Shown here: positions 1 to 60,773 of the stretch, piece by piece
Numbering within the stretch: the first letter of the stretch is position 1
Layout of the letters: each line of letters begins with the position of its first letter
Program-made: the position numbers and the translations under genes
Source of the DNA: a virus
Strand: one strand, 5' to 3'
Length of the DNA stretch: 60,773 nucleotides
IMG/VR virus record: IMGVR_UViG_3300042691_012577
Location: 1 to 60,773 of that record
Notes under the pieces: model-generated
Database searches by the model: none
What the model saw: only the letters and a program-made list of their open reading frames with translations
What the model was told of the DNA's origin: nothing

Positions 1-671
1 CGACCGACTTAGTACACCGACTGCGCGACCGCAGCTACGCCAGTAAGTTCCCTGACCCGCTGGTGGAGGAAGCCGCCGACGAGATTGAGCGGCTGAAGCA
101 ACGGGCTGCGGAACTTGCTTATTCCAAAGAGCAGCTAGAGATTAGGGTCTTGGATCTGATAATGACGCGGGCAAAGAACGCTATGGTCACCCTCACCGAC
201 GCGGAGCGGGAGGCGATCAAAAGTGCGGAGTCGGATTACTCTGACAATGACATGGACGCAGGGTGTTGGCAGATCGCCGCCACGCTGCGCGGCCTGCTGG
301 AGCGGACGAATCATGACGCTGTGCCGGAAGCGAAAGCCGACTTGCCCGACGAACGTCCGCCAAATGCGGTGTCAGCAAACGGGGGAACCCCGGGTGCTGC
401 TAGTCGGGATGGCAGCGGCACCGGCAATACACAAGAGCCGGTGGCGTGGGCGGTTGTGTCGGACAGCAAAGAGGAGATCGACTGCGAGTTCGTCTACCCA
501 GACCGAGAAACCGCTGGAGACGTTGCCCTAGACATCAACGGAGGCGTCGTTCCCCTCTACCGCTCACCCACCCTCACCGACGAGGAGCGGAAGGCGGTGG
601 AGTGGTTCGCGGCATACGGTGCTGGCGACCACGCCGCCACGCTGCGCGGACTGCTGGAGCGGACGAAATGA
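1..671 (+). CDS. Repeat-containing hypothetical protein (5' end lies across the contig junction)
   Basis: The frame is open from base 1 and continues the ATG at 60701 once the 69-base terminal repeat is joined, so this is the 3' part of one gene. The N-terminal third is charged and probably a coiled coil. Two copies of a module starting LTDxER and ending AATLRGLLER lie at about 192-308 and 573-668. A Gly/Ser/Pro-rich linker separates them, followed by a segment containing EPVAWAVV. No enzyme motif is visible. Its stop overlaps the next ATG (ATGA). Function unknown; coding is supported by the coupling and by the preserved repeat. Confidence 0.75.
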   Translation, partial: TDLVHRLRDRSYASKFPDPLVEEAADEIERLKQRAAELAYSKEQLEIRVLDLIMTRAKNAMVTLTDAEREAIKSAESDYSDNDMDAGCWQIAATLRGLLERTNHDAVPEAKADLPDERPPNAVSANGGTPGAASRDGSGTGNTQEPVAWAVVSDSKEEIDCEFVYPDRETAGDVALDINGGVVPLYRSPTLTDEERKAVEWFAAYGAGDHAATLRGLLERTK

Positions 672-877
672 CTTGTCCAATCTGCGACCACAAGCCGATG
701 AACTGCGACTGCACGCCGCGAGAGCGGGCGATGTGGCGGGAACTGCAAGAGCGTGAAGACACGCCAACTCTAGTCCTGACGAGCGCGGAGCGCGGAGCGA
801 TTGGGCGGTTGATCGGCATCATGGGGCCGTGCGCGGATGCCGCCACTCTTCGCGGACTGCTGGAGCGGCTGGGATGA
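668..877 (+). CDS. Small Cys-rich protein with one AATLRGLLER module
   Basis: A 69-residue protein beginning with CPICDHKPMNCDC, which could bind a metal. It ends with a third copy of the LTSAER...AATLRGLLER module found twice in the preceding gene. The ATG overlaps the upstream stop (ATGA), and its own stop overlaps the next ATG the same way. No function is recognised. The shared module suggests duplication or partner binding rather than catalysis. Confidence 0.6.
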   Translation: MTCPICDHKPMNCDCTPRERAMWRELQEREDTPTLVLTSAERGAIGRLIGIMGPCADAATLRGLLERLG

Positions 878-1020
878 GCCGAACGCTAATCCTCGTTACC
901 ACAGGGATCTACATTTGGATCGCCATAGACCAACTGTCCAAACGGAACTACCCGATGTTTACGTGCTACGCCGGCTACGCATTCGCCAACGCGGGGCTGT
1001 ATGCCATGGCAAGCCACTAA
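874..1020 (+). CDS. Small membrane protein
   Basis: A 48-residue protein beginning MSRTLILVTTGIYIWIAI, which is one clear hydrophobic N-terminal segment, followed by a second weakly hydrophobic stretch. It starts on an ATGA overlap with the preceding gene and ends the first operon. It could be a holin-like or inner-membrane accessory peptide, but size and hydrophobicity are the only evidence. Confidence 0.55.
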   Translation: MSRTLILVTTGIYIWIAIDQLSKRNYPMFTCYAGYAFANAGLYAMASH

Positions 1021-1022
1021 AA

Positions 1023-1043
1023 TGAACGCTGGACGGGCGTTCA
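1023..1043 (+). terminator. Stem-loop after the first operon
   Basis: TGAACGC and GCGTTCA form a 7-bp stem with a 7-base loop, three bases after the stop at 1020. There is no T-run, so intrinsic termination is doubtful. A possible promoter (TGGACG at 1030, TACAAT at 1054) overlaps it. Confidence 0.3.
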
Positions 1044-1361
1044 CTTAAAGGCGTACAATCGGGACACTGATAGTCAACGGGCCGCAGATCGCAAATTTGA
1101 GGCCCTGACAGGCACTGTTGCCACGGATGGCCTGAAGATCGGCCCCCCGCCAAGGTCCGCTTGTGGGACGCCAGCCTCGCCAGAGGCCAAAGAGGGGGCA
1201 GTAAAACCCAGGAATGGGTGCGCGAATAGCAGGGCATGCTGCCGACTCCAGCCCTGACTCTAGGCATTGGCCCGTCGCGCCGGGGCGAAGGATGCGAAGG
1301 CCGTGGACCCCGTCATCAATTACGCACGCCCACTATGTACGCGGCTCCACCGTTTGTACGC

Positions 1362-1379
1362 GCGACTCTTCGGAGTCGC
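1362..1379 (+). other. Perfect hairpin with TTCG tetraloop
   Basis: GCGACTC-TTCG-GAGTCGC forms a 7-bp stem closed by a UUCG-type loop, which is very stable as RNA. It lies between two CGTTTGTACG repeats and upstream of the nuclease gene at 1461. No U-tract follows, so it is more likely a structured RNA element than a terminator. Confidence 0.45.
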
Positions 1380-1398
1380 TATGCCCGCTCACCGCCGT

Positions 1399-1427
1399 TT
1401 GTACGGTTGTAATTGTTCAGTTACACT
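1399..1427 (+). promoter_or_regulatory. Predicted sigma70-type promoter
   Basis: TTGTAC and TACACT are separated by 17 bases, 34 bases before the GTG at 1461. It would start the nuclease and protease operon. The -35 box is poor and the -10 box fair. Confidence 0.4.
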
Positions 1428-1460
1428 GCCGCCCCGCCTGGAGGGATACAGGCGTGATGC

Positions 1461-1994
1461 GTGGCGGATCTGGAGTGCGGCAAGTGCCGATGCATTAAGC
1501 CGGAAGAAGCGTTTGCCACTAGCGGCACGCGGCCAACGGGACGCCAGCTTTGGTGCCGGTCATGCGCTTCGGCCTACGCAAAGGAACGTTACCGGAAGCG
1601 CAGCCAGCGGACGCAAGTAGCGTCCTGCAAGACATGCGTTTCTTGCGGGTGCTTCCTTCCCGCCAGTGAGTTCACACGGTGGGCGTTATCTGACGATCTG
1701 TTGCGCGACAAGTGCAAGCAGTGCGTCAGCGTTGAAAAAAGAGGCGACAAGTACGGCCTCTGCGAAGAGGAGGTGTTGCACTACCTCCGTGTGCCGCAAT
1801 GCCAAAATCCCCACTGCGGCAAGGTCTTCGCCTCTGACTCCGAGGTCCAGTTCGACCACTGCCACCTGACCGGCGCGGTTCGCGGAGTCCTGTGCAGTAA
1901 GTGCAACACAGCCGCTGGCCACGGTGGCGAGGCGGAACTACGCCGTATTCGCGGCCTTGTCATGTACCTGGAGCGTCACAGTGAACAAGGATGA
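1461..1994 (+). CDS. Endonuclease VII-like HNH nuclease
   Basis: A 177-residue protein. The C-terminal half has the recombination endonuclease VII signature FDHCHLTGAVRGVLCSKCN, in which the His residues and Asn form the beta-beta-alpha-metal site. The N-terminal half has repeated CxxC pairs (CGKCRC, CRSC, CVSCGC, CKQC) that probably bind zinc. Such enzymes cut branched or mismatched DNA and help debranch phage DNA before packaging. The GTG start is used because no in-frame ATG precedes the first Cys pair. The stop overlaps the next gene, also an HNH-type protein. Confidence 0.8.
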   Translation: MADLECGKCRCIKPEEAFATSGTRPTGRQLWCRSCASAYAKERYRKRSQRTQVASCKTCVSCGCFLPASEFTRWALSDDLLRDKCKQCVSVEKRGDKYGLCEEEVLHYLRVPQCQNPHCGKVFASDSEVQFDHCHLTGAVRGVLCSKCNTAAGHGGEAELRRIRGLVMYLERHSEQG

Positions 1995-2379
1995 GCGCGC
2001 TGCGCTGATCGGATGGGTGCAGGAGCATCGGTGCTGCGCCGTCTGCTGGTGGCCAGAGTCTGACGGGAGGAGAAGGCTGGAGGTCCACCACCTCTGCGGC
2101 GGCGCTAGCCGCAAGCACGACATACGGAATTACCTCCGTCTGTGCGAGCGCTGCCATGGAATCCTCCACAGCGGCAAGATTTACAGTGGACTGCCCGATG
2201 TGAACAGGCGTATACTGCTCACCTGCAAGCAGGAGTGCGACCCGGATAACTACGATCCGGAGTACCTCGCCAGCCTGAAACATAAAAAACATTTGGGTTA
2301 CGAACCAGAACCAGTGCCCGAGTACTACCTGGAGGAGAGGGATAGGAACGTGGGATCGTGGAATCGTCGGACCCCCTGA
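1981..2379 (+). CDS. HNH endonuclease
   Basis: A 132-residue protein with CCAVCW, LEVHHL and LRLCERCHGILHSG in order. This is the layout of a zinc-stapled HNH nuclease: first Cys pair, catalytic HH, second Cys pair with the final His. The charged C-terminal third is not recognised. The GTG start at 1981 overlaps the preceding stop by 14 bases. It may act in DNA processing or as a homing-type nuclease; two adjacent HNH genes are unusual. Confidence 0.7.
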   Translation: MNKDERAALIGWVQEHRCCAVCWWPESDGRRRLEVHHLCGGASRKHDIRNYLRLCERCHGILHSGKIYSGLPDVNRRILLTCKQECDPDNYDPEYLASLKHKKHLGYEPEPVPEYYLEERDRNVGSWNRRTP

Positions 2380-2429
2380 GTTGCCAAGTAATACGGGTCA
2401 CGCGACCCAATACATTGCTGATCCGAGTT

Positions 2430-2738
2430 ATGAATCCTGCCTTACAGTCAGCGATAACCACTTACCTCGTCCTGCACGGGGTGCGGTGTGATAAGTCTGC
2501 CAGCGCAGAGATCATTGACTGGCTGGAGATTCATGGGGACTTTCAGCGTTTCTCGCTGCGGGTCTGCGACTGGGTCCGCGACTCTTTCGGCCGGGTGCTA
2601 GGCGACCTGTTCGACCGGCGCACGGGCGAGTGCCTGACCGAATACCTGTTGCAGCGCGGCGTTGCCGCAGTCCGCGACAGGCACTTGGAGTCCGTGATGA
2701 TCGACCTCCTCAACTCTCCGGAGCCAGACGAACCATGA
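2430..2738 (+). CDS. Hypothetical protein
   Basis: A 102-residue protein, MNPALQSAITTYLVLHGV..., mostly helical and mildly acidic, with no recognised domain. I place the start at ATG 2430. A GTG at 2358 in the same frame would add 24 residues and overlap the HNH gene, but those residues look unlike the rest. A short inverted repeat (GGGTC-acgc-GACCC, 2395-2408) lies just upstream. The stop overlaps the next start (ATGA). Confidence 0.55.
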   Translation: MNPALQSAITTYLVLHGVRCDKSASAEIIDWLEIHGDFQRFSLRVCDWVRDSFGRVLGDLFDRRTGECLTEYLLQRGVAAVRDRHLESVMIDLLNSPEPDEP

Positions 2739-2977
2739 ACGCAGGCGGGCACTGGAAGACGAACACCCACAACATCACCGTCTACTGGCCAGACCAAGGG
2801 CAGAACCGAAACTTCAACACTTGGGGTCTGGTTGGAACGTGGATCTCCCAGAACGAAAAGGTTCTAAACAAGCAACCCGAGACTAAGGTCTGCCAGCTTC
2901 TGTCTGAACAGTTCCCGTACTTGGAACTCATCGAATGCCGTGACTTCTCTGGCCGCGCCGCGAGGCTGACGAAATGA
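2735..2977 (+). CDS. Hypothetical protein
   Basis: An 80-residue protein with aromatic and Asn-rich content near the N-terminus. It is coupled to both neighbours by ATGA overlaps, which is the main support for coding. It sits directly before a resolvase-like nuclease. No domain is recognised. Confidence 0.55.
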   Translation: MNAGGHWKTNTHNITVYWPDQGQNRNFNTWGLVGTWISQNEKVLNKQPETKVCQLLSEQFPYLELIECRDFSGRAARLTK

Positions 2978-3369
2978 CCCAAAGCCGGGCCAAGGGGAAA
3001 AGAGGCGAGTTGGAAGCGTCTAAGGAATGGTCGCGTGTCATGGGCGGCGCCTGCCGCCGAGGCCAGCAATTCGCCGGGGGAAACGACAGTCCAGACCTTG
3101 TCCACGATTTCGCGGGCATTCATCTGGAGGTGAAGCGGACCGAGCGCGGCAACCCGTACCTGTGGCTGAAGCAAGCGATTGCCGACTGCCAGGGCCGGGT
3201 GCCCGTCATCCTGCATCGCCGCTCAAACCAGCCGTGGATCGTTGTGGTGAGGCTAGACGATGTCCCGCGATTCGTGCTGGAGGCGCAAGCTGGTCCGCAG
3301 GCTCAGACGCTGGGCGGCGGAAAGGTTCCCGGCCACGATCCCGGTGCGGGTGTATCTCCTGCCCCCTGA
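2974..3369 (+). CDS. PD-(D/E)XK nuclease, Holliday-junction-resolvase-like
   Basis: A 131-residue protein with the catalytic outline of a small PD-(D/E)XK nuclease. The order is an early Glu in GKRGELEASK, then NDSPDLVHDF, then IHLEVKRTE, and a following helix with a Gln (LKQA). This is typical of phage resolvases that cut four-way junctions or debranch DNA. The last 35 or so residues are Gly/Pro/Gln-rich and overlap the next gene, which starts 110 bases before this stop. They may be poorly constrained. Confidence 0.7.
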   Translation: MTQSRAKGKRGELEASKEWSRVMGGACRRGQQFAGGNDSPDLVHDFAGIHLEVKRTERGNPYLWLKQAIADCQGRVPVILHRRSNQPWIVVVRLDDVPRFVLEAQAGPQAQTLGGGKVPGHDPGAGVSPAP

Positions 3370-3610
3370 CCGGATGGACGGAGCCTATGGCTATTGCAAT
3401 CTGGACGATGACCACGAACGCGCCACGATCTGGTTGGTCAACACCATGGACCGTGGCCAGCTTGTGGAAACTTTTTGCGAGGAGTGGGCGCATCTGCGGT
3501 GCGCGAACCTAGTAGATACGGAGGACCATGCCGATGACACAGACCACCACCCTTCCTTCTGGGCAGAGTACGGACGGATCACGCTCGCGAGTAGAGGCAT
3601 TGCTTGGTGA
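3260..3610 (+). CDS. Metalloprotease-like protein with an altered zinc site
   Basis: A 116-residue protein. Its ETFCEEWAHLRC and DHHPSFWAEYGRI segments resemble small phage proteins with HEWAH followed by a DHxxxFW region, in an SprT/HExxH-like arrangement. Here the first His of HExxH reads Glu (EEWAH), so zinc binding may be changed or lost. It overlaps the resolvase gene by 110 bases in another frame. Assignment rests on a remembered motif pattern, not a search. Confidence 0.5.
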   Translation: MSRDSCWRRKLVRRLRRWAAERFPATIPVRVYLLPPDRMDGAYGYCNLDDDHERATIWLVNTMDRGQLVETFCEEWAHLRCANLVDTEDHADDTDHHPSFWAEYGRITLASRGIAW

Positions 3611-3926
3611 GTTGTCGGCGCTTCTCGTCAGCGACCCCTATTGGCCGATCATCCTGCGTCTGTACCGGCTTCTCAGCCGCAAGCGGAACTACTACGGGTG
3701 CGGTCTGAACCCGCTGGAAAACGCACTGGGTGTGCGGGACGAGGGGATTGAGCCTTGGAAATACCAGCTAGCCAGAATCGGGGAGAAGTGCCGTCGCTGC
3801 CGTGGCCCTCTGCGGACAATAGATATACAGGAAACCCTGTCGGATATCGCCGGTCACGCCGTTGTAGGAATTGCGGTTCTCAATGCCGAGTCTGAAGGAC
3901 ATACAAATGAATCTGAAGATCGTTAA
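3528..3926 (+). CDS. MazG-like / DUF1599-type protein
   Basis: A 132-residue protein. The segment RKRNYYGCGLNPLENALGV, then EPWKYQLARIGEKCRR and a final helix DIAGHAVVGIAVL, follow the pattern of DUF1599 (nucleotide-modification-associated) proteins. These resemble all-alpha NTP pyrophosphatases. Such enzymes may hydrolyse or modify nucleotides. The first 20 residues are Thr/Ser-rich and overlap the previous gene. A second ATG at 3534 is possible. Confidence 0.5.
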   Translation: MPMTQTTTLPSGQSTDGSRSRVEALLGELSALLVSDPYWPIILRLYRLLSRKRNYYGCGLNPLENALGVRDEGIEPWKYQLARIGEKCRRCRGPLRTIDIQETLSDIAGHAVVGIAVLNAESEGHTNESEDR

Positions 3927-4239
3927 ATGGCTTCTCGCCCACCAGTCTGCGCTGCTGAAAGTCGTGGAAATCGCCAAGGGCTACGACAAGACCAAGCCAT
4001 GGGTTGTGCAATGGGATGTCGTTGACAAGATCGCCCGCACCGTCCTGCCGATCATGGAGGCAGAACTGGCTACGCCCAAGACGCTGGCCGTGGATGAGCC
4101 GGTGGCCGACCGCGAGGTTCAGATCCTCGCCCTCCAGACGCATTACGCCGCGCTGGGGATCGACTGGAAGCTGGTGGTGGAGGTGATCATCCCGCTGATC
4201 GTCGCCCTCCTGCGGGCGATCTCTGGCACAGAAGAATGA
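3907..4239 (+). CDS. Hypothetical protein with C-terminal membrane segment
   Basis: A 110-residue protein starting MNLKIVKWLL. A strongly hydrophobic stretch near the C-terminus (VVEVIIPLIVALLRAI) suggests a tail anchor or membrane helix. The start overlaps the preceding stop by 20 bases; the stop overlaps the protease ATG. It may help place or export the downstream protease, but this is inference from order alone. Confidence 0.5.
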   Translation: MNLKIVKWLLAHQSALLKVVEIAKGYDKTKPWVVQWDVVDKIARTVLPIMEAELATPKTLAVDEPVADREVQILALQTHYAALGIDWKLVVEVIIPLIVALLRAISGTEE

Positions 4240-5174
4240 GCTTCGTCCACCTCCCTCCCTACCGTGTTACTGGTTACCCACTCGCCGCTCAGAGCGAGGG
4301 TGTGGACTGGGGCCTGTCTGCCTACGGCGTTCCCGCGCTGTGGCAGAGGTATCGGGGCGAAGGCGTGACGGTCGCTGTTGTGGACAGCGGTGTCGCCAAG
4401 CATTTTGCGCTGGACGAAGCCGTCGTTGACTATCGGAACTTCACGACGGACAGCGATATCCACGACACGCTGGGGCACGGCACTCACTGTGCTGGCGTGA
4501 TCGGTGCGAGGACCGGCGCGGCCAAGGGGGTTGCCCCGAAGGCAAAATTGTTGAGTCTAAAAGTTCTTGGGCACAGCGGCATGGGCAGCAACGATGCCGT
4601 GGCCCAGGCCGTGACGTTCGCGACCGAGGCCAAGGTAGACATCATCTCCATGTCGCTTGGGTCAGTGCGGCCGGATGACCGTGTACACACCGCGATCAAA
4701 GCGGCGTACGACAAGGGGATCATCGTAGTCTGTGCAGCCGGGAACGATGGCGGGTCGGTGAACTACCCGGCCGCGTTCCCGGAGACTATCGCGGTTGGCG
4801 CCGTGGATCGCAGCGGCAACGTGTGCGAGTTCTCTTCCCGTGGGAGGGAGATCGCCGTCGCCGCCCCCGGCGCCGACATCACTTCGACATGGCTGGCCAA
4901 CGGCTACGCCACGATCAGCGGCACCTCAATGGCGGCTCCGTTCGTCGCTGGCATCCTCGCGCTCTATGTCTCCGCATGCAAGCACGACGGCGACAAGGTC
5001 GATCACTCGCATGTCACCGATGCCCTTGCAAGGACATGCAAGGACGTTGGCGCTACCGGACGCGACGATGTCTACGGCTGGGGCCTGTTGGACCCGCACA
5101 AGCTGCTCACCTATGAGGTCCGACCGAACGTGGCAGGCGTAACGATTTTCATACCTGGAGCAAAGATCCTGTGA
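4236..5174 (+). CDS. Subtilisin-like serine protease (S8 family)
   Basis: A 312-residue protein with the complete S8 catalytic set in the expected order: Asp50 in VAVVDSGV, His81 in GHGTHCAG, oxyanion Asn170 in AAGNDGG and Ser231 in SGTSMAAP. It should hydrolyse peptide bonds. The length matches a bare catalytic domain; there is no clear signal peptide or long propeptide. Subtilases are rare in phages. Neighbours include small membrane proteins, an exported protein and a papain-like protease, which suggests attack on a proteinaceous surface layer, particle maturation or lysis. ATGA coupling to the upstream gene. Confidence 0.93.
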   Translation: MSFVHLPPYRVTGYPLAAQSEGVDWGLSAYGVPALWQRYRGEGVTVAVVDSGVAKHFALDEAVVDYRNFTTDSDIHDTLGHGTHCAGVIGARTGAAKGVAPKAKLLSLKVLGHSGMGSNDAVAQAVTFATEAKVDIISMSLGSVRPDDRVHTAIKAAYDKGIIVVCAAGNDGGSVNYPAAFPETIAVGAVDRSGNVCEFSSRGREIAVAAPGADITSTWLANGYATISGTSMAAPFVAGILALYVSACKHDGDKVDHSHVTDALARTCKDVGATGRDDVYGWGLLDPHKLLTYEVRPNVAGVTIFIPGAKIL

Positions 5175-5383
5175 CCCCCGCGCAGATTGGTTCCCTGTGT
5201 TTCTTGGCGGCTGTCGCCGCGTGGCTGTACTGGCCGTCCATCGTGGCGGTCTTTCCAAAGAAGACCCCGAGCATCTTGGGCCAGATTGAGGATGTGATTT
5301 CCATCCGCGATTCACACCGCGACGAGGAGGTTACCAAAGCATGCAACGCTCTGTTGGCAGTGCTGTTGCGGGTGAGCAAGTGA
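5171..5383 (+). CDS. Small single-span membrane protein
   Basis: A 70-residue protein starting on GTG in a GTGA overlap with the protease stop. The N-terminus (IGSLCFLAAVAAWLYWPSIV) is one hydrophobic helix; the remainder is soluble and charged. Placement between a protease and an exported protein fits a lysis or export accessory, but no family is recognised. Confidence 0.6.
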   Translation: MTPAQIGSLCFLAAVAAWLYWPSIVAVFPKKTPSILGQIEDVISIRDSHRDEEVTKACNALLAVLLRVSK

Positions 5384-5784
5384 AGCACATCATTCTCACC
5401 GCCGTCGCCTTGGCTGTTGTCTGGTTTTCCTTTGTTCCAGCCAAGGTGCCCGTGGCCCCCGGCCCGGTGACTGTCGCGCTGGCAAAGGCAGACCATGCGG
5501 ACAGGGTGAAGGTCGGCAGCATCTACCGTGCGCTGGCTGACATCACGGAGCGTGACGGCGGAACGCAGATCACGACTCTGTCGATCTGGAGAACGTGCCA
5601 CTCCAGCGTCCTGCGGCTAGCTGTCGGCGGCACCGATCTGCCGGGCAAGTACCCCGGCCTGGACATTGCCGTGGAGAAAGTCCTGTCCACGCACTTCCCG
5701 CTGGGCGATGTCCCCATGACAAAGGAACTGGCGGGCAAGATTTCCGCCGCATGCGAGGAGGTCGCGAAGCAAAGTGGCGGATGA
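5380..5784 (+). CDS. Exported protein with signal peptide
   Basis: A 134-residue protein starting on GTG 5380, which overlaps the previous stop. That start gives a textbook signal sequence: MKHIILTAVALAVVWF followed by a small-residue region near VPA. An in-frame ATG at 5341 would bury it. The mature part has three Cys and is probably periplasmic or extracellular. Sitting between two protease genes, it may be an inhibitor, chaperone or substrate-binding partner. Function unknown. Confidence 0.65.
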   Translation: MKHIILTAVALAVVWFSFVPAKVPVAPGPVTVALAKADHADRVKVGSIYRALADITERDGGTQITTLSIWRTCHSSVLRLAVGGTDLPGKYPGLDIAVEKVLSTHFPLGDVPMTKELAGKISAACEEVAKQSGG

Positions 5785-6736
5785 CGATTTTGTACTAGAC
5801 ACGCCGTACTCGCTACTCAATGCGTACGCGAACCAGGGCCTCGTTGGATACATCAATGACCCGCGTGCGCGGAATGAGTTCCTAGAGTCGCAGAAGTACC
5901 AGTACTTCGACGAGCCAAACATCCGTGGCGTTGGCGCGGGGAAGCGGTCGCTGCTGTTCGCCTACCTGTTGAAGGTGGACCCCGGCGCCTTCTCCGAAAA
6001 ACAAACCACAGGCGACTGTGTGTCCCATGGTTCCCGTAATTGCAGGGACATGACACGCGCCGCCGGGATGTTTGCGCGCAACGAGCCGTACAGCTTCTAC
6101 AAGCGTGGCTCCACTGAGCCGACATACGGTTCGCGTGGTCACGGTGGCCAGGGCATGTCTCCAGCGCAGGCCAGCCGCTTTGAGCGTGACGTTGGATTCC
6201 TCGCGAGAGAGAAGTTTCCGCCGGTCGATCTGTCGAAGTATGACTCCACCATCGGCACAAGATGGGGAACGTCAGGCGTCCCGTCCGCAGTGCAAGAACT
6301 GTGCAAGCGGAACAAGGTTGGCAGGATCACGCTGGTGAAAAACCAAGCTGATCTGATGGACGCCATGTCCAACGGCTACGCCGCACACTCCGGTCAGTAC
6401 GCTGCGTGGAGCGCCGCGCCGAACGACAAGCACTACCACTCGCGTGTGAGCCCCGGATGGAATCACGACATGGCGATTGGCGGCTACGACGATACGAAAT
6501 CTTTCTGGCCGTTCCGCGTTTGGTTCGTGATGAATTCCTGGGGTGCGTGGAACCAGCCGCCGAAGCAGTGGCCTTCCGACTACCCGCCATGGGTGCCGGG
6601 AATGATCGTCGTGAAAGACGATGACTTCCAAGTTTGCTTGGACAACCAGGACTGCTGGGTCTACGGGAACATCGACGGCTACCCGCCGCAGAAGTTGCCT
6701 GACTATGGAACGATTGGACTACTGAATGTTGAGTGA
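5774..6736 (+). CDS. Papain-like cysteine protease (C1-type)
   Basis: A 320-residue protein. Catalytic residues appear in papain order: Cys82 in TGDCVSHG, His231 in WNHDMAIGGYDD and Asn254 in FVMNSWGAWN. The Gly before the Cys and the NSWG motif are diagnostic. There is no signal peptide. Phage members of this fold are often virion-associated or lytic peptidases. Here it follows a subtilase and an exported protein, so a role in breaching the envelope is plausible. GTG start overlapping the upstream stop. Confidence 0.85.
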   Translation: MADDDFVLDTPYSLLNAYANQGLVGYINDPRARNEFLESQKYQYFDEPNIRGVGAGKRSLLFAYLLKVDPGAFSEKQTTGDCVSHGSRNCRDMTRAAGMFARNEPYSFYKRGSTEPTYGSRGHGGQGMSPAQASRFERDVGFLAREKFPPVDLSKYDSTIGTRWGTSGVPSAVQELCKRNKVGRITLVKNQADLMDAMSNGYAAHSGQYAAWSAAPNDKHYHSRVSPGWNHDMAIGGYDDTKSFWPFRVWFVMNSWGAWNQPPKQWPSDYPPWVPGMIVVKDDDFQVCLDNQDCWVYGNIDGYPPQKLPDYGTIGLLNVE

Positions 6737-6974
6737 AATCTTTTTCTTGCTGGCCGTCGATGACATCCCGGCGAAGGTGTCGGCGGAAGTCGCCTACTCG
6801 CTGCTGAAGCCGGTGCCTGTGGTGAGCAAGTGCTGCGGTCAGTGCAAGGGTGGCGTGATCATTCACGGCGACGGGCACCAGACCCCCTGCCCATGCCCTG
6901 CGAACTGCAAGTGTCGGACGAAATCGATCCTTCTTCCGGGGTGCAAGACATGTCCGTCACCGCAGAGCAAGTAG
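6726..6974 (+). CDS. Cys-rich small protein
   Basis: An 82-residue protein whose C-terminal half carries CCGQC, GDGHQTPCPCPANCKC and PGCKTC, nine Cys with one conserved-looking GDGH. This suggests one or two metal sites or disulfides. The N-terminus MLSEIFFLLAV is hydrophobic but short. It overlaps both neighbours. No family name is certain. Confidence 0.55.
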   Translation: MLSEIFFLLAVDDIPAKVSAEVAYSLLKPVPVVSKCCGQCKGGVIIHGDGHQTPCPCPANCKCRTKSILLPGCKTCPSPQSK

Positions 6975-7252
6975 CGGAGGAGTGCGTTCGACAGTCCGGT
7001 GCTGGACGATTCAGCAAACACGCCCGCCTTGTTGCGATGGTCGCAATCGCCAAGCTGCCAGAGGGCGAGGTCGATCTTGCCGCCTACCGCGCCGAGGTCC
7101 GCAAGGAATGCAAGGACCGCTACGGCTCAGTCCTCCTGCTCATTGTCCTACCGATACTCGTCAACCTCGTCACCGCATGGATCATTCGATGGATGACCAC
7201 CAAAGGATTGCCGCTGAAAAGTTTGAGGAGTCAGGCGCAGGCCGCACTCTGA
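6950..7252 (+). CDS. Small membrane protein
   Basis: A 100-residue protein starting MSVTAEQVAEECVRQ, with a strong C-terminal transmembrane segment (VLLLIVLPILVNLVTAWII) followed by a basic tail. One-span topology and position in the lysis-like block make it a holin or anchor candidate. It overlaps the preceding gene by 25 bases and the next by 64. Confidence 0.55.
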   Translation: MSVTAEQVAEECVRQSGAGRFSKHARLVAMVAIAKLPEGEVDLAAYRAEVRKECKDRYGSVLLLIVLPILVNLVTAWIIRWMTTKGLPLKSLRSQAQAAL

Positions 7253-7425
7253 TCCGGCTGACATGCGTGTATGACGGAGAGACACACATCTACCAGTTTC
7301 CCCCCGGAGAAGCCCAAGGCGTGGCAGAGATCATCGCTCTGCATGTTGGAGAAGGTCAACTAATACCAGAGGCGGGAAGCATCCTGTGCCTCATGGCGTT
7401 CAACGAGATTCGGAACCATGAGTGA
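7189..7425 (+). CDS. Hypothetical protein
   Basis: A 78-residue acidic protein with a beta-rich core (RLTCVYDGETHIYQF). An ATG twelve bases upstream is an alternative start. It overlaps both neighbours in different frames. No domain is recognised. Confidence 0.5.
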   Translation: MDDHQRIAAEKFEESGAGRTLIRLTCVYDGETHIYQFPPGEAQGVAEIIALHVGEGQLIPEAGSILCLMAFNEIRNHE

Positions 7426-7645
7426 GTCAACAGAGATTTGGTTGGTCGGCATCAGCATCGCGGCGGCTGTCGTTCCGTGGGCGATGAGCATTCACGCGAA
7501 GGTGGCGGTGATCGCACGGTCGGTGGAAGAACTCCCGGCCCTCATAAAGGAACTCAGCGAGACACTGGAGGAACATGAGGTGCGGCTGAACCGCCATGAC
7601 CAAGAGATACAGACTCTCAAAAGCAAGACAGACCCTCGTCCTTAA
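7418..7645 (+). CDS. Membrane-anchored coiled-coil protein (holin/spanin-like candidate)
   Basis: A 75-residue protein: an N-terminal hydrophobic helix (WLVGISIAAAVVPWAM), then a heptad-like charged region (LIKELSETLEEHEVRL). This is the arrangement of small phage membrane proteins linked to lysis. Its gene overlaps the sigma-like gene by 50 bases. Lysis function is inferred from topology and place only. Confidence 0.55.
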   Translation: MSESTEIWLVGISIAAAVVPWAMSIHAKVAVIARSVEELPALIKELSETLEEHEVRLNRHDQEIQTLKSKTDPRP

Positions 7646-8174
7646 CCACTGCGAACTCGTAAGAGTTCTTGCCCGTTATTTCTTACAGCATCGGCCGCAC
7701 TGGCAACGGTCGCTGTACGTCTGCGACCTGGAGGGGGAGGGATACCTTGCCCTCACCAAGGCAGCTAGGACGTACGACAAGCGGCGGTTGCCGTATCCGA
7801 AAGCGTACTTCGCCAGGGCGATCCTCAACGGCATGCTGAAGTACATCCGCCGCGCCACAAGGTCACCGGCAGAGGTGAAGATCAGTCTGGTGCAGGCCGC
7901 TGAGATGTTGCCAGACTGCGATGAGTTGGATCATCTGCGGCTGGCTATAGAAGACCTACCGCTGGAAGACAGGCAGCTAGCGGAAGACAGGTTCGTCGGC
8001 GGCGCTACGTTGCGGACGCTGGCGCGGACGCACCAGATCCCGCTGCGCGTTGCAAGCCTCCGCGCTTCCCGCCTAGCGAAGCAGATTTCGGCCGCTTTGG
8101 ATATCCGTCTTTCGCCGCATGACAAAGCGACCAGACATCGGCCTTGCCGTACCAAGGGCGGCAGTTCTTCCTGA
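7596..8174 (+). CDS. Sigma-70-like transcription factor
   Basis: A 192-residue protein. Residues about 45-90 match sigma region 2 (DLEGEGYLALTKAARTYD, then PKAYFARAILNGMLKYIR). A C-terminal helix-turn-helix-like stretch near 130-165 (LRTLARTHQIPLRVASLR) fits region 4. It would redirect host RNA polymerase to phage promoters. Its last 170 bases overlap the serine recombinase gene on the other strand, including much of region 4, so both strands are under constraint there. Confidence 0.7.
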   Translation: MTKRYRLSKARQTLVLNHCELVRVLARYFLQHRPHWQRSLYVCDLEGEGYLALTKAARTYDKRRLPYPKAYFARAILNGMLKYIRRATRSPAEVKISLVQAAEMLPDCDELDHLRLAIEDLPLEDRQLAEDRFVGGATLRTLARTHQIPLRVASLRASRLAKQISAALDIRLSPHDKATRHRPCRTKGGSSS

Positions 8175-8784
8175 CCACCGGCCTGCGGATGTTCTCCTTG
8201 CAGAGTTGCAGCGTGATCTGGGAGTAGCTCATGCCGCTCTCCCGCATCTTCACGACGCGGTCGCCAAGCTGCCGCTCCTTTTCGCAGACGGCCCACTGGT
8301 CGCCGTCACGCACCCAGCCGAACGGGCGGAACCCGCCGTATGGCCGGTCGTGCTTGCGAAGGTAGGCGAATATTTCCTTCTGTCGTGACGAGTTGACGCG
8401 GGACTCGTACCTCGCCGTGGACAGGCGGATGCCAAACACCAGTTCGCCCGGCGCGGTGGTGGTGTCAATCGCCATGTCCATGAGGATCAGCTTAATCCCC
8501 ATGGAATGCCACGCATCCAGCGTGTTCCATGCGTCTGCGTTGGAGCGGAACGCACGGTCAACTGCCGGGATCACGACAGTGTCCCCAGGCTGAAGGGCAG
8601 CCCACAGCTTGGCGCCCTCTCGCCTGCGCCGCAGTGGGATGCTGAACGCGGACTGGTCCTCGTCCAAGAAGATGCCGCCAAGCGGCAGGCCCAGCTTCTC
8701 TGCGTAGTCTTGCAGCTTCTGCCGCTGGTTGTCTATGGAGTTTTCCTGGTCATCTGTAGATACGCGACCGTAGCAGTACAGCAT
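8005..8784 (-). CDS. Serine recombinase (resolvase/invertase family)
   Basis: A 259-residue protein. The catalytic serine is at position 9 in YGRVSTDDQ. It is followed by the resolvase core: DEDQSAFS, GDTVVIPAVDRAFRS with its conserved Asp and Arg, and a region with GELVFGIR. A recombinase-domain segment follows (PYGGFRPFGW, then MRESGMSYSQI). It catalyses site-specific DNA exchange through a 5' phosphoserine. It is shorter than large integrases, and the final 40 or so residues look unconstrained where they overlap the sigma-like gene. The ATG directly follows the stop of a tiny membrane ORF. Confidence 0.88.
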   Translation of the reverse strand: MLYCYGRVSTDDQENSIDNQRQKLQDYAEKLGLPLGGIFLDEDQSAFSIPLRRRREGAKLWAALQPGDTVVIPAVDRAFRSNADAWNTLDAWHSMGIKLILMDMAIDTTTAPGELVFGIRLSTARYESRVNSSRQKEIFAYLRKHDRPYGGFRPFGWVRDGDQWAVCEKERQLGDRVVKMRESGMSYSQITLQLCKENIRRPVVRKNCRPWYGKADVWSLCHAAKDGYPKRPKSASLGGKRGGLQRAAGSGASAPASAT

Positions 8785-8877
8785 TCATGGCTCCCGGCTA
8801 ACCACCCAAAAGAGAAAGAACATGCTGACACAGCACAGGCAGAAGTCGGCCAACTCGCTCATCGCAAACATCGTCAC
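8785..8877 (-). CDS. Tiny membrane peptide
   Basis: A 30-residue peptide on a GTG that overlaps the upstream stop (GTGA), or 28 residues from ATG 8871. It contains one hydrophobic stretch with three Cys (CLCCVSMFFLFWVV). The stop is immediately before the recombinase ATG, so translation is probably coupled. Confidence 0.45.
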   Translation of the reverse strand: MTMFAMSELADFCLCCVSMFFLFWVVSREP

Positions 8878-8978
8878 CTCGCTAGTAATTGTATCACGAT
8901 GTCCCGCAGTTGGACCGCCAACAGAAGCAGGACAGCCGTCGCCAACGCATGCAAAACCTTCAGCACCTCCGTGTACAT
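8874..8978 (-). CDS. Tiny membrane peptide
   Basis: A 34-residue peptide, MYTEVLKVLHALATAVLL followed by more hydrophobic residues and a short basic end. A good Shine-Dalgarno (GAAGGAG) lies six bases before the ATG. It is joined to the next tiny ORF and then the recombinase by overlapping signals. Confidence 0.5.
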   Translation of the reverse strand: MYTEVLKVLHALATAVLLLLAVQLRDIVIQLLAR

Positions 8979-8989
8979 GAACCGCTCCT

Positions 8990-9370
8990 TCACTGGACTA
9001 CATCGAACTGATACCACTTGCCATTCGACCTAGCGACCACCCTAGTACCGTCCTTGTGGCTCCACACTGTCAACTCGTCGTCCATAGGGGGCAGCGAAGA
9101 GAGCGGTGTAGGGGACGGGCATACCTCGCGGAACGTGCCACTCTCCAGCAACTCCTTGGTGAGTGGCGGACCCATGCAGGCTTGGAACTCCTGCCACTGG
9201 CCAGCGACGATTGCAGCACCGCCAGCATGCGGCGACTGAGAAGCCTGCTGAATTTTGCACAGCGCCTTGCCTGCACCCTCAATGTCGATGATGTGATTAA
9301 AAACATTGGCAAGGATCTTCGTGTCAAAGAGCCAAGACAGTGCCTGCATCGGATCGTCAAACGTACGCAA
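8990..9370 (-). CDS. Hypothetical protein
   Basis: A 126-residue protein with an N-terminal helix-rich half and a C-terminal beta-type ending (VWSHKDGTRVVARSNGKWY). No domain is recognised. Its 3' end contains the ribosome binding site of the next tiny gene. Confidence 0.55.
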   Translation of the reverse strand: MRTFDDPMQALSWLFDTKILANVFNHIIDIEGAGKALCKIQQASQSPHAGGAAIVAGQWQEFQACMGPPLTKELLESGTFREVCPSPTPLSSLPPMDDELTVWSHKDGTRVVARSNGKWYQFDVVQ

Positions 9371-9373
9371 TTG

Positions 9374-9607
9374 TCACCTCCTCTTAGAGTACTTGTTCAC
9401 CAAACCTTGGACATCTTCCGACTTCACTTCCCTGCCATCAAAGTCTGGCAGGCCGGTGATTCCACGCTTCTTGTAGGAACGAAGCCGCCAACGCACGGCG
9501 TTCTCTGTGCATCCCAGCTTCACGGCAGCTTCCGCAACGCTGGCCGATGTCATAACAGCTTTGATGAAGTCTTCAGCAGAAGTCTTCGGCGCGCGCTTCT
9601 TGGCCAT
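9374..9607 (-). CDS. Small HTH DNA-binding protein
   Basis: A 77-residue basic protein. SVAEAAVKLGCTENAVRWRL followed by RSYKKRGI has the form of a helix-turn-helix with a basic recognition helix. Such proteins regulate transcription or act as a DNA-targeting subunit. It is the best candidate regulator inside the minus-strand cassette. The ATG overlaps the upstream stop (TGATG). Confidence 0.6.
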   Translation of the reverse strand: MAKKRAPKTSAEDFIKAVMTSASVAEAAVKLGCTENAVRWRLRSYKKRGITGLPDFDGREVKSEDVQGLVNKYSKRR

Positions 9608-9789
9608 CACTCTTCCTCCGCGAGTCTGGTAACCTCTCGGTCTAAAACATCCCAAGCCGACAGGATTGTGTAGAGGTGCTTCAGCGCGCCCCACTCCCTG
9701 CTGCAATCCCCCATCTCCGCGTACACGCTGGCGATGCAGGCGCAGGAATACTCCTGCAACCCGTCCCGTAATTCCAGCAGCTTGTCCAT
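9607..9789 (-). CDS. Small acidic helical protein
   Basis: A 60-residue protein, MDKLLELRDGLQEYSCACI..., with three Cys in the first half. It is coupled by TGATG junctions at both ends. No family is recognised. Confidence 0.5.
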   Translation of the reverse strand: MDKLLELRDGLQEYSCACIASVYAEMGDCSREWGALKHLYTILSAWDVLDREVTRLAEEE

Positions 9790-9902
9790 CACTCGTTCTC
9801 CTCGCCAAGCAGGGCCATCACTTCCAGGGTGGTTTCGCACGGGCCGCAAACCTCCTCGTCCTCGTCCATCAATTCCCACCCGCACCGTTCGCAGCAACGC
9901 AT
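9789..9902 (-). CDS. Zinc-ribbon mini-protein
   Basis: A 37-residue protein with CCERCGW and CGPCE, two Cys pairs 12 residues apart. This is a minimal zinc-ribbon layout often found as a protein- or nucleic-acid-binding module. It has TGATG junctions with both neighbours. Confidence 0.5.
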   Translation of the reverse strand: MRCCERCGWELMDEDEEVCGPCETTLEVMALLGEENE

Positions 9903-10237
9903 CAGTCCCGCTCCTCGGGTAAGGCACATCCTTCTAGCGGGCGAACGCCACGCCCCAACACCAGACCACCTCTGATCTCCCGCAGCACCCGCTCTGCCAG
10001 GGACTGCACCTTCGCCCATTGATGCCCCTTGTATGACGGGCCATCCAGCAGGGGCACCACCATGTTCCAGTCATGGTCGCCGGCCACATACTGATCGTCA
10101 CTCTCCGGATCGGGCGGATGCTTCGATGCATCCCACAATTTCGGCGGCATCTGATGCGGCACGCTGATGTACAGGTCCGACATCTTGCAGCCGTAGTGCA
10201 ACTGGCACACGCTGTCTAGGTAGTCTTCTTCAGCCAT
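9902..10237 (-). CDS. Hypothetical protein
   Basis: A 111-residue acidic protein with a Pro-rich centre (HQMPPKLWDASKHPP) and a C-terminal helix. The start is ATG 10237, after a strong AGGAGGTGA-like ribosome site; a GTG one codon upstream is possible. No domain is recognised. Confidence 0.5.
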   Translation of the reverse strand: MAEEDYLDSVCQLHYGCKMSDLYISVPHQMPPKLWDASKHPPDPESDDQYVAGDHDWNMVVPLLDGPSYKGHQWAKVQSLAERVLREIRGGLVLGRGVRPLEGCALPEERD

Positions 10238-10248
10238 CACTCACCTCC

Positions 10249-10647
10249 TTAGAAAGGGGACCACTCACCAAACGAAGGCATCGGCCGTGGAAGCTGACGC
10301 AGGAACGACCACAGTCTCGGCATGTCCGTCTCATACTCTTCACGCGCTGGGCCTGGGTTGTCCTTGTCACTCAGGCCCTCTGCGTAGTCGGCATCGCAGA
10401 ACATGATCACCTTGTCGGCGTAGATGCGTGCGCCGTAGGTGAAGTAGACGCCGGACGGATACACACCCTCTTTGATTTCAATGCCGACTCCGATGTGGTC
10501 CTTATCCACCCACCGCGATGTCAGCACATCCTCAAACGGGGAGAGCGAAGCCGCATCTTCCAGCAAATGAGGGAGTTTCTTTCGCACCTCATCCAGCCAT
10601 CGGTAGGGCTTCGGATCTTTCACCACCTTTTCCTTCTTCTTAGCCAT
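10249..10647 (-). CDS. Hypothetical protein
   Basis: A 132-residue protein with a basic N-terminus (MAKKKEKVVKDPKPYRW) and a beta-rich middle (GVGIEIKEGVYPSGVYFTYG). It shares its MAKKK start and junction style with the next upstream gene. Function unknown. Confidence 0.55.
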   Translation of the reverse strand: MAKKKEKVVKDPKPYRWLDEVRKKLPHLLEDAASLSPFEDVLTSRWVDKDHIGVGIEIKEGVYPSGVYFTYGARIYADKVIMFCDADYAEGLSDKDNPGPAREEYETDMPRLWSFLRQLPRPMPSFGEWSPF

Positions 10648-11105
10648 CACTCATCCTCCTCCTTGTCTTCAGGAACCAGCGAGAACCCTGCGGAAAACAA
10701 ATTGTTAGCAGGGTCGAAGAAGTTGATGTGGTAGTCGGCCTGCCGCATCTGCCAATGCTCGGGCACACCGTTGTCAGCAAGCCAACGACGCAACTCCGCG
10801 ACCGTTGGGTAAACCTCTTTCGTAAGTTTGGCTGGCGAGTTCTTTGGAATGCCGGGCCAACTGTCGCTCTCCATCCACTCGTCAAAGCTATCGACATCGC
10901 ATTCGACAAAACTCACGGCGTAACCAGCCTTGGCCAGAGCCTTCTCCAGGATTGCCGCTTCGCAGTCCTCCTCCATGTAGAGCATGCCATTGCGGCAAGT
11001 GAAGTCCGTGCCCAACCCAAGCGACTTGCTTAGAGTCTCGGGCACCTCGGCCCACCCGTGCCCCGGATCAGAGATGAACCGCAGTTCTAGTTTCTTCTTA
11101 GCCAT
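10647..11105 (-). CDS. Hypothetical protein
   Basis: A 152-residue acidic protein (MAKKKLELRFI...) with mixed alpha/beta content and a very acidic C-terminus. It is one of the larger members of the cassette. The start follows the TGATG pattern of its neighbours. No family is recognised. Confidence 0.55.
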   Translation of the reverse strand: MAKKKLELRFISDPGHGWAEVPETLSKSLGLGTDFTCRNGMLYMEEDCEAAILEKALAKAGYAVSFVECDVDSFDEWMESDSWPGIPKNSPAKLTKEVYPTVAELRRWLADNGVPEHWQMRQADYHINFFDPANNLFSAGFSLVPEDKEEDE

Positions 11106-11254
11106 CAGCACTCCTCGTTTAAGAACCTGTGGATCTGTTCGTACACCCTGCCCCACTCACCCTCCTGGTCGCGGAACGGTTCGATCAGTTTCTCCGCGCA
11201 CACCAGCAGTCGAATGGCCGTTTCAATCTGGGCTTCGCCCCATATGTCTAGCAT
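11105..11254 (-). CDS. Small hypothetical protein
   Basis: A 49-residue amphipathic helical protein (MLDIWGEAQIETAIRLL...). It is the first gene after an intrinsic terminator, so it may need its own promoter or read-through. Function unknown. Confidence 0.45.
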   Translation of the reverse strand: MLDIWGEAQIETAIRLLVCAEKLIEPFRDQEGEWGRVYEQIHRFLNEEC

Positions 11255-11264
11255 CACCACCTCC

Positions 11265-11306
11265 TTGTGAAAAGCAAAGGGCCGCTGCTGTTGCCAGCAA
11301 CGGCCC
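11265..11306 (-). terminator. Rho-independent terminator in the accessory cassette
   Basis: Read on the minus strand, GGGCCG-T-TGCTG pairs with CAGCA-G-CGGCCC around a GCAA loop, and TTTGCTTTTC follows. This is a strong intrinsic terminator that divides the long minus-strand cassette into two transcription units. Confidence 0.75.
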
Positions 11307-11331
11307 GCACCGCGACGATGATCAACAGCAA

Positions 11332-11589
11332 CTAGGTGGTCAGCACACGCCAAACCTCATCCGCCACCTGTTGCTCATCAACGTAGTGCCAGTCTGGCAT
11401 TGCGTGAGCCAGGGCAATCCTCCCTGTCTCTCGCTGTAGCCTGTCGTAGGAAAGCACAACATCCTCGTTAGTCCACCCGGCGTCGAACATTCGCCGGATC
11501 ACCAGGATGTGAACCCAGTTCACCACACGCATAAGAGCGTCCCGCCCCTTGCGTTCTTCCTGGCTGATCTTCCGTCGCGGGCTAGCCAT
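11332..11589 (-). CDS. Hypothetical protein
   Basis: An 85-residue protein (MASPRRKISQEERKG...) with a basic N-terminus and helical body. Its ATG overlaps the upstream stop by eight bases. The gene ends just before the intrinsic terminator. Function unknown. Confidence 0.5.
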   Translation of the reverse strand: MASPRRKISQEERKGRDALMRVVNWVHILVIRRMFDAGWTNEDVVLSYDRLQRETGRIALAHAMPDWHYVDEQQVADEVWRVLTT

Positions 11590-11878
11590 TGCAGTCCTCC
11601 ACATGCGTTGGAACGAACAGCGGGAAAACATGCCACTCACACCCGGAGTTGTCACCGAAGAAGTGGAACTCGGTGGCGGTTCCTTCTGCGCGAACCCATC
11701 GGTACGCCGCGTCCTCGTCCAGGAACGGCCCGTAAACCGACAGGCCACGCAGCGGGTGGAACAGCGCGGCGGTATACGGGCCGGTCTTCAGGCCCCAGCC
11801 CCGCTCGTCAGTCTCCCACTGAATGCCAACACCAGCATCGACAACGTACTTGGTCTGCTTGCTCTTAACCTTGCTCAT
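11582..11878 (-). CDS. Hypothetical protein
   Basis: A 98-residue protein with aromatic-rich beta-like segments (GIQWETDERGWGLKTGPY and GPFLDEDAAYRWVRAEG). It looks like a small folded domain, but I recognise no family. The ribosome site AAGGAGGATGCG overlaps the start region. Confidence 0.5.
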   Translation of the reverse strand: MSKVKSKQTKYVVDAGVGIQWETDERGWGLKTGPYTAALFHPLRGLSVYGPFLDEDAAYRWVRAEGTATEFHFFGDNSGCEWHVFPLFVPTHVEDCNG

Positions 11879-11888
11879 CGCATCCTCC

Positions 11889-12086
11889 TTAAAATGGAAT
11901 CGCCTGCTCCTGTTCAGCCCGTTTCAGCAACCGCATGGTGGCCCGTGTAACCTTGGCCTCCTCCTCGTCAACACGAAAGTCATCGGACGCTGCGACGTAC
12001 ACGGGGGTGTCGGCGTTATCCAGCCGACACTTCACCGCAAGGTAGACGCACCAGAACTGTTCGTGGGTTAGCTGTAGGGTGATCAT
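11889..12086 (-). CDS. Hypothetical protein
   Basis: A 65-residue protein beginning MITLQLTHEQFWCVYLA, with an acidic central part. It overlaps the upstream stop by four bases (ATGA). Function unknown. Confidence 0.5.
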   Translation of the reverse strand: MITLQLTHEQFWCVYLAVKCRLDNADTPVYVAASDDFRVDEEEAKVTRATMRLLKRAEQEQAIPF

Positions 12087-12352
12087 TCGCCCTCCTCATA
12101 ATCGACAGGGCCGACAGCCTCGTCGGAGTGAAAGTCCTCACGCCAAGATCGTTCGGCAGGCAAATCAATCACCGCGACCGTGTCGCCGCTGGTGAGAGGA
12201 AGAACCCAGTCAACGCAATCATTGGGACCGCCGCACACGTACACGCGGACATCGCCATGCGAGTCCCAGTCCACCCCGCTGACAACGTATCGCTCTCTCT
12301 CGTAGATCAGAACATCGCCCTCTTCCAAGTCATCAACCTTTTGCTTGGTCAT
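12083..12352 (-). CDS. Hypothetical acidic protein
   Basis: An 89-residue protein (MTKQKVDDLEEGDVLIY...) with a beta-rich first half resembling a small SH3-like or barrel domain (RYVVSGVDWDSHGDVRVYV) and an acidic tail. ATGA overlaps join it to both sides. The fold is a guess. Confidence 0.5.
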   Translation of the reverse strand: MTKQKVDDLEEGDVLIYERERYVVSGVDWDSHGDVRVYVCGGPNDCVDWVLPLTSGDTVAVIDLPAERSWREDFHSDEAVGPVDYEEGE

Positions 12353-12612
12353 TCGCACACCTCCGTCCAGTTGCCTTCGGGATACCAGACAAGAAGCGGC
12401 CCAGCCCACGGTTGATTCACGCATCCGATGGGCATCGCACCCTTGCTAAGGCGCGCCACCTCGCTCCCGTACAAAGGCAGAACGATTGCTTGGTACGGGA
12501 ACTGGAACAGGGCGCACATCTCGCGTGCGTGGCGAGAGACTGCCATGTCTTGCGCCCTGTCGTATGGAATGCGAAAAAGTCTTGTCGGTTTTATTGCCTG
12601 CCCATCGATCAT
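12349..12612 (-). CDS. Hypothetical protein
   Basis: An 87-residue protein starting MIDGQAIKPTRLFRI, Pro/aromatic-rich towards the end (PWAGPLLVWYPEGNW). Coupled by ATGA overlaps. No domain is recognised. Confidence 0.5.
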   Translation of the reverse strand: MIDGQAIKPTRLFRIPYDRAQDMAVSRHAREMCALFQFPYQAIVLPLYGSEVARLSKGAMPIGCVNQPWAGPLLVWYPEGNWTEVCE

Positions 12613-12818
12613 CCGCACACCTCCGGGTTTCGCATGCACCAAGATTGGTACATGTCCTGGTCCTCTGGCTCCCACGCCACAACCTCACCGCCCATCTCCA
12701 CTGCCGCCCCAGTATAGATGACGATTTGGTCATCGTCCCCGTAGCAGATACGGCAGTTGGGATACAACTCCCGCGTGATCTGGCAGAACTGTGTGAGCGT
12801 CCCGTCGAAGTCAGGCAT
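12609..12818 (-). CDS. Hypothetical protein
   Basis: A 69-residue protein (MPDFDGTLTQFCQITRE...) with four Cys and an acidic centre. It overlaps both neighbours by a few bases. Function unknown. Confidence 0.5.
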   Translation of the reverse strand: MPDFDGTLTQFCQITRELYPNCRICYGDDDQIVIYTGAAVEMGGEVVAWEPEDQDMYQSWCMRNPEVCG

Positions 12819-13266
12819 CGCTTTTACCCTCCGAAAAGATGTCGCCGTCTTCAGGCAGGCAGTTCTTTAGTCGCTGTTCGACCATGCACATGACGGCCGA
12901 ATGAACAGCCGACCATGAGGAACGAGCATGCGTGTGCGGACCAAGTATCCCAACTGTCTCAAACGACGGAGAGAGGATATCGACCGCGTCGTAGTCATCG
13001 GGATATCCGGGATCGCCGTTCGGCATTGTCCTGCAACCGGGAATGCAGACGGTTGTGGAAACGCCCCACCCAACACGGTCGCCAACCAGTGTGGGGTAGA
13101 TGTCAATGCCGCCGTCTAGCTGTACATACCCCTCGCATCGCGGGTCATCGTCACCGATAAGGTTTTCGTTGACGAGCGCGGCCGCCACGCCAGCAATGCC
13201 AGCGGATCGAAGCGCGTGTTGCGTCATTCGCAGGACACGCTCGGCAGTGTCATCCGTCAGTAGCAT
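12811..13266 (-). CDS. Hypothetical protein
   Basis: A 151-residue acidic protein beginning MLLTDDTAERVLRMTQHALR. The middle has GDDDPRCEGYVQLDGGIDIY and PNGDPGYPDDYDAVDI, possible metal- or ligand-binding loops. The start at 13266 follows a good GAAGGAGGGA ribosome site. No family is recognised. Confidence 0.5.
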   Translation of the reverse strand: MLLTDDTAERVLRMTQHALRSAGIAGVAAALVNENLIGDDDPRCEGYVQLDGGIDIYPTLVGDRVGWGVSTTVCIPGCRTMPNGDPGYPDDYDAVDILSPSFETVGILGPHTHARSSWSAVHSAVMCMVEQRLKNCLPEDGDIFSEGKSDA

Positions 13267-13571
13267 CCCAGTCCCTCCTTCTGTGGTTCCATTGAGTGAT
13301 CCTTGGCGTGTGCCCAAAGCTGCGCCATCATCTTCTTGCTGACCTCCACGGCATCGGCATGGCACCGCAGATCGTCCGCGTAATCGCCATGCACACCGCA
13401 TGCGTTGGCGGAATCCCGCACCGCACGGAGGAGGAGGTACAGCCCCCACCAGGACAGTGCGGCCTGCGCCGGTGTCATGTGGAACACGCATTGGTTCTCG
13501 TTAGTCGAAGCATCGGCGTGGAGTCTGACCACACGCAGAAGCTGGGCATTGAGGTAGTCATTTCTCTGCAT
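13257..13571 (-). CDS. Hypothetical helical protein
   Basis: A 104-residue protein (MQRNDYLNAQLLRVVRL...) with several helices. AAGGAG seven bases upstream supports ATG 13571 rather than an earlier in-frame codon. It overlaps both neighbouring genes. Function unknown. Confidence 0.5.
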   Translation of the reverse strand: MQRNDYLNAQLLRVVRLHADASTNENQCVFHMTPAQAALSWWGLYLLLRAVRDSANACGVHGDYADDLRCHADAVEVSKKMMAQLWAHAKDHSMEPQKEGLGCY

Positions 13572-13854
13572 TGGCAACTCCTTCAGCGTTAGCTATAGCA
13601 TCTGCGATGATGCTGTTGACGTAGAACTGCTGCGTCCCTCCGACACTCATCGCCAGCTTGCAAGCGGCAAGAAGATCGGGTGCAGATGCGACGAGTCGTG
13701 CATCTTGGGCTGGGTCTGGACGCCGCCACACCCGCAATTCGCACACGACATGCTCGGCATCGCATTCCTTGCGGTAGCTGGGGGATATGACTTGGATATA
13801 TTTCCCACAGTCCGGCGACTGCTGAATCTCCCACGGTCCTGGTGTATGTCCCAT
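13558..13854 (-). CDS. HTPGPW-family phage protein
   Basis: A 98-residue protein beginning MGHTPGPWEIQ and containing DARLVASAPDLLAACKLA. This is the signature of a small, very common phage/prophage family whose function I do not know. The next upstream gene carries a paralogous domain, so the family is duplicated here. Confidence 0.65.
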   Translation of the reverse strand: MGHTPGPWEIQQSPDCGKYIQVISPSYRKECDAEHVVCELRVWRRPDPAQDARLVASAPDLLAACKLAMSVGGTQQFYVNSIIADAIANAEGVANAEK

Positions 13855-14402
13855 CACTCACCCCTCCCTTCTGCCTTGCGCCACGCTGGGCGATGGTCGT
13901 TCCAGTGATAGCCGCAGTTCGCCGGGGGTAGCCCGACTTCCACGGACTCCAGCCGCAGCCCGAACGCAGGGCCGTGCGCGTGCAGCGCGTAATCCACGGC
14001 GATGTCATAGCAATCGGCCGTCACCACATAGGTGTATGGCTTCTCGCCATCCTCCCGCTCCATCCCGGAGATTGTCACGGCATAGTCATGCATCACCCCC
14101 CCCCTCCTTTCTGCCTTGGCGATTGCGGCAATCGAAAGTCTGATAGCTGCCATGTCGCTGGCCCTGCAATCATCGCTGTCGGCTATCTCCATCCAGTCTG
14201 ACAAGCAGTTGTGCAGTTCCTTGCACGCCGCCAGCAACTCGGGTGCTGCTGCCATGAGGCGCTTGTCATCCAAGCGGGCATCTCCCGCCCCGCCAACCTC
14301 GTTCTCGGTGGTTAAGTCTTTCACGCTGTAGACAGTGGAACCATTGACGATGATGACCCCGCTGTCAGGGTGCAGTCGCCATGGTCCCGGTGTGTGCGCC
14401 AT
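13854..14402 (-). CDS. HTPGPW-family protein fused to a second small protein
   Basis: The 182-residue frame starts MAHTPGPWRLH and has the family's DKRLMAAAPELLAACKE. The HTPGPW domain ends near residue 103. The frame then continues through a run of nine G into MHDYAVTISGMERED..., which looks like a separate 79-residue protein. With eight G the first protein would stop at TGA and the second start at ATG 14093 in the TGATG form used by its neighbours. The fusion is either real, a sequencing or assembly indel, or a slippage site. Confidence 0.6.
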   Translation of the reverse strand: MAHTPGPWRLHPDSGVIIVNGSTVYSVKDLTTENEVGGAGDARLDDKRLMAAAPELLAACKELHNCLSDWMEIADSDDCRASDMAAIRLSIAAIAKAERRGGVMHDYAVTISGMEREDGEKPYTYVVTADCYDIAVDYALHAHGPAFGLRLESVEVGLPPANCGYHWNDHRPAWRKAEGRGE

Positions 14403-14608
14403 CACTTACCCTCCACTAGCTGAAAACCGAACGCGACATCGAACTTCTCAATCGCCGTCGCCAAGTGCGGAGCCACCGCATCGGGCGGATCGCCGTGCCG
14501 AAGAGCCGCACCGACACCGCTGAGAATCGCCCGCGCCTCATCGGCAGTGAGCGTGATCGTCGCCGCATCGGCCACGAACGGCCTTGCCTTGCGCTTCTTA
14601 CTCGCCAT
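14402..14608 (-). CDS. Hypothetical protein
   Basis: A 68-residue protein with a basic start (MASKKRKARPFVADAA) and a helical body. TGATG junctions on both sides. Function unknown. Confidence 0.5.
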   Translation of the reverse strand: MASKKRKARPFVADAATITLTADEARAILSGVGAALRHGDPPDAVAPHLATAIEKFDVAFGFQLVEGK

Positions 14609-14799
14609 CACTCGTCCTCCTCTTCGCCACGCTCGGCCAGCATCGGTGCCCTGCCCCACAGGTTCCAGTAAGAAACAACGTCCTCGCACAGAGCCTGTAG
14701 GTCCGCTGCCATGACGCGAAGCTCTGCCTCGTTCATCGGATCATCGTCAGTATGCAGCGACCAGAATGCCATCCGAAGGTACTCGTCGGTCTTGTCCAT
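14608..14799 (-). CDS. Hypothetical acidic protein
   Basis: A 63-residue protein (MDKTDEYLRMAFWSLHT...) with an acidic C-terminus ending in several Glu. It is coupled to both neighbours. Function unknown. Confidence 0.5.
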   Translation of the reverse strand: MDKTDEYLRMAFWSLHTDDDPMNEAELRVMAADLQALCEDVVSYWNLWGRAPMLAERGEEEDE

Positions 14800-15008
14800 C
14801 ACTCGCCCTCCTGTTGGCTAACCTTCTTGTGGACCGGGGCGATCTCTACGCGATAGCAATCTGGCCCCGGAACACAGTGTTTTACTGCCTCGGAAAAGTC
14901 ATCGGCCTCCACCAAGACGTTGTGCGCACCGGCCCAGGCACCAAGCCCGCCGCATGCTGCCCGTCGTTGGCACTCTTCGACCCAGTAGGTAATCACAAAC
15001 AGACTCAT
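14799..15008 (-). CDS. Hypothetical protein
   Basis: A 69-residue protein starting MSLFVITYWVEECQRR, with an alpha/beta pattern and four Cys. ATGA overlap with the upstream gene. Function unknown. Confidence 0.5.
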   Translation of the reverse strand: MSLFVITYWVEECQRRAACGGLGAWAGAHNVLVEADDFSEAVKHCVPGPDCYRVEIAPVHKKVSQQEGE

Positions 15009-15433
15009 GCATGCACCCCCGATGGGGACACCACAAGCGACTCGCCTGTACGCAGCCGACCGAACATCGCACCGGGACCGTTGCCCTCGTAGTCCCGTGA
15101 CGCGAACAGCTTGGTCCCATCCGACAGGACAATCGCCACGCACGGGTGGTGCGTGGGCTCCCACCCTTCGGCAGCGATCTCGCGGGCCGCTAGTAGCCGC
15201 ACCCCGATGATCGTCAGACCAAGGGGGAAGGCAGTCGCATCCTTCACGCCATCCGCTGTGAGCATGGAGTAGGGGACATTCCAGATCGTACCCGCAGGGG
15301 TCCGGCCCCTGGCCTCAGTGGTCCGCACCTTGGCCTTGCTCGGGTTGCACTTCTCCACCACACCGACAGTCTTCTCTCCATTGGTACGGCCGAACGTGAC
15401 CGTCATCCCAACCTTGCACTGTTCACGCAACAT
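15005..15433 (-). CDS. Hypothetical protein with SH3/KOW-like N-terminus
   Basis: A 142-residue protein. The first 55 residues (KVGMTVTFGRTNGEKTVGVV, then NPSKAKVRT) look like a small beta-barrel of the kind found in nucleic-acid-binding proteins. The remainder is alpha/beta without recognised motifs. It has its own ribosome site (AAGGAGGTT). Confidence 0.5.
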   Translation of the reverse strand: MLREQCKVGMTVTFGRTNGEKTVGVVEKCNPSKAKVRTTEARGRTPAGTIWNVPYSMLTADGVKDATAFPLGLTIIGVRLLAAREIAAEGWEPTHHPCVAIVLSDGTKLFASRDYEGNGPGAMFGRLRTGESLVVSPSGVHA

Positions 15434-15444
15434 GTGGAACCTCC

Positions 15445-15672
15445 TTAGTCTCCGAACACTTCAACGATCTGCGAGATGATTTCCCAGTCGCGCTCTCCGT
15501 TGTCTGGGAAGAACTCCAAGAACGCCCGCTTCACCACCCGCCATCGGTAAGAGTTGGCGTCAGGCGTCACGCTCATGTCGATCAACTCTTTCGCAATCTC
15601 GGCCGGGTTTGCGTTCCAGTTCCAGCCTTTGCACAGGCCGGTCGCCCACTCTTCGTCAGTTGCAAACGCCAT
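15445..15672 (-). CDS. Hypothetical protein
   Basis: A 75-residue Trp-rich protein (MAFATDEEWATGLCKGW...) ending in a helix. It overlaps the upstream gene by 17 bases. Function unknown. Confidence 0.5.
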   Translation of the reverse strand: MAFATDEEWATGLCKGWNWNANPAEIAKELIDMSVTPDANSYRWRVVKRAFLEFFPDNGERDWEIISQIVEVFGD

Positions 15673-15889
15673 CGACCACCTCCACTTCCGACTCAGTCTC
15701 AATCCACACCTTCGCACCGCACGAAAGCGGATCGTCAGGTCGATAGACAACGACGCACGGTCCTGTGATCCTCACGCTGTGTGCGTAGCGGTTGTCCTTG
15801 TAAGTCTTCACCGTCAGCACCGGCTCCCGTGCGCCGGTCTTGCAGTTCGCACGGATAACGTGCTGGTTGACATGAACCTTTGTGTTCAC
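15656..15889 (-). CDS. Hypothetical beta-rich protein
   Basis: A 77-residue protein, probably all-beta (VLTVKTYKDNRYAHSVRI), with four Cys. ATGA junction with the upstream gene. Function unknown. Confidence 0.5.
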   Translation of the reverse strand: MNTKVHVNQHVIRANCKTGAREPVLTVKTYKDNRYAHSVRITGPCVVVYRPDDPLSCGAKVWIETESEVEVVDGVCN

Positions 15890-16272
15890 CGCTCACCTCC
15901 TTGGGTAATGGCCCGCCTCACATCATCAACCGCATAGCCGATCAGCCGATTGTGCCGGTACTCATCCAGCGACAAGTGCGGATCGTCTGAAGTCTGCCAG
16001 TGGTACAGGAGATACGAAACGTAATCCCTGTCCTCGTACCCCAAGTACACATCGGGGTGGTCGGTTGCCTCAGACCACGACATGCCCTGCTCCTGCATGT
16101 CACGCACTAGCCGCGCCTTGCGGCAGAGCGACTCATCGGTTTCGTCGCTGAAGTGGCATGCGTACCGCTTTGCAAAGTCCACGCGGGCCTTGCTCAGACA
16201 GTGACCGCACGCTGCATCGAACGCGGACGCAGCCATGTCAGTTGTGTCAGCCATCCCAGTCTTAGTGGGCAT
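15886..16272 (-). CDS. Hypothetical protein
   Basis: A 128-residue protein, helical, with Cys and His clustered in the first third (CGHCLSKARVDFAKRYACH). GAGGTGA six bases upstream supports ATG 16272. Function unknown. Confidence 0.5.
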   Translation of the reverse strand: MPTKTGMADTTDMAASAFDAACGHCLSKARVDFAKRYACHFSDETDESLCRKARLVRDMQEQGMSWSEATDHPDVYLGYEDRDYVSYLLYHWQTSDDPHLSLDEYRHNRLIGYAVDDVRRAITQGGER

Positions 16273-16477
16273 TGATCACCTCCAGATGTACGTGGCCCAT
16301 TGCATCGCTCCACTCGCAGTTCACGGGATCGTCAGACACCTCTGCCCCGTAGTTCTCAACCAGCGTCCACCTCCGCATCAGATCGCGGGACGAAGCCATA
16401 GCCTCGTCTTCGGTGGCAAACCTCACCGCATTTCCATGCCACCCGCCTTGCACAAAGACCATCGGACGGTAACTCAT
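16262..16477 (-). CDS. Hypothetical protein
   Basis: A 71-residue protein starting MSYRPMVFVQGGWHG. GGAGG seven bases upstream and an ATGA overlap with the preceding stop both favour ATG 16477 over the ATG at 16483. Function unknown. Confidence 0.5.
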   Translation of the reverse strand: MSYRPMVFVQGGWHGNAVRFATEDEAMASSRDLMRRWTLVENYGAEVSDDPVNCEWSDAMGHVHLEVINAH

Positions 16478-16935
16478 GCCCATGCCTCCTTCAGCTTCTC
16501 CACCAGGGCCTCTGCCAGCTTGTCGTAGTCCAGTTCGCGGGCCACATCGCTGGCATCCATGTCCTCGGCAACCTTCTCCGCGATGGTGTCCGCATCCACA
16601 TCCACATAGCTAGCCACATCCTCGGCGTCGATGTGACGGGCAACGTCCTCCGCGTCGATGTTGCAGGACCGGCTGGCCGCAATCTTCTCGGCCAGATCGT
16701 CCAAGTCGATCTCCGCTGCGACATCGGACGCCACATCTTCCTTCACGAACTGGGCCACGTTCTTGCGGAACTCAGGCGAGTCCACATGCCAAGCCAAGTC
16801 CTTGCGGTCGATGCTCTTCACCGCGTTGATGATCACAGTCTCACGGTCTGGCAGATGCCGCTTCACTGCGGCATCGACCAGACCGTGAGACCACCCGTCG
16901 AACCTCTTCCGAATCTGAAAGTCAGGCAGTTTCAT
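16474..16935 (-). CDS. Acidic repeat protein
   Basis: A 153-residue protein. After an N-terminal basic part (MKLPDFQIRKRFDGW), residues 70-145 consist of imperfect units of about 12 residues built on ID-x-EDVA-x-x-I/V. Examples are NIDAEDVARHIDAEDVASYV and MDASDVARELDYDKLAEAL. Such an extended acidic repeat could mimic nucleic acid or form a helical solenoid. No family is recognised. Confidence 0.55.
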   Translation of the reverse strand: MKLPDFQIRKRFDGWSHGLVDAAVKRHLPDRETVIINAVKSIDRKDLAWHVDSPEFRKNVAQFVKEDVASDVAAEIDLDDLAEKIAASRSCNIDAEDVARHIDAEDVASYVDVDADTIAEKVAEDMDASDVARELDYDKLAEALVEKLKEAWA

Positions 16936-16945
16936 GCTCGTCCTC

Positions 16946-17362
16946 CTAGTCCCACCAGTACCGAACAACGCGAGAAGATTGCAGCATCATCTCGTCACGC
17001 TCATCCGCCGCCAGACGCTTGGCGGTTGGCAGCTTCTTGTCGCTGCCATACGGCAGCTTCACATAGATGCACGGCGATCCCTCTCGGGCGATCCGCACTT
17101 CAGCCCACGCTGGCAGGCGAGACAGGACATCCGGCGTGAACTCGTTGTATTGCTTCACCCACTGCTCCATCACCAGCTTGGCCTCGTCGCGTGGCAGATA
17201 TCGCGTGGCGAGGAACTCCAGGTTTCTGCGTCCAGCCACACGCTGCCATGATGGCCCAAGCCAATCGCCGGGGTCCGGTTGGAAATCCCAGCAGTCGGCG
17301 TATGCCTCGGCCACCTGTTGGGATACCTCTGTCATGTAGATCGACTCTTGCACTGTTGCCAT
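16946..17362 (-). CDS. Hypothetical protein
   Basis: A 138-residue protein (MATVQESIYMTEVSQQV...) with a helical N-terminus and mixed middle. No motif is recognised. Its GTGACTGATGG start context matches the cassette style. Confidence 0.5.
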   Translation of the reverse strand: MATVQESIYMTEVSQQVAEAYADCWDFQPDPGDWLGPSWQRVAGRRNLEFLATRYLPRDEAKLVMEQWVKQYNEFTPDVLSRLPAWAEVRIAREGSPCIYVKLPYGSDKKLPTAKRLAADERDEMMLQSSRVVRYWWD

Positions 17363-17365
17363 CAG

Positions 17366-17494
17366 TCACCTCTCAGTCCTGGTAACCCAAGCCCCCATGC
17401 CGTTGACTGAACGCCAGTCACGGCACCATTGCTCTGCCTCATCGCGGTAATCAAAGACCGCAATCACCATCTTCCTCGTTCGCACAGCCCACAT
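17366..17494 (-). CDS. Small hypothetical protein
   Basis: A 42-residue protein, MWAVRTRKMVIAVFDYRD... with four Trp. A GGAGG lies about seven bases before the ATG, and the stop is three bases before the next start. It overlaps the upstream zinc-ribbon gene by 44 bases. Confidence 0.45.
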   Translation of the reverse strand: MWAVRTRKMVIAVFDYRDEAEQWCRDWRSVNGMGAWVTRTER

Positions 17495-17618
17495 ACTCGT
17501 CCTCCAATGACGGTGTAAACGTGTACACTATACCGCAGTCGCGGCACCTCGCATGCCCAACGTCACCCATGACATGGGCAAACTGAACCTGTTCGCAGTC
17601 GCATATCGGGCACTGCAT
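17451..17618 (-). CDS. Zinc-ribbon mini-protein
   Basis: A 55-residue protein with CPICDCEQ and CRDCGIVYTF, two Cys pairs about 20 residues apart, as in a zinc ribbon. The ATG overlaps the upstream stop (TGATG). A nucleic-acid or protein adaptor role is likely but not shown. Confidence 0.5.
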   Translation of the reverse strand: MQCPICDCEQVQFAHVMGDVGHARCRDCGIVYTFTPSLEDEYVGCANEEDGDCGL

Positions 17619-17857
17619 CAGTCATCCCTCCCGGTAAGAAGTTTCCCGCACCGCTCACAGGTGTAGTCCTCACCGTCGTATGGTGGGTGGTCGCAGCCCT
17701 CGTCAACGGCCCGCAGCGGCAGGCCGTACTCGTCTGCCACCTCCTGCCTGTCAACTCCACCGTAGCAGTGGCGGCAGTAGTCCAAGTGTTCGTTCTCGCC
17801 TGAAAAATGCGGCTTGTCTCGGTCCGCAATGTTCAGGCAAACGGCGATTCGTGGCAT
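17618..17857 (-). CDS. Zinc-ribbon protein
   Basis: A 79-residue protein with CRHCYGG and CERCGKLLTG, four Cys separated by an acidic insert. It lies directly upstream of another zinc-ribbon mini-protein. The ribosome site and start read GGAGTGGTGACATG. Function unknown. Confidence 0.5.
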   Translation of the reverse strand: MPRIAVCLNIADRDKPHFSGENEHLDYCRHCYGGVDRQEVADEYGLPLRAVDEGCDHPPYDGEDYTCERCGKLLTGRDD

Positions 17858-17867
17858 GTCACCACTC

Positions 17868-18092
17868 CTAGCGAAAGAAATTTGCCAACTGCACACCCAG
17901 CCGCAGTTGCACCTGGGCGTCCAGCTTGTGTCGTTCAAAGTCGGACCAGCAGTCCGGATATCCCTGCTGTGCAAACACCGCCTCGGCCTGTTCGCACCGC
18001 TCAATAACCTCGTTCCAGTTCTTGCGGTTCTTAGCCCGCGTGACCGCAGCCTTCAGCGACCGCAGTTTCTTGTCAGTCAACGTGTAGTCCAT
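17868..18092 (-). CDS. Hypothetical helical protein
   Basis: A 74-residue protein starting MDYTLTDKKLRSLKAAV, basic then amphipathic helix. The gene overlaps the upstream gene by 20 bases. Function unknown. Confidence 0.5.
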   Translation of the reverse strand: MDYTLTDKKLRSLKAAVTRAKNRKNWNEVIERCEQAEAVFAQQGYPDCWSDFERHKLDAQVQLRLGVQLANFFR

Positions 18093-18357
18093 CTCGCACC
18101 TCTTTCTGCCGCTGTTCCCAGTCGAAGGTGAAGACGGGCACCCATGCCCACCTTCCATCGTCCATCACACCACCGAAGAACCGATCTGCATCCCAGCCCA
18201 GCTTGTCGCAGAGCAGTTTGCAGGCCGCCCGATGGTTGGCTTCGGCGTCTAGCACACTGGCATACAGAACGGTCACCATGTGGCCGTTGGCAGTAGCCCG
18301 AACGCATGAGCCGCGAGTGTTCGTCGGCCCGTGATATTTGCTGGTGATTGCCACCAT
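18073..18357 (-). CDS. Hypothetical protein
   Basis: A 94-residue protein (MVAITSKYHGPTNTRGS...). The segment HGPTNTRGSCVRA, then DAEANHRAACKLLCDKLGW, recalls a small phage family seen next to HTPGPW-type genes, but I cannot name it. Function unknown. Confidence 0.5.
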   Translation of the reverse strand: MVAITSKYHGPTNTRGSCVRATANGHMVTVLYASVLDAEANHRAACKLLCDKLGWDADRFFGGVMDDGRWAWVPVFTFDWEQRQKEVRDGLHVD

Positions 18358-18358
18358 G

Positions 18359-18565
18359 TCACTGTTCTCCCGTGTAGGTCACGTTGACACTGAACCACGC
18401 CCAGTTTCCGGCCTTGTGCTGCTGGTATGCCCAGTCCAGGCAGTTGCAGACGCACGCGGCCAAGTCCTCGGGCTCCCGATAGTGGTGGTCGTACTGCACA
18501 TCACCGCCCAGTGAGCGGATGTGCGCCACCGTCACATGGATGCGCCCCTTGTGTTCCCCCGGCAT
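18359..18565 (-). CDS. Hypothetical protein
   Basis: A 68-residue protein starting MPGEHKGRIHVTVAHI, aromatic-rich. The start context GAGGTGTGACATG is nearly identical to that of the next upstream gene, a repeated translation-start cassette. Function unknown. Confidence 0.5.
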   Translation of the reverse strand: MPGEHKGRIHVTVAHIRSLGGDVQYDHHYREPEDLAACVCNCLDWAYQQHKAGNWAWFSVNVTYTGEQ

Positions 18566-18573
18566 GTCACACC

Positions 18574-18747
18574 TCACAGTTTGTTTTCAGTCAGGATGTC
18601 GATCTGCCGCTTGTCATCGCTGTCCGCAACGATTTCCACATGCCCACGCACACCGGGGTCTACGATTGCCCAGTCCCATTTACCTGGGCGGTCAACCTCA
18701 AAGTCATCCCAGAGAACCCGCACTGTCAGGATCGTTTCCCGTCGCAT
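18574..18747 (-). CDS. Hypothetical protein
   Basis: A 57-residue protein starting MRRETILTVRVLWDDFE. The GAGGTGTGACATG start context is shared with its downstream neighbour. It has the size of a single small beta domain. Function unknown. Confidence 0.5.
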   Translation of the reverse strand: MRRETILTVRVLWDDFEVDRPGKWDWAIVDPGVRGHVEIVADSDDKRQIDILTENKL

Positions 18748-18755
18748 GTCACACC

Positions 18756-19646
18756 TCACGCTGCCTTGGAAGGATGAATCTTGGAGAACAGCCCCCGCAC
18801 CGTACGGGGGACACTGACCGCAAAGCCCGACATGCGGGCCATCCACCGGCCGAAAGAGAAGCCCTTCAGCCGCAGGCCGACGCAGACCGGCCCGTCATCC
18901 AGGAACCGGAAATCGGACTTGTCGCCGTCAACGACACGCCACCGATACCCGTTGGGATCGGTGTACCACGTTGGCAGTTGCCCGAACTTGCGGCCGTTCT
19001 CATGCCCGCCCGGTTGCCAGAACGTGTCAAAGACCACGGCAATGTTGGCACCGGAGTCGTAGACGTTCTGCCAGTCATCCGCCGTCGTGCCATCGTTGAC
19101 TGAGTAGGTCAGATGGTAGTTGGCGGGAGTCTTGCCCAGCCGCGTGGAGACTTTCGTGTAGTCCCAAAACTGCATGGGCAGATTGAACAACTCAGGGACC
19201 GTGCGTTCCCACGGGACATCGGAGTCCACGTTAGGGCGGCACGCTACCACCTGACCGTCTTTGGCCTTGCGAATTTCGGCCCGCAGTTCGTCCAGCAGAT
19301 GGGCAACGAACTCGGCACGGTTCTCCCGATACCAGCGCGTCAGGTTCTTGCGGGGATTGCGGACAAAATCCGCAGCCCCCTTGCCTGCCTCATTGGTGAC
19401 GCAGGACGCAGTACACATCGACAGCCCACGCGAATGGGCCACCGCTGCGATCTGCTCCCATGTCTGACCAGCCTTGCGCAGGGCATCGATCTGCGACCTG
19501 GGCATAGCCCGTGGGCAGACGTTGAACCCGGCTGTATCGCTGGCCGCAAGAGAAACCGTGCATGAGCGAACATCGAACCGCTCACCGTGAGCGATTTTAG
19601 TGTTCGACTTACCCGGCTGGACGATGCGGGCAATGGAATAACCCAT
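18756..19646 (-). CDS. GP88-like phage protein
   Basis: A 296-residue protein, the largest of the cassette apart from the recombinase region. The ordered motifs are NVCPRA, the CTASCVTNEAG Cys region, NPRKNLTRWYRENRAEFV, RPNVDSDVPWE, QFWDYTKVSTR, NYHLTYS, VVDGDKSDFRF and VGLRLKG. They match my memory of the mycobacteriophage gene-88-like (GP88/DUF7227-type) family. The biochemical role of that family is not known to me. Conserved Cys and Asp residues make an enzyme possible. Confidence 0.65.
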   Translation of the reverse strand: MGYSIARIVQPGKSNTKIAHGERFDVRSCTVSLAASDTAGFNVCPRAMPRSQIDALRKAGQTWEQIAAVAHSRGLSMCTASCVTNEAGKGAADFVRNPRKNLTRWYRENRAEFVAHLLDELRAEIRKAKDGQVVACRPNVDSDVPWERTVPELFNLPMQFWDYTKVSTRLGKTPANYHLTYSVNDGTTADDWQNVYDSGANIAVVFDTFWQPGGHENGRKFGQLPTWYTDPNGYRWRVVDGDKSDFRFLDDGPVCVGLRLKGFSFGRWMARMSGFAVSVPRTVRGLFSKIHPSKAA

Positions 19647-19680
19647 TGCTCACACCTCCATGAAAGAACAGGCACCACAC

Positions 19681-20071
19681 GGCACCTGAATAGCCCCCTC
19701 TGGGCGAACGGTGGGATCGCAGGCACGCTGAAGCCCGCTAGCAGGGGCAGTGTGCGGTTCTCCCCGCGTTGACTACGCATGCCGTCGCATGCGTTTTGCC
19801 CAGAGGGGGCTATTCAGACACCGACTAACGGCACCTGAATAGCCCCCTACTGGCAATGCTTTTCGTTCCTTAATCAGCAACACAAACGCTGCGCACCGAA
19901 TCGCTGAGCCGGGCGGAATTAACCCGTCACAGCAGACGCAGGATGTGGAACCTCTGATCGGCCCGTACGGGGCCGGGGTTCGCTGTGGATCGTGGCCGGA
20001 AGCGGCTGTACGCACCGGCCTGCACTGTCAGCCCAGAGGGGGCTATTCAGACACCGACTAACGGCACCTGA
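19681..20071. repeat. Four copies of a GCTATTCAG-type repeat
   Basis: The core CTGAATAGCCCCCTCTGGGC occurs on the plus strand at 19686-19705 and, truncated, at 19835-19848. It occurs on the minus strand at 19798-19817 and 20031-20050. The two minus copies are followed by the same 21 bases, giving an exact 41-base direct repeat. The copies at 19798 and 19830 face each other and form a 14-bp stem. Confidence 0.7.
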
Positions 20072-20121
20072 TCCCAGACACGGCAGACATTCAGGGACTT
20101 TAGTGCGGACGCGATGCCGCT

Positions 20122-20164
20122 ACCCCTGTCCACCGTGTCCAGGATCGGATGCCGGGACAGGGGT
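20122..20164 (-). terminator. Stem-loop downstream of the first minus-strand gene
   Basis: ACCCCTGTCC (20122-20131) pairs with GGACAGGGGT (20155-20164) over a 23-base loop, 28 bases after the end of the gene at 20192. No T-run follows on the minus strand, so it may be an attenuator or RNA-stabilising structure rather than a full terminator. Confidence 0.4.
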
Positions 20165-20191
20165 CACTGCTCCCCTGCCCGGCTGGCCCGA

Positions 20192-20455
20192 TCACTTCAC
20201 GGAAACGATCACACCGTCCTGCACCATCACGGTGGCGTACCACCTGTGCGGTTGCGGATAGTGCGGCCCTTCGACGCAATGCTTGCCCGAAGAGCAATCC
20301 ACGGGGAACGGGCCGGGGGAGAAAATCCCCAGCTTCCGCCCGCCCGCGACCGCCTCCTTCAACTCCTTCTTGGAGCGAAAGTTAACATCGCAATACACTG
20401 GCACCTCCATTGAACTGCCCGCATGCGTCGTGATCTCCACAACGTTGGGCACCAT
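20192..20455 (-). CDS. Conserved small phage protein (EGPHYPxPHxWYA type)
   Basis: An 87-residue protein. VEGPHYPQPHRWYATV followed by DGVIVSV is a pattern I recall from many small phage and prophage proteins of unknown function. It is the first gene after the divergent control region, so probably early and strongly controlled. A copy of the bipartite motif ends four bases before this ATG. A GTG at 20464 in frame is an alternative start. Confidence 0.6.
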   Translation of the reverse strand: MVPNVVEITTHAGSSMEVPVYCDVNFRSKKELKEAVAGGRKLGIFSPGPFPVDCSSGKHCVEGPHYPQPHRWYATVMVQDGVIVSVK

Positions 20456-20837
20456 ATAGGGCACACTTCACGGGATATCCCGAAAGTGTTTTTCTTTTGA
20501 ACGTGCGTTGCACGCTCACAAGTAAAGGGCACACTTGGCGAGACATCCCAAAAAGATTTTTTCGCGTTGGCCTGGACGCATGGATCATGCACCAGTGAAA
20601 ACGCGATTTGTCCCGACAAGCCGATCTCCCTTCAGCGTTTGCCATCGTGTCGTGATCGTAACCACTACACGATAGGTTTCATGGTGGGGGAGCGTTTGCT
20701 CCCTTCGTTCCACTACGGGCACACTTGGGGCACCATCCCAAGCTTACGGCATTGCAAGGTGAAGGGCACTAGACGGGCAGGACGATGGGAGTACAATGCA
20801 AGGGCACGGGCGGAAACCCGTGAAACACTTGGAGGGT
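20456..20837. promoter_or_regulatory. Divergent control region
   Basis: This 380-base gap separates the minus-strand cassette from the plus-strand sigma-like gene. It holds three copies of GGGCACACTT-N8-ATCCC and AT-rich stretches. There is a plausible plus promoter (TAGACG at 20771, TACAAT at 20792, 15-16 bases apart) 40 bases before the ATG at 20838. It is probably a genetic switch or early promoter array. Confidence 0.6.
20459..20739. repeat. Three GGGCACACTT-N8-ATCCC motifs
   Basis: Copies lie at 20459-20481, 20527-20549 and 20717-20739. All three have identical ten- and five-base boxes and an eight-base variable spacer. The first is also part of a dyad (GGGATATCCC with flanking CACTT/AAGTG), and the third contains CTTGGG/CCCAAG. 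They are likely binding sites of one protein. Confidence 0.75.
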
Positions 20838-21530
20838 ATGACGATGCAAGCTTTAATCGCCCTGCGGGGCACTGTTGAAACGGTTGCCGATATGGTTGCC
20901 ATGCCGGGAATGGCTGAAAAGGTACGGGAAGCATTCTTCCGCGACTGCCAGCGTTTGGGGCTTTCGGATGCCGATGCCGATGATGGTTCCCAAGACGCTT
21001 TCATCCGATGGATGGGGAGCGAACTGGAACCTGTACATGCGTTCTACAGTGTGCGAAAGTACATGCGCAAAAGCCTGTACAGGGGCTTTACGGGCTTCCG
21101 CCGCGATAAGAGCCGGAAGCTTGTGGAACCGACGAGCGAAACGAACGCCCGCCAACGGGGCAGCATGGCCGACAATCCCGCCGCCATCGCGGCTGGAATG
21201 GAGATCATCCATGCCCTGTGCATGACGATGCCGGGAAGGGCACTGGGGAGGGAAGCCCGTGCCATTCGTGCCATGTCTCCGGAGGTCATCCGGTCGCTTG
21301 TGTGCCCCGACATGAGGGGTGCATCGGAACGGGAGCCGGGAGAATGCCCCCGCGTCGCGGATGCCCTTCCCCGGCCCGTTGTGGGCGTGCTCCCGCCCGA
21401 CATGAGGCCGTGGCGGGACGAGCCGGAGGGGGAGCCGATCCCGGCATGGCGGGCAAGCCGGGACGGTTGCCGATGGGAGCCGGTCGCGGCGGGGCATTGG
21501 GTTAGCCTGACCGGGCCGGAAGACCTGTAG
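20838..21530 (+). CDS. Sigma-like or DNA-binding protein
   Basis: A 230-residue protein; ATG 20838 follows TTGGAGGG. Residues about 40-95 (DADADDGSQDAFIRWMGSEL, then a basic stretch YMRKSLYRGFTGFRRDKSRK) resemble sigma region 2 of ECF-type factors. The rest is Pro/Arg-rich and not recognised. It is alone between the divergent control region and a strong terminator, as expected for a regulator. It is a candidate for the protein acting on the nearby repeats. Confidence 0.5.
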   Translation: MTMQALIALRGTVETVADMVAMPGMAEKVREAFFRDCQRLGLSDADADDGSQDAFIRWMGSELEPVHAFYSVRKYMRKSLYRGFTGFRRDKSRKLVEPTSETNARQRGSMADNPAAIAAGMEIIHALCMTMPGRALGREARAIRAMSPEVIRSLVCPDMRGASEREPGECPRVADALPRPVVGVLPPDMRPWRDEPEGEPIPAWRASRDGCRWEPVAAGHWVSLTGPEDL

Positions 21531-21543
21531 TGTACAGGCGATC

Positions 21544-21580
21544 AGCCCCTTCCCCGCCGATGGGGGGAGGGGCTTTTTTT
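21544..21580 (+). terminator. Strong rho-independent terminator
   Basis: AGCCCCTTCCCC pairs with GGGGGAGGGGCT over a seven-base loop, followed by a run of seven T. It is 14 bases after the stop of the regulator gene. Confidence 0.9.
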
Positions 21581-21995
21581 ATTGGCCGGGAGAAAGATCA
21601 CCAAAATGGTAAACATTCTGGGGCGGGCTATGCACGGGCTTTTTCAGAGGGGGACAAGGAATGTTCACTAATCTAGTAAACATTGGGCAGGTCAGCAAGC
21701 AAAGGGTTCCGGAACGCTCAACCCGTTGCGGGGAAAGGGGTTGCGACAAGCCTACAAGCCTACAACCAGGCCCCACCAAGGGGGGGTTCCCCCCCGGCAG
21801 CACAACGGTATTCAGTCATATCCACTCCCGGATTTTTTCACTATCTCGGCCCCCAGACGCATTTTCCTCCTCCAATCCAGCCCCTTACCCCCGCATGACG
21901 GGTTGGATCGGACCTGTTTTATGAGCCGTTTGCGTGTCCCTGGCGACATGCCCCTGTAGGCTCCAAATTTGCGATCTGCGGGACACTTGTACAGT
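21581..21995. promoter_or_regulatory. Intergenic operator region before the virion block
   Basis: About 415 bases without a gene. It holds an 11-bp dyad with half-site (21607-21684), a GTTCCGGAAC palindrome (21708-21717), a tandem ACAAGCCT repeat near 21745, a G7-TT-C8 block and an inverted copy of the 18-base sequence at 1082. No clear sigma70 promoter is visible, although virion genes begin at 21996. Confidence 0.5.
21660..21684. promoter_or_regulatory. Dyad operator
   Basis: AATGTTCACTA and TAGTAAACATT are inverted copies (10 of 11 pairs) around a three-base centre. A further half-site TGGTAAACATT lies at 21607-21617. The size and spacing suit a dimeric HTH repressor. Confidence 0.55.
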
Positions 21996-23096
21996 ATGAC
22001 CTGTACGTGCCCCTGCTGCTGCGGTGCCTGCTGTGACGGCGGCAGTTGCGTTGATTCGCTAAGTGGTCCGTGCGAAGGCGTGTTCCAGGGCAAGGGAACC
22101 TCCTGCGATCCCAACCCGTGCGCCGGGATCTGCTGCACGATCACCGGGACGGCGAACACGGAGGGCGTTGAAGGGTTCTGCGAGGAGACGGACCAGGCCA
22201 CCTGTCTGGCCAACAACGGAACGTGGTATTCGGGGAAGACTTGCGAAAACGCGATCTGTTCGTGTGACTGTGCGGACCCCGGCTTCAGTGCCACATGCGC
22301 GGGCGGGTCGGTCAGCTTCATCATTGGGAAGGCTTGCGTCCTCCCGGCCCACATCCAGGTCACGTTCACGACGGACGCCACCCCGCCGGTCGTGACCACG
22401 GCGAACTACTACCACGCTTCGGGCACTACGTTCACGGTTGCCTGCACCAATGGAGTCCTGGTCAGCATCTGCGTGAATCCGGATGTCTACTTTGAGTGCG
22501 ACCCTGACGATGGGTGCAAGGAGACTTCCGGCGGGAGCCTGACGTTCCAAGAGTGCTATGAGGGTGTTGGTGAGTTGGAGGCGTGTGCGGAACGCATTCG
22601 CTGCGTGGAGGATGTGGGGTGCGTCCAGGCGTACGACATGAACGCTGGCGGCTATCCGACCATGGGGGACTGCGAGGCCGACTGCGCGTGGGGCCTGTGG
22701 GTGGGTGGTGGCCCCAAAGCCCAGTTCATTCGCCCCAAGAAGAGAGAACGGACACCTCGCCTCCCGAGGACGAAAGGGCCGCGTCCCGAGATAAGGCGGG
22801 ATCAGTCACCAGATGTTCCGGTTGGAAAAGGCCCCGGAACGGAACTGAAGGGACTGTTGGCGAAGGTCGGCATCGTCGCGGCACCGGGGTGTTCCTGCAA
22901 CAAGCGGGCGCGGGTGATGGATGACAACGGTCCCGACTGGTGTTCCCAGAACATCCCGACGATTGTCGGCTGGCTGGAGGAGGAGCATAAGCGGCAGAAG
23001 ATCAAACTGCCCTTCTCCAAACTCGTTGCATCGTTGCTTGTGAAATACGCGATTCGCCGCGCGAGGGCAATTACCAAGGGAGAACAAAATGCTTAA
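21996..23096 (+). CDS. Cysteine-rich protein with a conserved-looking C-terminal domain
   Basis: A 366-residue protein beginning MTCTCPCCCGACCDGGSC. About 35 Cys are concentrated in the first 240 residues, with disulfide-type spacing and Thr/Val/Gly-rich beta-like stretches. The C-terminal 60 residues (CSCNKRARVMDDNGPDWC, then NIPTIVGWLEEE) look like a separate domain; I recall similar ends in other environmental phage proteins. It opens the virion block, so it may be a particle or surface protein. Function unknown. Confidence 0.6.
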   Translation: MTCTCPCCCGACCDGGSCVDSLSGPCEGVFQGKGTSCDPNPCAGICCTITGTANTEGVEGFCEETDQATCLANNGTWYSGKTCENAICSCDCADPGFSATCAGGSVSFIIGKACVLPAHIQVTFTTDATPPVVTTANYYHASGTTFTVACTNGVLVSICVNPDVYFECDPDDGCKETSGGSLTFQECYEGVGELEACAERIRCVEDVGCVQAYDMNAGGYPTMGDCEADCAWGLWVGGGPKAQFIRPKKRERTPRLPRTKGPRPEIRRDQSPDVPVGKGPGTELKGLLAKVGIVAAPGCSCNKRARVMDDNGPDWCSQNIPTIVGWLEEEHKRQKIKLPFSKLVASLLVKYAIRRARAITKGEQNA

Positions 23097-23400
23097 CGCT
23101 TACAACAGTGTCGCGCAGGCCATGGGGCCTCATGCACAGGCCAACGCCTTGCGCGGGATGCAGGAAGATGTGATGGATGCCTACGCCCGCGAGAACCAGT
23201 CCCGCGTCATACAGGAGCGCGAGAGGCAGCAGCGGGAGCATGAGAAGGAGATGGAGCGGATGCGGATTGACGTTCTGATGCAGCGACTGTCGCAGGCCAG
23301 CAGGGGCGGTGCCTACACGGAAAGCCGCCCGAGTTGGGGTGGAAGGAAAGCCACCACGACTTGGTATCCCAACGGCGGGTTCCGAAACCGAGTCGGATGA
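23089..23400 (+). CDS. Small coiled-coil protein
   Basis: A 103-residue protein with a long charged helix (VIQERERQQREHEKEMERMR) and a Gly/Arg-rich tail. It overlaps the preceding gene by eight bases. It is probably a minor virion or assembly protein, judged only from neighbours. Confidence 0.55.
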   Translation: MLNAYNSVAQAMGPHAQANALRGMQEDVMDAYARENQSRVIQERERQQREHEKEMERMRIDVLMQRLSQASRGGAYTESRPSWGGRKATTTWYPNGGFRNRVG

Positions 23401-23447
23401 TGGAGTCCGTCTTCGACTTTCTCTTCTCTGACGATTGGGGCGACTAG
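23397..23447 (+). CDS. Possible 16-residue micro-ORF
   Basis: An ATG overlapping the previous stop (ATGA) opens a 16-codon frame, MMESVFDFLFSDDWGD, whose stop overlaps the next GTG by one base. It exactly fills the space between two genes with coupled signals, so it may be translated. Size makes this uncertain. Confidence 0.3.
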   Translation: MMESVFDFLFSDDWGD

Positions 23448-23725
23448 TGCCAGACCCCCACGGTGACAAGATCCGGAAGCTGAAGTCCGGTGCATGGACT
23501 CGCAAGGAAGGCCAAGACCCTGACGGCGGTCTGAATGCCAAGGGCCGCGCCGCCTACAACCGCGAGCATGGGGCGAACCTGAAGGCGCCGCAGCCCGAGG
23601 GCGGATCTCGCCGCGACTCATTCTGCGCGCGGATGGAAGGCATGAAGCGCAAGCTGACGAGTAAGGAAACGGCCAACGACCCCGACAGTCGAATCAACAA
23701 GTCCCTCCGCGCCTGGAACTGCTGA
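23447..23725 (+). CDS. DUF6321-like phage protein
   Basis: A 92-residue basic protein. Features in order are DPDGGLNAKGRAAYNREHG, RRDSFCARMEGMK and a terminal SLRAWNC. This matches a small family found in the structural regions of short-tailed phages, called DUF6321 as I remember it. The role is unknown. GTG start; the stop overlaps the next ATG. Confidence 0.6.
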   Translation: MPDPHGDKIRKLKSGAWTRKEGQDPDGGLNAKGRAAYNREHGANLKAPQPEGGSRRDSFCARMEGMKRKLTSKETANDPDSRINKSLRAWNC

Positions 23726-24375
23726 TGGCCAACAACTGGAGTGAGTACTTCGCCGGGACGCCGGAACAGATAGCCCAAGACCAAGAGCGCCGCAGGCGTG
23801 ATTACGCCCGCATTAGTGGGTCTGATTCTTACCAGCGTCTGCGCTCCGATGAGCCAGTGCTTCATCGCGGGCGAATGCAAGACCCGCGAGAGATCCGTGC
23901 CGCAGCGATTGCCGACACACTCACTCCATCCCAGCAGACCGACTTCGGAAATGACTTGTCTGCGGCTGGCGGTGCAGCAATGTCGGCAATCGGCCCTGCG
24001 TACAGCGCAGTGTTTGAAACCACCATGCGGCCGAGGGACACGCTGATCAAAGCCGGGCAGGCTTTTGCTTCTGGCGACCCGATGCGCGGAGCCTCTCTTG
24101 TGGTCCGAGCGCCCCTGTCAGCCGTCTACCCGGCCGCTGCCGCTGGCACTCCGGGATCTCCGGACGATTGGCGTAACGATGCCCGGTCTCTTGGTGTTCC
24201 GGAAAGCAACATCATGGGCATCGACATTTTGACGGATCCGGAAACGTATCTCCCGATACCGATCCCGTTTGTCGCCGCTGGCCGCGCAGCGAGGTACGCT
24301 CGTCCGATGATGCGATCCGCAAGAGTCTTTGACGATGCCGGTGATGCGATTCGTCAACTCAGGATGGCGCGATAA
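23725..24375 (+). CDS. Hypothetical virion-associated protein
   Basis: A 216-residue protein (MANNWSEYFAGTPEQIA...). The second half contains small-residue and hydrophobic helices (VFETTMRPRDTLIKAGQAF, then PIPIPFVAAGRAARYARPM), as in proteins ejected into or across membranes. The stop overlaps the next ATG (TAATG). Likely an internal virion protein paired with the ADP-ribosyltransferase-like gene. Confidence 0.5.
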   Translation: MANNWSEYFAGTPEQIAQDQERRRRDYARISGSDSYQRLRSDEPVLHRGRMQDPREIRAAAIADTLTPSQQTDFGNDLSAAGGAAMSAIGPAYSAVFETTMRPRDTLIKAGQAFASGDPMRGASLVVRAPLSAVYPAAAAGTPGSPDDWRNDARSLGVPESNIMGIDILTDPETYLPIPIPFVAAGRAARYARPMMRSARVFDDAGDAIRQLRMAR

Positions 24376-25283
24376 TGCCAGGACGTTTGGACCAAGCCGG
24401 TGACGCTGTCCGCTCAGTTATCCGAGCTTTCCACGGTAGCCCGTATGACTGGGACCGCGTAGACATGTCGAAGATCGGCACTGGCGAGGGGGCGGCTGCG
24501 TACGGCCACGGGTTCTACGCCTCCCAGGCAGAGCCGGTCGCGGAATGGTATAGGCGTGAACTGTCCGGCCCTCCAGACTTGCTTATCGGTGGCGAACCAA
24601 TGCCACCGTCCCGTTCGCTCTCCAGCAGCCCTCGCGAGAGAGCAGTAATGCTTCTTCAAAAATCTGCTGCTAAATACGAAGACCCTATCCAGGCCATCCG
24701 CGAAGCGATGCTGGACGCCAGCGACCAGTTTGGAGGGCGGGATGTGCAGCCAATCATCGATTCGCTAATGCGTTTCAAAAGCGACGGCGTGACGTTCGGT
24801 CCTCGCAAGGGCAAGACATACGAACTGGAGATAGCCTATCCGGAATCGGCTTTCTTGGACTACGACGCCACGCTTCCTGAGCAGCCCGACAGCGTTCGCG
24901 CCATCCTCCCGTCGCTCAATCTCCCGCTGGAGGACGCGACATCGCGGACTCTTAAAAGCGCTTACGGATTTGAGAAGCCGGAAAATATTACTGGCCGAGA
25001 AATCCAGACAGCGCTTCGCCGCAACGAAATGGCGCACCGTGGAGTTGAGTGGGATCAGCGAGACGCCGCAACATCGAAGACGTTTTCGGACGCCGGAATA
25101 CCGGGCGTGCGCTATCTGGACGAATACTCTCGCGGCGCACAGAAGGGCACCCGCAACTACGTCATCTTCCCCGGCGCAGAAGACCAGATCCGCATCCTTC
25201 GCAAGTACGGACTCTTAGCGCCAACGGCCGCTGGTGCAGCATCGTCTTACAACAGCGAAGGCGAAGGTTCAGTAAATCGGTAA
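24375..25283 (+). CDS. ADP-ribosyltransferase-like protein
   Basis: A 302-residue protein. Motifs in order are AFHGSPYDWDRVDMSKIGTG, AAAYGHGFYAS, KTYELEIAYPE, AGIPGVRYLDEYSRG and TRNYVIFPG. This is the pattern of ART domains in phage large polyvalent proteins; the His of FHGS and Tyr of YGHGFY would hold NAD+. It may modify a host protein after ejection. Placed just before scaffold and capsid, it is probably packaged. The C-terminus is Ala/Ser/Gly-rich. Confidence 0.7.
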   Translation: MPGRLDQAGDAVRSVIRAFHGSPYDWDRVDMSKIGTGEGAAAYGHGFYASQAEPVAEWYRRELSGPPDLLIGGEPMPPSRSLSSSPRERAVMLLQKSAAKYEDPIQAIREAMLDASDQFGGRDVQPIIDSLMRFKSDGVTFGPRKGKTYELEIAYPESAFLDYDATLPEQPDSVRAILPSLNLPLEDATSRTLKSAYGFEKPENITGREIQTALRRNEMAHRGVEWDQRDAATSKTFSDAGIPGVRYLDEYSRGAQKGTRNYVIFPGAEDQIRILRKYGLLAPTAAGAASSYNSEGEGSVNR

Positions 25284-25309
25284 CAGAACTGGAGATACAT
25301 AGACATTAG

Positions 25310-25345
25310 TTCACCTAGAGGCCCCCGCTTCCCCCCGAAGGTGAA
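25310..25345 (+). promoter_or_regulatory. Possible ribosome-site hairpin before the scaffold gene
   Basis: TTCACCT (25310-25316) is complementary to AGGTGAA (25339-25345), which is the Shine-Dalgarno of the scaffold gene at 25351. Pairing over a 22-base loop could limit scaffold translation. Confidence 0.35.
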
Positions 25346-25350
25346 ACTCT

Positions 25351-26352
25351 ATGTCAGACGAAATCCAGAACGAAGTACAGACTGACGCCCCAGACGTTGC
25401 TGCGCCCGAGAGCGCGCCGGTCGCTGACGCACCCGTCAACGTCTACGAAGCCTTCAAATCCTTGCCCGACTTCCATGGGCAGGACGATCTGGCAATCGCC
25501 CAGAACCTCTACCGGGCGCACACGGGCTACCAAGAGGCCCAGCGTCAGCTTCAGCAGTACCAGTCGATTGTTCCCGGCTACCAAGAGTATCTGCGGAACG
25601 AGAACAGCTACCGGCAGTGGCAGAAGGCGCAGGCCGAGGCTTCTCAGCCGAAGCCCGCCGAACAGCCGAAGTGGTGGGCGCCTCCCCAGGTTAAAGACAC
25701 CTGGAAGTCATACATCGTCCGTGACCCCCAGACGGGCAAGGAAATTATTTCTCCGGACGCCCCGTTTGAGGCCCAGCAGGCCCTGCGGGAGTATCAGAGC
25801 TACACCGCCGACTTCGCGCGACGGCTCGTGACTGATCCGGAAAATACTCTGAAGCCCTTCATCGAACAGGTCGCGCAGCAGAAGGCGCAGGAACTGGTTC
25901 AGCAGAACCTGACCCAGTACCAGTCGCAGAACTACGTTCAGGACTTGGAGCGGCAGAATTCGGACTGGCTGTACGACGAGCGTGGCGAGGTTACGCCCGA
26001 GGGCCGTGCGATTCAGTCCTACATCTCTCAGGCCGCTGAGATCGGCATCCAGAACCCGCAGGCCCGCTGGCAGTACGCGACCGGCATGCTCCAGAGGGAT
26101 CTCCTCAATCTGCGCTACCAGCAGATGCAGGCTCATGCGGCGCAGGGACCGGCCGGGGTTGCAGCGCCCCAACCGGCGCCGCAGGCGCAACCGGCCGACC
26201 CAGTGGCACAGCAGAACATGCAGTTCCTCAGGGAGCGTGCAGTACGGACCCCAAATCGCAGTGCAGGACATACAGAACCGAGGGCACCGCGCCCCCGGAT
26301 GAGTTTTGAAGAACGGCTGAAGAGCCAACTCGTAAGTGATGGAGTCATCTGA
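25351..26352 (+). CDS. Head scaffolding protein
   Basis: A 333-residue acidic, Gln-rich, largely helical protein with Ala/Pro-rich ends and a basic C-terminus (RAPRPRMSFEERLKSQ). Composition, size and position directly before the major capsid gene are typical of phage scaffolds, which guide capsid assembly and then leave. The stop overlaps the capsid start. Identified by context and composition rather than motif. Confidence 0.7.
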   Translation: MSDEIQNEVQTDAPDVAAPESAPVADAPVNVYEAFKSLPDFHGQDDLAIAQNLYRAHTGYQEAQRQLQQYQSIVPGYQEYLRNENSYRQWQKAQAEASQPKPAEQPKWWAPPQVKDTWKSYIVRDPQTGKEIISPDAPFEAQQALREYQSYTADFARRLVTDPENTLKPFIEQVAQQKAQELVQQNLTQYQSQNYVQDLERQNSDWLYDERGEVTPEGRAIQSYISQAAEIGIQNPQARWQYATGMLQRDLLNLRYQQMQAHAAQGPAGVAAPQPAPQAQPADPVAQQNMQFLRERAVRTPNRSAGHTEPRAPRPRMSFEERLKSQLVSDGVI

Positions 26353-27467
26353 TGAGCAGTTCGACCGACTGGGCAAGGTCAATCGCAACGACGATTGTCA
26401 ATCACCTCCGGGAAGAGGAACTCGCCTCCTTCCGAAAATACAAGGTCTTTGCCGCGCTGGAAGCCAGCGGCAACGTCCGGATGAACATGTCCGGTCGCGG
26501 TTTTGACTGGGAAATCCGCTACAGAAATCACACGCCGAGCGGCAACAACGGCGAGACTCCTCGCACGTTCGCGCGCCAGAATCTCTGGAAGCGGGCCGAG
26601 TTGGAGTACCGTGGCGCGCAGGTGACGGACGCGATCTACAAGAAGGAGATGCTGGAGAACCGCAGCGCTCAGGCGCTGGTGAACGTCGCTGGCAAGATGG
26701 CCAGCCGTCTGCTGGAGTCGATGGAGCAGTACCTCGCCACCGAGTGGGTGAAGGACGGCTACGCGGCTGGCAACGAGCTTCGGTTCCATGGCATTGAGTC
26801 GTTCATGGGCACCAATGGCACGCTCAACGTGTCCACGGGTGCGCAGCGTGCGGCGAACGCGGCCGATCCGCTTGGTGCCCCGTCCGACACCTATGCCGGT
26901 CTTTCGACCGCGCTTGGTGCGTACGGCGGCTCGCAGTTGGAAGGCGTGTGGCCGAACGGCAAGGCCGATCCGGAGTTCGACTTCTACTCTCCCATCGTCA
27001 TCAACACGACTTCGTCGTACTTTGGTGGCACGACTTGGGCGGCGAACGCGGTGAAGGCGATCCGGGAAGGCTTGCATCAGACCCGTCGTAACGACACCAA
27101 GGCAGACCAGATCGACATGGTCCTCTTGGATCGGCGGCTGTACATCGACTTCCTCAACAGCCTGGACAGCAAGGAGCGAATCCTTATCACGCCGGGCCGC
27201 GGCAACGGCCTGCGGTCGCTGGGCTTTTCGGATGTCGTGGAAATGGACGGCGTCGAAGTCTCGCCGGAAGGAAGTGTTCCCAGCGGGACCGGCTACGGCC
27301 TCGCGATTGGGAACATGGAACTCCTCTGCATGGAAGGCCAGCTTCTCAACAGCGAAGGCCCTTTCTACGACGAGATCACGCAACAGTACCGCTACGTTGT
27401 GTCAACGCTGGGCAACCTGAAGTTTAAGTCGCCCCGCAACTTCTTCAAACTCGCGGCTCTCGCCTAA
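26352..27467 (+). CDS. Major capsid protein
   Basis: A 371-residue protein following the scaffold gene with a one-base overlap. It has the even composition, long N-terminal helix and C-terminal beta region expected of an HK97-fold coat. It includes YRNHTPSGNNGETPRTFARQ near residue 60 and QQYRYVVSTLGNLKFKSPRN near the end. It should form the icosahedral shell. Followed by a decoration-like gene. Confidence 0.85.
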   Translation: MSSSTDWARSIATTIVNHLREEELASFRKYKVFAALEASGNVRMNMSGRGFDWEIRYRNHTPSGNNGETPRTFARQNLWKRAELEYRGAQVTDAIYKKEMLENRSAQALVNVAGKMASRLLESMEQYLATEWVKDGYAAGNELRFHGIESFMGTNGTLNVSTGAQRAANAADPLGAPSDTYAGLSTALGAYGGSQLEGVWPNGKADPEFDFYSPIVINTTSSYFGGTTWAANAVKAIREGLHQTRRNDTKADQIDMVLLDRRLYIDFLNSLDSKERILITPGRGNGLRSLGFSDVVEMDGVEVSPEGSVPSGTGYGLAIGNMELLCMEGQLLNSEGPFYDEITQQYRYVVSTLGNLKFKSPRNFFKLAALA

Positions 27468-27485
27468 AGAAAGGAACTTTCACAA

Positions 27486-28073
27486 ATGGGACTTCTTTGT
27501 GATCCGCCGTTCGGTCTGGGACAGACCCTTGGCGTTTCGTCTGCTACGGATGGTGGGTCTTGGGTCGGCGCCGTGAAGGAGTTCACGGACGTTGATCCCG
27601 AGACTGGTGCGATTCGGTCGAATCGCCGCAAGGTGTGCATTGCGGTCCGGAATTCGTCCGGTGCCGCCCTGCTTCCTAAGCGGGTGGTTTCGTTCAGCAC
27701 GACCGCTGGCAAGCTGTTCTCCGAGGTCACCGGCTATTCGGCCGTGACCAACGCGGACGCTGTCGGCGTGGTGGACGAGTATCTGCCTGCGGCCGGTGTC
27801 GCTAGCAATGATGTGTTCTGGGTTACTGTGAACGGCCCGACCGAGGTTGCCGCTGCCCTTTCGGGCACGGACATCGCGGCTGGCGACAAGCTGTCGGCCA
27901 TCACGGCCGTCACGGCTGGCGCCACGACTGCCGGTCGCGTCACTCCTTCGCCCGTCAGTGCTTCGACTGCGGGTGCGAACAACAACGGCCTGGGCGTGAT
28001 TGGTTACGCCGTGAGCGCGGGTGCCACGACTGGCTCCGCTGTTCTCGCGCTGATCACCACCAAGCTGGCCTAG
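27486..28073 (+). CDS. Capsid decoration-like protein
   Basis: A 195-residue Ala/Thr/Val-rich protein. The segment RNSSGAALLPKRVVSFS, then DAVGVVDEYLPAAGVASNDV and FWVTVNGPTEV, has the pattern of DUF2190-type or similar capsid-surface proteins encoded next to coat genes. It likely stabilises the capsid. Followed by a strong terminator. Confidence 0.65.
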   Translation: MGLLCDPPFGLGQTLGVSSATDGGSWVGAVKEFTDVDPETGAIRSNRRKVCIAVRNSSGAALLPKRVVSFSTTAGKLFSEVTGYSAVTNADAVGVVDEYLPAAGVASNDVFWVTVNGPTEVAAALSGTDIAAGDKLSAITAVTAGATTAGRVTPSPVSASTAGANNNGLGVIGYAVSAGATTGSAVLALITTKLA

Positions 28074-28100
28074 TCACGCCCTTCGGGGGCAATCGGGGGA

Positions 28101-28138
28101 GGGGCTTGGCCGGGAAACCGCCAAGCCCCTTTTCCTTT
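28101..28138 (+). terminator. Rho-independent terminator after the capsid genes
   Basis: GGGGCTTGGC pairs with GCCAAGCCCC over a nine-base loop, followed by TTTTCCTTT. It separates high-level coat expression from the following internal-protein genes. Confidence 0.88.
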
Positions 28139-28143
28139 CCGCC

Positions 28144-28293
28144 ATGGAAGCAGCAATCCAAAACCTGGACTTCCTGCGCCGCCTCATCGATGAGGTGCGG
28201 CAGGAGGTTCCCGTCATGGACGCCGTCCGTCTTAGGATGCTTCAGTCTCCTATGGGGACTGGGCAAGTGGAAGCGAAGCAGGGGGATCGCTAA
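28144..28293 (+). CDS. Small hypothetical protein
   Basis: A 49-residue protein, MEAAIQNLDFLRRLIDEV..., an amphipathic helix followed by a Gly/Gln tail. The stop overlaps the next ATG (TAATG). It could be a small head or scaffold accessory; no family is recognised. Confidence 0.5.
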   Translation: MEAAIQNLDFLRRLIDEVRQEVPVMDAVRLRMLQSPMGTGQVEAKQGDR

Positions 28294-29306
28294 TGCCAGC
28301 GTTCGGCTCTCCGGGGTTCTCCGCGACCAAGCAGCAGACCCAGCAGTACCGCACGGCATCCCCTGCCCCGGCTCCGCAGCCCGCTCTCAGCATGCCAGCC
28401 TATACCCAGGCTTCCGGCGCTGGCGCAGCGCAGCCCATTCAACCGGCAGTGGCTTCGACCACGCAGCGACCGCGCGGCACCAGCAAGTCGCCATCCTTTG
28501 CCCCACCGGCCGCTGGTGCGTTCGGAACCCCAGAATACTCCGCAAGGGTCATGGAGGAAGGTCGCAAGAACCCCTCCTCTCTGTTCTACCAGCGGGAGTA
28601 CACGGCCGAGGAACGCGCCCAGAGCGCGGCAAATGTTGCCGCAGAAGAGGCGAGGGTTCAGAGGCAGCGCCAGAAGTCCGGCTTGTCGCAGTCTACTTTC
28701 GATTGGGCCAGGTCTGGCAAACAAGAAAGAGATGCGCCGACCTATGAGGTGTGGCAGGAGTTAGCTGCCAATTCCGGAGGCCGTCTGGACGCCGGTAGGT
28801 CTGCTTACGATGCGAGGGTCGAAGAACAGCAGAAGCGTCAGGCAGCAATCAACCGGCTGTACGACCCCATGTACGGGTACAAACCAGGATCCATGACGAC
28901 CCCTGACCGGCCGGGGGTGGCGAAATTTGAGTATGGCAATGACTATAGCATCGCATCTGCCCGTGAAGGTGATTACGCCGCCAAGACTCCTGAAGAGCAA
29001 GCCGAGGCGGATCGAAAAGCAGAGGAGAATGCTCGTCAAATGGCCAACTGGAACAAGGCCAGGGAAGAGGCAACCGCAAACGGGATTGATTTTGCCACTG
29101 GCAGGCCGCTGAAGGAAGTGAGCGCTCCCGGCAACAGCGGCGCTTATGTCGTGAACGCCGCTGGCCAGCCCGTTTCCATTGCCTCGCAACGAGAGAAGGC
29201 CGCTGCCGAGGGCTGGGACTATGACACTGGCAAGTGGCTTACGACGCAAGCCGCCGATGCCGACAAGCAACGCCGCACTGACGCACTTATAAAAAGGCTG
29301 GGATAA
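28293..29306 (+). CDS. Internal-virion-like protein
   Basis: A 337-residue protein with a Pro/Ala/Gln/Ser-rich first third, then helical Lys/Glu/Arg-rich segments (EEQAEADRKAEENARQMANW) and a final KQRRTDALIKRLG. Such low-complexity, helical proteins between capsid and portal genes are usually packaged and ejected. No enzyme motif is visible. Confidence 0.5.
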   Translation: MPAFGSPGFSATKQQTQQYRTASPAPAPQPALSMPAYTQASGAGAAQPIQPAVASTTQRPRGTSKSPSFAPPAAGAFGTPEYSARVMEEGRKNPSSLFYQREYTAEERAQSAANVAAEEARVQRQRQKSGLSQSTFDWARSGKQERDAPTYEVWQELAANSGGRLDAGRSAYDARVEEQQKRQAAINRLYDPMYGYKPGSMTTPDRPGVAKFEYGNDYSIASAREGDYAAKTPEEQAEADRKAEENARQMANWNKAREEATANGIDFATGRPLKEVSAPGNSGAYVVNAAGQPVSIASQREKAAAEGWDYDTGKWLTTQAADADKQRRTDALIKRLG

Positions 29307-29992
29307 TGGGTACACCAATCAGACGCACCGACCAGCGGGCGGAGTTCGCCAAAGCGCAGACGAACAAAGGCATGCAGGAGGCGATGTCCCAGTACCAAGA
29401 TTGGGCCAAGCAGAACCCGAGCCAAGCTGGGCCGACCGCCCCAAAGACATTCAACATGTCTTCCTATTCCCCATCTGTGCCGCCGCAGGCAAACGGCCCC
29501 GCCGGGGCCAGCGAAGCGTATCCGAAATTTGCTCTTACCAGCCCGCAGGCGTCCGGCGGAACAAACACCGCATACACTCGCGCGTGGAACTCCGTACTTC
29601 CGGAGTCCGATAAAAAGGTCGCCTACTCCATGGGAGGCCCTCGCAACAAGACAGAATGGACGGAGCGGCACAGGACCGAATCCGCCAAGTCTTACGGTGG
29701 CGAAGGCCAGGGCAATTTGGCGTATATGCCGGAAGACAGACGCCCCGCAGCGTTTGAGGCGCGTTACACAGACCTTCTTGGCAACCAGTCATCCGCTCCA
29801 CCTACCAACCAGCGTGATGCCCTTATCGAACGGATAAACGCTGCCGCCCAACCGTACTACGCCAATTCCGGCGTGGACACAAAGAACATGGGCCAGCAGC
29901 AGTTTGACATGCCAAGCCTCCTGCGGGGGGCGCAGAGCGATGCGGCAAACGGTTATGTCAATCCGCTGCTGCAAGGTTTGTACGCGCGGTAA
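29306..29992 (+). CDS. Internal-virion-like protein
   Basis: A 228-residue protein rich in Gln, Pro, Ser and Asn (MGTPIRRTDQRAEFAKAQ...). It is coupled to the preceding gene by TAATG. Composition and position match minor virion proteins; function unknown. Confidence 0.5.
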   Translation: MGTPIRRTDQRAEFAKAQTNKGMQEAMSQYQDWAKQNPSQAGPTAPKTFNMSSYSPSVPPQANGPAGASEAYPKFALTSPQASGGTNTAYTRAWNSVLPESDKKVAYSMGGPRNKTEWTERHRTESAKSYGGEGQGNLAYMPEDRRPAAFEARYTDLLGNQSSAPPTNQRDALIERINAAAQPYYANSGVDTKNMGQQQFDMPSLLRGAQSDAANGYVNPLLQGLYAR

Positions 29993-30021
29993 TTGACTGG
30001 TGTACGTCTGTTTAGTATCCT
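29993..30021 (+). promoter_or_regulatory. Sigma70-type promoter for the packaging genes
   Basis: TTGACT and TATCCT are separated by 17 bases directly after the stop at 29992, and 22 bases before ATG 30043. This is the best consensus-like promoter in the window. Confidence 0.65.
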
Positions 30022-30042
30022 AACGCCACCCCCGAGGCGACT

Positions 30043-30930
30043 ATGCAACAGAAATTCAACGTCGGCTTCTGCACGTTTTCTTATGGCGGTAACGGCGGCA
30101 TCTCTTCCGAGGTGCCCGACATCCGCGAGTGGATGGTCCCGCTGGTAGCGGAGATTTCCCGCGACACTCGCATCGGTGACATCCGCATCTGGAACTTGGC
30201 CGACACGCCAATAACCATGACCCGCAATCGGGCCGTGCTGATGGCCCGCGAAGCCAACATCGACGTTCTCGTCATGGTGGACAGCGATGTGAAGCCAGAC
30301 CTCCTGCGTGGGCATGACCCGTCCGCGAAGCCGTTCTTCCAGTCCTCGTTCGACTTCTTCGTGTCCCACTACCAGAAGGGTCCGTGCGTCATTGGCGCAC
30401 CGTACTGCGGTCCTCCCCCGCAGGAGTGCGTGTACGTGTTCCGCTGGCAGAACATGCAGTCGCACAACGAGAACCCCGACTTCCAACTGGAGATGTACGA
30501 CCGGCACACGGCCCTGAAGATGGCCGGCATCCAAGAGTGCGCCGCTCTCCCCACCGGCATGATCATGTACGACATGCGGTCGTTCCTACTGACGGAGCCG
30601 AAGACGGCCGAGGACAAGCCTTGGTTCTACTATGAGTGGAAGGACAAGTTCTGCGCCGACAAGGCATCCACCGAGGACGTTACGCAGACTCGCGACCTGT
30701 CTCTCGTTGGTACGCAGCAGCTTGGCTACAACCCCCTGTTCTGCAACTGGGATGCGTGGGTTGGGCACTGGAAGCCCAAGTGCGTCGGCAAGCCGCAAGT
30801 GGTGGACGCAGCCGGCGTGAGCGCGAAGCTGAAGCGTTGCTGGGAAGCGAACGATGACGGCGCGAAGATCGTGAACTTCAGTGCCAGCGCCCCCATGCAG
30901 GCACACATCACCCGAAAGCTGCATGGCTGA
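30043..30930 (+). CDS. Family-2-like glycosyltransferase
   Basis: A 295-residue protein. It has a GT-A fold outline with MVDSDVKPD near residue 80 (the DxD that binds the metal and nucleotide-sugar), preceded by TRNRAVLMAREANIDVL and followed by VIGAPYCGPP. It should transfer a sugar, perhaps onto virion proteins, DNA or host surface. Its place between internal protein and terminase genes suggests modification of virion components. Its stop lies inside the next gene's start. Confidence 0.7.
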   Translation: MQQKFNVGFCTFSYGGNGGISSEVPDIREWMVPLVAEISRDTRIGDIRIWNLADTPITMTRNRAVLMAREANIDVLVMVDSDVKPDLLRGHDPSAKPFFQSSFDFFVSHYQKGPCVIGAPYCGPPPQECVYVFRWQNMQSHNENPDFQLEMYDRHTALKMAGIQECAALPTGMIMYDMRSFLLTEPKTAEDKPWFYYEWKDKFCADKASTEDVTQTRDLSLVGTQQLGYNPLFCNWDAWVGHWKPKCVGKPQVVDAAGVSAKLKRCWEANDDGAKIVNFSASAPMQAHITRKLHG

Positions 30931-31495
30931 CTACAAGGCTTGCATACAGTGCGGCGTGTCCTATGAGGCAACGCCAAGGCACTTCCACAAGTCCAAGGAT
31001 GGGTTGCACGCCCGCTGCAAGCGTTGTCGGAACAAGCATGAGAAGAAGACCCGCCAGGACAAGTCCAACCGCAAGCTGGACGAGATCGAACGTGGCGCGG
31101 TGGACATGTTCGTCGCAGCCGCCCGCATTGGTGGGGCAAACGTCCCGCACTCTTCGGAACTGCTGGAAGTCCTCATGGAGTACATGGGTGGCGTTCGCGG
31201 GTTTGCCAACCTGTACATGAAGCAACTCTATGACTCCCCGGCCGGCGGTGCCTTCCGAACCAAGATGCTGGAAACAGTCGTGCGTCTTGTGTCGGCCAAC
31301 ACGGCCATGGGCGGCGCCAAGAAGCCGCTCACGCACTGGACTGAGGAGGAGTTGGAGGACGAGTTGCGGCAGCGGCTCATGGAGGCAGCAACGACGATCA
31401 CCGTTCAGGGACTTCCAGTGAAGAGGGCAGTGGAAGTCACCGTAGAAAAGCATGAAGAAACGCCACCCGCCGATCCCCCCTCCCCAGCCGCCTGA
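30923..31495 (+). CDS. Probable terminase small subunit
   Basis: A 190-residue protein starting at ATG 30923. An N-terminal Cys4 element (CIQCGVSYEATPRHFH, then CKRCRNKHEKK) precedes a helical core that may bind DNA and oligomerise. It directly precedes and overlaps the large terminase gene, the usual place of the DNA-recognition subunit. A Zn element at the start is unusual for TerS. Assigned by position. Confidence 0.55.
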   Translation: MADYKACIQCGVSYEATPRHFHKSKDGLHARCKRCRNKHEKKTRQDKSNRKLDEIERGAVDMFVAAARIGGANVPHSSELLEVLMEYMGGVRGFANLYMKQLYDSPAGGAFRTKMLETVVRLVSANTAMGGAKKPLTHWTEEELEDELRQRLMEAATTITVQGLPVKRAVEVTVEKHEETPPADPPSPAA

Positions 31496-33149
31496 ACAGT
31501 CAGTCGCCGCCGGGATCACACAACACGCCCTGCACCAGATGCGGGACGTTCAGGTCGAACTGGCCGAACGTCGCATTGAGGCATTGCGTCTGTATGAGCC
31601 GATGCCGTCGCAGCAGGAGTTCCATTCCTGCATGGTGAGCGAGCGCATTGTGCTTGGCGGCAACCGGGCCGGTAAGTCTCTGGCGACTTTCGTTGAGGAT
31701 GCCCGCGCTGCCACGGGCCAAGATCCGTTTGGCAAGTACCCCAAGGAGGGCGGCAGCCTCGTCATTGTCGGCAGGAACTGGCCGCACATCGGCCTCGTTG
31801 TCTACCCGATGCTCTTCAAAGCCGGGGCCTTCAAAATCATCCGCGACGAGAACACGAAGCAGTGGCGGGCATACAGGCCAGACCATGACGCGGCGCGGAA
31901 GTCGGAGGCCAAGCCAGCACCCCCGCTGATCCCGCAGCGGTTCGTGAAGGACATGTCGTGGGTGCTGAAGAACGCCGGTTACCTCAACAAGGTCGAACTG
32001 ACCAACGGCTGGACGATCAACTGCTTCTCGTCCGAGGGCGAGCCGCCGCAGGGGTTCCAAGCCGACCTTGTTCATATCGATGAGGACATCAACGACGAGC
32101 GGTGGGTCGGTGAGATGCAGGCCAGACTCGCGGACCGCAAAGGCCGATTTGTCTGGTCGGCCATGCCACACTCCAAGAACGACGCGCTGATCGGGCTGTG
32201 CGAACGCGCCGAGCGTGAGGTTGAGAACAACAGCCCCAACCCGATCATCAAAAAGTTCACGCTCCGCTTTTTGGACAACAAGGCGATAGACGAGGAAGAA
32301 AAGAGGAAGAACATCGAACGGTGGTCGGCCCTTGGTGCGGACGAGGTCCGGATGCGGGCCGAGGGCGAGTTCACAACCGAATCGACGCTGATGTACCCCT
32401 CGTTCTCCGTGGCGGTCCATATCCTGCAAAGGGAGGAACTGCCGGAAGGAAGAGTGCCAGCCGACTGGACGCGGTACGTTGCCATCGACCCAGGCCACGC
32501 CGTGATGTGTTCCCTGTTTGCCGCCGTCCCTCCGGACGAGAAGTTCCTGCTGATCTACGACGAACTCTACATCCGCAACTGCAACGCGCTGATCTGGGGG
32601 GAGCAGTTTGAGCAGAAGTGCCTTGGGCAAAACTTCCGCGCGTTCATCATGGACATGCACGGCGGCGCCCTGCGCGACCTTGGCTCCGGTCGCCTGCCGC
32701 ACGAACTGTACACCGAGGAACTGAAAAAGCGGAAAATCAAAACGCAGGCCACCGGCTATTCGTTCCTCCCCGGCTCCGATGACATCCCGGCCCGCACGGC
32801 GCTCGTTCGCCAGATGCTGCACATCCGTGGCGACGGCACCACTCGCCTGAAGGTGTTGCAGGGAGCCTGCCCGAATCTGCTTCGGGAACTGAAGCGCTAC
32901 CGCAAGAAGACCACCACCGTGAACGGACTTGTCTTCGTCACGGACGAGCCGCACACCAGGGGCGACGTACACGCCTGCCAGACCCTGGAGTACTTGTGCG
33001 CCTACGAACCGAAATACCACCAGCCACCACGAACGACCGGGCCAGACCCGTGGTGGGTGAAGTATCTGGCCGACAAACGGCGTCGGCAGAACCAGAGCAG
33101 TGACAACTGCGTAGTCCTTGGCCCTATAGGAAGCAGACGAGATGGATAA
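31452..33149 (+). CDS. Terminase large subunit
   Basis: A 565-residue DNA-packaging motor and nuclease. Walker A is GGNRAGKS (residues 69-76); Walker B is LVHIDED with Asp210 and Glu211. The C-terminal RNase-H-like nuclease has Asp346 in YVAIDPGHA, Asp401 in FIMDMHGG and Asp505 in TRGDVHACQ. It works with the small subunit and portal to cut and pump DNA. The gene overlaps the small subunit by 44 bases. Confidence 0.93.
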   Translation: MKKRHPPIPPPQPPEQSVAAGITQHALHQMRDVQVELAERRIEALRLYEPMPSQQEFHSCMVSERIVLGGNRAGKSLATFVEDARAATGQDPFGKYPKEGGSLVIVGRNWPHIGLVVYPMLFKAGAFKIIRDENTKQWRAYRPDHDAARKSEAKPAPPLIPQRFVKDMSWVLKNAGYLNKVELTNGWTINCFSSEGEPPQGFQADLVHIDEDINDERWVGEMQARLADRKGRFVWSAMPHSKNDALIGLCERAEREVENNSPNPIIKKFTLRFLDNKAIDEEEKRKNIERWSALGADEVRMRAEGEFTTESTLMYPSFSVAVHILQREELPEGRVPADWTRYVAIDPGHAVMCSLFAAVPPDEKFLLIYDELYIRNCNALIWGEQFEQKCLGQNFRAFIMDMHGGALRDLGSGRLPHELYTEELKKRKIKTQATGYSFLPGSDDIPARTALVRQMLHIRGDGTTRLKVLQGACPNLLRELKRYRKKTTTVNGLVFVTDEPHTRGDVHACQTLEYLCAYEPKYHQPPRTTGPDPWWVKYLADKRRRQNQSSDNCVVLGPIGSRRDG

Positions 33150-33465
33150 CTACGAGATGCCTTCGGTGCAGCTTGGAGACTGGGTGTACTTTTACGCGCA
33201 TGAGGGCGCGGAGCCTTCCACCGCGCTTGTGCAGCGTGTCGGCAAGGGGACGGTTGTGCTGTGGGTTGTGGCCCCCGGCTACGGCGGGATTGAGAAGCCA
33301 TCCGTCCACCACAAGGACGATCCCCGGCTTCCCGACTACCCGGAATGGAAGGCGTACGGCACCTGGGACCACAAGCCCAAGGATCCGAAGATCGCCATCC
33401 TGGCCGAGAAAGTGGCCCTGCTGGAGAGGAAAGTGGCTGAGTTGGACCAGAGAAAGGCCAAGTAG
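33142..33465 (+). CDS. Hypothetical protein with C-terminal coiled coil
   Basis: A 107-residue protein: a beta-rich N-terminus (LGDWVYFYAHEGAEPSTALV, then KGTVVLWVVAPGYGG) like a small barrel, followed by a heptad region (LAEKVALLERKVAELDQRK). Located between terminase and portal, it may be a head-tail or packaging accessory. Confidence 0.55.
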   Translation: MDNYEMPSVQLGDWVYFYAHEGAEPSTALVQRVGKGTVVLWVVAPGYGGIEKPSVHHKDDPRLPDYPEWKAYGTWDHKPKDPKIAILAEKVALLERKVAELDQRKAK

Positions 33466-33488
33466 GGCAATAACCAGTAGGAGTTCCC

Positions 33489-35468
33489 ATGGCCGAAGAC
33501 AGTCCGCTGCGCCCGCTGGTTGCTGGCTGGCTCAAAAAAATTGAGCTGGCACAGAAGCATAAGAAGCCGTTCTCCAGCGATGCGCAGGAGGCCATGGACT
33601 TCTATTGCGGCGATCCGGACTTCATGTGGAAGGATGCCTACGCCAGGGGGGAAAGAGGCTACAACCGTGGCCTTTCTCCCCCCGAGTTCCGCATGCAAGT
33701 GAACCGGGTTTGGGAGGCCGTTCGCATCTTTGCGGCCGTCATCCACCACCGCAATCCGGAGCGGACCGTCACGCCCAGAGAGTACCCGATCATCGGACCG
33801 GCTCTCCTGGGGATCATGCCGCAGCCCCCTGTGCCGCAGATGGGGCCAGGCGGGCCTGTGATCGGTCCGGATGGCCAGCCTGTGATGATGCCGGATCCCG
33901 GCATGCAGATGTACCAGCAGGCACTCCAGAACCAGCAACTCATGTATGAGCGCCGCAGGGTGATCTCCAAGCTGCTGGAAGACTACATCAACTACACGCC
34001 AAGCGAGTTGGACCTGAAGCGCCACTCCCGGAAGGTGGTTGAGGAGGCGTTCATTAAGGGCGCCGGTGTTTGGTGGCATGAACTCTACTCGCCGCCTGGG
34101 TCCGATGTGCAGATGGCTGGCAGCTTCTTCGACTCCATCGACAACATCGTCTGGGATCCTGACGCTGACGAGTTTGAGGACATCCGGTGGGCCGCGCGAA
34201 AGCGGATACAGCCGGTTGAGGAAGTGGCGGCGAAGTTCGGCCTGGACCCGTCCGCTCTGAAGGGGCACTTGGAAAGCTACTCGTCCCGCGCCGATGAGAA
34301 CCAGCGTGGCTACGACTACCGTCGCAAGAACGGCAAGAGCAACGACCTGTGCTGCTACTGGGAAATCTACAGCAAGACCGGCTTCGGCGACCGGCTGAAG
34401 GACGCGGACGAAAGCCTGAAGGGCAAGTTCGACGCCTTGGGTGCCAATTGCTACATCGTGGTGTGCGAGGGCATCGACTTCCCGCTGAACGTGCCGCCGT
34501 CCATTCTCCAAGAAGAGATTGACGAGACTGGCGTCCCGCCGCAGCTTTTCCTTGCCGCTCAGTGGCCGATCCCCTACTGGGTTGAGCCGAACGGCTGGCC
34601 CTTCACGCTCTTGGCGTGGCACGGCAAGCCGGGGTATTCGTGGCCGATCTCCATCATTCGCCCCGGTATCGGGGAATTGCGATTCATCAATTGGGCGATG
34701 AGTTTCCTCGCCACTCGCATCGCCACCAGTTCGCAGACTTTGATTGGCGTCAGCAAGTCTGCCGACCCTGACATCAAAGCCAAGCTGCTGGATAAGGCAG
34801 AGGGCGGATTCAAAATTGTTGAAATATCCGAAGCCATCGGTCGGAACGTCAACGATGTGATCTCCGTGTTTCAGATGCCCGGCGTCACCGCCGACATGTA
34901 CCAGATCATCGCGGAGGTCACTGCCCTCTTCGACCGCCGGGTCGGCCTGACGGAACTCATCTACGGCATGACCAGGAATCAGTTCCGGTCGGCCGCAGAG
35001 GCACAGGTAAAGAGCGAGCAGATTTCCGTTCGGCCAGATGACTATGCGAACACGCTGGAGGACGCCATGGCCGAGGTCGCCCGCAAGGAGGCGCTCTTGG
35101 CACGGTGGATGATCCAGCCGCAGGACGTTGCCCCGCTCCTTGGACCTATGGCGGCGCAGGCGTGGCAGATGCACGTTCAGCAGGAGGATCCTCAGTCCAT
35201 CGTCCGCGAGTACTCGTACCGCATTGAGGCGGGCAGCGTCCGCAAGCCAAACGTCGCGACCAAGGTAGAGAACCTGAACGCCGCGATGCAGATCCTCATG
35301 CCGGTGGCACAGGGTCTGATGCAGGCCGGGAAGCCCGAACTCTTCAACTCCCTCATGGCCGACTGGGGCGAGGCGATGAACTTTGATGTGAGCAAGTACA
35401 CCATCGAACCGCCGCCACCCGCCCCGCCGCCGCCGGAAGCGCCACCTCCCCAAAAGCCGGGACAATAA
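33489..35468 (+). CDS. Portal protein
   Basis: A 659-residue protein after the terminase. It starts with a helical region (FYCGDPDFMWKDAYARGERG, then NRVWEAVRIFAAVIHHRNPE) typical of portals of short-tailed phages. A Pro-rich insert, a long central wing and a Pro-rich C-terminus follow. It forms the dodecameric DNA channel at one vertex. Size is in the 600-700 range of podovirus portals. Assigned by position, size and residue pattern. Confidence 0.85.
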   Translation: MAEDSPLRPLVAGWLKKIELAQKHKKPFSSDAQEAMDFYCGDPDFMWKDAYARGERGYNRGLSPPEFRMQVNRVWEAVRIFAAVIHHRNPERTVTPREYPIIGPALLGIMPQPPVPQMGPGGPVIGPDGQPVMMPDPGMQMYQQALQNQQLMYERRRVISKLLEDYINYTPSELDLKRHSRKVVEEAFIKGAGVWWHELYSPPGSDVQMAGSFFDSIDNIVWDPDADEFEDIRWAARKRIQPVEEVAAKFGLDPSALKGHLESYSSRADENQRGYDYRRKNGKSNDLCCYWEIYSKTGFGDRLKDADESLKGKFDALGANCYIVVCEGIDFPLNVPPSILQEEIDETGVPPQLFLAAQWPIPYWVEPNGWPFTLLAWHGKPGYSWPISIIRPGIGELRFINWAMSFLATRIATSSQTLIGVSKSADPDIKAKLLDKAEGGFKIVEISEAIGRNVNDVISVFQMPGVTADMYQIIAEVTALFDRRVGLTELIYGMTRNQFRSAAEAQVKSEQISVRPDDYANTLEDAMAEVARKEALLARWMIQPQDVAPLLGPMAAQAWQMHVQQEDPQSIVREYSYRIEAGSVRKPNVATKVENLNAAMQILMPVAQGLMQAGKPELFNSLMADWGEAMNFDVSKYTIEPPPPAPPPPEAPPPQKPGQ

Positions 35469-35473
35469 TAGGT

Positions 35474-36016
35474 ATGCAGATCCCCGCAGAAATCACCGCT
35501 GCTGGCAAGGCCGCAGTGGACACCTATCGCCGGTCCCTTGCTGCCGGTGGGACCGAGAAGTTCGCCGCCATGTGCGCCCTTCAGATCGCTCCTGGGTCTA
35601 AGGGTTCGGACCGAGCCTTCATGGAAGGCCGGATGAACAACCAGCAGTTGGACGGCATGCCGCGCCTTCAGGCCGAATACATGGTCCGGGACGCCAGGAA
35701 GGCCGGTATCAACATTTCCGGCAAGTATTACTGCGGTGGTCTTGCGGACGGCCGGGCGTGGCGCGACCCGGAGGCTTGGGTCAGCAGCAATGATGACATC
35801 CTGCGCGTGGCAAAGAAGCGCGGCAAGAGCGTGTCAGGTTCCGTCAACTACGACGCCGGTCCTGCACCGCCTCCCAAGCGGGTCGCTCTCAACGAGCGGA
35901 TCATCCGCGAGGAGGTCGCCCGCGAGAAGAGACTGAACCCCGGTATCAAAGACACTCGCGCACTTCGCGAGAAGATCATCGAAAAGCACGCCCACCCCAA
36001 ACTCAGAGGCAAGTGA
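35474..36016 (+). CDS. Hypothetical virion-associated protein
   Basis: A 180-residue basic protein (MQIPAEITAAGKAAVDTYRR...) with a helical N-terminal domain and a basic C-terminal helix. It follows the portal gene by six bases and ends on a TGATG junction. Possibly a head completion protein; no motif confirms it. Confidence 0.5.
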   Translation: MQIPAEITAAGKAAVDTYRRSLAAGGTEKFAAMCALQIAPGSKGSDRAFMEGRMNNQQLDGMPRLQAEYMVRDARKAGINISGKYYCGGLADGRAWRDPEAWVSSNDDILRVAKKRGKSVSGSVNYDAGPAPPPKRVALNERIIREEVAREKRLNPGIKDTRALREKIIEKHAHPKLRGK

Positions 36017-36345
36017 TGGCAATCATTGAAAGACTGTTCTCCCCAGGCACCACGATCACTGCGGCGTCGGCCGCCGCGACCACGACACCGCGTATTCCAT
36101 TTGGGCGGTACAGCGGTGGTGGTGTGATCATCGGCAGCACCAACGGCGCGACCCAGATCAAATGGCATGCGTCTGCTACGGCCGAGGCCACTCCTGTCCA
36201 GATTTACGTTGACGGGGCTGCGGTCACCACGGCCGTAACTGTCGGCGCCCATCCCATTCCTGACGGCTGTTTCGGCTTCGCGTACATCGCTCCGGTAATT
36301 GTCGGATCGACGGCCTGCGACCTGACGGTCACGGTGAAGGGATGA
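36016..36345 (+). CDS. Small beta-rich structural protein
   Basis: A 109-residue protein rich in Ala, Thr, Gly and Val (MAIIERLFSPGTTITAA...). It has the look of a small fibre-base or decoration subunit. It is coupled to both neighbours by overlapping start/stop codons. Confidence 0.5.
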   Translation: MAIIERLFSPGTTITAASAAATTTPRIPFGRYSGGGVIIGSTNGATQIKWHASATAEATPVQIYVDGAAVTTAVTVGAHPIPDGCFGFAYIAPVIVGSTACDLTVTVKG

Positions 36346-36473
36346 GCAGCGCCAGCAGGCTGTACCCCAAGAAGCCAAAGGCCCCGGTTGTGCGGGTGAC
36401 CTACTCGCTCACGGCGGCTAATGGCAATTACCTGAAGACCCAAGACAGCAAAAACATCACGGTGAGGTACTGA
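36342..36473 (+). CDS. Small hypothetical protein
   Basis: A 43-residue basic protein, MSSASRLYPKKPKAPVV..., bridging two structural genes by ATGA and TGATG junctions. These junctions are the main evidence that it is translated. Confidence 0.45.
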   Translation: MSSASRLYPKKPKAPVVRVTYSLTAANGNYLKTQDSKNITVRY

Positions 36474-37297
36474 TGGCCGACACGACAATCTCCCAGCTTC
36501 CCGGCGCCAGTGCGGCGTCGGATGCCGTTGTGGCTGCGGACAGCGGCGACGGCTCCGTCACCAACAAGGTGACGCTGGCGTCCATCGCGGCGCTTGGCGG
36601 CGGAACTCCCGGCACGCATGCCTCCTCTCACGGCTCTGCCGGTGCGGACCCGATCACACCCGCTGCCATTGGTGCGGTGGCAACATCGGACTCCCGCCTG
36701 ACTGATAGCCGGACTCCCACCAGCCACAACAGCTCGCATTTTTCGGCTGGCACGGATCCGATCACCCCGAGCGACATCGGGGCGGCCGCTAGCGTCCATA
36801 CCCATACCCTTAGTGCCGTCACCGATGCAGGCACTGCGGCGACCAAGAACTTCCCGGCGGCTGGCAACGCTTCCGCAACCGAGGTCGTGCTGGGGTCAGA
36901 CACTCGCCTGACCAACACCCGCACGCCCACCAGCCACGCCTCGTCGCACCTTCCCGGCGGCAGCGATGCCATCACGCCCGTGACGGCCAGCCCTGCGTCA
37001 CTGTCCACCTCGCAGAACGACTACGCCCCCGGCGTGGCCGATGTGGTGTACCTGACCAGTTCCGCCGCCGTGAACCTCACCGGCTTGGTGGCGTCCGCGA
37101 CGGACGGGTTTGCCGTGCTGCTGATGAACGTGAACGCTTCGGGCGGTCAGAAGATCACGCTGAAGCATGAGTCCGCGTCCTCGTCTGCCGCGAACCGATT
37201 CCGTGCCGCCTCCGGTGGCGACGTTGTCCTCTACGCTGACGGCGGTGCCGCTCTGGCTGTGTATCACTCCGGTTCGTCTCGCTGGAGAATCCTGTGA
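36473..37297 (+). CDS. Tail fibre-like protein
   Basis: A 274-residue Ala/Ser/Thr-rich protein starting MADTTISQLPGASAASDAV, a common start of phage fibre subunits. It contains repeats of the type TPTSHxSSHxxGGxDxITP (residues 50-165) and a C-terminal beta domain ending SGSSRWRIL. Likely part of the receptor-binding apparatus. ATGA overlap with the next gene. Confidence 0.7.
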   Translation: MADTTISQLPGASAASDAVVAADSGDGSVTNKVTLASIAALGGGTPGTHASSHGSAGADPITPAAIGAVATSDSRLTDSRTPTSHNSSHFSAGTDPITPSDIGAAASVHTHTLSAVTDAGTAATKNFPAAGNASATEVVLGSDTRLTNTRTPTSHASSHLPGGSDAITPVTASPASLSTSQNDYAPGVADVVYLTSSAAVNLTGLVASATDGFAVLLMNVNASGGQKITLKHESASSSAANRFRAASGGDVVLYADGGAALAVYHSGSSRWRIL

Positions 37298-38025
37298 TTC
37301 GATGGAAGGCTTTCGACCCGCGAACTGTGCCGGGGATGGAACTGTGGTTTGACGCCAGCGATGCGTCCACCATCAGCATCGATACCGGCGTGCGTTCGTG
37401 GGCCGACAAGTCCGGCAACGCCCGCCACGCCTTGCAGACCGCCACCAACAGCCAGCCGGCGTGGACGCAGGGGGCGCTGGCGAACAAGCCCGTCCTGACG
37501 TTCGACGGCCTGAACGACAGCCTGTACCTCCCGGTACTGGACCTGTCGGCGTGGACGATCTTCATTGTCTGCAACCGCACGGCCGGCGTAACCAACGCTT
37601 CGCTCCTGCAATTAGCCAAGGCTTCGTTCTCCACCGAGACGGCACTTGTCGCATTGAACAACGACGCCACCAACGGCCCGCTCCTGGTTGGCTCTGGCAG
37701 CACGGGGTCAGCGAAGTACGGCAAGGGCGGGAGCCTGTCGGCCGGAACGTCGCGTGTGATCACGGCCCGCTGGGCCGGGGCCGGGACGGACGGGGCCACC
37801 TACTATTCGGCGTGGGACAACGGCACGACCGTGACGCTGGCAGACAGCGGATCGATCCCGCAGTACTCAGGCACCGGATCCCGCATCGGGGCGTCGTGGT
37901 CTTCGGGGAGCCTCCAGAGTTTCTTCCGGGGCCAGATCGCGGAGATCATCGTCTACTCGTCAGCCCTGTCCACAGACCAGCGTTCGGCCGTAGAGACGGC
38001 GCTTATGAGAAAGTGGGGTCTGTAA
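37294..38025 (+). CDS. LamG-like carbohydrate-binding tail protein
   Basis: A 243-residue protein. WFDASDASTISIDTGVRSWA, then DKSGNARHALQ, a central beta core and the ending GQIAEIIVYSSALSTDQR match the concanavalin/LamG fold common in phage adhesins. It probably binds host glycans. Located in the fibre gene cluster. Confidence 0.75.
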   Translation: MIRWKAFDPRTVPGMELWFDASDASTISIDTGVRSWADKSGNARHALQTATNSQPAWTQGALANKPVLTFDGLNDSLYLPVLDLSAWTIFIVCNRTAGVTNASLLQLAKASFSTETALVALNNDATNGPLLVGSGSTGSAKYGKGGSLSAGTSRVITARWAGAGTDGATYYSAWDNGTTVTLADSGSIPQYSGTGSRIGASWSSGSLQSFFRGQIAEIIVYSSALSTDQRSAVETALMRKWGL

Positions 38026-38029
38026 GACA

Positions 38030-38818
38030 ATGCAGCGCTACTTTCTTACCACCGAGTCCACCTACGAAACGCTGCGGACCTCCTTGGATATCTTGCTAGG
38101 CTATCCGACCAGCACTGCCGCCAGCATCTTCCAGACGGCGCTCCAGGCTCCGCGCGACAATCTGCGGCGGGTGATCTTGGCGTTGGACACGGACATCCCG
38201 AACTACGCCACCATCGATGCGCAGCTAGACCCGCTCCTCGCCAATCTTTCCGTGAAGGAGGTGACGGAGTCGGAGTACCTGACGCTCCTGTCCACTCCCG
38301 TGCAGATACCGACAGCCAGCAGCACGGTCCTTGGCGGCATCAAAGTCGGCTCCGGTCTGGCCATCACGGCGGGAGTCCTCCGCACGACCGGCGGCGGTGG
38401 CGGTGGTGGTGGTGATGTGACGAGCGTGGCCGGCAGGACGGGCGACGTTGTCCTGACAACGGCAGACATCTCTGGATACACGGCCCCTGTTGTTACCAGC
38501 GTTGCTGGCAGGACAGGCGCCGTCACACTCACCACTTCCGACATCACGAATTATTCCGCTTACGTCCTTCCCAATGCGACAACGACCACTCTTGGTGGTG
38601 TTATTGTCGGTGCTGGTCTGGGGGTGTCCAGCGGTACGATAACGGCCAATGTAACGAGCGTTGCGGGCAGAACGGGCGCCGTGACCCTTACAACGACCGA
38701 CATCTCCGGATACACGGCTCCGACAGTTACCAGCGTGGCCGGAAAGACCGGCGCCGTTACATTGGCCTCCGACAACCTGACAGATTACGTTCACCCCTTT
38801 TTGCTAGCCGGAATGTAG
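38030..38818 (+). CDS. Repeat-containing tail fibre protein
   Basis: A 262-residue protein. Four copies of VTSVAGRTGAVTLTTxDISG (residues about 125-245) follow a helical N-terminal part. This unit is widely found in phage fibres and forms beta spirals. A Gly run lies just before the first repeat. It is probably a fibre shaft. Confidence 0.75.
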   Translation: MQRYFLTTESTYETLRTSLDILLGYPTSTAASIFQTALQAPRDNLRRVILALDTDIPNYATIDAQLDPLLANLSVKEVTESEYLTLLSTPVQIPTASSTVLGGIKVGSGLAITAGVLRTTGGGGGGGGDVTSVAGRTGDVVLTTADISGYTAPVVTSVAGRTGAVTLTTSDITNYSAYVLPNATTTTLGGVIVGAGLGVSSGTITANVTSVAGRTGAVTLTTTDISGYTAPTVTSVAGKTGAVTLASDNLTDYVHPFLLAGM

Positions 38819-38819
38819 C

Positions 38820-39149
38820 ATGCCCACAACATACAAAGTCCTTGGACAGACGGCCCCCGCTTCCGCAACTCTGGCGACACTGTACACCGTCCCTTCCTCC
38901 ACGCAGGCGTGTGTATCGACAGTGTCCGTGTGCAATACAGCCGCCACGGCGACATCTTATCGTCTTGCAGTAAGGCCGCAGGGAACGACGGCTGCCACGC
39001 AGCACTACATTGTGTACGACGCATCCATACCCGGCAACGACACTACTGTTCTGACAATCGGAATTTCTCTTGGCGCATCTGATGTGGTGTCCTGTTACGC
39101 CACCACGAACACGCTGTCGTTTTCTGCTTTTGGCGCGGAGATAACGTGA
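38820..39149 (+). CDS. Small beta-rich structural protein
   Basis: A 109-residue Thr/Ala/Val-rich protein (MPTTYKVLGQTAPASAT...). The segments TLYTVPSS and STVSVCNTAATATSYRLAV resemble small phage beta-sandwich proteins in tail or head decorations. The stop overlaps the next GTG. Confidence 0.55.
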   Translation: MPTTYKVLGQTAPASATLATLYTVPSSTQACVSTVSVCNTAATATSYRLAVRPQGTTAATQHYIVYDASIPGNDTTVLTIGISLGASDVVSCYATTNTLSFSAFGAEIT

Positions 39150-39973
39150 GCATACGTTCTGCGGCCACAGCACTGGCTAGCGGGCGCGATCTGCGCGAAA
39201 CACTCAGCCGCGTCGTGAAAGTCCTTGTGCTGGGCGGCGGAGGCGGCGGCGGGGCTTCAGGCATTCGCCCTTCTGGTGGCGGTGGCGCTGGGGGGTTTGT
39301 GGAAACGACCCTTAGCATAACCTTGGGGACCGCTTACAACGTCGTTATTGGCGGCGGGGGTGCTTCGCAGAGTTCCGGAACGTATTCGCGATTCGGCCCA
39401 GTTTTCGCCATGGGCGGCGGCGCTGGAACAAACGGCAGCGCATACCAGTCCGGAGCCAGCAGCGGCGGCACTCACACTGGCGCGGCGCTGGCCGTAACCG
39501 CTGGCCCGCAGGGCAATGTTGGCGGCGCTGGGGCCACTGGCTCGCGCGGCGGCGGGGGCGGGGGGGCATCTGCTGTCGGCACCGCTGGCAGCGGTACAAC
39601 TGGCGGAAACGGCGGGGCCGGTAGTGCATCCAGCCTACCGGCGGCCGGGTCAACGACCTACGCTGGCGGCGGTGGAGGCGGCGGGACTGTTGGTGGCACC
39701 GGCGGTTCTGGGGGTGGCGGCGCCGGGTCTTCGTCAACCGGCCCTGTTAACGCCGTGTCCGGAACCGCCAATACTGCCGGTGGTGGGGGGGGTGGTGCCA
39801 CAAGCGCAGGAACTACTGCCGGTAGCGGCGGTTCCGGCATCGTTGTGTTGCGCTACCCATCGTCGCTGCGGGCCACCATCGGCGCCGGATTGGTGTCCAC
39901 GACCACGGTCAGCGGAGCCGAGACAGTGATTGAGATCACTGGCGGCACTGCCGACACGATCATTTGGAACTAG
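39146..39973 (+). CDS. Glycine-rich tail protein
   Basis: A 275-residue protein. After 30 residues (LSRVVKVLVLGGG...) it is dominated by Gly with Ser, Ala and Thr in long runs, ending GSGIVVLRYPSS and a beta tail. This matches the glycine-rich domain of phage tail fibres, which forms polyglycine-II-like tips. Such genes diversify by slippage in GGC-type repeats. Confidence 0.75.
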   Translation: MSIRSAATALASGRDLRETLSRVVKVLVLGGGGGGGASGIRPSGGGGAGGFVETTLSITLGTAYNVVIGGGGASQSSGTYSRFGPVFAMGGGAGTNGSAYQSGASSGGTHTGAALAVTAGPQGNVGGAGATGSRGGGGGGASAVGTAGSGTTGGNGGAGSASSLPAAGSTTYAGGGGGGGTVGGTGGSGGGGAGSSSTGPVNAVSGTANTAGGGGGGATSAGTTAGSGGSGIVVLRYPSSLRATIGAGLVSTTTVSGAETVIEITGGTADTIIWN

Positions 39974-39975
39974 CA

Positions 39976-40239
39976 ATGGCGCACTACGCATTTCTGGATG
40001 AAAACAACCATGTCGTAGAGGTCTGCCCAGGCCGGGACGAGGGCGAGTTGGGGATTGACTGGGAGGCGTATTACGGGGAGCGGCGTGGTCTTGTATGCAA
40101 GCGCACCAGCTACAACACGCTAAATGGCGTCCATACTAAAGGCGGGACTCCATTCCGGATGAATTACGCCGGGATTGGCTACGTTTTCCGGCCGGATATC
40201 AACGGTCCGGAAGGCGCATTCCTGCCGCCAGACTCCTGA
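39976..40239 (+). CDS. Conserved small virion-region protein
   Basis: An 87-residue protein beginning MAHYAFLDENNHVVEV, with KRTSYNT and FRMNYAGIGYVF, then GAFLPPDS. I recall the same order in small proteins near the tail genes of many marine phages. Function unknown. Confidence 0.65.
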   Translation: MAHYAFLDENNHVVEVCPGRDEGELGIDWEAYYGERRGLVCKRTSYNTLNGVHTKGGTPFRMNYAGIGYVFRPDINGPEGAFLPPDS

Positions 40240-40264
40240 GACACTTACCTATTGGAGTCTGCGC

Positions 40265-41383
40265 ATGCTCACATTCTTTGACGTTGTAGAACACCTTATC
40301 GTTGCGTCGTTTGGCGGGCCGCAGGATGCGGAGCAGCGGGACATCCGCACCGCAGTGCATCGCGCCTACCAAGAGGTCACGACTATGCGTGACTGGGCCT
40401 TCTACAGCACGCACGGGCGAGTGGTCACGCAGGCCCCGTTCACGACTGGGCTGGTGACGTTTGACGCCACGACCAATCAACTCACCATCTCCGGGACAAC
40501 GTGGCCCACATGGGCAGCGAACGGGTACGTGCGGAACGGGGCGCGTGTCGCCAAGATCGCCACCCGAGACAGTTCCACGGTCGTGACGCTGGATAGCCAG
40601 ATCACGTTCCCGGAGAGTTTCAGCAACGCTAGCCACATCCTCTACAGGACCGTGTATCCGCTGCCGACCGACTTGCGGAACATGGACGAACCGTCCGACG
40701 AATTCTTCTGGTGGTCTGGCATCTACCTGACGCCTGACGAAGCGATGAAAGTTGAGCGCGTCAATTACCACGCTGGCTCTCCCCTGCACTGGACCATCAT
40801 CAAAGACCCGTCCTCGTATGGCTGGGCGCTGAAACTCATCGGCTACCCGACCGCAATCGAAACCATCGACTTCACCTACCGTCGCAGGGCGAGGCCGATC
40901 AAATACTCCGGCCATGAGCCGGCGGTTCGGGCAGGCACCATTTCCTCCAACGTAACTTTAGTGACGGGCACTGGCACGACGTTTACAAGCGACTTAGCTG
41001 GGGCGGTCCTTAGAGTTGGAGATGCCGACTACCCGGAGTCCGCCACGGGCCTGAAGCCTTACAAGACCGAGTCGTTCATCACCGCAGTCAACTCCGGGGT
41101 GTCCGTCAGCACGGCCGAGTCGGTGTTGGCATCTTCGGCAAAGTACCTCATCACGGATCCGATTGATCTTCCGCCGCACATGCACAACGTGATGTTCTCC
41201 TGCGCCGACTACTGGCTGGCCCGGCTCCGCAACCAGAAGCCGGACAACGCTTTCGCCATGTACCAGCGCGACCTTCGCCTCGCTCTGGAGCAAGACGCAT
41301 TGGCTCCGCTGTCCGGCCGGTCCAAGGAAATCTACACCGACCATGGATGGCGCAGCCCCCTGCAACCGGACGGTGGTGCATGA
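40265..41383 (+). CDS. Tail tubular protein A-like (head-tail adaptor)
   Basis: A 372-residue protein. The N-terminal part (IRTAVHRAYQEVTTMRDWAF) and the following beta region are like gp11-type tail tubular proteins that form the ring joining portal and nozzle. The size is larger than T7 gp11, with an extra beta-rich C-terminal half. A large nozzle-like protein follows. Assigned by order and pattern. Confidence 0.6.
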   Translation: MLTFFDVVEHLIVASFGGPQDAEQRDIRTAVHRAYQEVTTMRDWAFYSTHGRVVTQAPFTTGLVTFDATTNQLTISGTTWPTWAANGYVRNGARVAKIATRDSSTVVTLDSQITFPESFSNASHILYRTVYPLPTDLRNMDEPSDEFFWWSGIYLTPDEAMKVERVNYHAGSPLHWTIIKDPSSYGWALKLIGYPTAIETIDFTYRRRARPIKYSGHEPAVRAGTISSNVTLVTGTGTTFTSDLAGAVLRVGDADYPESATGLKPYKTESFITAVNSGVSVSTAESVLASSAKYLITDPIDLPPHMHNVMFSCADYWLARLRNQKPDNAFAMYQRDLRLALEQDALAPLSGRSKEIYTDHGWRSPLQPDGGA

Positions 41384-41646
41384 TCCAGATCGACAAGTGG
41401 CCTGGGCTAGTCACGAACGCATCGCCTTATGCCATCCCGGCTGGAGCGGCCGTGACGCAAGTCAATCTTCAGGTGATCGCTCCCGGCCAGCTTACCGTTA
41501 GGCAGGGTTCCACTACCGTGTCGTTCGCCACGCACACTGGCTCCACGGCGTCGGTCATTCGGATGTTCCGTTATCCGCGAGAGAACGAGAACTTGGTGTA
41601 CCAGAATTTTTCCGGCGCGATCTTTGTCGGCAGGAGTCCCTCCTAA
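41380..41646 (+). CDS. Small protein, possibly N-terminal part of the tail nozzle protein
   Basis: An 88-residue protein (MIQIDKWPGLVTNASPY...). The start, with GLVTNASPYAIPAGAAVTQV and NLQVIAPGQLTVRQG, is the typical N-terminus of large tail tubular B-like proteins. Here it ends with a TAATG junction to the large downstream gene. It may be a split nozzle protein made as two chains. Confidence 0.55.
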   Translation: MIQIDKWPGLVTNASPYAIPAGAAVTQVNLQVIAPGQLTVRQGSTTVSFATHTGSTASVIRMFRYPRENENLVYQNFSGAIFVGRSPS

Positions 41647-44267
41647 TGCAGATCGGTGGCCGCACGACCGGCGGGCTGGTGTCGATCCAGGTGACCACTG
41701 GTGGCGTGTCGTACACATCTGCGCCGACCGTCGCTATCTCTGGTGGCGGCGGAACGGGGGCGACAGCGGTGTGCCACATGGCCGGCACTCGCGTTGAGTC
41801 CATCGTGATCGGCAATGCTGGCACTGGGTACACATCGAACCCCACGGTGACCATCAGCGGTGGCAGTGGCAGTGGGGCTGGAGCGACGGCGACGGCCTAC
41901 ACCGGATCCCTGCGGCCACTGTCCTTCTTTAAGGGCCGTTACGGCGATCTGTACGGCGTGGACGGCATGGGGCGTGGCTTCCGCTGGGACGGAGCCGCAA
42001 CGAGCGTGGAGCGGCTGGGAATTGCGAAACCCTCCATGCCACCGGCAGTGACATCTTCAGCGTCCTCCTCTGGCGGATACGTGTCCGGCGTGCAGATGGT
42101 TGCCGCCGGCGCTGGCTACCACAGCGCGCCAACCGTGACGTTCACTGGCGGGTCGGCGACAAGTCCCGCCAGGGCGATTGCTTCCGTGCAGAACGGGCGA
42201 GTAACCGGCATTCGCGTTACGGACCCCGGCAGCGGCTACCAAACAAACCCCACGGTCAGCCTGTCTGGCGGCATAGGAACCGGGGCCAGCTTCTCTGTGG
42301 GCGTTATTGGCACGGCCAACAACCTGACGCTCTCGTCGCCTGGGGCCGGCTACACATCCAACGCGACAACGTCCCCCACGGTGCAGTTCGCCACCGGCCA
42401 AGGTCTGACGAGCGCGTACGCAACGGTATCCGTCTCGGCCGATGGAACCATCTCTTCCGTGGCTCTGATTTCAGGCGGGACTGGGGCGACCACCTCCGGA
42501 GTTACGGCCAGCATCATCGGCGGCGGCGGAACTGGCGCTTCAATAGATGTTGGCATGTTGTTCTCTGTGGTGTCTCTCACGGCGGCATCCAGCGGGAGCG
42601 GGTACTTCACGGCTCCACAGATATCCTTCCGTTCCGCAGCCACCGATCCCAGCGGGTACGGCGCAGGCGCTACGGCAATCGTGAATTCTCTTGGCAACGT
42701 GACCGGCGCGGCCGTCTACGCGGGCGGTCAGTACGGGGCCATACCCACCGCCTACATTGCCGACACCACCGCCAGGGCGCAGGCGTCGGTGGCGTTCCCG
42801 ATGAAGGGCCGTTACAAGTGCGCCATTCGCTACCTGGATGACACGCCCGAAAGCCAGAACGGACCCATTCCTTCCAGCATCTCGTGGCTCCAAGAGATTG
42901 ACGCCGGAAGCGGTGCTGGCCAGCTAACGTGGTCCTTCACGCACGACGGCATAGAGGGTCGCGTCCACTCCATGGAACTGTGGCGCACCAGCGCCGAGCA
43001 ATCCGTGGTGCTGTACCGCGTGGCGACCATCCTGCGTTCCGACGCCGCGTTCACCGCCACGTACACGGACACGCTGACCGACATCGAATTGCAGGACACG
43101 ACGCGGGCAGACTACGGCCTCATGCCGATCACGCTGCCTTCCGGCCAGATCAACGCCCGCCGGTTTGAGATCCCGCCGGGGAACTACGCCGTGGCCTGCA
43201 TGTTCCAAGACCGCGCGTGGTATGCGGTGGACACGACTGGGGCCAAGCCGAACTCGCTCTTCTACTCCGAGATTGACGAGCCGGAATCCGTCCCCGAAGC
43301 CAACGAACTGGTGGTCCAAGAAAACACGACGGAAACCGACTCCATCGTGGCGCTCATACCGCTGGGGTCGGAATTGCTGATAGCCCAGCGGGCGCATGTC
43401 TACAAACTGAACTACGTTGCGCAGCCCGTGCTGGACGCGAGCCTTATTCTGGGAGCCTATCGCGGCATTCTCAACAGTCGCTGCTGGGACATCTTGGGCG
43501 GCGTGGCGTTCATCGCTGATAGCAATGGCCTCTACGCCTACGACGGCAACAACGAAGACCCCGTCTCCGTGCCTGTCGATAACTACTGGCGGGATCGCAT
43601 CATCGACTTCTCCAAGTCAGACAAGTTCCATGTGAAGGCCGACATGACCACACGGACGGTGCGGTTCTACTACTGCAAATCCGGGGACTCCGAGCCTGTT
43701 CGGGCGCTGTGCTTCTGCGTTGCGACAAAGGCGTGGTGGGAGGAGTCCTATCCAAACGCCATCACGGCGGCGTGCCCAATGATGATGGGCGGAAAGTACT
43801 CGTCTGTCCAGGGAACGTCCTCCGGTTTTTTCGTCCAAGCGTCCGGCTCTATCGACACGGGCAGCACCCCCATCGCCTACGAGTACCGCACGGGCGTTGC
43901 GCGGTTGAAGGACGAGAACGGATCGCGGTCTGTTGGCGTTCTGTTTCAACCGACAACGGACGATGCCACGCTCCAAGTGAGGATGCACTACAACAACTCC
44001 AGCACACCCAGGCCGAACGCCATAGCGTCTGACAGGGGCAACGGCTTCACCACAACGCTTGGTTCGACGGCCGCCACGCTCAATATGAAGAAGACGCAGT
44101 CGCTGGGGGAAGCCAACGGTTTCGCCAAGGCGTACTACGCCGGCCGGCAGGATGATCGCTCTTCCGGTGGCGACAGGCACATCGCCGTCGCCGTTGCGGG
44201 AACGCAGGCCGCGACCACTGGCAACAGCGTGGTGATCTACGGCATCACGGTTGAGGGGGCCGAGTAA
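41646..44267 (+). CDS. Tail tubular protein B-like (nozzle) with inserted beta repeats
   Basis: An 873-residue protein. Residues 1-390 contain repeated Gly/Thr/Val-rich units with motifs such as GxGYTSNPTVTISGGSGSGA. The second half has the conserved nozzle-like part (MKGRYKCAIRYLDDTPES, EIDEPESVPEANELVV, TTRTVRFYYCKSGD). It should form the tail tip and take part in DNA ejection. The preceding 88-residue gene supplies the usual N-terminus. Confidence 0.65.
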   Translation: MQIGGRTTGGLVSIQVTTGGVSYTSAPTVAISGGGGTGATAVCHMAGTRVESIVIGNAGTGYTSNPTVTISGGSGSGAGATATAYTGSLRPLSFFKGRYGDLYGVDGMGRGFRWDGAATSVERLGIAKPSMPPAVTSSASSSGGYVSGVQMVAAGAGYHSAPTVTFTGGSATSPARAIASVQNGRVTGIRVTDPGSGYQTNPTVSLSGGIGTGASFSVGVIGTANNLTLSSPGAGYTSNATTSPTVQFATGQGLTSAYATVSVSADGTISSVALISGGTGATTSGVTASIIGGGGTGASIDVGMLFSVVSLTAASSGSGYFTAPQISFRSAATDPSGYGAGATAIVNSLGNVTGAAVYAGGQYGAIPTAYIADTTARAQASVAFPMKGRYKCAIRYLDDTPESQNGPIPSSISWLQEIDAGSGAGQLTWSFTHDGIEGRVHSMELWRTSAEQSVVLYRVATILRSDAAFTATYTDTLTDIELQDTTRADYGLMPITLPSGQINARRFEIPPGNYAVACMFQDRAWYAVDTTGAKPNSLFYSEIDEPESVPEANELVVQENTTETDSIVALIPLGSELLIAQRAHVYKLNYVAQPVLDASLILGAYRGILNSRCWDILGGVAFIADSNGLYAYDGNNEDPVSVPVDNYWRDRIIDFSKSDKFHVKADMTTRTVRFYYCKSGDSEPVRALCFCVATKAWWEESYPNAITAACPMMMGGKYSSVQGTSSGFFVQASGSIDTGSTPIAYEYRTGVARLKDENGSRSVGVLFQPTTDDATLQVRMHYNNSSTPRPNAIASDRGNGFTTTLGSTAATLNMKKTQSLGEANGFAKAYYAGRQDDRSSGGDRHIAVAVAGTQAATTGNSVVIYGITVEGAE

Positions 44268-45911
44268 ATGCTGACGCAGGCCATGCCGGCGCTGGTGAAG
44301 GCCCTGGACGGTGTCTTGCCGCCCGAGGCCCTGAAGCAACTCACGCAGGCCCTTGGCAACTGCAACCAGCCGCTGACCAGCAGATCCGGCCTGAACGTGC
44401 AGTCGCCCAATCCAGCCAACGACAGGGGCGTGATCGTTGATCCTCCGTGGGATCCGAGGCTTCCGCCCGACTATCCCCCGAACTACCCGCCACTGTTTCC
44501 GGACTCTGGACCGAACAACTATTACGTTGATGTCCCCGGTTGGTCTGGGCCGGGGGGCTGGAACATGAACAACTACGCCGGGAACAGCTTTAATTTTTCC
44601 ACACCCCAAGAGTTCAACCTAGCCAACTACTACGGCGCACCGACGTTCAATGTTGGCGGCAATTCGTTCTTCGACACGGTTTCCACGACCAACATCAATA
44701 CGACAAACATCAATGGCTATCCTGTGCGGGGGCAGGACGGCACGGACGGCGCTACTGGCCCGTCTGGTCCTCCCGGCGCTGCTGGCAGGGATGCGGAAGT
44801 TCCGGACTTCGCTCTGGCGCTGATGGCTAACTTGCGATTCATTCGGCATCTGCCTCCCAACCTTGCCAATGTTATCGTGGGCGTGAGGGCGACTGATCGC
44901 CTGCCAACACAGGCATTTGGCAACGTGACAGCAGACGGCGACCCGACTGTCGATCTACCAAATTACGAGGTGGCTGCACAGGCGCTGGACGCTGCAAGCA
45001 CGGCTCCGCACAACATAGACATTCCGACATACGAGATTACTGGCGACATACCTCTCACCGCATCGCTTACAGAGACTCAGGCCGTCTCTGGCTTTATAGA
45101 CCTCCCGACAGGAATCACAGGCACTGCCAGCTTTTCTGCAAGCGACATTGACTTGGAGGCAGGCGACCAGACCTTGGCCATTGACGCTGACGTAGATGTG
45201 CCGACCACCATAGAGGGGTCTGTGACGGTCAGTGGCACCGTCGATGTTCCCGATGTCGCGGGAACAGTGAGCATAACGGGGTCTGTGACAGTGGATGTCT
45301 TGGAGGGCGAAACGGTCACTTGCGAAATACAGCTTCCGAAGTATGTGTTTGATCCGGAAACGTGCGCGCTCACCCTCTCCGAGGACGAAACGTACACGGC
45401 GTCGGTACAAGTCCCGAAGTTTGGCGTCACCAGCAACACGCTTGGCGCCAGTCACGCCCTAAGCCTGAGCGCAGAGACAAATGTAACCTGCACAATAGCC
45501 GCCACCGCAGACGCCACTGGCCTTTTTCTTGGCGAGGTTCAGCCACTTCCAGTTACGGGGACTGTGCCGAAGTTGCGGGTGGCTTCTGAAACCATTTCAG
45601 TATCGCACCAACTGTCCCTTTCCGGAACTGGGGCAACGGCCCCTTTGAGCTTGCGGGACGGCACCGTTCCACGGCTGGAGGTCGCTAGCTTCGACCTAGC
45701 TGTTTCCAAGACAGGAGACACCGAAGAGGTATCCGTGGATCTACCCGTCTACTCGCTCCCGGCACTGACGGCCACTCCGGACGGGGAAGCGGACATAGAT
45801 ATGGACCCCGTTTCCTACACATTTACGGGGATCCCCACGGTCCAGCGGTACGTGACCGACATCGTCGTAAACCAAGTTCCGGCCCCAGTTACGCCCGTGT
45901 TTACGCCCTGA
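44268..45911 (+). CDS. Tail fibre or spike with a short collagen-like segment
   Basis: A 547-residue protein. It has a Pro/Asn-rich first part, a collagen-like Gly-X-Y stretch (GQDGTDGATGPSGPPGAAGR) near residue 165, and a long acidic, beta-rich region (Thr/Val/Ser repeats such as VPTTIEGSVTVSGTVDVP). A trimeric fibre is likely. Its start follows the nozzle stop directly. Confidence 0.6.
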   Translation: MLTQAMPALVKALDGVLPPEALKQLTQALGNCNQPLTSRSGLNVQSPNPANDRGVIVDPPWDPRLPPDYPPNYPPLFPDSGPNNYYVDVPGWSGPGGWNMNNYAGNSFNFSTPQEFNLANYYGAPTFNVGGNSFFDTVSTTNINTTNINGYPVRGQDGTDGATGPSGPPGAAGRDAEVPDFALALMANLRFIRHLPPNLANVIVGVRATDRLPTQAFGNVTADGDPTVDLPNYEVAAQALDAASTAPHNIDIPTYEITGDIPLTASLTETQAVSGFIDLPTGITGTASFSASDIDLEAGDQTLAIDADVDVPTTIEGSVTVSGTVDVPDVAGTVSITGSVTVDVLEGETVTCEIQLPKYVFDPETCALTLSEDETYTASVQVPKFGVTSNTLGASHALSLSAETNVTCTIAATADATGLFLGEVQPLPVTGTVPKLRVASETISVSHQLSLSGTGATAPLSLRDGTVPRLEVASFDLAVSKTGDTEEVSVDLPVYSLPALTATPDGEADIDMDPVSYTFTGIPTVQRYVTDIVVNQVPAPVTPVFTP

Positions 45912-45946
45912 CGGCCTAGAGGACATTAAGAGGTAGGAGAAACAAG

Positions 45947-46954
45947 ATGGCAGGAGCAATCGTCCACAGCTATAACCCGCACAAAGATGTTGTGGTCGCC
46001 CGCATCAATGCTGCGGGCCAAGTCGGAGCGGCTAAAGCGCAGGCCGCTGGACAAGCTGCCGCCGCCGCAGCCCAGGCCGCTGCCGCTAAGTACGGAGCGT
46101 GGGCCGGCGGTCTAGGGTCGTTCGGCCAGTCTGCGGCGAATGAGGCTGGCGCACGCACTGCCGCCTCCGGAATGGTTGAGGCCGCAAGGCAGGGCGCTCT
46201 TGGCAACATCGGGTCGGCAGCGCTTGGGGCGTACGGCTCTGCGGCCAACAGTGCGCTGGGCGCGTGGGCGGCAAACCAGACTGCATATAACCGCTCTCTG
46301 GCAGACATGCACGTAGCCGACCAGCAGGGTCTGTCGCAGTACGGGTCCACGCGGAACGCAGCGCTCTCCGGTCTTGGCAATTCCTACTCTGGGATGCTTG
46401 GTCCGCTGATGGCAGCAAACGCTCTTTCAAATCTGTCTTTTGATATGAGCGGAACACCGGGCGGGAACTTCAGCGTCACGGGCAACAAGAACTCCACTTC
46501 CAATACTGGAGGTTCGCCGTGGAAGGTTGATCCTGAAGCCTTTGCGCCAATCGACACGCTTCGCGAAAATCTGATGTCGCCAGACGTTATGAACCGGATG
46601 GCTGGGCAATCGTCCAAAGCAAGCCAGCGGCTAGATGATCAGCATGCCGCCTCTCGCTATATGCCATCCACGATGCTTGCTGACACCGTGCCCGTCTTGC
46701 AGAATCTCTATCGCAGTGCCGCCGATGACTCGTCCAGCGGAGTCAACCAGTTCTACGAAATGAATCCCGCGATGACTGGCCTTGGCCGCTACCAAGCGCT
46801 GCTGGATGTCCTCTTGGAAAAGGACAAGCCGAACTATGCGCACGGCACTTCATGGATTCGACCGCAAGCAACCACGCAGGAGGGCAGGCCCTCTGTTGTT
46901 CCTCCGACGCAGCCGCTTTGGGATGCCGAAGCCGAAATGGCGAAGTGGAAGTAA
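45947..46954 (+). CDS. Internal-virion-like protein, Ala-rich
   Basis: A 335-residue protein after GGTAGGAG. The first 130 residues are Ala/Gly-rich helices (AAKAQAAGQAAAAAAQAAAA) that could cross or line a membrane; the C-terminal half is soluble. Small-residue helices are typical of ejected proteins in podoviruses. No enzyme motif. Confidence 0.55.
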   Translation: MAGAIVHSYNPHKDVVVARINAAGQVGAAKAQAAGQAAAAAAQAAAAKYGAWAGGLGSFGQSAANEAGARTAASGMVEAARQGALGNIGSAALGAYGSAANSALGAWAANQTAYNRSLADMHVADQQGLSQYGSTRNAALSGLGNSYSGMLGPLMAANALSNLSFDMSGTPGGNFSVTGNKNSTSNTGGSPWKVDPEAFAPIDTLRENLMSPDVMNRMAGQSSKASQRLDDQHAASRYMPSTMLADTVPVLQNLYRSAADDSSSGVNQFYEMNPAMTGLGRYQALLDVLLEKDKPNYAHGTSWIRPQATTQEGRPSVVPPTQPLWDAEAEMAKWK

Positions 46955-46959
46955 ACACC

Positions 46960-47295
46960 ATGCCGCAGCTACCCGTTCAGTCGCCGTACTCGTCGCAGCA
47001 GCGTGAATCGGCGTTGGCTTCGATGATGGCCAAGTCTCCTTACGGCCAATACAACGCCAACCACCACGACGTTATGAACTCCCTTGGCGGTAAGAGCGCC
47101 GCCGCCTTTGGCCTGGATGCCGCGAAGGCCGACATGGATTACTCGCTGGCCCGCCAGTCTGCCGACAGGGCATTGAACTTGCAGGAAACGCAGAACTCTA
47201 TGCAGGAAGAGCAGAATAAGCAGTCGCTCATGAACGAGCGCCTGCAACAGATGTACGGCTTTACCTCTAGCGTGCTTGGGGCCTTGTTGCGATGA
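46960..47295 (+). CDS. Small virion-associated helical protein
   Basis: A 111-residue protein (MPQLPVQSPYSSQQRES...) with a Gln/Asn/Glu-rich helix and a hydrophobic end (YGFTSSVLGALL). The stop overlaps the next ATG. Probably a minor internal protein. Confidence 0.5.
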   Translation: MPQLPVQSPYSSQQRESALASMMAKSPYGQYNANHHDVMNSLGGKSAAAFGLDAAKADMDYSLARQSADRALNLQETQNSMQEEQNKQSLMNERLQQMYGFTSSVLGALLR

Positions 47296-47678
47296 CTCCT
47301 CAGATACCACGCGACACGCAGACCGCCGCTTTCAACAACGCCTACGCATCCGCTGTTGCGGCTGGCGATCCTCGTTTTAATGCAAAGCCCTACGACAAGC
47401 CGGGACTGTCTCGCGGAGGCGCGCAGTGGAACCAAGCTGGCATTGATGGCGCGAACAAGATGGCGGAAGGAATTGCCGCCGCTTACTCGCAGGATTTGCA
47501 GACCGGCAAAGCCAACTCAGATGCGGCGCTTCAAAGCCAGCGTGATGAGCGGACGAACTCCCTTGCCTTGGCCGCTCTTCAGCAGCAAAACAACTACGCC
47601 AACCAACTCGCCGCGCTTCAGCGGCAGGGTATGGCTCTGAACCTTATGTCTTCGCTCCTTGGGGGTCTAACGAAGTAA
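47292..47678 (+). CDS. Small virion-associated helical protein
   Basis: A 128-residue protein (MTPQIPRDTQTAAFNNA...), Ala/Gln-rich, ending LNLMSSLLGGL, the same layout as the preceding gene. The two may be distant paralogues. The stop overlaps the next ATG. Confidence 0.5.
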   Translation: MTPQIPRDTQTAAFNNAYASAVAAGDPRFNAKPYDKPGLSRGGAQWNQAGIDGANKMAEGIAAAYSQDLQTGKANSDAALQSQRDERTNSLALAALQQQNNYANQLAALQRQGMALNLMSSLLGGLTK

Positions 47679-47983
47679 TGGCACAAATTGACTTGGACTT
47701 GGATGACCTCACCAACGCCGCGCTGAAGCGCATGGTTAAGCAGCTTCTGACGGCGAGTGACTCCGAACAGAAGAAGATCCTGAAGCGGCTTGGCGACCAC
47801 AATCCCTCCGAGGAAGCCGCCGAAGGGAAGGTTGCCAAGAAGGCCCCGAAGAACGACCTTGCCGACCTCCATGAGGAGATGCACGGCAAGCCCAATACCC
47901 CGATGGTGACCGAAGACGATCTTCCGTACGAGGAGGATGACGGCGAAGAGGAAATGCCCGCACAGAAAAGGAAGGCACGATGA
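47678..47983 (+). CDS. Small acidic protein
   Basis: A 101-residue protein beginning MAQIDLDLDDLTNAALK, with helices, an acidic block (EDDGEEEM) and a basic end. Possibly a chaperone or assembly factor for the virion proteins around it. Confidence 0.5.
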   Translation: MAQIDLDLDDLTNAALKRMVKQLLTASDSEQKKILKRLGDHNPSEEAAEGKVAKKAPKNDLADLHEEMHGKPNTPMVTEDDLPYEEDDGEEEMPAQKRKAR

Positions 47984-49044
47984 ACCCGCGTTTCCTAGAT
48001 TCCCTTCGCCGCATGGCCGGGCGGGTCGATGATGTCCCGGCCCGCGTGACTGCCAATGTCGATCCGGATGTTGTGCGGTATCTGGATGACCTGAGTGCCC
48101 AAGACAATGCGTTTAAGACGCGATTCGGCTTCGACCCGGACAAGGTGTACGAGCCAATCGACGGTGTGGCTGGCGCCGCCCGAAGGATGGACGCCGGGGT
48201 TCCGGCGCAGCCCAACTTGGGCTTAGAGTCGCCGCTGTTCCCGCAGATGTCCCGAGCGCAGGACGCCTTCGACAACTTGCGGAAGGGCCGCACATCAAAT
48301 CTCCGCAACCAGCCGTTCGCCCAGCCTGCCGGTGCGGCGATCCGTGATGCCGCCGCCGACTCCATCCGCGCCATGCAGAGGGACCGGATGGCGGAACGCG
48401 CCATGATGGTCGGTGGTGCCGCTGGCGCCGCTGGTCTGGGGACCATGATTGCCGGGTCGCACAACAACATGAGCGATGCGGTACAGGCCAGCCCGCCCGC
48501 CAAGCCCATGGCTGCGCCCGCTCCTGCCGCCCCGATGGCTGCGCCCCAGGCTCCGGGCCTTTCTCCGGAGGAACAAGCGTTTGCCGACAAGTTTAAGTCG
48601 CAGCTTGCCGGGCACGAGGCGCGTGTGGAACCGGCGTACGAAGCCGACCGCATGGCTATGGAAGCGAAGCAGATGCTTGCCGACCTCAACGCCCGCAGGC
48701 GGGCCGCTGGCGGCGAAGTTCCAGACGCTGCCGAGGTGACGGCGAAGGCCGACGCGATGCTCGCGCAGGCCAACGCTATCCGCAACGAATCGACCTACAG
48801 GCCGCTCCCGCAGCAGGGTGTTCGTGGACAGAAGGCCGGTTCGCGTCAGCAGGCTATCGCCATGATCCAGGCTCTCAACGCCGACCGTCAGCGGGCTGGT
48901 GGCGAGGTGGCCGATGCTCCGCAGCGAGAGGCTGCGATCCGCCAGTTGCTGGCAAGGGCCGACGCGGAGGAGTCCATGTCCACTGCCGATCTTGCGGCCG
49001 AAAGCCGTCCTCTCCCAGCTTCTACGCCACGGGTCGCCCTCTAG
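47980..49044 (+). CDS. Internal-virion-like protein with a duplicated segment
   Basis: A 354-residue Ala/Arg-rich protein. A small-residue segment (MMVGGAAGAAGLGTMIAG) could insert in a membrane. Two related units end the protein: one with LNARRRAAGGEVPDAAEV, then about 60 residues on LNADRQRAGGEVADAPQR. Likely packaged and ejected with DNA. Confidence 0.55.
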   Translation: MNPRFLDSLRRMAGRVDDVPARVTANVDPDVVRYLDDLSAQDNAFKTRFGFDPDKVYEPIDGVAGAARRMDAGVPAQPNLGLESPLFPQMSRAQDAFDNLRKGRTSNLRNQPFAQPAGAAIRDAAADSIRAMQRDRMAERAMMVGGAAGAAGLGTMIAGSHNNMSDAVQASPPAKPMAAPAPAAPMAAPQAPGLSPEEQAFADKFKSQLAGHEARVEPAYEADRMAMEAKQMLADLNARRRAAGGEVPDAAEVTAKADAMLAQANAIRNESTYRPLPQQGVRGQKAGSRQQAIAMIQALNADRQRAGGEVADAPQREAAIRQLLARADAEESMSTADLAAESRPLPASTPRVAL

Positions 49045-49055
49045 GAGTTTCTGTA

Positions 49056-50660
49056 ATGGCTATGGATCCCGAGTTGGAGCGGATGTACCGCAACCGCGCT
49101 TCGCTGCCCCCTGCCGAACGGAGGGCGGTGGAGGCTGCGTACGACCTTGCTTTGCAGCAGAACTCCGCTGACTACTGGAGTGGAACGCCGACGCCTCCCC
49201 CGAAGCCGTCCCGCACGGCATCTGCTTCCTGGGGAGATGGCAAGGCGCCGCGCTCCGACTCGCAGTCCAGGACTGATGGCGCGCCTGCTGGCGACCTTGG
49301 CGTTGAGCCTGACGCTGGCGCTGCGAAAAAGCCCCGCTCGCGAAAGACGGCGCCGCCGCAGAACAACACTGCTTACGGCAACGCGGCCCGCGAGATGGCC
49401 GAATTCACTCGCGATGCTGTTGCTAACGCCCGCCCAAACATGCCGCCAGAAACTCTGTCTGAGGACGAGCGCGACCTAGAGGCGTACCGGGCCGACGCCG
49501 AAACGGAGGCATCTGCCTACCGCGATGGTTTTGTGAACCCGCAGCCGGGAACGGAGGCGTGGGACGCACAGGGCCGCAATATGGATCGCTCCGCTGGCAT
49601 GCGCGAAGCAGACGTTGCCCAGAGGGACCGCCAGCGGAAGTACGACGAGCGGGCCTACGAGCTTATGGCAGAGGGGCAGATGAACCCCGGCCAGCCGCTG
49701 GACCTGGGGAGCGCCGAGGATCAGGCAGCGTGGGAAAAATGGGTGCGCTCCAGCCCAGACCGGATGGAGAGATACGACCCGCAGGGGTTTGCCGAGCGGC
49801 AGGCAATGGAAGACGAGAAGCGTTACGTTCGCATCGCGGAGCGGTACGGCCCAGAAGAAGCCGCTGCCGTCAGGGAGGCCGCAGAGCGAGGCGTGCTTTA
49901 CTTTCCGCAAGACAGTGCTGCCAAGGGCCGCATTGCCGTTCGTCGCACAAATGAGTCGCTGGCGCGAGGCGCCGGGCCTGTGGCCGATGGCGCTAGGCAG
50001 GCACTGCGCGACCAAGACACGCGGCAAGCGGACAGCAATAAGGAGTTTCGGAGGAAGGCTGGCGAGGCGGCTAAGACGCGCCAGGCTGAACGCGAAGCGG
50101 ACCCACGCTACCAAGCGTGGCGTTCGCAGATGATGCTGTCAGGTGGCCAGCCGACGAGAGCGCAGAAGGCGTCAATAAACGCGCTCAACGCACTTCCCGC
50201 TGGCGAACGCGCGCAAGCCCTCCAGTTCATCGCCGCTGGCGGTCGCGGCGCAACGCCGCTGGATGTGCAGGCCGCGAACGCAGTGCAGGCAGTCCGTGCG
50301 CTTCAGGGCGGCCAGCTTGGGCAAGGCGTGATGAACCCTATCCAGCAGCAGATCGGTCAGAACCAAATCGAACAGCAGAACGCTCAACAGAGGCAGGAAG
50401 AACTAAGTTGGCTGGATGGCCACGTTACGGCCAACTACGCAGACCCGCAGGGCGCGTTCAACTACCTGACTCGCGGCGCTGCGTGGCTGGGGATACCTGT
50501 CCACGACAACACTGAATTCACTGTTGCGGAGCAAGACCAAGCAATCGCTGACCTGTTGGCGAGATACCCGCATTTGACGTACGAGCAAGCGAGCCAGATG
50601 GTGGCTTCTGTTGGCCGCAGACGCACGACCGAGGCACGCCCTGCACCGGCGGGGCGATAA
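49056..50660 (+). CDS. Internal-virion-like protein, charged
   Basis: A 534-residue protein (MAMDPELERMYRNRASL...), hydrophilic and rich in Arg, Glu, Ala and Gln. It has long predicted helices and a C-terminal part containing YADPQGAFNYLTRGAAWLGI. Position before the 1212-residue protein and composition suggest an ejected core protein. ATG 49062 is an alternative start. Confidence 0.55.
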   Translation: MAMDPELERMYRNRASLPPAERRAVEAAYDLALQQNSADYWSGTPTPPPKPSRTASASWGDGKAPRSDSQSRTDGAPAGDLGVEPDAGAAKKPRSRKTAPPQNNTAYGNAAREMAEFTRDAVANARPNMPPETLSEDERDLEAYRADAETEASAYRDGFVNPQPGTEAWDAQGRNMDRSAGMREADVAQRDRQRKYDERAYELMAEGQMNPGQPLDLGSAEDQAAWEKWVRSSPDRMERYDPQGFAERQAMEDEKRYVRIAERYGPEEAAAVREAAERGVLYFPQDSAAKGRIAVRRTNESLARGAGPVADGARQALRDQDTRQADSNKEFRRKAGEAAKTRQAEREADPRYQAWRSQMMLSGGQPTRAQKASINALNALPAGERAQALQFIAAGGRGATPLDVQAANAVQAVRALQGGQLGQGVMNPIQQQIGQNQIEQQNAQQRQEELSWLDGHVTANYADPQGAFNYLTRGAAWLGIPVHDNTEFTVAEQDQAIADLLARYPHLTYEQASQMVASVGRRRTTEARPAPAGR

Positions 50661-53600
50661 ATGGCCCTCTCGCCGCTGTACGACATCTATGATCCGTACG
50701 GCACACTGAGGCAGCAGGCTCAGTTTGGGTTGCTGCCCCAGCCCGACGAGGAGATGGACCCGCTAGGGCTTGTGCCTCTTGGGCCTCGCAAGCCGACGCT
50801 CTCCGACCTTATGCCCGAGGAAGAGAAGAAGGGTTGGCTGAAGACCCTCGCCTCCATGGGCGCATCCGGCCTGTCTGGCCTTGGTTGGATCCTAGACACC
50901 CCCGGCTCAATGGTTCGCGGCACACTGTCCGGTGGCCTTGGCAAGGGCCTGTCCGCTCTCTGGGAGACAACAGACGAGCGAGTGGATGGGCGGGAACTGG
51001 CGCGGCAGTACGGGCTGGCCGACAAGAGGGACGGATGGTTGAACTACGCAGGCGGGTTGGCAACCGAGATCGCTTTAGATCCGTTGACCTACGCCTCGTT
51101 CGGGCTGAACGCCGTGTTGGGCAAGGGCGCGAAGACTGCCGCCGGAAAGGCCGCACAGGCGGCTGGCCTGCTGGATGACTTCGACCTCTACGCCAAGAAC
51201 GTGAAGGGCATGGGCACCCGCCAAGCCATGCGAGAGGCGACGGCGCGCGAACTCCTCACCAACAAGTTCGCCACTGACGCTGCGCGCGACGAAGCCATGC
51301 AGCGGTTTTTGGCAAACGCCAAGGGCGAGGGCGACTTGCTGGACGCGCCCCTGGCGAAAATGAACCGCGTCACCATCCCAGGTGTGTACGACGGTGCGGC
51401 CGACTTCTACGGAAAGACCGTGGGCGACACGGTCGCCAAGTACGCTGACGACCTTGGAGTCCAGGCTGCGACGAACCCGCTCACTGGCCCGGCTGTCCGT
51501 GGCCTCCAGGCCGCGTTTGATCCCGCCGTCTTGGGCATGACCGACTATGACCGGCAATGGGAGGCCCGTGGGATCACGGCCGCCCGCAAGGCCCGTGAGA
51601 AGGCCGACCGCAGGACGCTGATCGAACTCCAGATGGACGCCGAGAATGCGTTGCGTTCCCAAGGCTCGTCTTTGCAGGACTTCTCCCCCGACATTCGCGA
51701 CTTCTTTGAAAACGGGCAGAACGACATGTACCGGCCGAACCGGCCGCAGCTAGCCGATCTGCCGGAAGTTCAAAAACTGTTTGGGTACTTTGAGGGCTAC
51801 CGCGACCAAGCGGTCCGTGACGCTCAGGCGCTTGGTATTCCTCTGGAGGAATTCAACTCTCGCGCTGGCGTTGGCTTCTTCCCTCGCCAGCAGGCGCCGT
51901 TCGATGTGCAGATGAAGCCGCAGTGGCCCGCTGGCGTGACCCCGAACGACCGGGCCGCGAAGCCGTACACGCAGGGCGTTCGTGCGGCAGCACTGACCGA
52001 CAACGCCGGGCGAGGCAGGCGTGAATACACCGACGTTCTTGGCGGGACAGAAACCCTCAACGAAATGTCGCTGGACGCCGATCTACAGGCTGCGCTCCGT
52101 GGTGCCGACAACGTCCAGGCCCGCGAGATACTTGCCGAGTGGTGGCGTAATCGCGGAGAGGCAGAGGATCTGTACGGCTGGATCGACAAGGTCGATGACG
52201 AGGGGGCGTTTGTTTTTGACACGCCTGCCTTGCCAGCAACCCACCCGCTTGTGCGACAGCAGGCCGAGCTTCGGGAGCAGATTGCTCGCGCCACGCAAGG
52301 CGGCGAAGAGGCGCGGGTGGCACAACTGCAACAGCAAGCGACCGCCCTGGCACAGCAGGCTGCGGACGAGGCTCGCGAGTTTCACAGGAGTTCCCTCTAC
52401 ACAGAGCTTGCCGATCTCATGCGGAGCTTGGATCCGCAACATGCCCAGCGTCAACTACCGCTGTTTGGGCAGAACTCGTTTAACGAGATGGCCCGATATG
52501 TCACTGGCCGTGGGCGAGTTGAAACCAACGCCAACGAACTGCTGGACCTGTTGAAGAAGCAGGCGCAGCCCCAGGCCCGCGATGCCGTGACCGGGGGCGT
52601 GAACTATGACGCCTACGAAACTCTGAAGAAGATGGGGTTCACGGCGGAAACGGCGCCCGAGGTACTTGCCCGGCGATTGGGCGTCCCTGTCGAATCGCTG
52701 GCAGACATCTCGTTTCCCAAGAAGTTCGTTGACGATTGGTCGCGCGTGGTTGACAAGGGGCGGATGCCGCCGGAACTCAACGCGATCACCAACGCCTACG
52801 ACAACTTCACCAAGTCATTTAAGACGCTGGCACTTTTGTGGCCCTCGCGCTATACGCGAGATGCCTATTCCGGCGCAGTCGCTGCGGCCACCAAGGGCGC
52901 GTTCAGTCCGTTCGACTGGTGGGAGGGAACGAGAATCCGCACAGGCGATTACTCTCGCCTGCCCGACAAGCTGCGCCATCTCCCGGATTACCAGGGCCTG
53001 ACGGACGAGCAGATCGTCCGCAAGTTCCTGACCGATGCCGGGGCCGAGGGCTTGGGCACTAGCACCGTCGCTGACGAACTCACTCAGGGGGTTAGCGGTG
53101 CGCAGGTTCGCGAACTGTACCCTGGGATGGCGAGGCCGAATTGGGGCGAGGTTCGCGACAAGTTCGCAAACGCGCAGCTTGTGCGTGGATGGAACCCGCT
53201 GAACTCTGATTGGAGTCCGTTTGCCGTTCGCGGGTCTTCCGGAAACCGCAACCCCATCTTGGACCTTGGCGACCGGCTTGCCGAGACAACGGACGCTGGC
53301 AATCGCTACGGCACCTACCTCAACCAGATCCGCAAGGGCAAGTCGCCATCCGAGGCGGCGAGAATCGCGGACCTGACCCAAGTGAACTATCGTGACGCTA
53401 CCGATATAGAGCGCAACGTACTGAAGCGGGCCGTGCCGTTCTATTCCTATTCGCGGGGGATTTTGCCGCTCATCGCTGACCAGCTTATCGAACAGCCAGC
53501 CGGTCTGATGGGCATCAGCACTCGCGCGATCAACCGCGCCGGTGTCGGCTCTGAGGATTCGTTCACCCCCGAGTACCTCCGACAGTCGGCATCTGTGCCC

Positions 53601-54299
53601 GTGCCGACCGGCATCCCAGGCATCAGCTTGGACGCCGACTCAAACCTGAAGCGGTTTCTCACGAACATCGATCTGCCGTGGGAGTCGGTGATCAATCTAA
53701 TCACGCCCGGCACCGGCAATACGCTCACCGACAAGATCGGCAGCGGCCTGCGGAAGACCGCCATGAACCTGTTGGGCCAGACCAATCCGCTAATCAAAGG
53801 CCCGCTGGAAGCGGCGACCAACCGGCAGTTCTATAGCGGCAGGCAGTTGTCCGACCTCTACTCCATGCTGGAGCAATCACTTGGGACTCCGGGTCGCGGG
53901 CTGGAACAGTTGCTGGTCAACATGCCCGGCGGCTCCCGTCTGCTTGGGACGATCCGACAGGCGACTGACGATCGGCTTCCGATTGGCGACCGACTCTCCA
54001 AGCTGGCGCTGAACACGTTCACCGGCCTGAAGTTCCAGGACGTTGACGAGGAGCGCACGAAGCGGCTGGCGGCGAGGGACATGTTGAACCAGCTACTGGA
54101 GACAACGCAGGGGGTGAGGACGTTTGAGAACATCGACATCCCGCCGGATGTGCTGGCGAGGATGCCAGAGGAGCAAAAGCGGATGTTCTTGCTGTACCGG
54201 ATCATCCAGTCCGAATCGGCCAAGCGCGCCCGCGACCGTAAAAAGCAGGCGATGGCTCTGGACCCGCTCCAAGTACTAGGCGTGGTCCGCGATATTTAG
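50661..54299 (+). CDS. Very large internal virion / polyvalent protein
   Basis: A 1212-residue protein, the largest in the window, at the end of the virion block. It begins with a hydrophobic helix region (LKTLASMGASGLSGLGW) and an Asp/Leu part (GGLATEIALDPLTYASFGLN). A long Arg/Ala/Glu-rich helical body and LWPSRYTRDAYSGAVAAA near residue 725 follow. This is like large ejected proteins that form a trans-envelope channel. No lysozyme or protease motif was seen. The last 24 bases overlap the integrase gene on the other strand. Confidence 0.65.
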   Translation: MALSPLYDIYDPYGTLRQQAQFGLLPQPDEEMDPLGLVPLGPRKPTLSDLMPEEEKKGWLKTLASMGASGLSGLGWILDTPGSMVRGTLSGGLGKGLSALWETTDERVDGRELARQYGLADKRDGWLNYAGGLATEIALDPLTYASFGLNAVLGKGAKTAAGKAAQAAGLLDDFDLYAKNVKGMGTRQAMREATARELLTNKFATDAARDEAMQRFLANAKGEGDLLDAPLAKMNRVTIPGVYDGAADFYGKTVGDTVAKYADDLGVQAATNPLTGPAVRGLQAAFDPAVLGMTDYDRQWEARGITAARKAREKADRRTLIELQMDAENALRSQGSSLQDFSPDIRDFFENGQNDMYRPNRPQLADLPEVQKLFGYFEGYRDQAVRDAQALGIPLEEFNSRAGVGFFPRQQAPFDVQMKPQWPAGVTPNDRAAKPYTQGVRAAALTDNAGRGRREYTDVLGGTETLNEMSLDADLQAALRGADNVQAREILAEWWRNRGEAEDLYGWIDKVDDEGAFVFDTPALPATHPLVRQQAELREQIARATQGGEEARVAQLQQQATALAQQAADEAREFHRSSLYTELADLMRSLDPQHAQRQLPLFGQNSFNEMARYVTGRGRVETNANELLDLLKKQAQPQARDAVTGGVNYDAYETLKKMGFTAETAPEVLARRLGVPVESLADISFPKKFVDDWSRVVDKGRMPPELNAITNAYDNFTKSFKTLALLWPSRYTRDAYSGAVAAATKGAFSPFDWWEGTRIRTGDYSRLPDKLRHLPDYQGLTDEQIVRKFLTDAGAEGLGTSTVADELTQGVSGAQVRELYPGMARPNWGEVRDKFANAQLVRGWNPLNSDWSPFAVRGSSGNRNPILDLGDRLAETTDAGNRYGTYLNQIRKGKSPSEAARIADLTQVNYRDATDIERNVLKRAVPFYSYSRGILPLIADQLIEQPAGLMGISTRAINRAGVGSEDSFTPEYLRQSASVPVPTGIPGISLDADSNLKRFLTNIDLPWESVINLITPGTGNTLTDKIGSGLRKTAMNLLGQTNPLIKGPLEAATNRQFYSGRQLSDLYSMLEQSLGTPGRGLEQLLVNMPGGSRLLGTIRQATDDRLPIGDRLSKLALNTFTGLKFQDVDEERTKRLAARDMLNQLLETTQGVRTFENIDIPPDVLARMPEEQKRMFLLYRIIQSESAKRARDRKKQAMALDPLQVLGVVRDI

Positions 54300-55109
54300 G
54301 GCGATTGGCGGCACGGGGCGCTTCATCTCTGCCACCAATAGGGGGTCCACGTAGTGCTTCTGCGCTAGCCCTGCGGTCAGGTGCCCCAAGTGTCCAGTTG
54401 CGGAAATCCCTGCAATTTCGGCGTAAGTAGCCGATGATCTCCGCAGGAATTTGCCTGAACCACACAGGCCAGCGCGCTGGACCGTTTCGCGGATCGCCGG
54501 TATGATCCGCCACCGCGAGACATGTGAGCCGAAGATTTTCGGCCCGACCACTGGCAAGGAGGCTATGGCATGAAGGGCATTTGGGTCCAAGATGACTACG
54601 TGCGGTCGGCCCGTTTTCTGCATGACGAAGGCCAGCCGGTTTCCACGGATGGCGTCGTAGCGGATGGCAAGCATATCGCCCAGCCGAAGGCCGCTGCTGT
54701 AGCCGACGAGGATCCACGCGGGCATCAGTATGCTTCGTGGACAACGCCGAAAGTTCCCCGGCATCTCAGAGGCTACCGCAAGCAGCTTCCGAATCTCGTC
54801 ATGCGACCAAGCGCGGACGATGGGCAAGGACCATTTGACCCTTCTCAGGGGCGTTGCTATACTGCTGTCCACCAACAGGCCGTCCTTGGCAGCGGCACGA
54901 CGGAGTGTGTTCAACATTCGTCTGTGGTTGGCGACGGTGGAGGGAGCGAGATGCGAGAGGGCGTCGGTCAGGTAGGAGTCGATGCGGTCAGCCGTAAGGT
55001 CTTCGACCTCCCAAGGCAAGCGCTTGCAGAGGACGCGAAGCTGCTCCCCGTATCCGGGGGAGCCTCCCGCTCGTCGGTGGTAGGAAATGGCGTAGTCCAG
55101 CAATCGCAT
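54276..55109 (-). CDS. Tyrosine recombinase (integrase)
   Basis: A 277-residue protein. An N-terminal SAM-like DNA-binding part (DRIDSYLTDALSHLAPSTVA) precedes the catalytic domain. Arg142 lies in SSGLRLGDMLA, Lys165 in VMQKTGRPH, Arg223 or Arg224 in FLRRSSATYAEIAG, His243 in LGHLTAGLA and nucleophile Tyr253 in KHYVDP. The first His of the usual HxxR appears to be Lys or Phe, a tolerated variation in the family. It would integrate the phage at an att site, probably just upstream of this gene. Confidence 0.88.
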   Translation of the reverse strand: MRLLDYAISYHRRAGGSPGYGEQLRVLCKRLPWEVEDLTADRIDSYLTDALSHLAPSTVANHRRMLNTLRRAAAKDGLLVDSSIATPLRRVKWSLPIVRAWSHDEIRKLLAVASEMPGNFRRCPRSILMPAWILVGYSSGLRLGDMLAIRYDAIRGNRLAFVMQKTGRPHVVILDPNALHAIASLPVVGPKIFGSHVSRWRIIPAIRETVQRAGLCGSGKFLRRSSATYAEIAGISATGHLGHLTAGLAQKHYVDPLLVAEMKRPVPPIALNIADHA

Positions 55110-55124
55110 GGTAGGGTAGCTCTA

Positions 55125-55352
55125 GTGGGCAACAATACCCCACATCTGGAGTCAGGCACCCCTAGCTCAATTGGCTATTGTGGGTACTCGCCCCTCCTTG
55201 TGGGTGGTCGAACCATCCTACGGGTTCTATGGGTGGCGTTGCTAGCCACCCTCATTTTCCTGCACCAGACCGGGCTGGCGCTCACCGCGCTTTTGCTTGG
55301 ACAGTTTGGCGTGGCGCTCGTTGAGTGGCGCCGCCTCTGCCGCAGGAGATGA
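55125..55352 (+). CDS. Possible small membrane protein
   Basis: A 75-residue frame from GTG 55125, or about 50 residues from GTG 55200. The C-terminal half has two hydrophobic segments (ILRVLWVALLATLIFLH and LALTALLLGQFGVALVEW) and a basic end. It lies divergently upstream of the integrase. The same DNA resembles a degenerate tRNA and holds a 7-bp hairpin (55231-55251), so coding is uncertain. Confidence 0.4.
   Translation: MGNNTPHLESGTPSSIGYCGYSPLLVGGRTILRVLWVALLATLIFLHQTGLALTALLLGQFGVALVEWRRLCRRR
55231..55259 (+). terminator. Possible stem-loop terminator
   Basis: GGGTGGC and GCCACCC form a 7-bp stem with a 7-base loop, followed by TCATTTTC. The T-tract is weak. It lies inside the possible membrane-protein frame, so only one of the two readings may be functional. 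Confidence 0.3.
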
Positions 55353-55403
55353 TCCGAAAGTTGATTGTGAGGGGAATTTTTTTCTTTGCAAGGAGGTGGA
55401 CGC

Positions 55404-56264
55404 ATGGACAGTTTGCCGCAAAAGATCGTCGGCATGAGCAACGAGGAGTACCAGACCAAGAAGGGTTATCTCCGTAGGTCTTACTTGCATTCGGTGTGCA
55501 AGTACGGCGGTGAGGCCCAGCAGTGGCTGGACAGTGGCCGGTCGCTGTTCTCCGGATCGGCAGCGACAACGCTGGGGTCGAAGTTCGACCAGATGGTGAC
55601 CGGCGAGAAGGGCCTGTGCAACGGCAACGACATTGAGTCACAGCTTGCCGTGCCGCCGGCCGACGTTCTCGCCAGCAACGGTGCCCGCCGTGGCGGAAAG
55701 TTCGACGCCTGGAAGGCAGAAGCCGAGAAGCAGGGCCTCATCGATTGCAGCAATGAGGAGCGGGAGAAGTTGCTGTGCATGGGCCAGAGCCTCCTCGCCA
55801 ACCCCGCTGCGGTCGAACTGATCCGCGAGACGGTGGAGACACAGGTGTCGGTGTTCTTTGAACTGTACGGCCAGCCCTGCATGGTGCGGCCGGACGGTTG
55901 CTGTGCCGACCGATGGTGGGATTTGAAATCGACATCCGCAACGTGGGACAAGATCCACTTTTCGGTGAACGACTACGGATACGCGATGCAGGAGTTTTTG
56001 TACGTGGAGGCTGCGAAGGCTATCGGCCTTCCCCACCACCGCATGCCGTTTGTGTTCGTCCAGACGATGGCTCCGTTCGCCTGCCGCGTGTTTCTCCTCC
56101 CGGAGGACATGGTCGAAGAGGCCGGTCGGCAACTTCGCAACGTGATGGAGGAGGTTCGCCTTCGTCGCGAGACGGGCGTGTATCTGCCGGTGGAGCATGG
56201 AGAGATCACGGAGATGGTGGTGCCCGCCTGGGCAAACAAGAAGACCGAGGAGGTGCTGATATGA
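55404..56264 (+). CDS. RecE/DUF3799-like PD-(D/E)XK exonuclease
   Basis: A 286-residue protein after a near-perfect AAGGAGGTG. Early YLRRSYLHSV and GSAATTLGSKFDQMV match the N-terminal part of RecE/Cas4-type nucleases. The catalytic set is RPDGCCADRWWDLKSTSAT (Asp, then D-x-K) with a downstream helix GYAMQEFLY. It would resect DNA ends for the ERF annealing protein encoded next, a common pairing. Confidence 0.75.
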   Translation: MDSLPQKIVGMSNEEYQTKKGYLRRSYLHSVCKYGGEAQQWLDSGRSLFSGSAATTLGSKFDQMVTGEKGLCNGNDIESQLAVPPADVLASNGARRGGKFDAWKAEAEKQGLIDCSNEEREKLLCMGQSLLANPAAVELIRETVETQVSVFFELYGQPCMVRPDGCCADRWWDLKSTSATWDKIHFSVNDYGYAMQEFLYVEAAKAIGLPHHRMPFVFVQTMAPFACRVFLLPEDMVEEAGRQLRNVMEEVRLRRETGVYLPVEHGEITEMVVPAWANKKTEEVLI

Positions 56265-56926
56265 ACTTGGATAACTCAATCGTCGGATGCACTTCGTCCC
56301 CGGAAACGGGGAAGCTTGTGTCCGCTCTAAGCGCGGCCCAGAAGAAGATGAAGGTAATTGGCCAGGACACGGACAACACGTTCTTTAAGAGCAAGTACGC
56401 GACGTACCAGGGTTGCTGCGAGGCGCTTCGTGACTGTCTCACTGAGCAGGGTCTGATCCTGCCGGTGGCGCAGCCGTGCTTCCTTCCGGCCGTTGGCTGG
56501 GTGGCTGTGGCAACGCTGCGGCATGGGCCGTCTGACCAGTGGATCAGCGGGATGGTGCCGCTGATCACGCAGAAGAACGACATGCAGTCCATCGGTAGCG
56601 CGTTGACCTACGCCAAGAGGCAGCTACTGCTGGCGCTTACCGGCGCTTGGGTGGGCGAAGAGGACACTGACGGCAACGACACCCGCAGCGAGGGCAAGCA
56701 GGAGTCGAAGCCGGAAGCCAAGCGTACTGCTTCAACGAACGCTGACGAGTTGGTCTACGAGCAGCAGGCGAAGGCCGCGATCACCAACGCCGAGAACGCC
56801 GAGAAGGCGCAGCACAACCTGAAGGTGGTTGAGTTGCGTGTCCGCGAGAAGAAGGTCAGTGCTGGTTGTCTGGCGCGGTGCCGGGCTGAGTTCGACAGGG
56901 TCTGGGGAGCAAAGATCAATGGCTAG
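56261..56926 (+). CDS. ERF-family single-strand annealing protein
   Basis: A 221-residue protein. LVSALSAAQKKMKVIGQDTD, FFKSKYATYQGCCEALRDCL and QSIGSALTYAKRQLLLALTG are the ERF superfamily pattern. It anneals complementary single strands during recombination or genome circularisation. The C-terminal third is Lys/Glu/Ala-rich linker and coiled coil. ATGA overlap with the nuclease upstream and an eight-base overlap with SSB downstream support one operon. Confidence 0.85.
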   Translation: MNLDNSIVGCTSSPETGKLVSALSAAQKKMKVIGQDTDNTFFKSKYATYQGCCEALRDCLTEQGLILPVAQPCFLPAVGWVAVATLRHGPSDQWISGMVPLITQKNDMQSIGSALTYAKRQLLLALTGAWVGEEDTDGNDTRSEGKQESKPEAKRTASTNADELVYEQQAKAAITNAENAEKAQHNLKVVELRVREKKVSAGCLARCRAEFDRVWGAKING

Positions 56927-57248
56927 CTTCAATCGTTGGATCATCGCCGGGAACGTCACTGCGGACCCGGAACTGAAGGAGATCGGTGAGTCTTCGCTGG
57001 CGTCGTTCTCCATCGCGGTGAACGATCCGTACAGCAAGACGGGCGAGGTGATGTTTGTTGATTGCGAATTTTGGAACCCTGGCAAGGTGGCCGGTTTCAT
57101 CAGTCGCGGTACGCCTCTTTTGGTGGAAGGCAGGGCGGCCGAAGCGCGGTGGGAGAAGGATGGCCAGAAGCGGAAGAAGACCTTTATGAAGGTCCAGTCG
57201 GTCCAGCTTCTGGGCGGCGCGCGGAAGGAAGAGAGGGAGTTCGTCTGA
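56919..57248 (+). CDS. Single-stranded DNA-binding protein
   Basis: A 109-residue OB-fold protein. NRWIIAGNVTADPELKEIG, ASFSIAVND and EVMFVDCEFWNPGKVA are typical SSB elements. The usual long linker and acidic tail are missing; it ends EEREFV, so interaction with host partners may be reduced. It covers single strands for annealing and replication. A terminator follows. Confidence 0.88.
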   Translation: MASFNRWIIAGNVTADPELKEIGESSLASFSIAVNDPYSKTGEVMFVDCEFWNPGKVAGFISRGTPLLVEGRAAEARWEKDGQKRKKTFMKVQSVQLLGGARKEEREFV

Positions 57249-57266
57249 CAGAGGCACGGTTGCCTC

Positions 57267-57316
57267 CCCGTGCGGCGGGTCACCCCTCCGCCCGCCGCAC
57301 GGGTTCCTTTTTCTTA
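57267..57316 (+). terminator. Strong rho-independent terminator
   Basis: CCCGTGCGGCGGG pairs with CCCGCCGCACGGG over an 11-base loop, followed by TTCCTTTTTCTT. It separates the recombination genes from the helicase genes. Confidence 0.88.
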
Positions 57317-57326
57317 GAGGTGCAGG

Positions 57327-57815
57327 ATGCAGCTACGGGATTACCAGCAGCGTTGCGTGGACGCGAACTTGGAAGCGATGGAGCGCGGTGTGAAGGCAAC
57401 GCTGAACGGACTGTTCACGGGCGCGGGGAAGACGGTGATCTTCGTATCGCTGGCAGACCGCATTGCTGGCAAGACGCTCATCATCTGCCCGATGCGGGAG
57501 TTGGTCTGGCAGGCGCATGAGAAGGTCAGACAACTTACGGACGAGTTCGCTGACTTGGAGATGGCCGATTATTCGGCCGATGGCGCGTGGTCGAAGATCA
57601 TCGTCGCCAGCAAGCAGACGCTGCTTTCCAAGCGTGGCGGTGAGCCGCGATACAAGAAGTTCGACGCGCTCCAGCTTGTGATCGTGGACGAAGCTCACTC
57701 AATGTGCAGCGGTCCCGTCGTGGAGATGCTCAGGTATTTCCAAGACGGTGGCGCGATGGTGGCCGGGTTCACTGCCACGCCGTTTCGGATGGATGGAAAG
57801 GCGATGATGCGATGA
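57327..57815 (+). CDS. DEAH helicase, N-terminal RecA-like domain (split gene part 1)
   Basis: A 162-residue protein. LRDYQQRCVDA is a Q-like motif; TGAGKT (31-36) is Walker A; LIICPMRELVWQ is motif Ia; VIVDEAH (118-124) is motif II; and AGFTATPFR (147-154) is motif III. It ends exactly after the first helicase domain. The stop overlaps the ATG of the gene holding the second domain (ATGA). Confidence 0.85.
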   Translation: MQLRDYQQRCVDANLEAMERGVKATLNGLFTGAGKTVIFVSLADRIAGKTLIICPMRELVWQAHEKVRQLTDEFADLEMADYSADGAWSKIIVASKQTLLSKRGGEPRYKKFDALQLVIVDEAHSMCSGPVVEMLRYFQDGGAMVAGFTATPFRMDGKAMMR

Positions 57816-58849
57816 ACTTCTACGAAGAACTCGCCTTCCAATTCGGCATCCAAGACGGCATCGAACTGGGATGGTGCGTCCCGCCAGTGTGCGAGATCGC
57901 CCGCGTGGCCGATCTGGATCTGTCTGGCATCCGCATGGTTGCCGGGGATTTCAATCAGCAGCAGCTTTCGGCGGCGATTGAACAGGACGCCGTTCTGCAC
58001 CGTGTTGCCGTGGTCACCAAGCAGAAGCTGGTCGGCCAGACGGTGGTGTTTTTCCCATCTGTCACCAGTGCCAAGGGCGGCGCACAGATCATGCGTCAGC
58101 AGTACGGCCTGGAGGCTGGATGGGTTTCGGGCGAACAGCCCGAGGAAGAGCGGCGCGAGGTAATCAGTGCCTTCAAATCCGGTGAGCTGAAGGTCTTGTG
58201 CAACTGTCAGGTGGTTGCCGTTGGATTCGACGTTCCGGCCACCACCACTTGCATACTGGCCCGCCCAACCCGCAGCCGGATCTTCTGGCTCCAGGCCATC
58301 GGCCGCGTGACTCGCCCGCTCCCCGGCGTGGTTGACTTCCCAGGTTCCACGCCAGAGACACGCCGTGCCGCAATCGCCGCCAGTGCCAAGCCGAACTTCC
58401 GCGTCGTTGACATGACAGATGCCTCGCTGGACCACCGGCTCATTACGGCGGTGGACGAGTTCGTCCGCACGGATGACCCGGAACTGAAGGCCAAGGCAAA
58501 GCAGATCGCCGCCAAGGCACCGGAGCCGATGACGCCAGACCAACTGCTGGTGGAGGCACTGAAGCAGCAGGAGGCTGAGAAGTTCGCCCGCGAGATAGAA
58601 GAGCGCCGCAAGCGGATGGAGGGCGAGGCCAGTGGTCGTGTGGTCAGCCGCGATGTCGATCTGCGTTTCAGCGGCAAGCGTCCAATCGGAACCTACACCA
58701 ATCCGCTGAAGGGCAAGTTTGCCGGGATGAAGATGTCGGAGTTGCCTGACTATTACATCCACTGGGCAACGAAGAACACAAACAACTGGATTCAGAAGAT
58801 GTTCATTCGTGAAAGGGCGCGCCGTGAAGAACGACGATCTGCTTGTTGA
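57812..58849 (+). CDS. Helicase C-terminal domain (split gene part 2)
   Basis: A 345-residue protein. VVFFPSVTSAKGGAQIM fits motif IV, NCQVVAVGFDVP motif V and FWLQAIGRVTRPL motif VI with its arginine finger. No Walker A is present. Residues 250-345 form a charged extension and a small C-terminal region (GKFAGMKMSELPDYYIHWA). Together with the preceding gene it makes a normal phage SF2 helicase. The split with ATGA coupling suggests two chains acting together. Confidence 0.82.
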   Translation: MNFYEELAFQFGIQDGIELGWCVPPVCEIARVADLDLSGIRMVAGDFNQQQLSAAIEQDAVLHRVAVVTKQKLVGQTVVFFPSVTSAKGGAQIMRQQYGLEAGWVSGEQPEEERREVISAFKSGELKVLCNCQVVAVGFDVPATTTCILARPTRSRIFWLQAIGRVTRPLPGVVDFPGSTPETRRAAIAASAKPNFRVVDMTDASLDHRLITAVDEFVRTDDPELKAKAKQIAAKAPEPMTPDQLLVEALKQQEAEKFAREIEERRKRMEGEASGRVVSRDVDLRFSGKRPIGTYTNPLKGKFAGMKMSELPDYYIHWATKNTNNWIQKMFIRERARREERRSAC

Positions 58850-59162
58850 AGACACGGTCAGTGAACTGACCAGCTTGTTTCGGTTGGATGAGGCTTTTCC
58901 ACCAGGAGGACGGGATGAAAAACCAAGGGAGGGATGGTTCGCGAGGCTGCGTAAATGGTTTGGCTTTGGCCGGGGAAATCTGGCGGCGAGTCGGCGTGAA
59001 CCGGGAGCCGAGCCGGAAGGTGGCGCGGCAGTTGGGTCTGGAAACCCCGACCATGGACGGAGTGATGCGGATATGCAGGCACTTCCGTCATGCGCCAAGC
59101 GCGGAGCGGCTTGCGGTGGTCGCGATGCTGCCGCCCGATGTGAGCGACAGCGATGTCGCTGA
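58824..59162 (+). CDS. Possible overlapping frame
   Basis: A 112-codon frame from GTG 58824, MKNDDLLVEDTVSELTS..., whose first 50 residues look like a plausible acidic-then-basic protein (GWFARLRKWFGFGRGN). The rest overlaps the gene at 58915 in another frame and becomes Gly/Ala/Arg-rich noise. Either a short real protein with an unconstrained tail or an incidental frame. Confidence 0.25.
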   Translation: MKNDDLLVEDTVSELTSLFRLDEAFPPGGRDEKPREGWFARLRKWFGFGRGNLAASRREPGAEPEGGAAVGSGNPDHGRSDADMQALPSCAKRGAACGGRDAAARCERQRCR

Positions 59163-59463
59163 CTGGTTTGGCCGGTCGCTGGAGTGGGCGCAGGCCGTGC
59201 GGGCGAACGCTGACAAGATCCGCAGGCGTGAGCCGATGCCAGCGGAGATGGAGTACGTCGATGACGGCTACCAGATGGGCGATCCCAGCCCAGAGGAAAT
59301 CTATCGCCGTGCTGCGGAGCTTCGCGCTAACCCGGAAAGGCGTGAGCCGATCAACCGCAAGGATCCACGCCCGGCGTACGAGAGCGTGAGCGAAAGGTGT
59401 TCGATCCGTAGCTACCGATGGAACCGGCGACATGCATCGTTCGTTTCAAACCTCGCTGACTGA
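58915..59463 (+). CDS. Hypothetical protein with HTH-like segment
   Basis: A 182-residue protein; AGGAGG six bases upstream fixes ATG 58915. The segment PSRKVARQLGLETPTMDGVM, then SDSDVADWFGRSLEWAQAV, looks like one or two small helical DNA-binding units. The C-terminal part is acidic then basic. Possibly a replication accessory or regulator next to the helicase. Confidence 0.5.
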   Translation: MKNQGRDGSRGCVNGLALAGEIWRRVGVNREPSRKVARQLGLETPTMDGVMRICRHFRHAPSAERLAVVAMLPPDVSDSDVADWFGRSLEWAQAVRANADKIRRREPMPAEMEYVDDGYQMGDPSPEEIYRRAAELRANPERREPINRKDPRPAYESVSERCSIRSYRWNRRHASFVSNLAD

Positions 59464-60052
59464 CGGCCACGCGGCAGAGCGGGCCTGGGTGGAGCGTCTG
59501 CGCACAGATGGCTACGCCGTGGCTCACGGGCGGAAGATCGTGCTGACCAAGCATGACTCCGTCCGTGACCACTGCGCAACACCGGACGCCGCCGCCGTGA
59601 TGGTCTTGGAGATCAAAGAGCGCAAGCTGCGGTTTACCGGGCCAGAGGATTACCCCTACCCAACGGTTTTCGTGAATGCCACGCGATCCTTGGAAATGGA
59701 GCCGTACAGGCCGTTCGCCTACATCTTTGTCTCCACCGTAACGCGGTCGTGGGTATGGCTCACTCCGCTGGACCGTGACTCAACGTGGAAGGCCACCACT
59801 GTCACGGACACTACCAGGGGCCATGACATGGGCATGCTGGTCGCGCCCAAGAAGTTCCTGCGACCGGCAAAACAACTGATTGATTTTCTGGTGCCACATC
59901 ACTTGCTGGAGGGGATAGATGGAGACACAGAGTGTTTCCGCCGTGGAGGAGGAAAGACTGAAGAGAGAGAACGATACGCTGCGAAGACGGATCCGCGCAT
60001 TGGAAGCAGAGATCGCAAGGCTCCAGGCGAAACTCATTGGAATGTGGGGTGA
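59432..60052 (+). CDS. PD-(D/E)XK nuclease-like protein
   Basis: A 206-residue protein. HAAERAWVERLRTDGYAVA resembles the first helix of small nucleases, and TPDAAAVMVLEIKERKL gives a D...ExK core. Aromatic and Tyr-rich strands follow (YPYPTVFVNATRSLEM, AYIFVS). It may be a resolvase or restriction-like enzyme. The last 45 or so residues overlap a coiled-coil gene in another frame and look unconstrained. Confidence 0.5.
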   Translation: MHRSFQTSLTDGHAAERAWVERLRTDGYAVAHGRKIVLTKHDSVRDHCATPDAAAVMVLEIKERKLRFTGPEDYPYPTVFVNATRSLEMEPYRPFAYIFVSTVTRSWVWLTPLDRDSTWKATTVTDTTRGHDMGMLVAPKKFLRPAKQLIDFLVPHHLLEGIDGDTECFRRGGGKTEERERYAAKTDPRIGSRDRKAPGETHWNVG

Positions 60053-60059
60053 CGCATGA
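59919..60059 (+). CDS. Small coiled-coil protein
   Basis: A 46-residue protein: METQSVSAVEEERLKREN followed by heptads (LRRRIRALEAEIARLQAKL), a clear leucine-zipper-like helix. GGAGGGG precedes the ATG, and the stop overlaps the next ATG (ATGA). The heptads favour this frame as real within the overlap. Confidence 0.55.
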   Translation: METQSVSAVEEERLKRENDTLRRRIRALEAEIARLQAKLIGMWGDA

Positions 60060-60346
60060 TGTTTTTTGGCAGTACTTCGACGCCGGTCTACGAGAACATC
60101 CTGAAGTTCAGGACGCTCAACACCATGATCCGAACGTGGGTGGAGCGGGATAAGGACGGGCCGGATAACAGCGTTGACTTCTTGGAGATCAACACCTACG
60201 TCGCCAGTAGGCGGCAGGCGATTGACGCCCAGCCTTTTATGACCACTGCGCTGGAACTGGCGAAAGAGTTCCCTCGCATCGTCGCCGTTGAGGTGATGAA
60301 CGGCTCCGGGACTGACGGTGTACTCCATTACCCGAGGTGGCCGTGA
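60056..60346 (+). CDS. Hypothetical protein
   Basis: A 96-residue protein (MMFFGSTSTPVYENILK...) with mixed helices and a beta end. Coupled at both ends (ATGA, GTGA). Function unknown. Confidence 0.5.
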   Translation: MMFFGSTSTPVYENILKFRTLNTMIRTWVERDKDGPDNSVDFLEINTYVASRRQAIDAQPFMTTALELAKEFPRIVAVEVMNGSGTDGVLHYPRWP

Positions 60347-60471
60347 GAGATGCCGCCGCCGGGATCATAATCGCGATTGCCTTTCTCTTGGGGCTGGCGT
60401 TCGCTGCCGCGATTGACAGTTGCCAGCGTCCGCAGCCATCCACTTTCCACATTCCCGAAAGTGAAAAGTGA
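60343..60471 (+). CDS. Small membrane protein
   Basis: A 42-residue protein on a GTG overlapping the preceding stop. MRDAAAGIIIAIAFLLGL is a hydrophobic helix, followed by a short polar tail with one Cys (AAIDSCQRP). It may be a membrane anchor or small exported peptide. It is the last gene before the control region. Confidence 0.45.
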   Translation: MRDAAAGIIIAIAFLLGLAFAAAIDSCQRPQPSTFHIPESEK

Positions 60472-60506
60472 CTGCGAAACGGTTCACTAAGTTGCTGCGA
60501 AACGGT
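60472..60506 (+). repeat. Two direct CTGCGAAACGGT repeats
   Basis: Identical 12-mers at 60472-60483 and 60495-60506 are offset by 23 bases, close to two helical turns. This is the phasing expected of iterons or cooperative binding sites. Confidence 0.6.
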
Positions 60507-60587
60507 GCTTGGTCGCGGTTCGCGAACTCCGAACATGTAGCGTCAGATATAACGTGGGTATATCCGCGTAAGGAAAGCTAAAGCGGA

Positions 60588-60641
60588 CGGTGTGACAAAA
60601 CCTCGGTCCTTAATATTTTCGACCTAGGTTTTGTCACACCG
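60588..60641. repeat. 21-bp inverted repeat with AT-rich loop
   Basis: Arms at 60588-60608 and 60621-60641 match at 20 of 21 positions around a 12-base loop (CTTAATATTTTC). GGTGTGACAAAACCT is the core of the left arm. No T-run follows, so a simple terminator is unlikely. Confidence 0.75.
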
Positions 60642-60700
60642 CCCCGAACGTATGTCAAAAGAACCGAAACCGCTGCACTTTCTAATACGACTGGGGATAA

Positions 60701-60773
60701 ATGCCGACCGACTTAGTACACCGACTGCGCGACCGCAGCTACGCCAGTAAGTTCCCTGACCCGCTGGTGGAGG
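60701..60773 (+). CDS. 5' end of the gene continued at position 1 (partial)
   Basis: ATG 60701 follows GGGGATAA and opens a frame that runs off the contig end. Bases 60705-60773 are identical to 1-69, and the frame is the same as that of the gene running to 671. The protein starts MPTDLVHRLRDRSYASKFPD. Joining the ends gives one complete gene. Confidence 0.8.
   Translation, partial: MPTDLVHRLRDRSYASKFPDPLVE
60705..60773 (+). repeat. Terminal 69-base direct repeat (copy of 1-69)
   Basis: The last 69 bases equal the first 69 exactly. Its length and location within a gene are most simply explained by assembly of a circular or circularly permuted molecule rather than by true physical ends. Confidence 0.85.

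Follow-up and report, generated by a model that had tools for sequence, protein, structure and literature searches.

How a bacteriophage leaves a planctomycete cell is, as far as the literature searched shows, undescribed, and the locus presented here raises the question of whether proteases could take the place of a conventional endolysin at that step. The window, by which we mean the whole 60,773-bp stretch of an IMG/VR virus record that was analysed, carries a 69-bp direct repeat at both ends, which suggests a circularised, near-complete genome; it belongs to a freshwater phage with a host that is probably a planctomycete. At 4236-6736 lie four overlapping genes, for a subtilase of family S8 (S8), a small membrane protein (g12), a small protein with a hydrophobic N-terminus (g13) and a C1-like protease (C1). 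A preliminary description had singled out this cassette from the sequence, and both its coordinates and the overlap of each gene with the next were correct (Table 1): S8 overlaps the upstream gene g10 and also g12 by 4 nt, g12 and g13 share another 4 nt, and the g13/C1 and C1/g15 overlaps are 11 nt each. We argue below that the C1-like protease may lead an envelope or lysis function in planctomycete phages, with the subtilase as a zymogen activated late, and put the probability of this reading at roughly 45%.

Table 1. Coordinates of the cassette genes, their neighbours and other genes mentioned in the text (in the window, except for the last three rows)
Feature	Position	Strand	Description
g10	3907..4239	+	~110 aa, hydrophobic segment near the C-terminus; S8 follows directly, with a 4-nt ATGA overlap
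S8	4236..5174	+	312 aa, subtilase, apparently of intracellular (ISP) type
g12	5171..5383	+	70 aa, predicted single-span membrane protein; one N-terminal TM-like hydrophobic stretch
g13	5380..5784	+	134 aa, N-terminal hydrophobic helix and helical bundle (predicted)
C1	5774..6736	+	320 aa, predicted papain-fold (C1-like) cysteine protease, without signal sequence
g15	6726..6974	+	82 aa, small Cys-rich (zinc-finger-like) protein
g16a	6971..7252	+	~93 aa, C-terminal TM-like segment
g17	7418..7645	+	75 aa, N-terminal TM and coiled coil, weakly XhlA/holin-like
Serine-recombinase-like gene	8005-8784	-	assignment inferred from PHROG tallies only
Probable tyrosine integrase	18756-19646	-	assignment inferred from PHROG tallies only
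Thioredoxin-like protein, L127	8714-9274		near C1
Thioredoxin-like protein, L128	10660-11184		near C1
Thioredoxin-like protein, L129	10609-11181		near C1

The C1 protein of the window has no match in Pfam, PHROG or NCBIfam, nor in INPHARED. The papain model PF00112 is reached weakly by 6 of 50 relatives (best E 0.0025) and not by the window protein, and a sequence-only search of the PDB is not significant with the single sequence and marginal with a profile. The assignment is settled by the fold search: the AF2 model (pLDDT 89.8, pTM 0.90) matches xylellain (Foldseek E 1.3e-8) and many cathepsins in the PDB; in BFVD its matches are C1 peptidases from giant viruses and from uncultured Caudovirales phages. 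Across 50 aligned sequences Q77, C82 and H231 are invariant and N254-S-W-G is conserved in at least 90%. Pairwise dN/dS for C1 is 0.04-0.19. Since the predicted fold is that of papain, yet the window protein falls below the curated PF00112 model, we describe C1 as a papain-fold family that is new and divergent; a relative is encoded by 529 viral stretches in IMG/VR.

The subtilase is recognised at once by PF00082 (E 6.8e-54 in a Pfam scan), the domain starting at residue 41. All 47 aligned sequences keep the catalytic triad (D50/H81/S231), the oxyanion N170 and an N-terminal LPPY segment (HLPPY) without change. Pairwise dN/dS lies at 0.04-0.22. The best PDB match is an intracellular subtilisin (ISP), 7y6m (E 2.8e-48), aligned from residue 5 in such a way that HLPPYRV falls onto RLIPYEV. 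In ISPs a LIPY/F segment blocks the active site (PMC6220982), and by analogy the LPPY of S8 may do the same. By its sequence, S8 appears to be of the ISP type: the N-terminus is short and non-hydrophobic, with neither a signal peptide nor an I9 prodomain, and the testable marks of the type (no signal peptide, short N-terminal extension, triad, oxyanion Asn) are all present save the exact LIPY/F sequence, in which the second residue differs. Export is therefore not what its sequence suggests. The earlier claim of two proteases of different catalytic classes, each with a complete catalytic set, is borne out by the conservation of the S8 triad and of the C1 Q-C-H-N residues among relatives, and both enzymes look active and are under purifying selection.

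Inteins occur at the active sites of both proteases, in C1 of four relatives and in S8 of one. An intein of ~400 aa lies directly before the catalytic cysteine in the C1 of L031/L268, L045, L262 and L263 (QTTGD^CFVAGT...YAVHN^CVSHG), where this cysteine doubles as the splicing residue; a separate intein sits inside the catalytic His motif in the S8 of L017/L217 (GHG^CIAPD...VIVSN^THCAG). Inteins tend to settle in the conserved active sites of proteins that are needed, and their presence here lends indirect support to the idea that the two active sites are important for the phage.

Conservation of the four-gene order in other phages had been proposed as a check, and the order S8-g13-C1 was found in all 47 distinct relatives with a C1 at least 53% identical and 1.6 kb of upstream DNA present; g12 was detected in 34 of these. 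Together with pairwise dN/dS values of ~0.04-0.36 for S8, C1, g12, g13, g15 and g17, this argues that the cassette is not a chance arrangement. S8 was present in 0 of 23 more distant C1 loci with upstream DNA, within the DNA examined, and the C1 proteins linked to S8 group as a single clade in a tree (support 100/99), as expected if S8 joined once. The wider C1 family has a g13-like gene upstream in 91 loci and a g15-like Cys-rich gene downstream in 96, with some contigs counted more than once. The space between g13 and C1 is occupied by HNH endonuclease genes in L005 and L008 and, judged by gap size, in L232, L248, L252 and L257.

Cellular relatives of C1 occur in MAGs of Pirellulaceae, Planctomycetaceae and Thermoguttaceae, and in single bins of SAR202, Flavobacteriales, Synechococcaceae, Saprospiraceae and Lokiarchaeota, the latter of which may be misbinned phage. 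Among sampled genomes, with seed genomes excluded, a C1 match was found in 15/391 Planctomycetota vs 0/399 Chloroflexota (Fisher p 2e-5). Several of the matches come from multi-megabase chromosomes or from long contigs, beside genes that appear phage-like by eye, terminase-like in L127, L128, L129 and L136 and tail-like in L135. These cellular relatives, several of them inside prophages, point to Planctomycetota as the host phylum, and the host of the window phage is likely a planctomycete. L094, the nearest of the cellular relatives, is itself phage-like: this 55-kb contig is collinear with the window and was placed in the bin of a Pirellulaceae MAG, and so supports the host by binning only, not by integration. 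The window's own probable tyrosine integrase and serine-recombinase-like gene are consistent with a temperate phage. In seven planctomycete chromosomal loci C1 has an N-terminal TM-like segment of its own, which would suit an enzyme that works beyond the cytoplasm. The planctomycete prophage-like regions L127, L128 and L129 also encode, close to C1, a thioredoxin-like protein that bears a signal and a CPYC or CPHC motif. Another region, L133 on the planctomycete chromosome G166, combines C1 with a lipoprotein-like g13 and a nearby GlsB-like gene; its flanks look chromosomal and it is not clearly a prophage.

The preliminary description had supposed a host with a proteinaceous surface. The planctomycete envelope is unusual and was long described in that way (PMC3422733), which agrees with the supposition; planctomycetes nevertheless do contain peptidoglycan, in sacculi that are sensitive to lysozyme (PMC4432640), and a wall made of protein alone cannot safely be assumed.

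Several short gene products of the cassette region (g10, g12, g13, g16a and g17) have TM-like segments. Homologues of g10 hold the equivalent position in most window-type relatives, and g16a too has homologues at its position, with identities of up to 56%. The conserved start of g13 is the GTG at 5380, which gives 134 aa, rather than 5341; its AF2 model (pLDDT 91.7) shows a single hydrophobic helix at the N-terminus and, after it, a bundle of five helices; a fold search against the PDB returned no structural match. A classical signal peptide had been assigned to this protein, which holds in part only. The hydrophobic helix is present, and its sequence would be compatible with a cleaved signal or an anchor alike; some distant relatives have lipoprotein-like, lipobox-like N-termini, and the window g13 is without a lipobox. 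In g15, C55, C57, C61 and C63 together with D49-G50-H51 are invariant in 36 sequences, and some relatives have a signal-like N-terminal segment. The protein g17, conserved in most window-type relatives, weakly matches the phrog_1296 holin (E 4e-4) and PF10779 XhlA (E 0.009, below the family cut-off). A set of marine relatives encodes a two-TM holin-like protein of 70-77 aa directly upstream of C1, with no match in PHROG.

The main argument had been that no muramidase-type endolysin is recognisable elsewhere in the genome. Amidase_2, Phage_lysozyme, M15_3 and SLT are indeed absent from the window genome, Pfam scans of 43 other window genes found no peptidoglycan-hydrolase domain, and 0/29 C1-bearing viral records carry any of the four families (one match in this search came from MAG G001, which is not a virus). 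The argument is nonetheless weak: a control set of contigs picked for their ribonucleotide reductase (22 without C1 and 7 with it) yielded Phage_lysozyme in 1/29 and M15_3 and Amidase_2 in 0/29 each, and because phages without C1 lack the tested families too, their absence does not discriminate and is ordinary for such contigs at the search sensitivity used. A 'tail lysozyme' match (phrog_1922) in the gene at 41646-44267 was rejected, as it covers only a Gly-rich repeat and not the enzyme domain. Literature titles and abstracts held nothing relevant on a papain-like lysis enzyme of a phage or an endolysin of a planctomycete phage.

On the reading that we prefer, the cassette would belong to phages of Planctomycetota, temperate ones included, with a core of C1, g15 and g13, the last taken as lipoprotein-like or anchored by its N-terminus, common to many viral contigs, to which one phage clade would have added the intracellular-type subtilisin and g12. 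C1 would be made in the cytoplasm and most likely reach the envelope at the end of infection by way of the holin-like membrane proteins encoded nearby, where it would cleave envelope protein, or else the peptides of the wall, and help to release virions in place of a conventional endolysin. S8 would probably be made as a self-inhibited zymogen held by the LPPY segment, and perhaps be switched on late, by calcium influx or by cleavage when the membrane fails. The more specific proposition, that in planctomycete phages C1, let out by small membrane proteins and helped by an anchored partner, replaces the endolysin and that a self-inhibited subtilisin was added in one clade, we regard as less likely than not. 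The protein-based lysis or envelope penetration first suggested for the locus keeps in its favour two active-looking proteases, a conserved order and small membrane proteins all around; it is weakened by the intracellular type of S8 and the uninformative absence of the tested peptidoglycan-hydrolase families. The analysis shows the gene order, the intact and conserved catalytic sites, the predicted folds, the hydrophobic segments and the link to planctomycetes; the role in lysis is one that we infer, as are release, substrate, timing and zymogen control.

Several features speak against lysis: the C1 of the window carries no signal, S8 seems designed for work in the cytoplasm, the cassette follows recombination genes, the holin call for g17 is weak, and planctomycete peptidoglycan yields to lysozyme (PMC4432640). 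Some of these would fit two enzymes working in the host cytoplasm, in takeover, removal of defence proteins or regulators, amino-acid recycling or the processing of phage proteins, with the membrane proteins as separate neighbours. ISPs do process cytoplasmic protein (PMC6220982), neither window protease has an export signal, and the cassette adjoins recombination genes rather than tail genes. Against this stand the fixed operon order with an N-terminally hydrophobic g13 in 47/47 relatives, the prophage forms of C1 with an N-terminal TM-like segment, and the position of the cassette between small TM proteins. We consider cytoplasmic proteolysis rather unlikely and prefer an envelope-directed lysis role because of the TM-bearing small proteins, one of them weakly holin-like, and the TM-like segment in the seven chromosomal C1 proteins. 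Packaging of one or both proteases in the virion or on the tail, for opening the envelope during infection, seems improbable: the C1 of marine relatives does lie near repeat-rich genes that appear tail-fibre-like by eye, but neither protease is fused to a structural-protein domain, the tail genes of the window are distant and S8 is zymogen-like. Equally improbable is a third alternative, in which g13 or g12 inhibits the protease or tethers it to the membrane, in the way that staphostatin partners staphopain, and the unit serves in superinfection exclusion or as a toxin-immunity pair. The overlap of the g13 and C1 genes in the window, their co-occurrence through much of the family and the predicted small helical bundle of g13 would suit such a partner, but no known inhibitor matches g13 in structure, and we give this explanation a low likelihood.

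Set beside known systems, C1 shares the fold, the Q-C-H-N order and the NSWG motif with papain family C1 peptidases (xylellain 3ois, cathepsin B/procathepsin, Cwp84 4ci7), at ~11-17% identity over the fold, and is set apart from them by a family-specific YGARGHGGQGM segment. The Q-to-C spacing is 5 in C1 and 6 in papain. S8 differs from ISPs in being phage-encoded and in an operon with C1; subtilases of Moorella phage MTATph1 and of Bacillus phages share its domain at ~34-45% identity, but its C1 partner has no match in any INPHARED phage record. With holin-endolysin-spanin cassettes the locus has in common overlapping small genes, TM proteins, a hydrolase and, in some relatives, lipoprotein-like proteins. 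The hydrolase is here a papain-fold protease and not a recognised peptidoglycan hydrolase, the holin is only a weak candidate (g17), and no Rz/Rz1-type pair was recognised. As a peptidoglycan hydrolase defines that class, we do not file the cassette under it, and the likeness lies in membrane proteins and layout only. Conserved across hundreds of viral contigs as well as prophages of planctomycetes, and without a family entry, C1 offers a direct handle on phage exit from these cells, and on the identity of the load-bearing envelope protein of planctomycetes. If C1 is the lysis enzyme, it would mark a departure from peptidoglycan-cutting endolysins and provide a ready tool for opening planctomycete cells.
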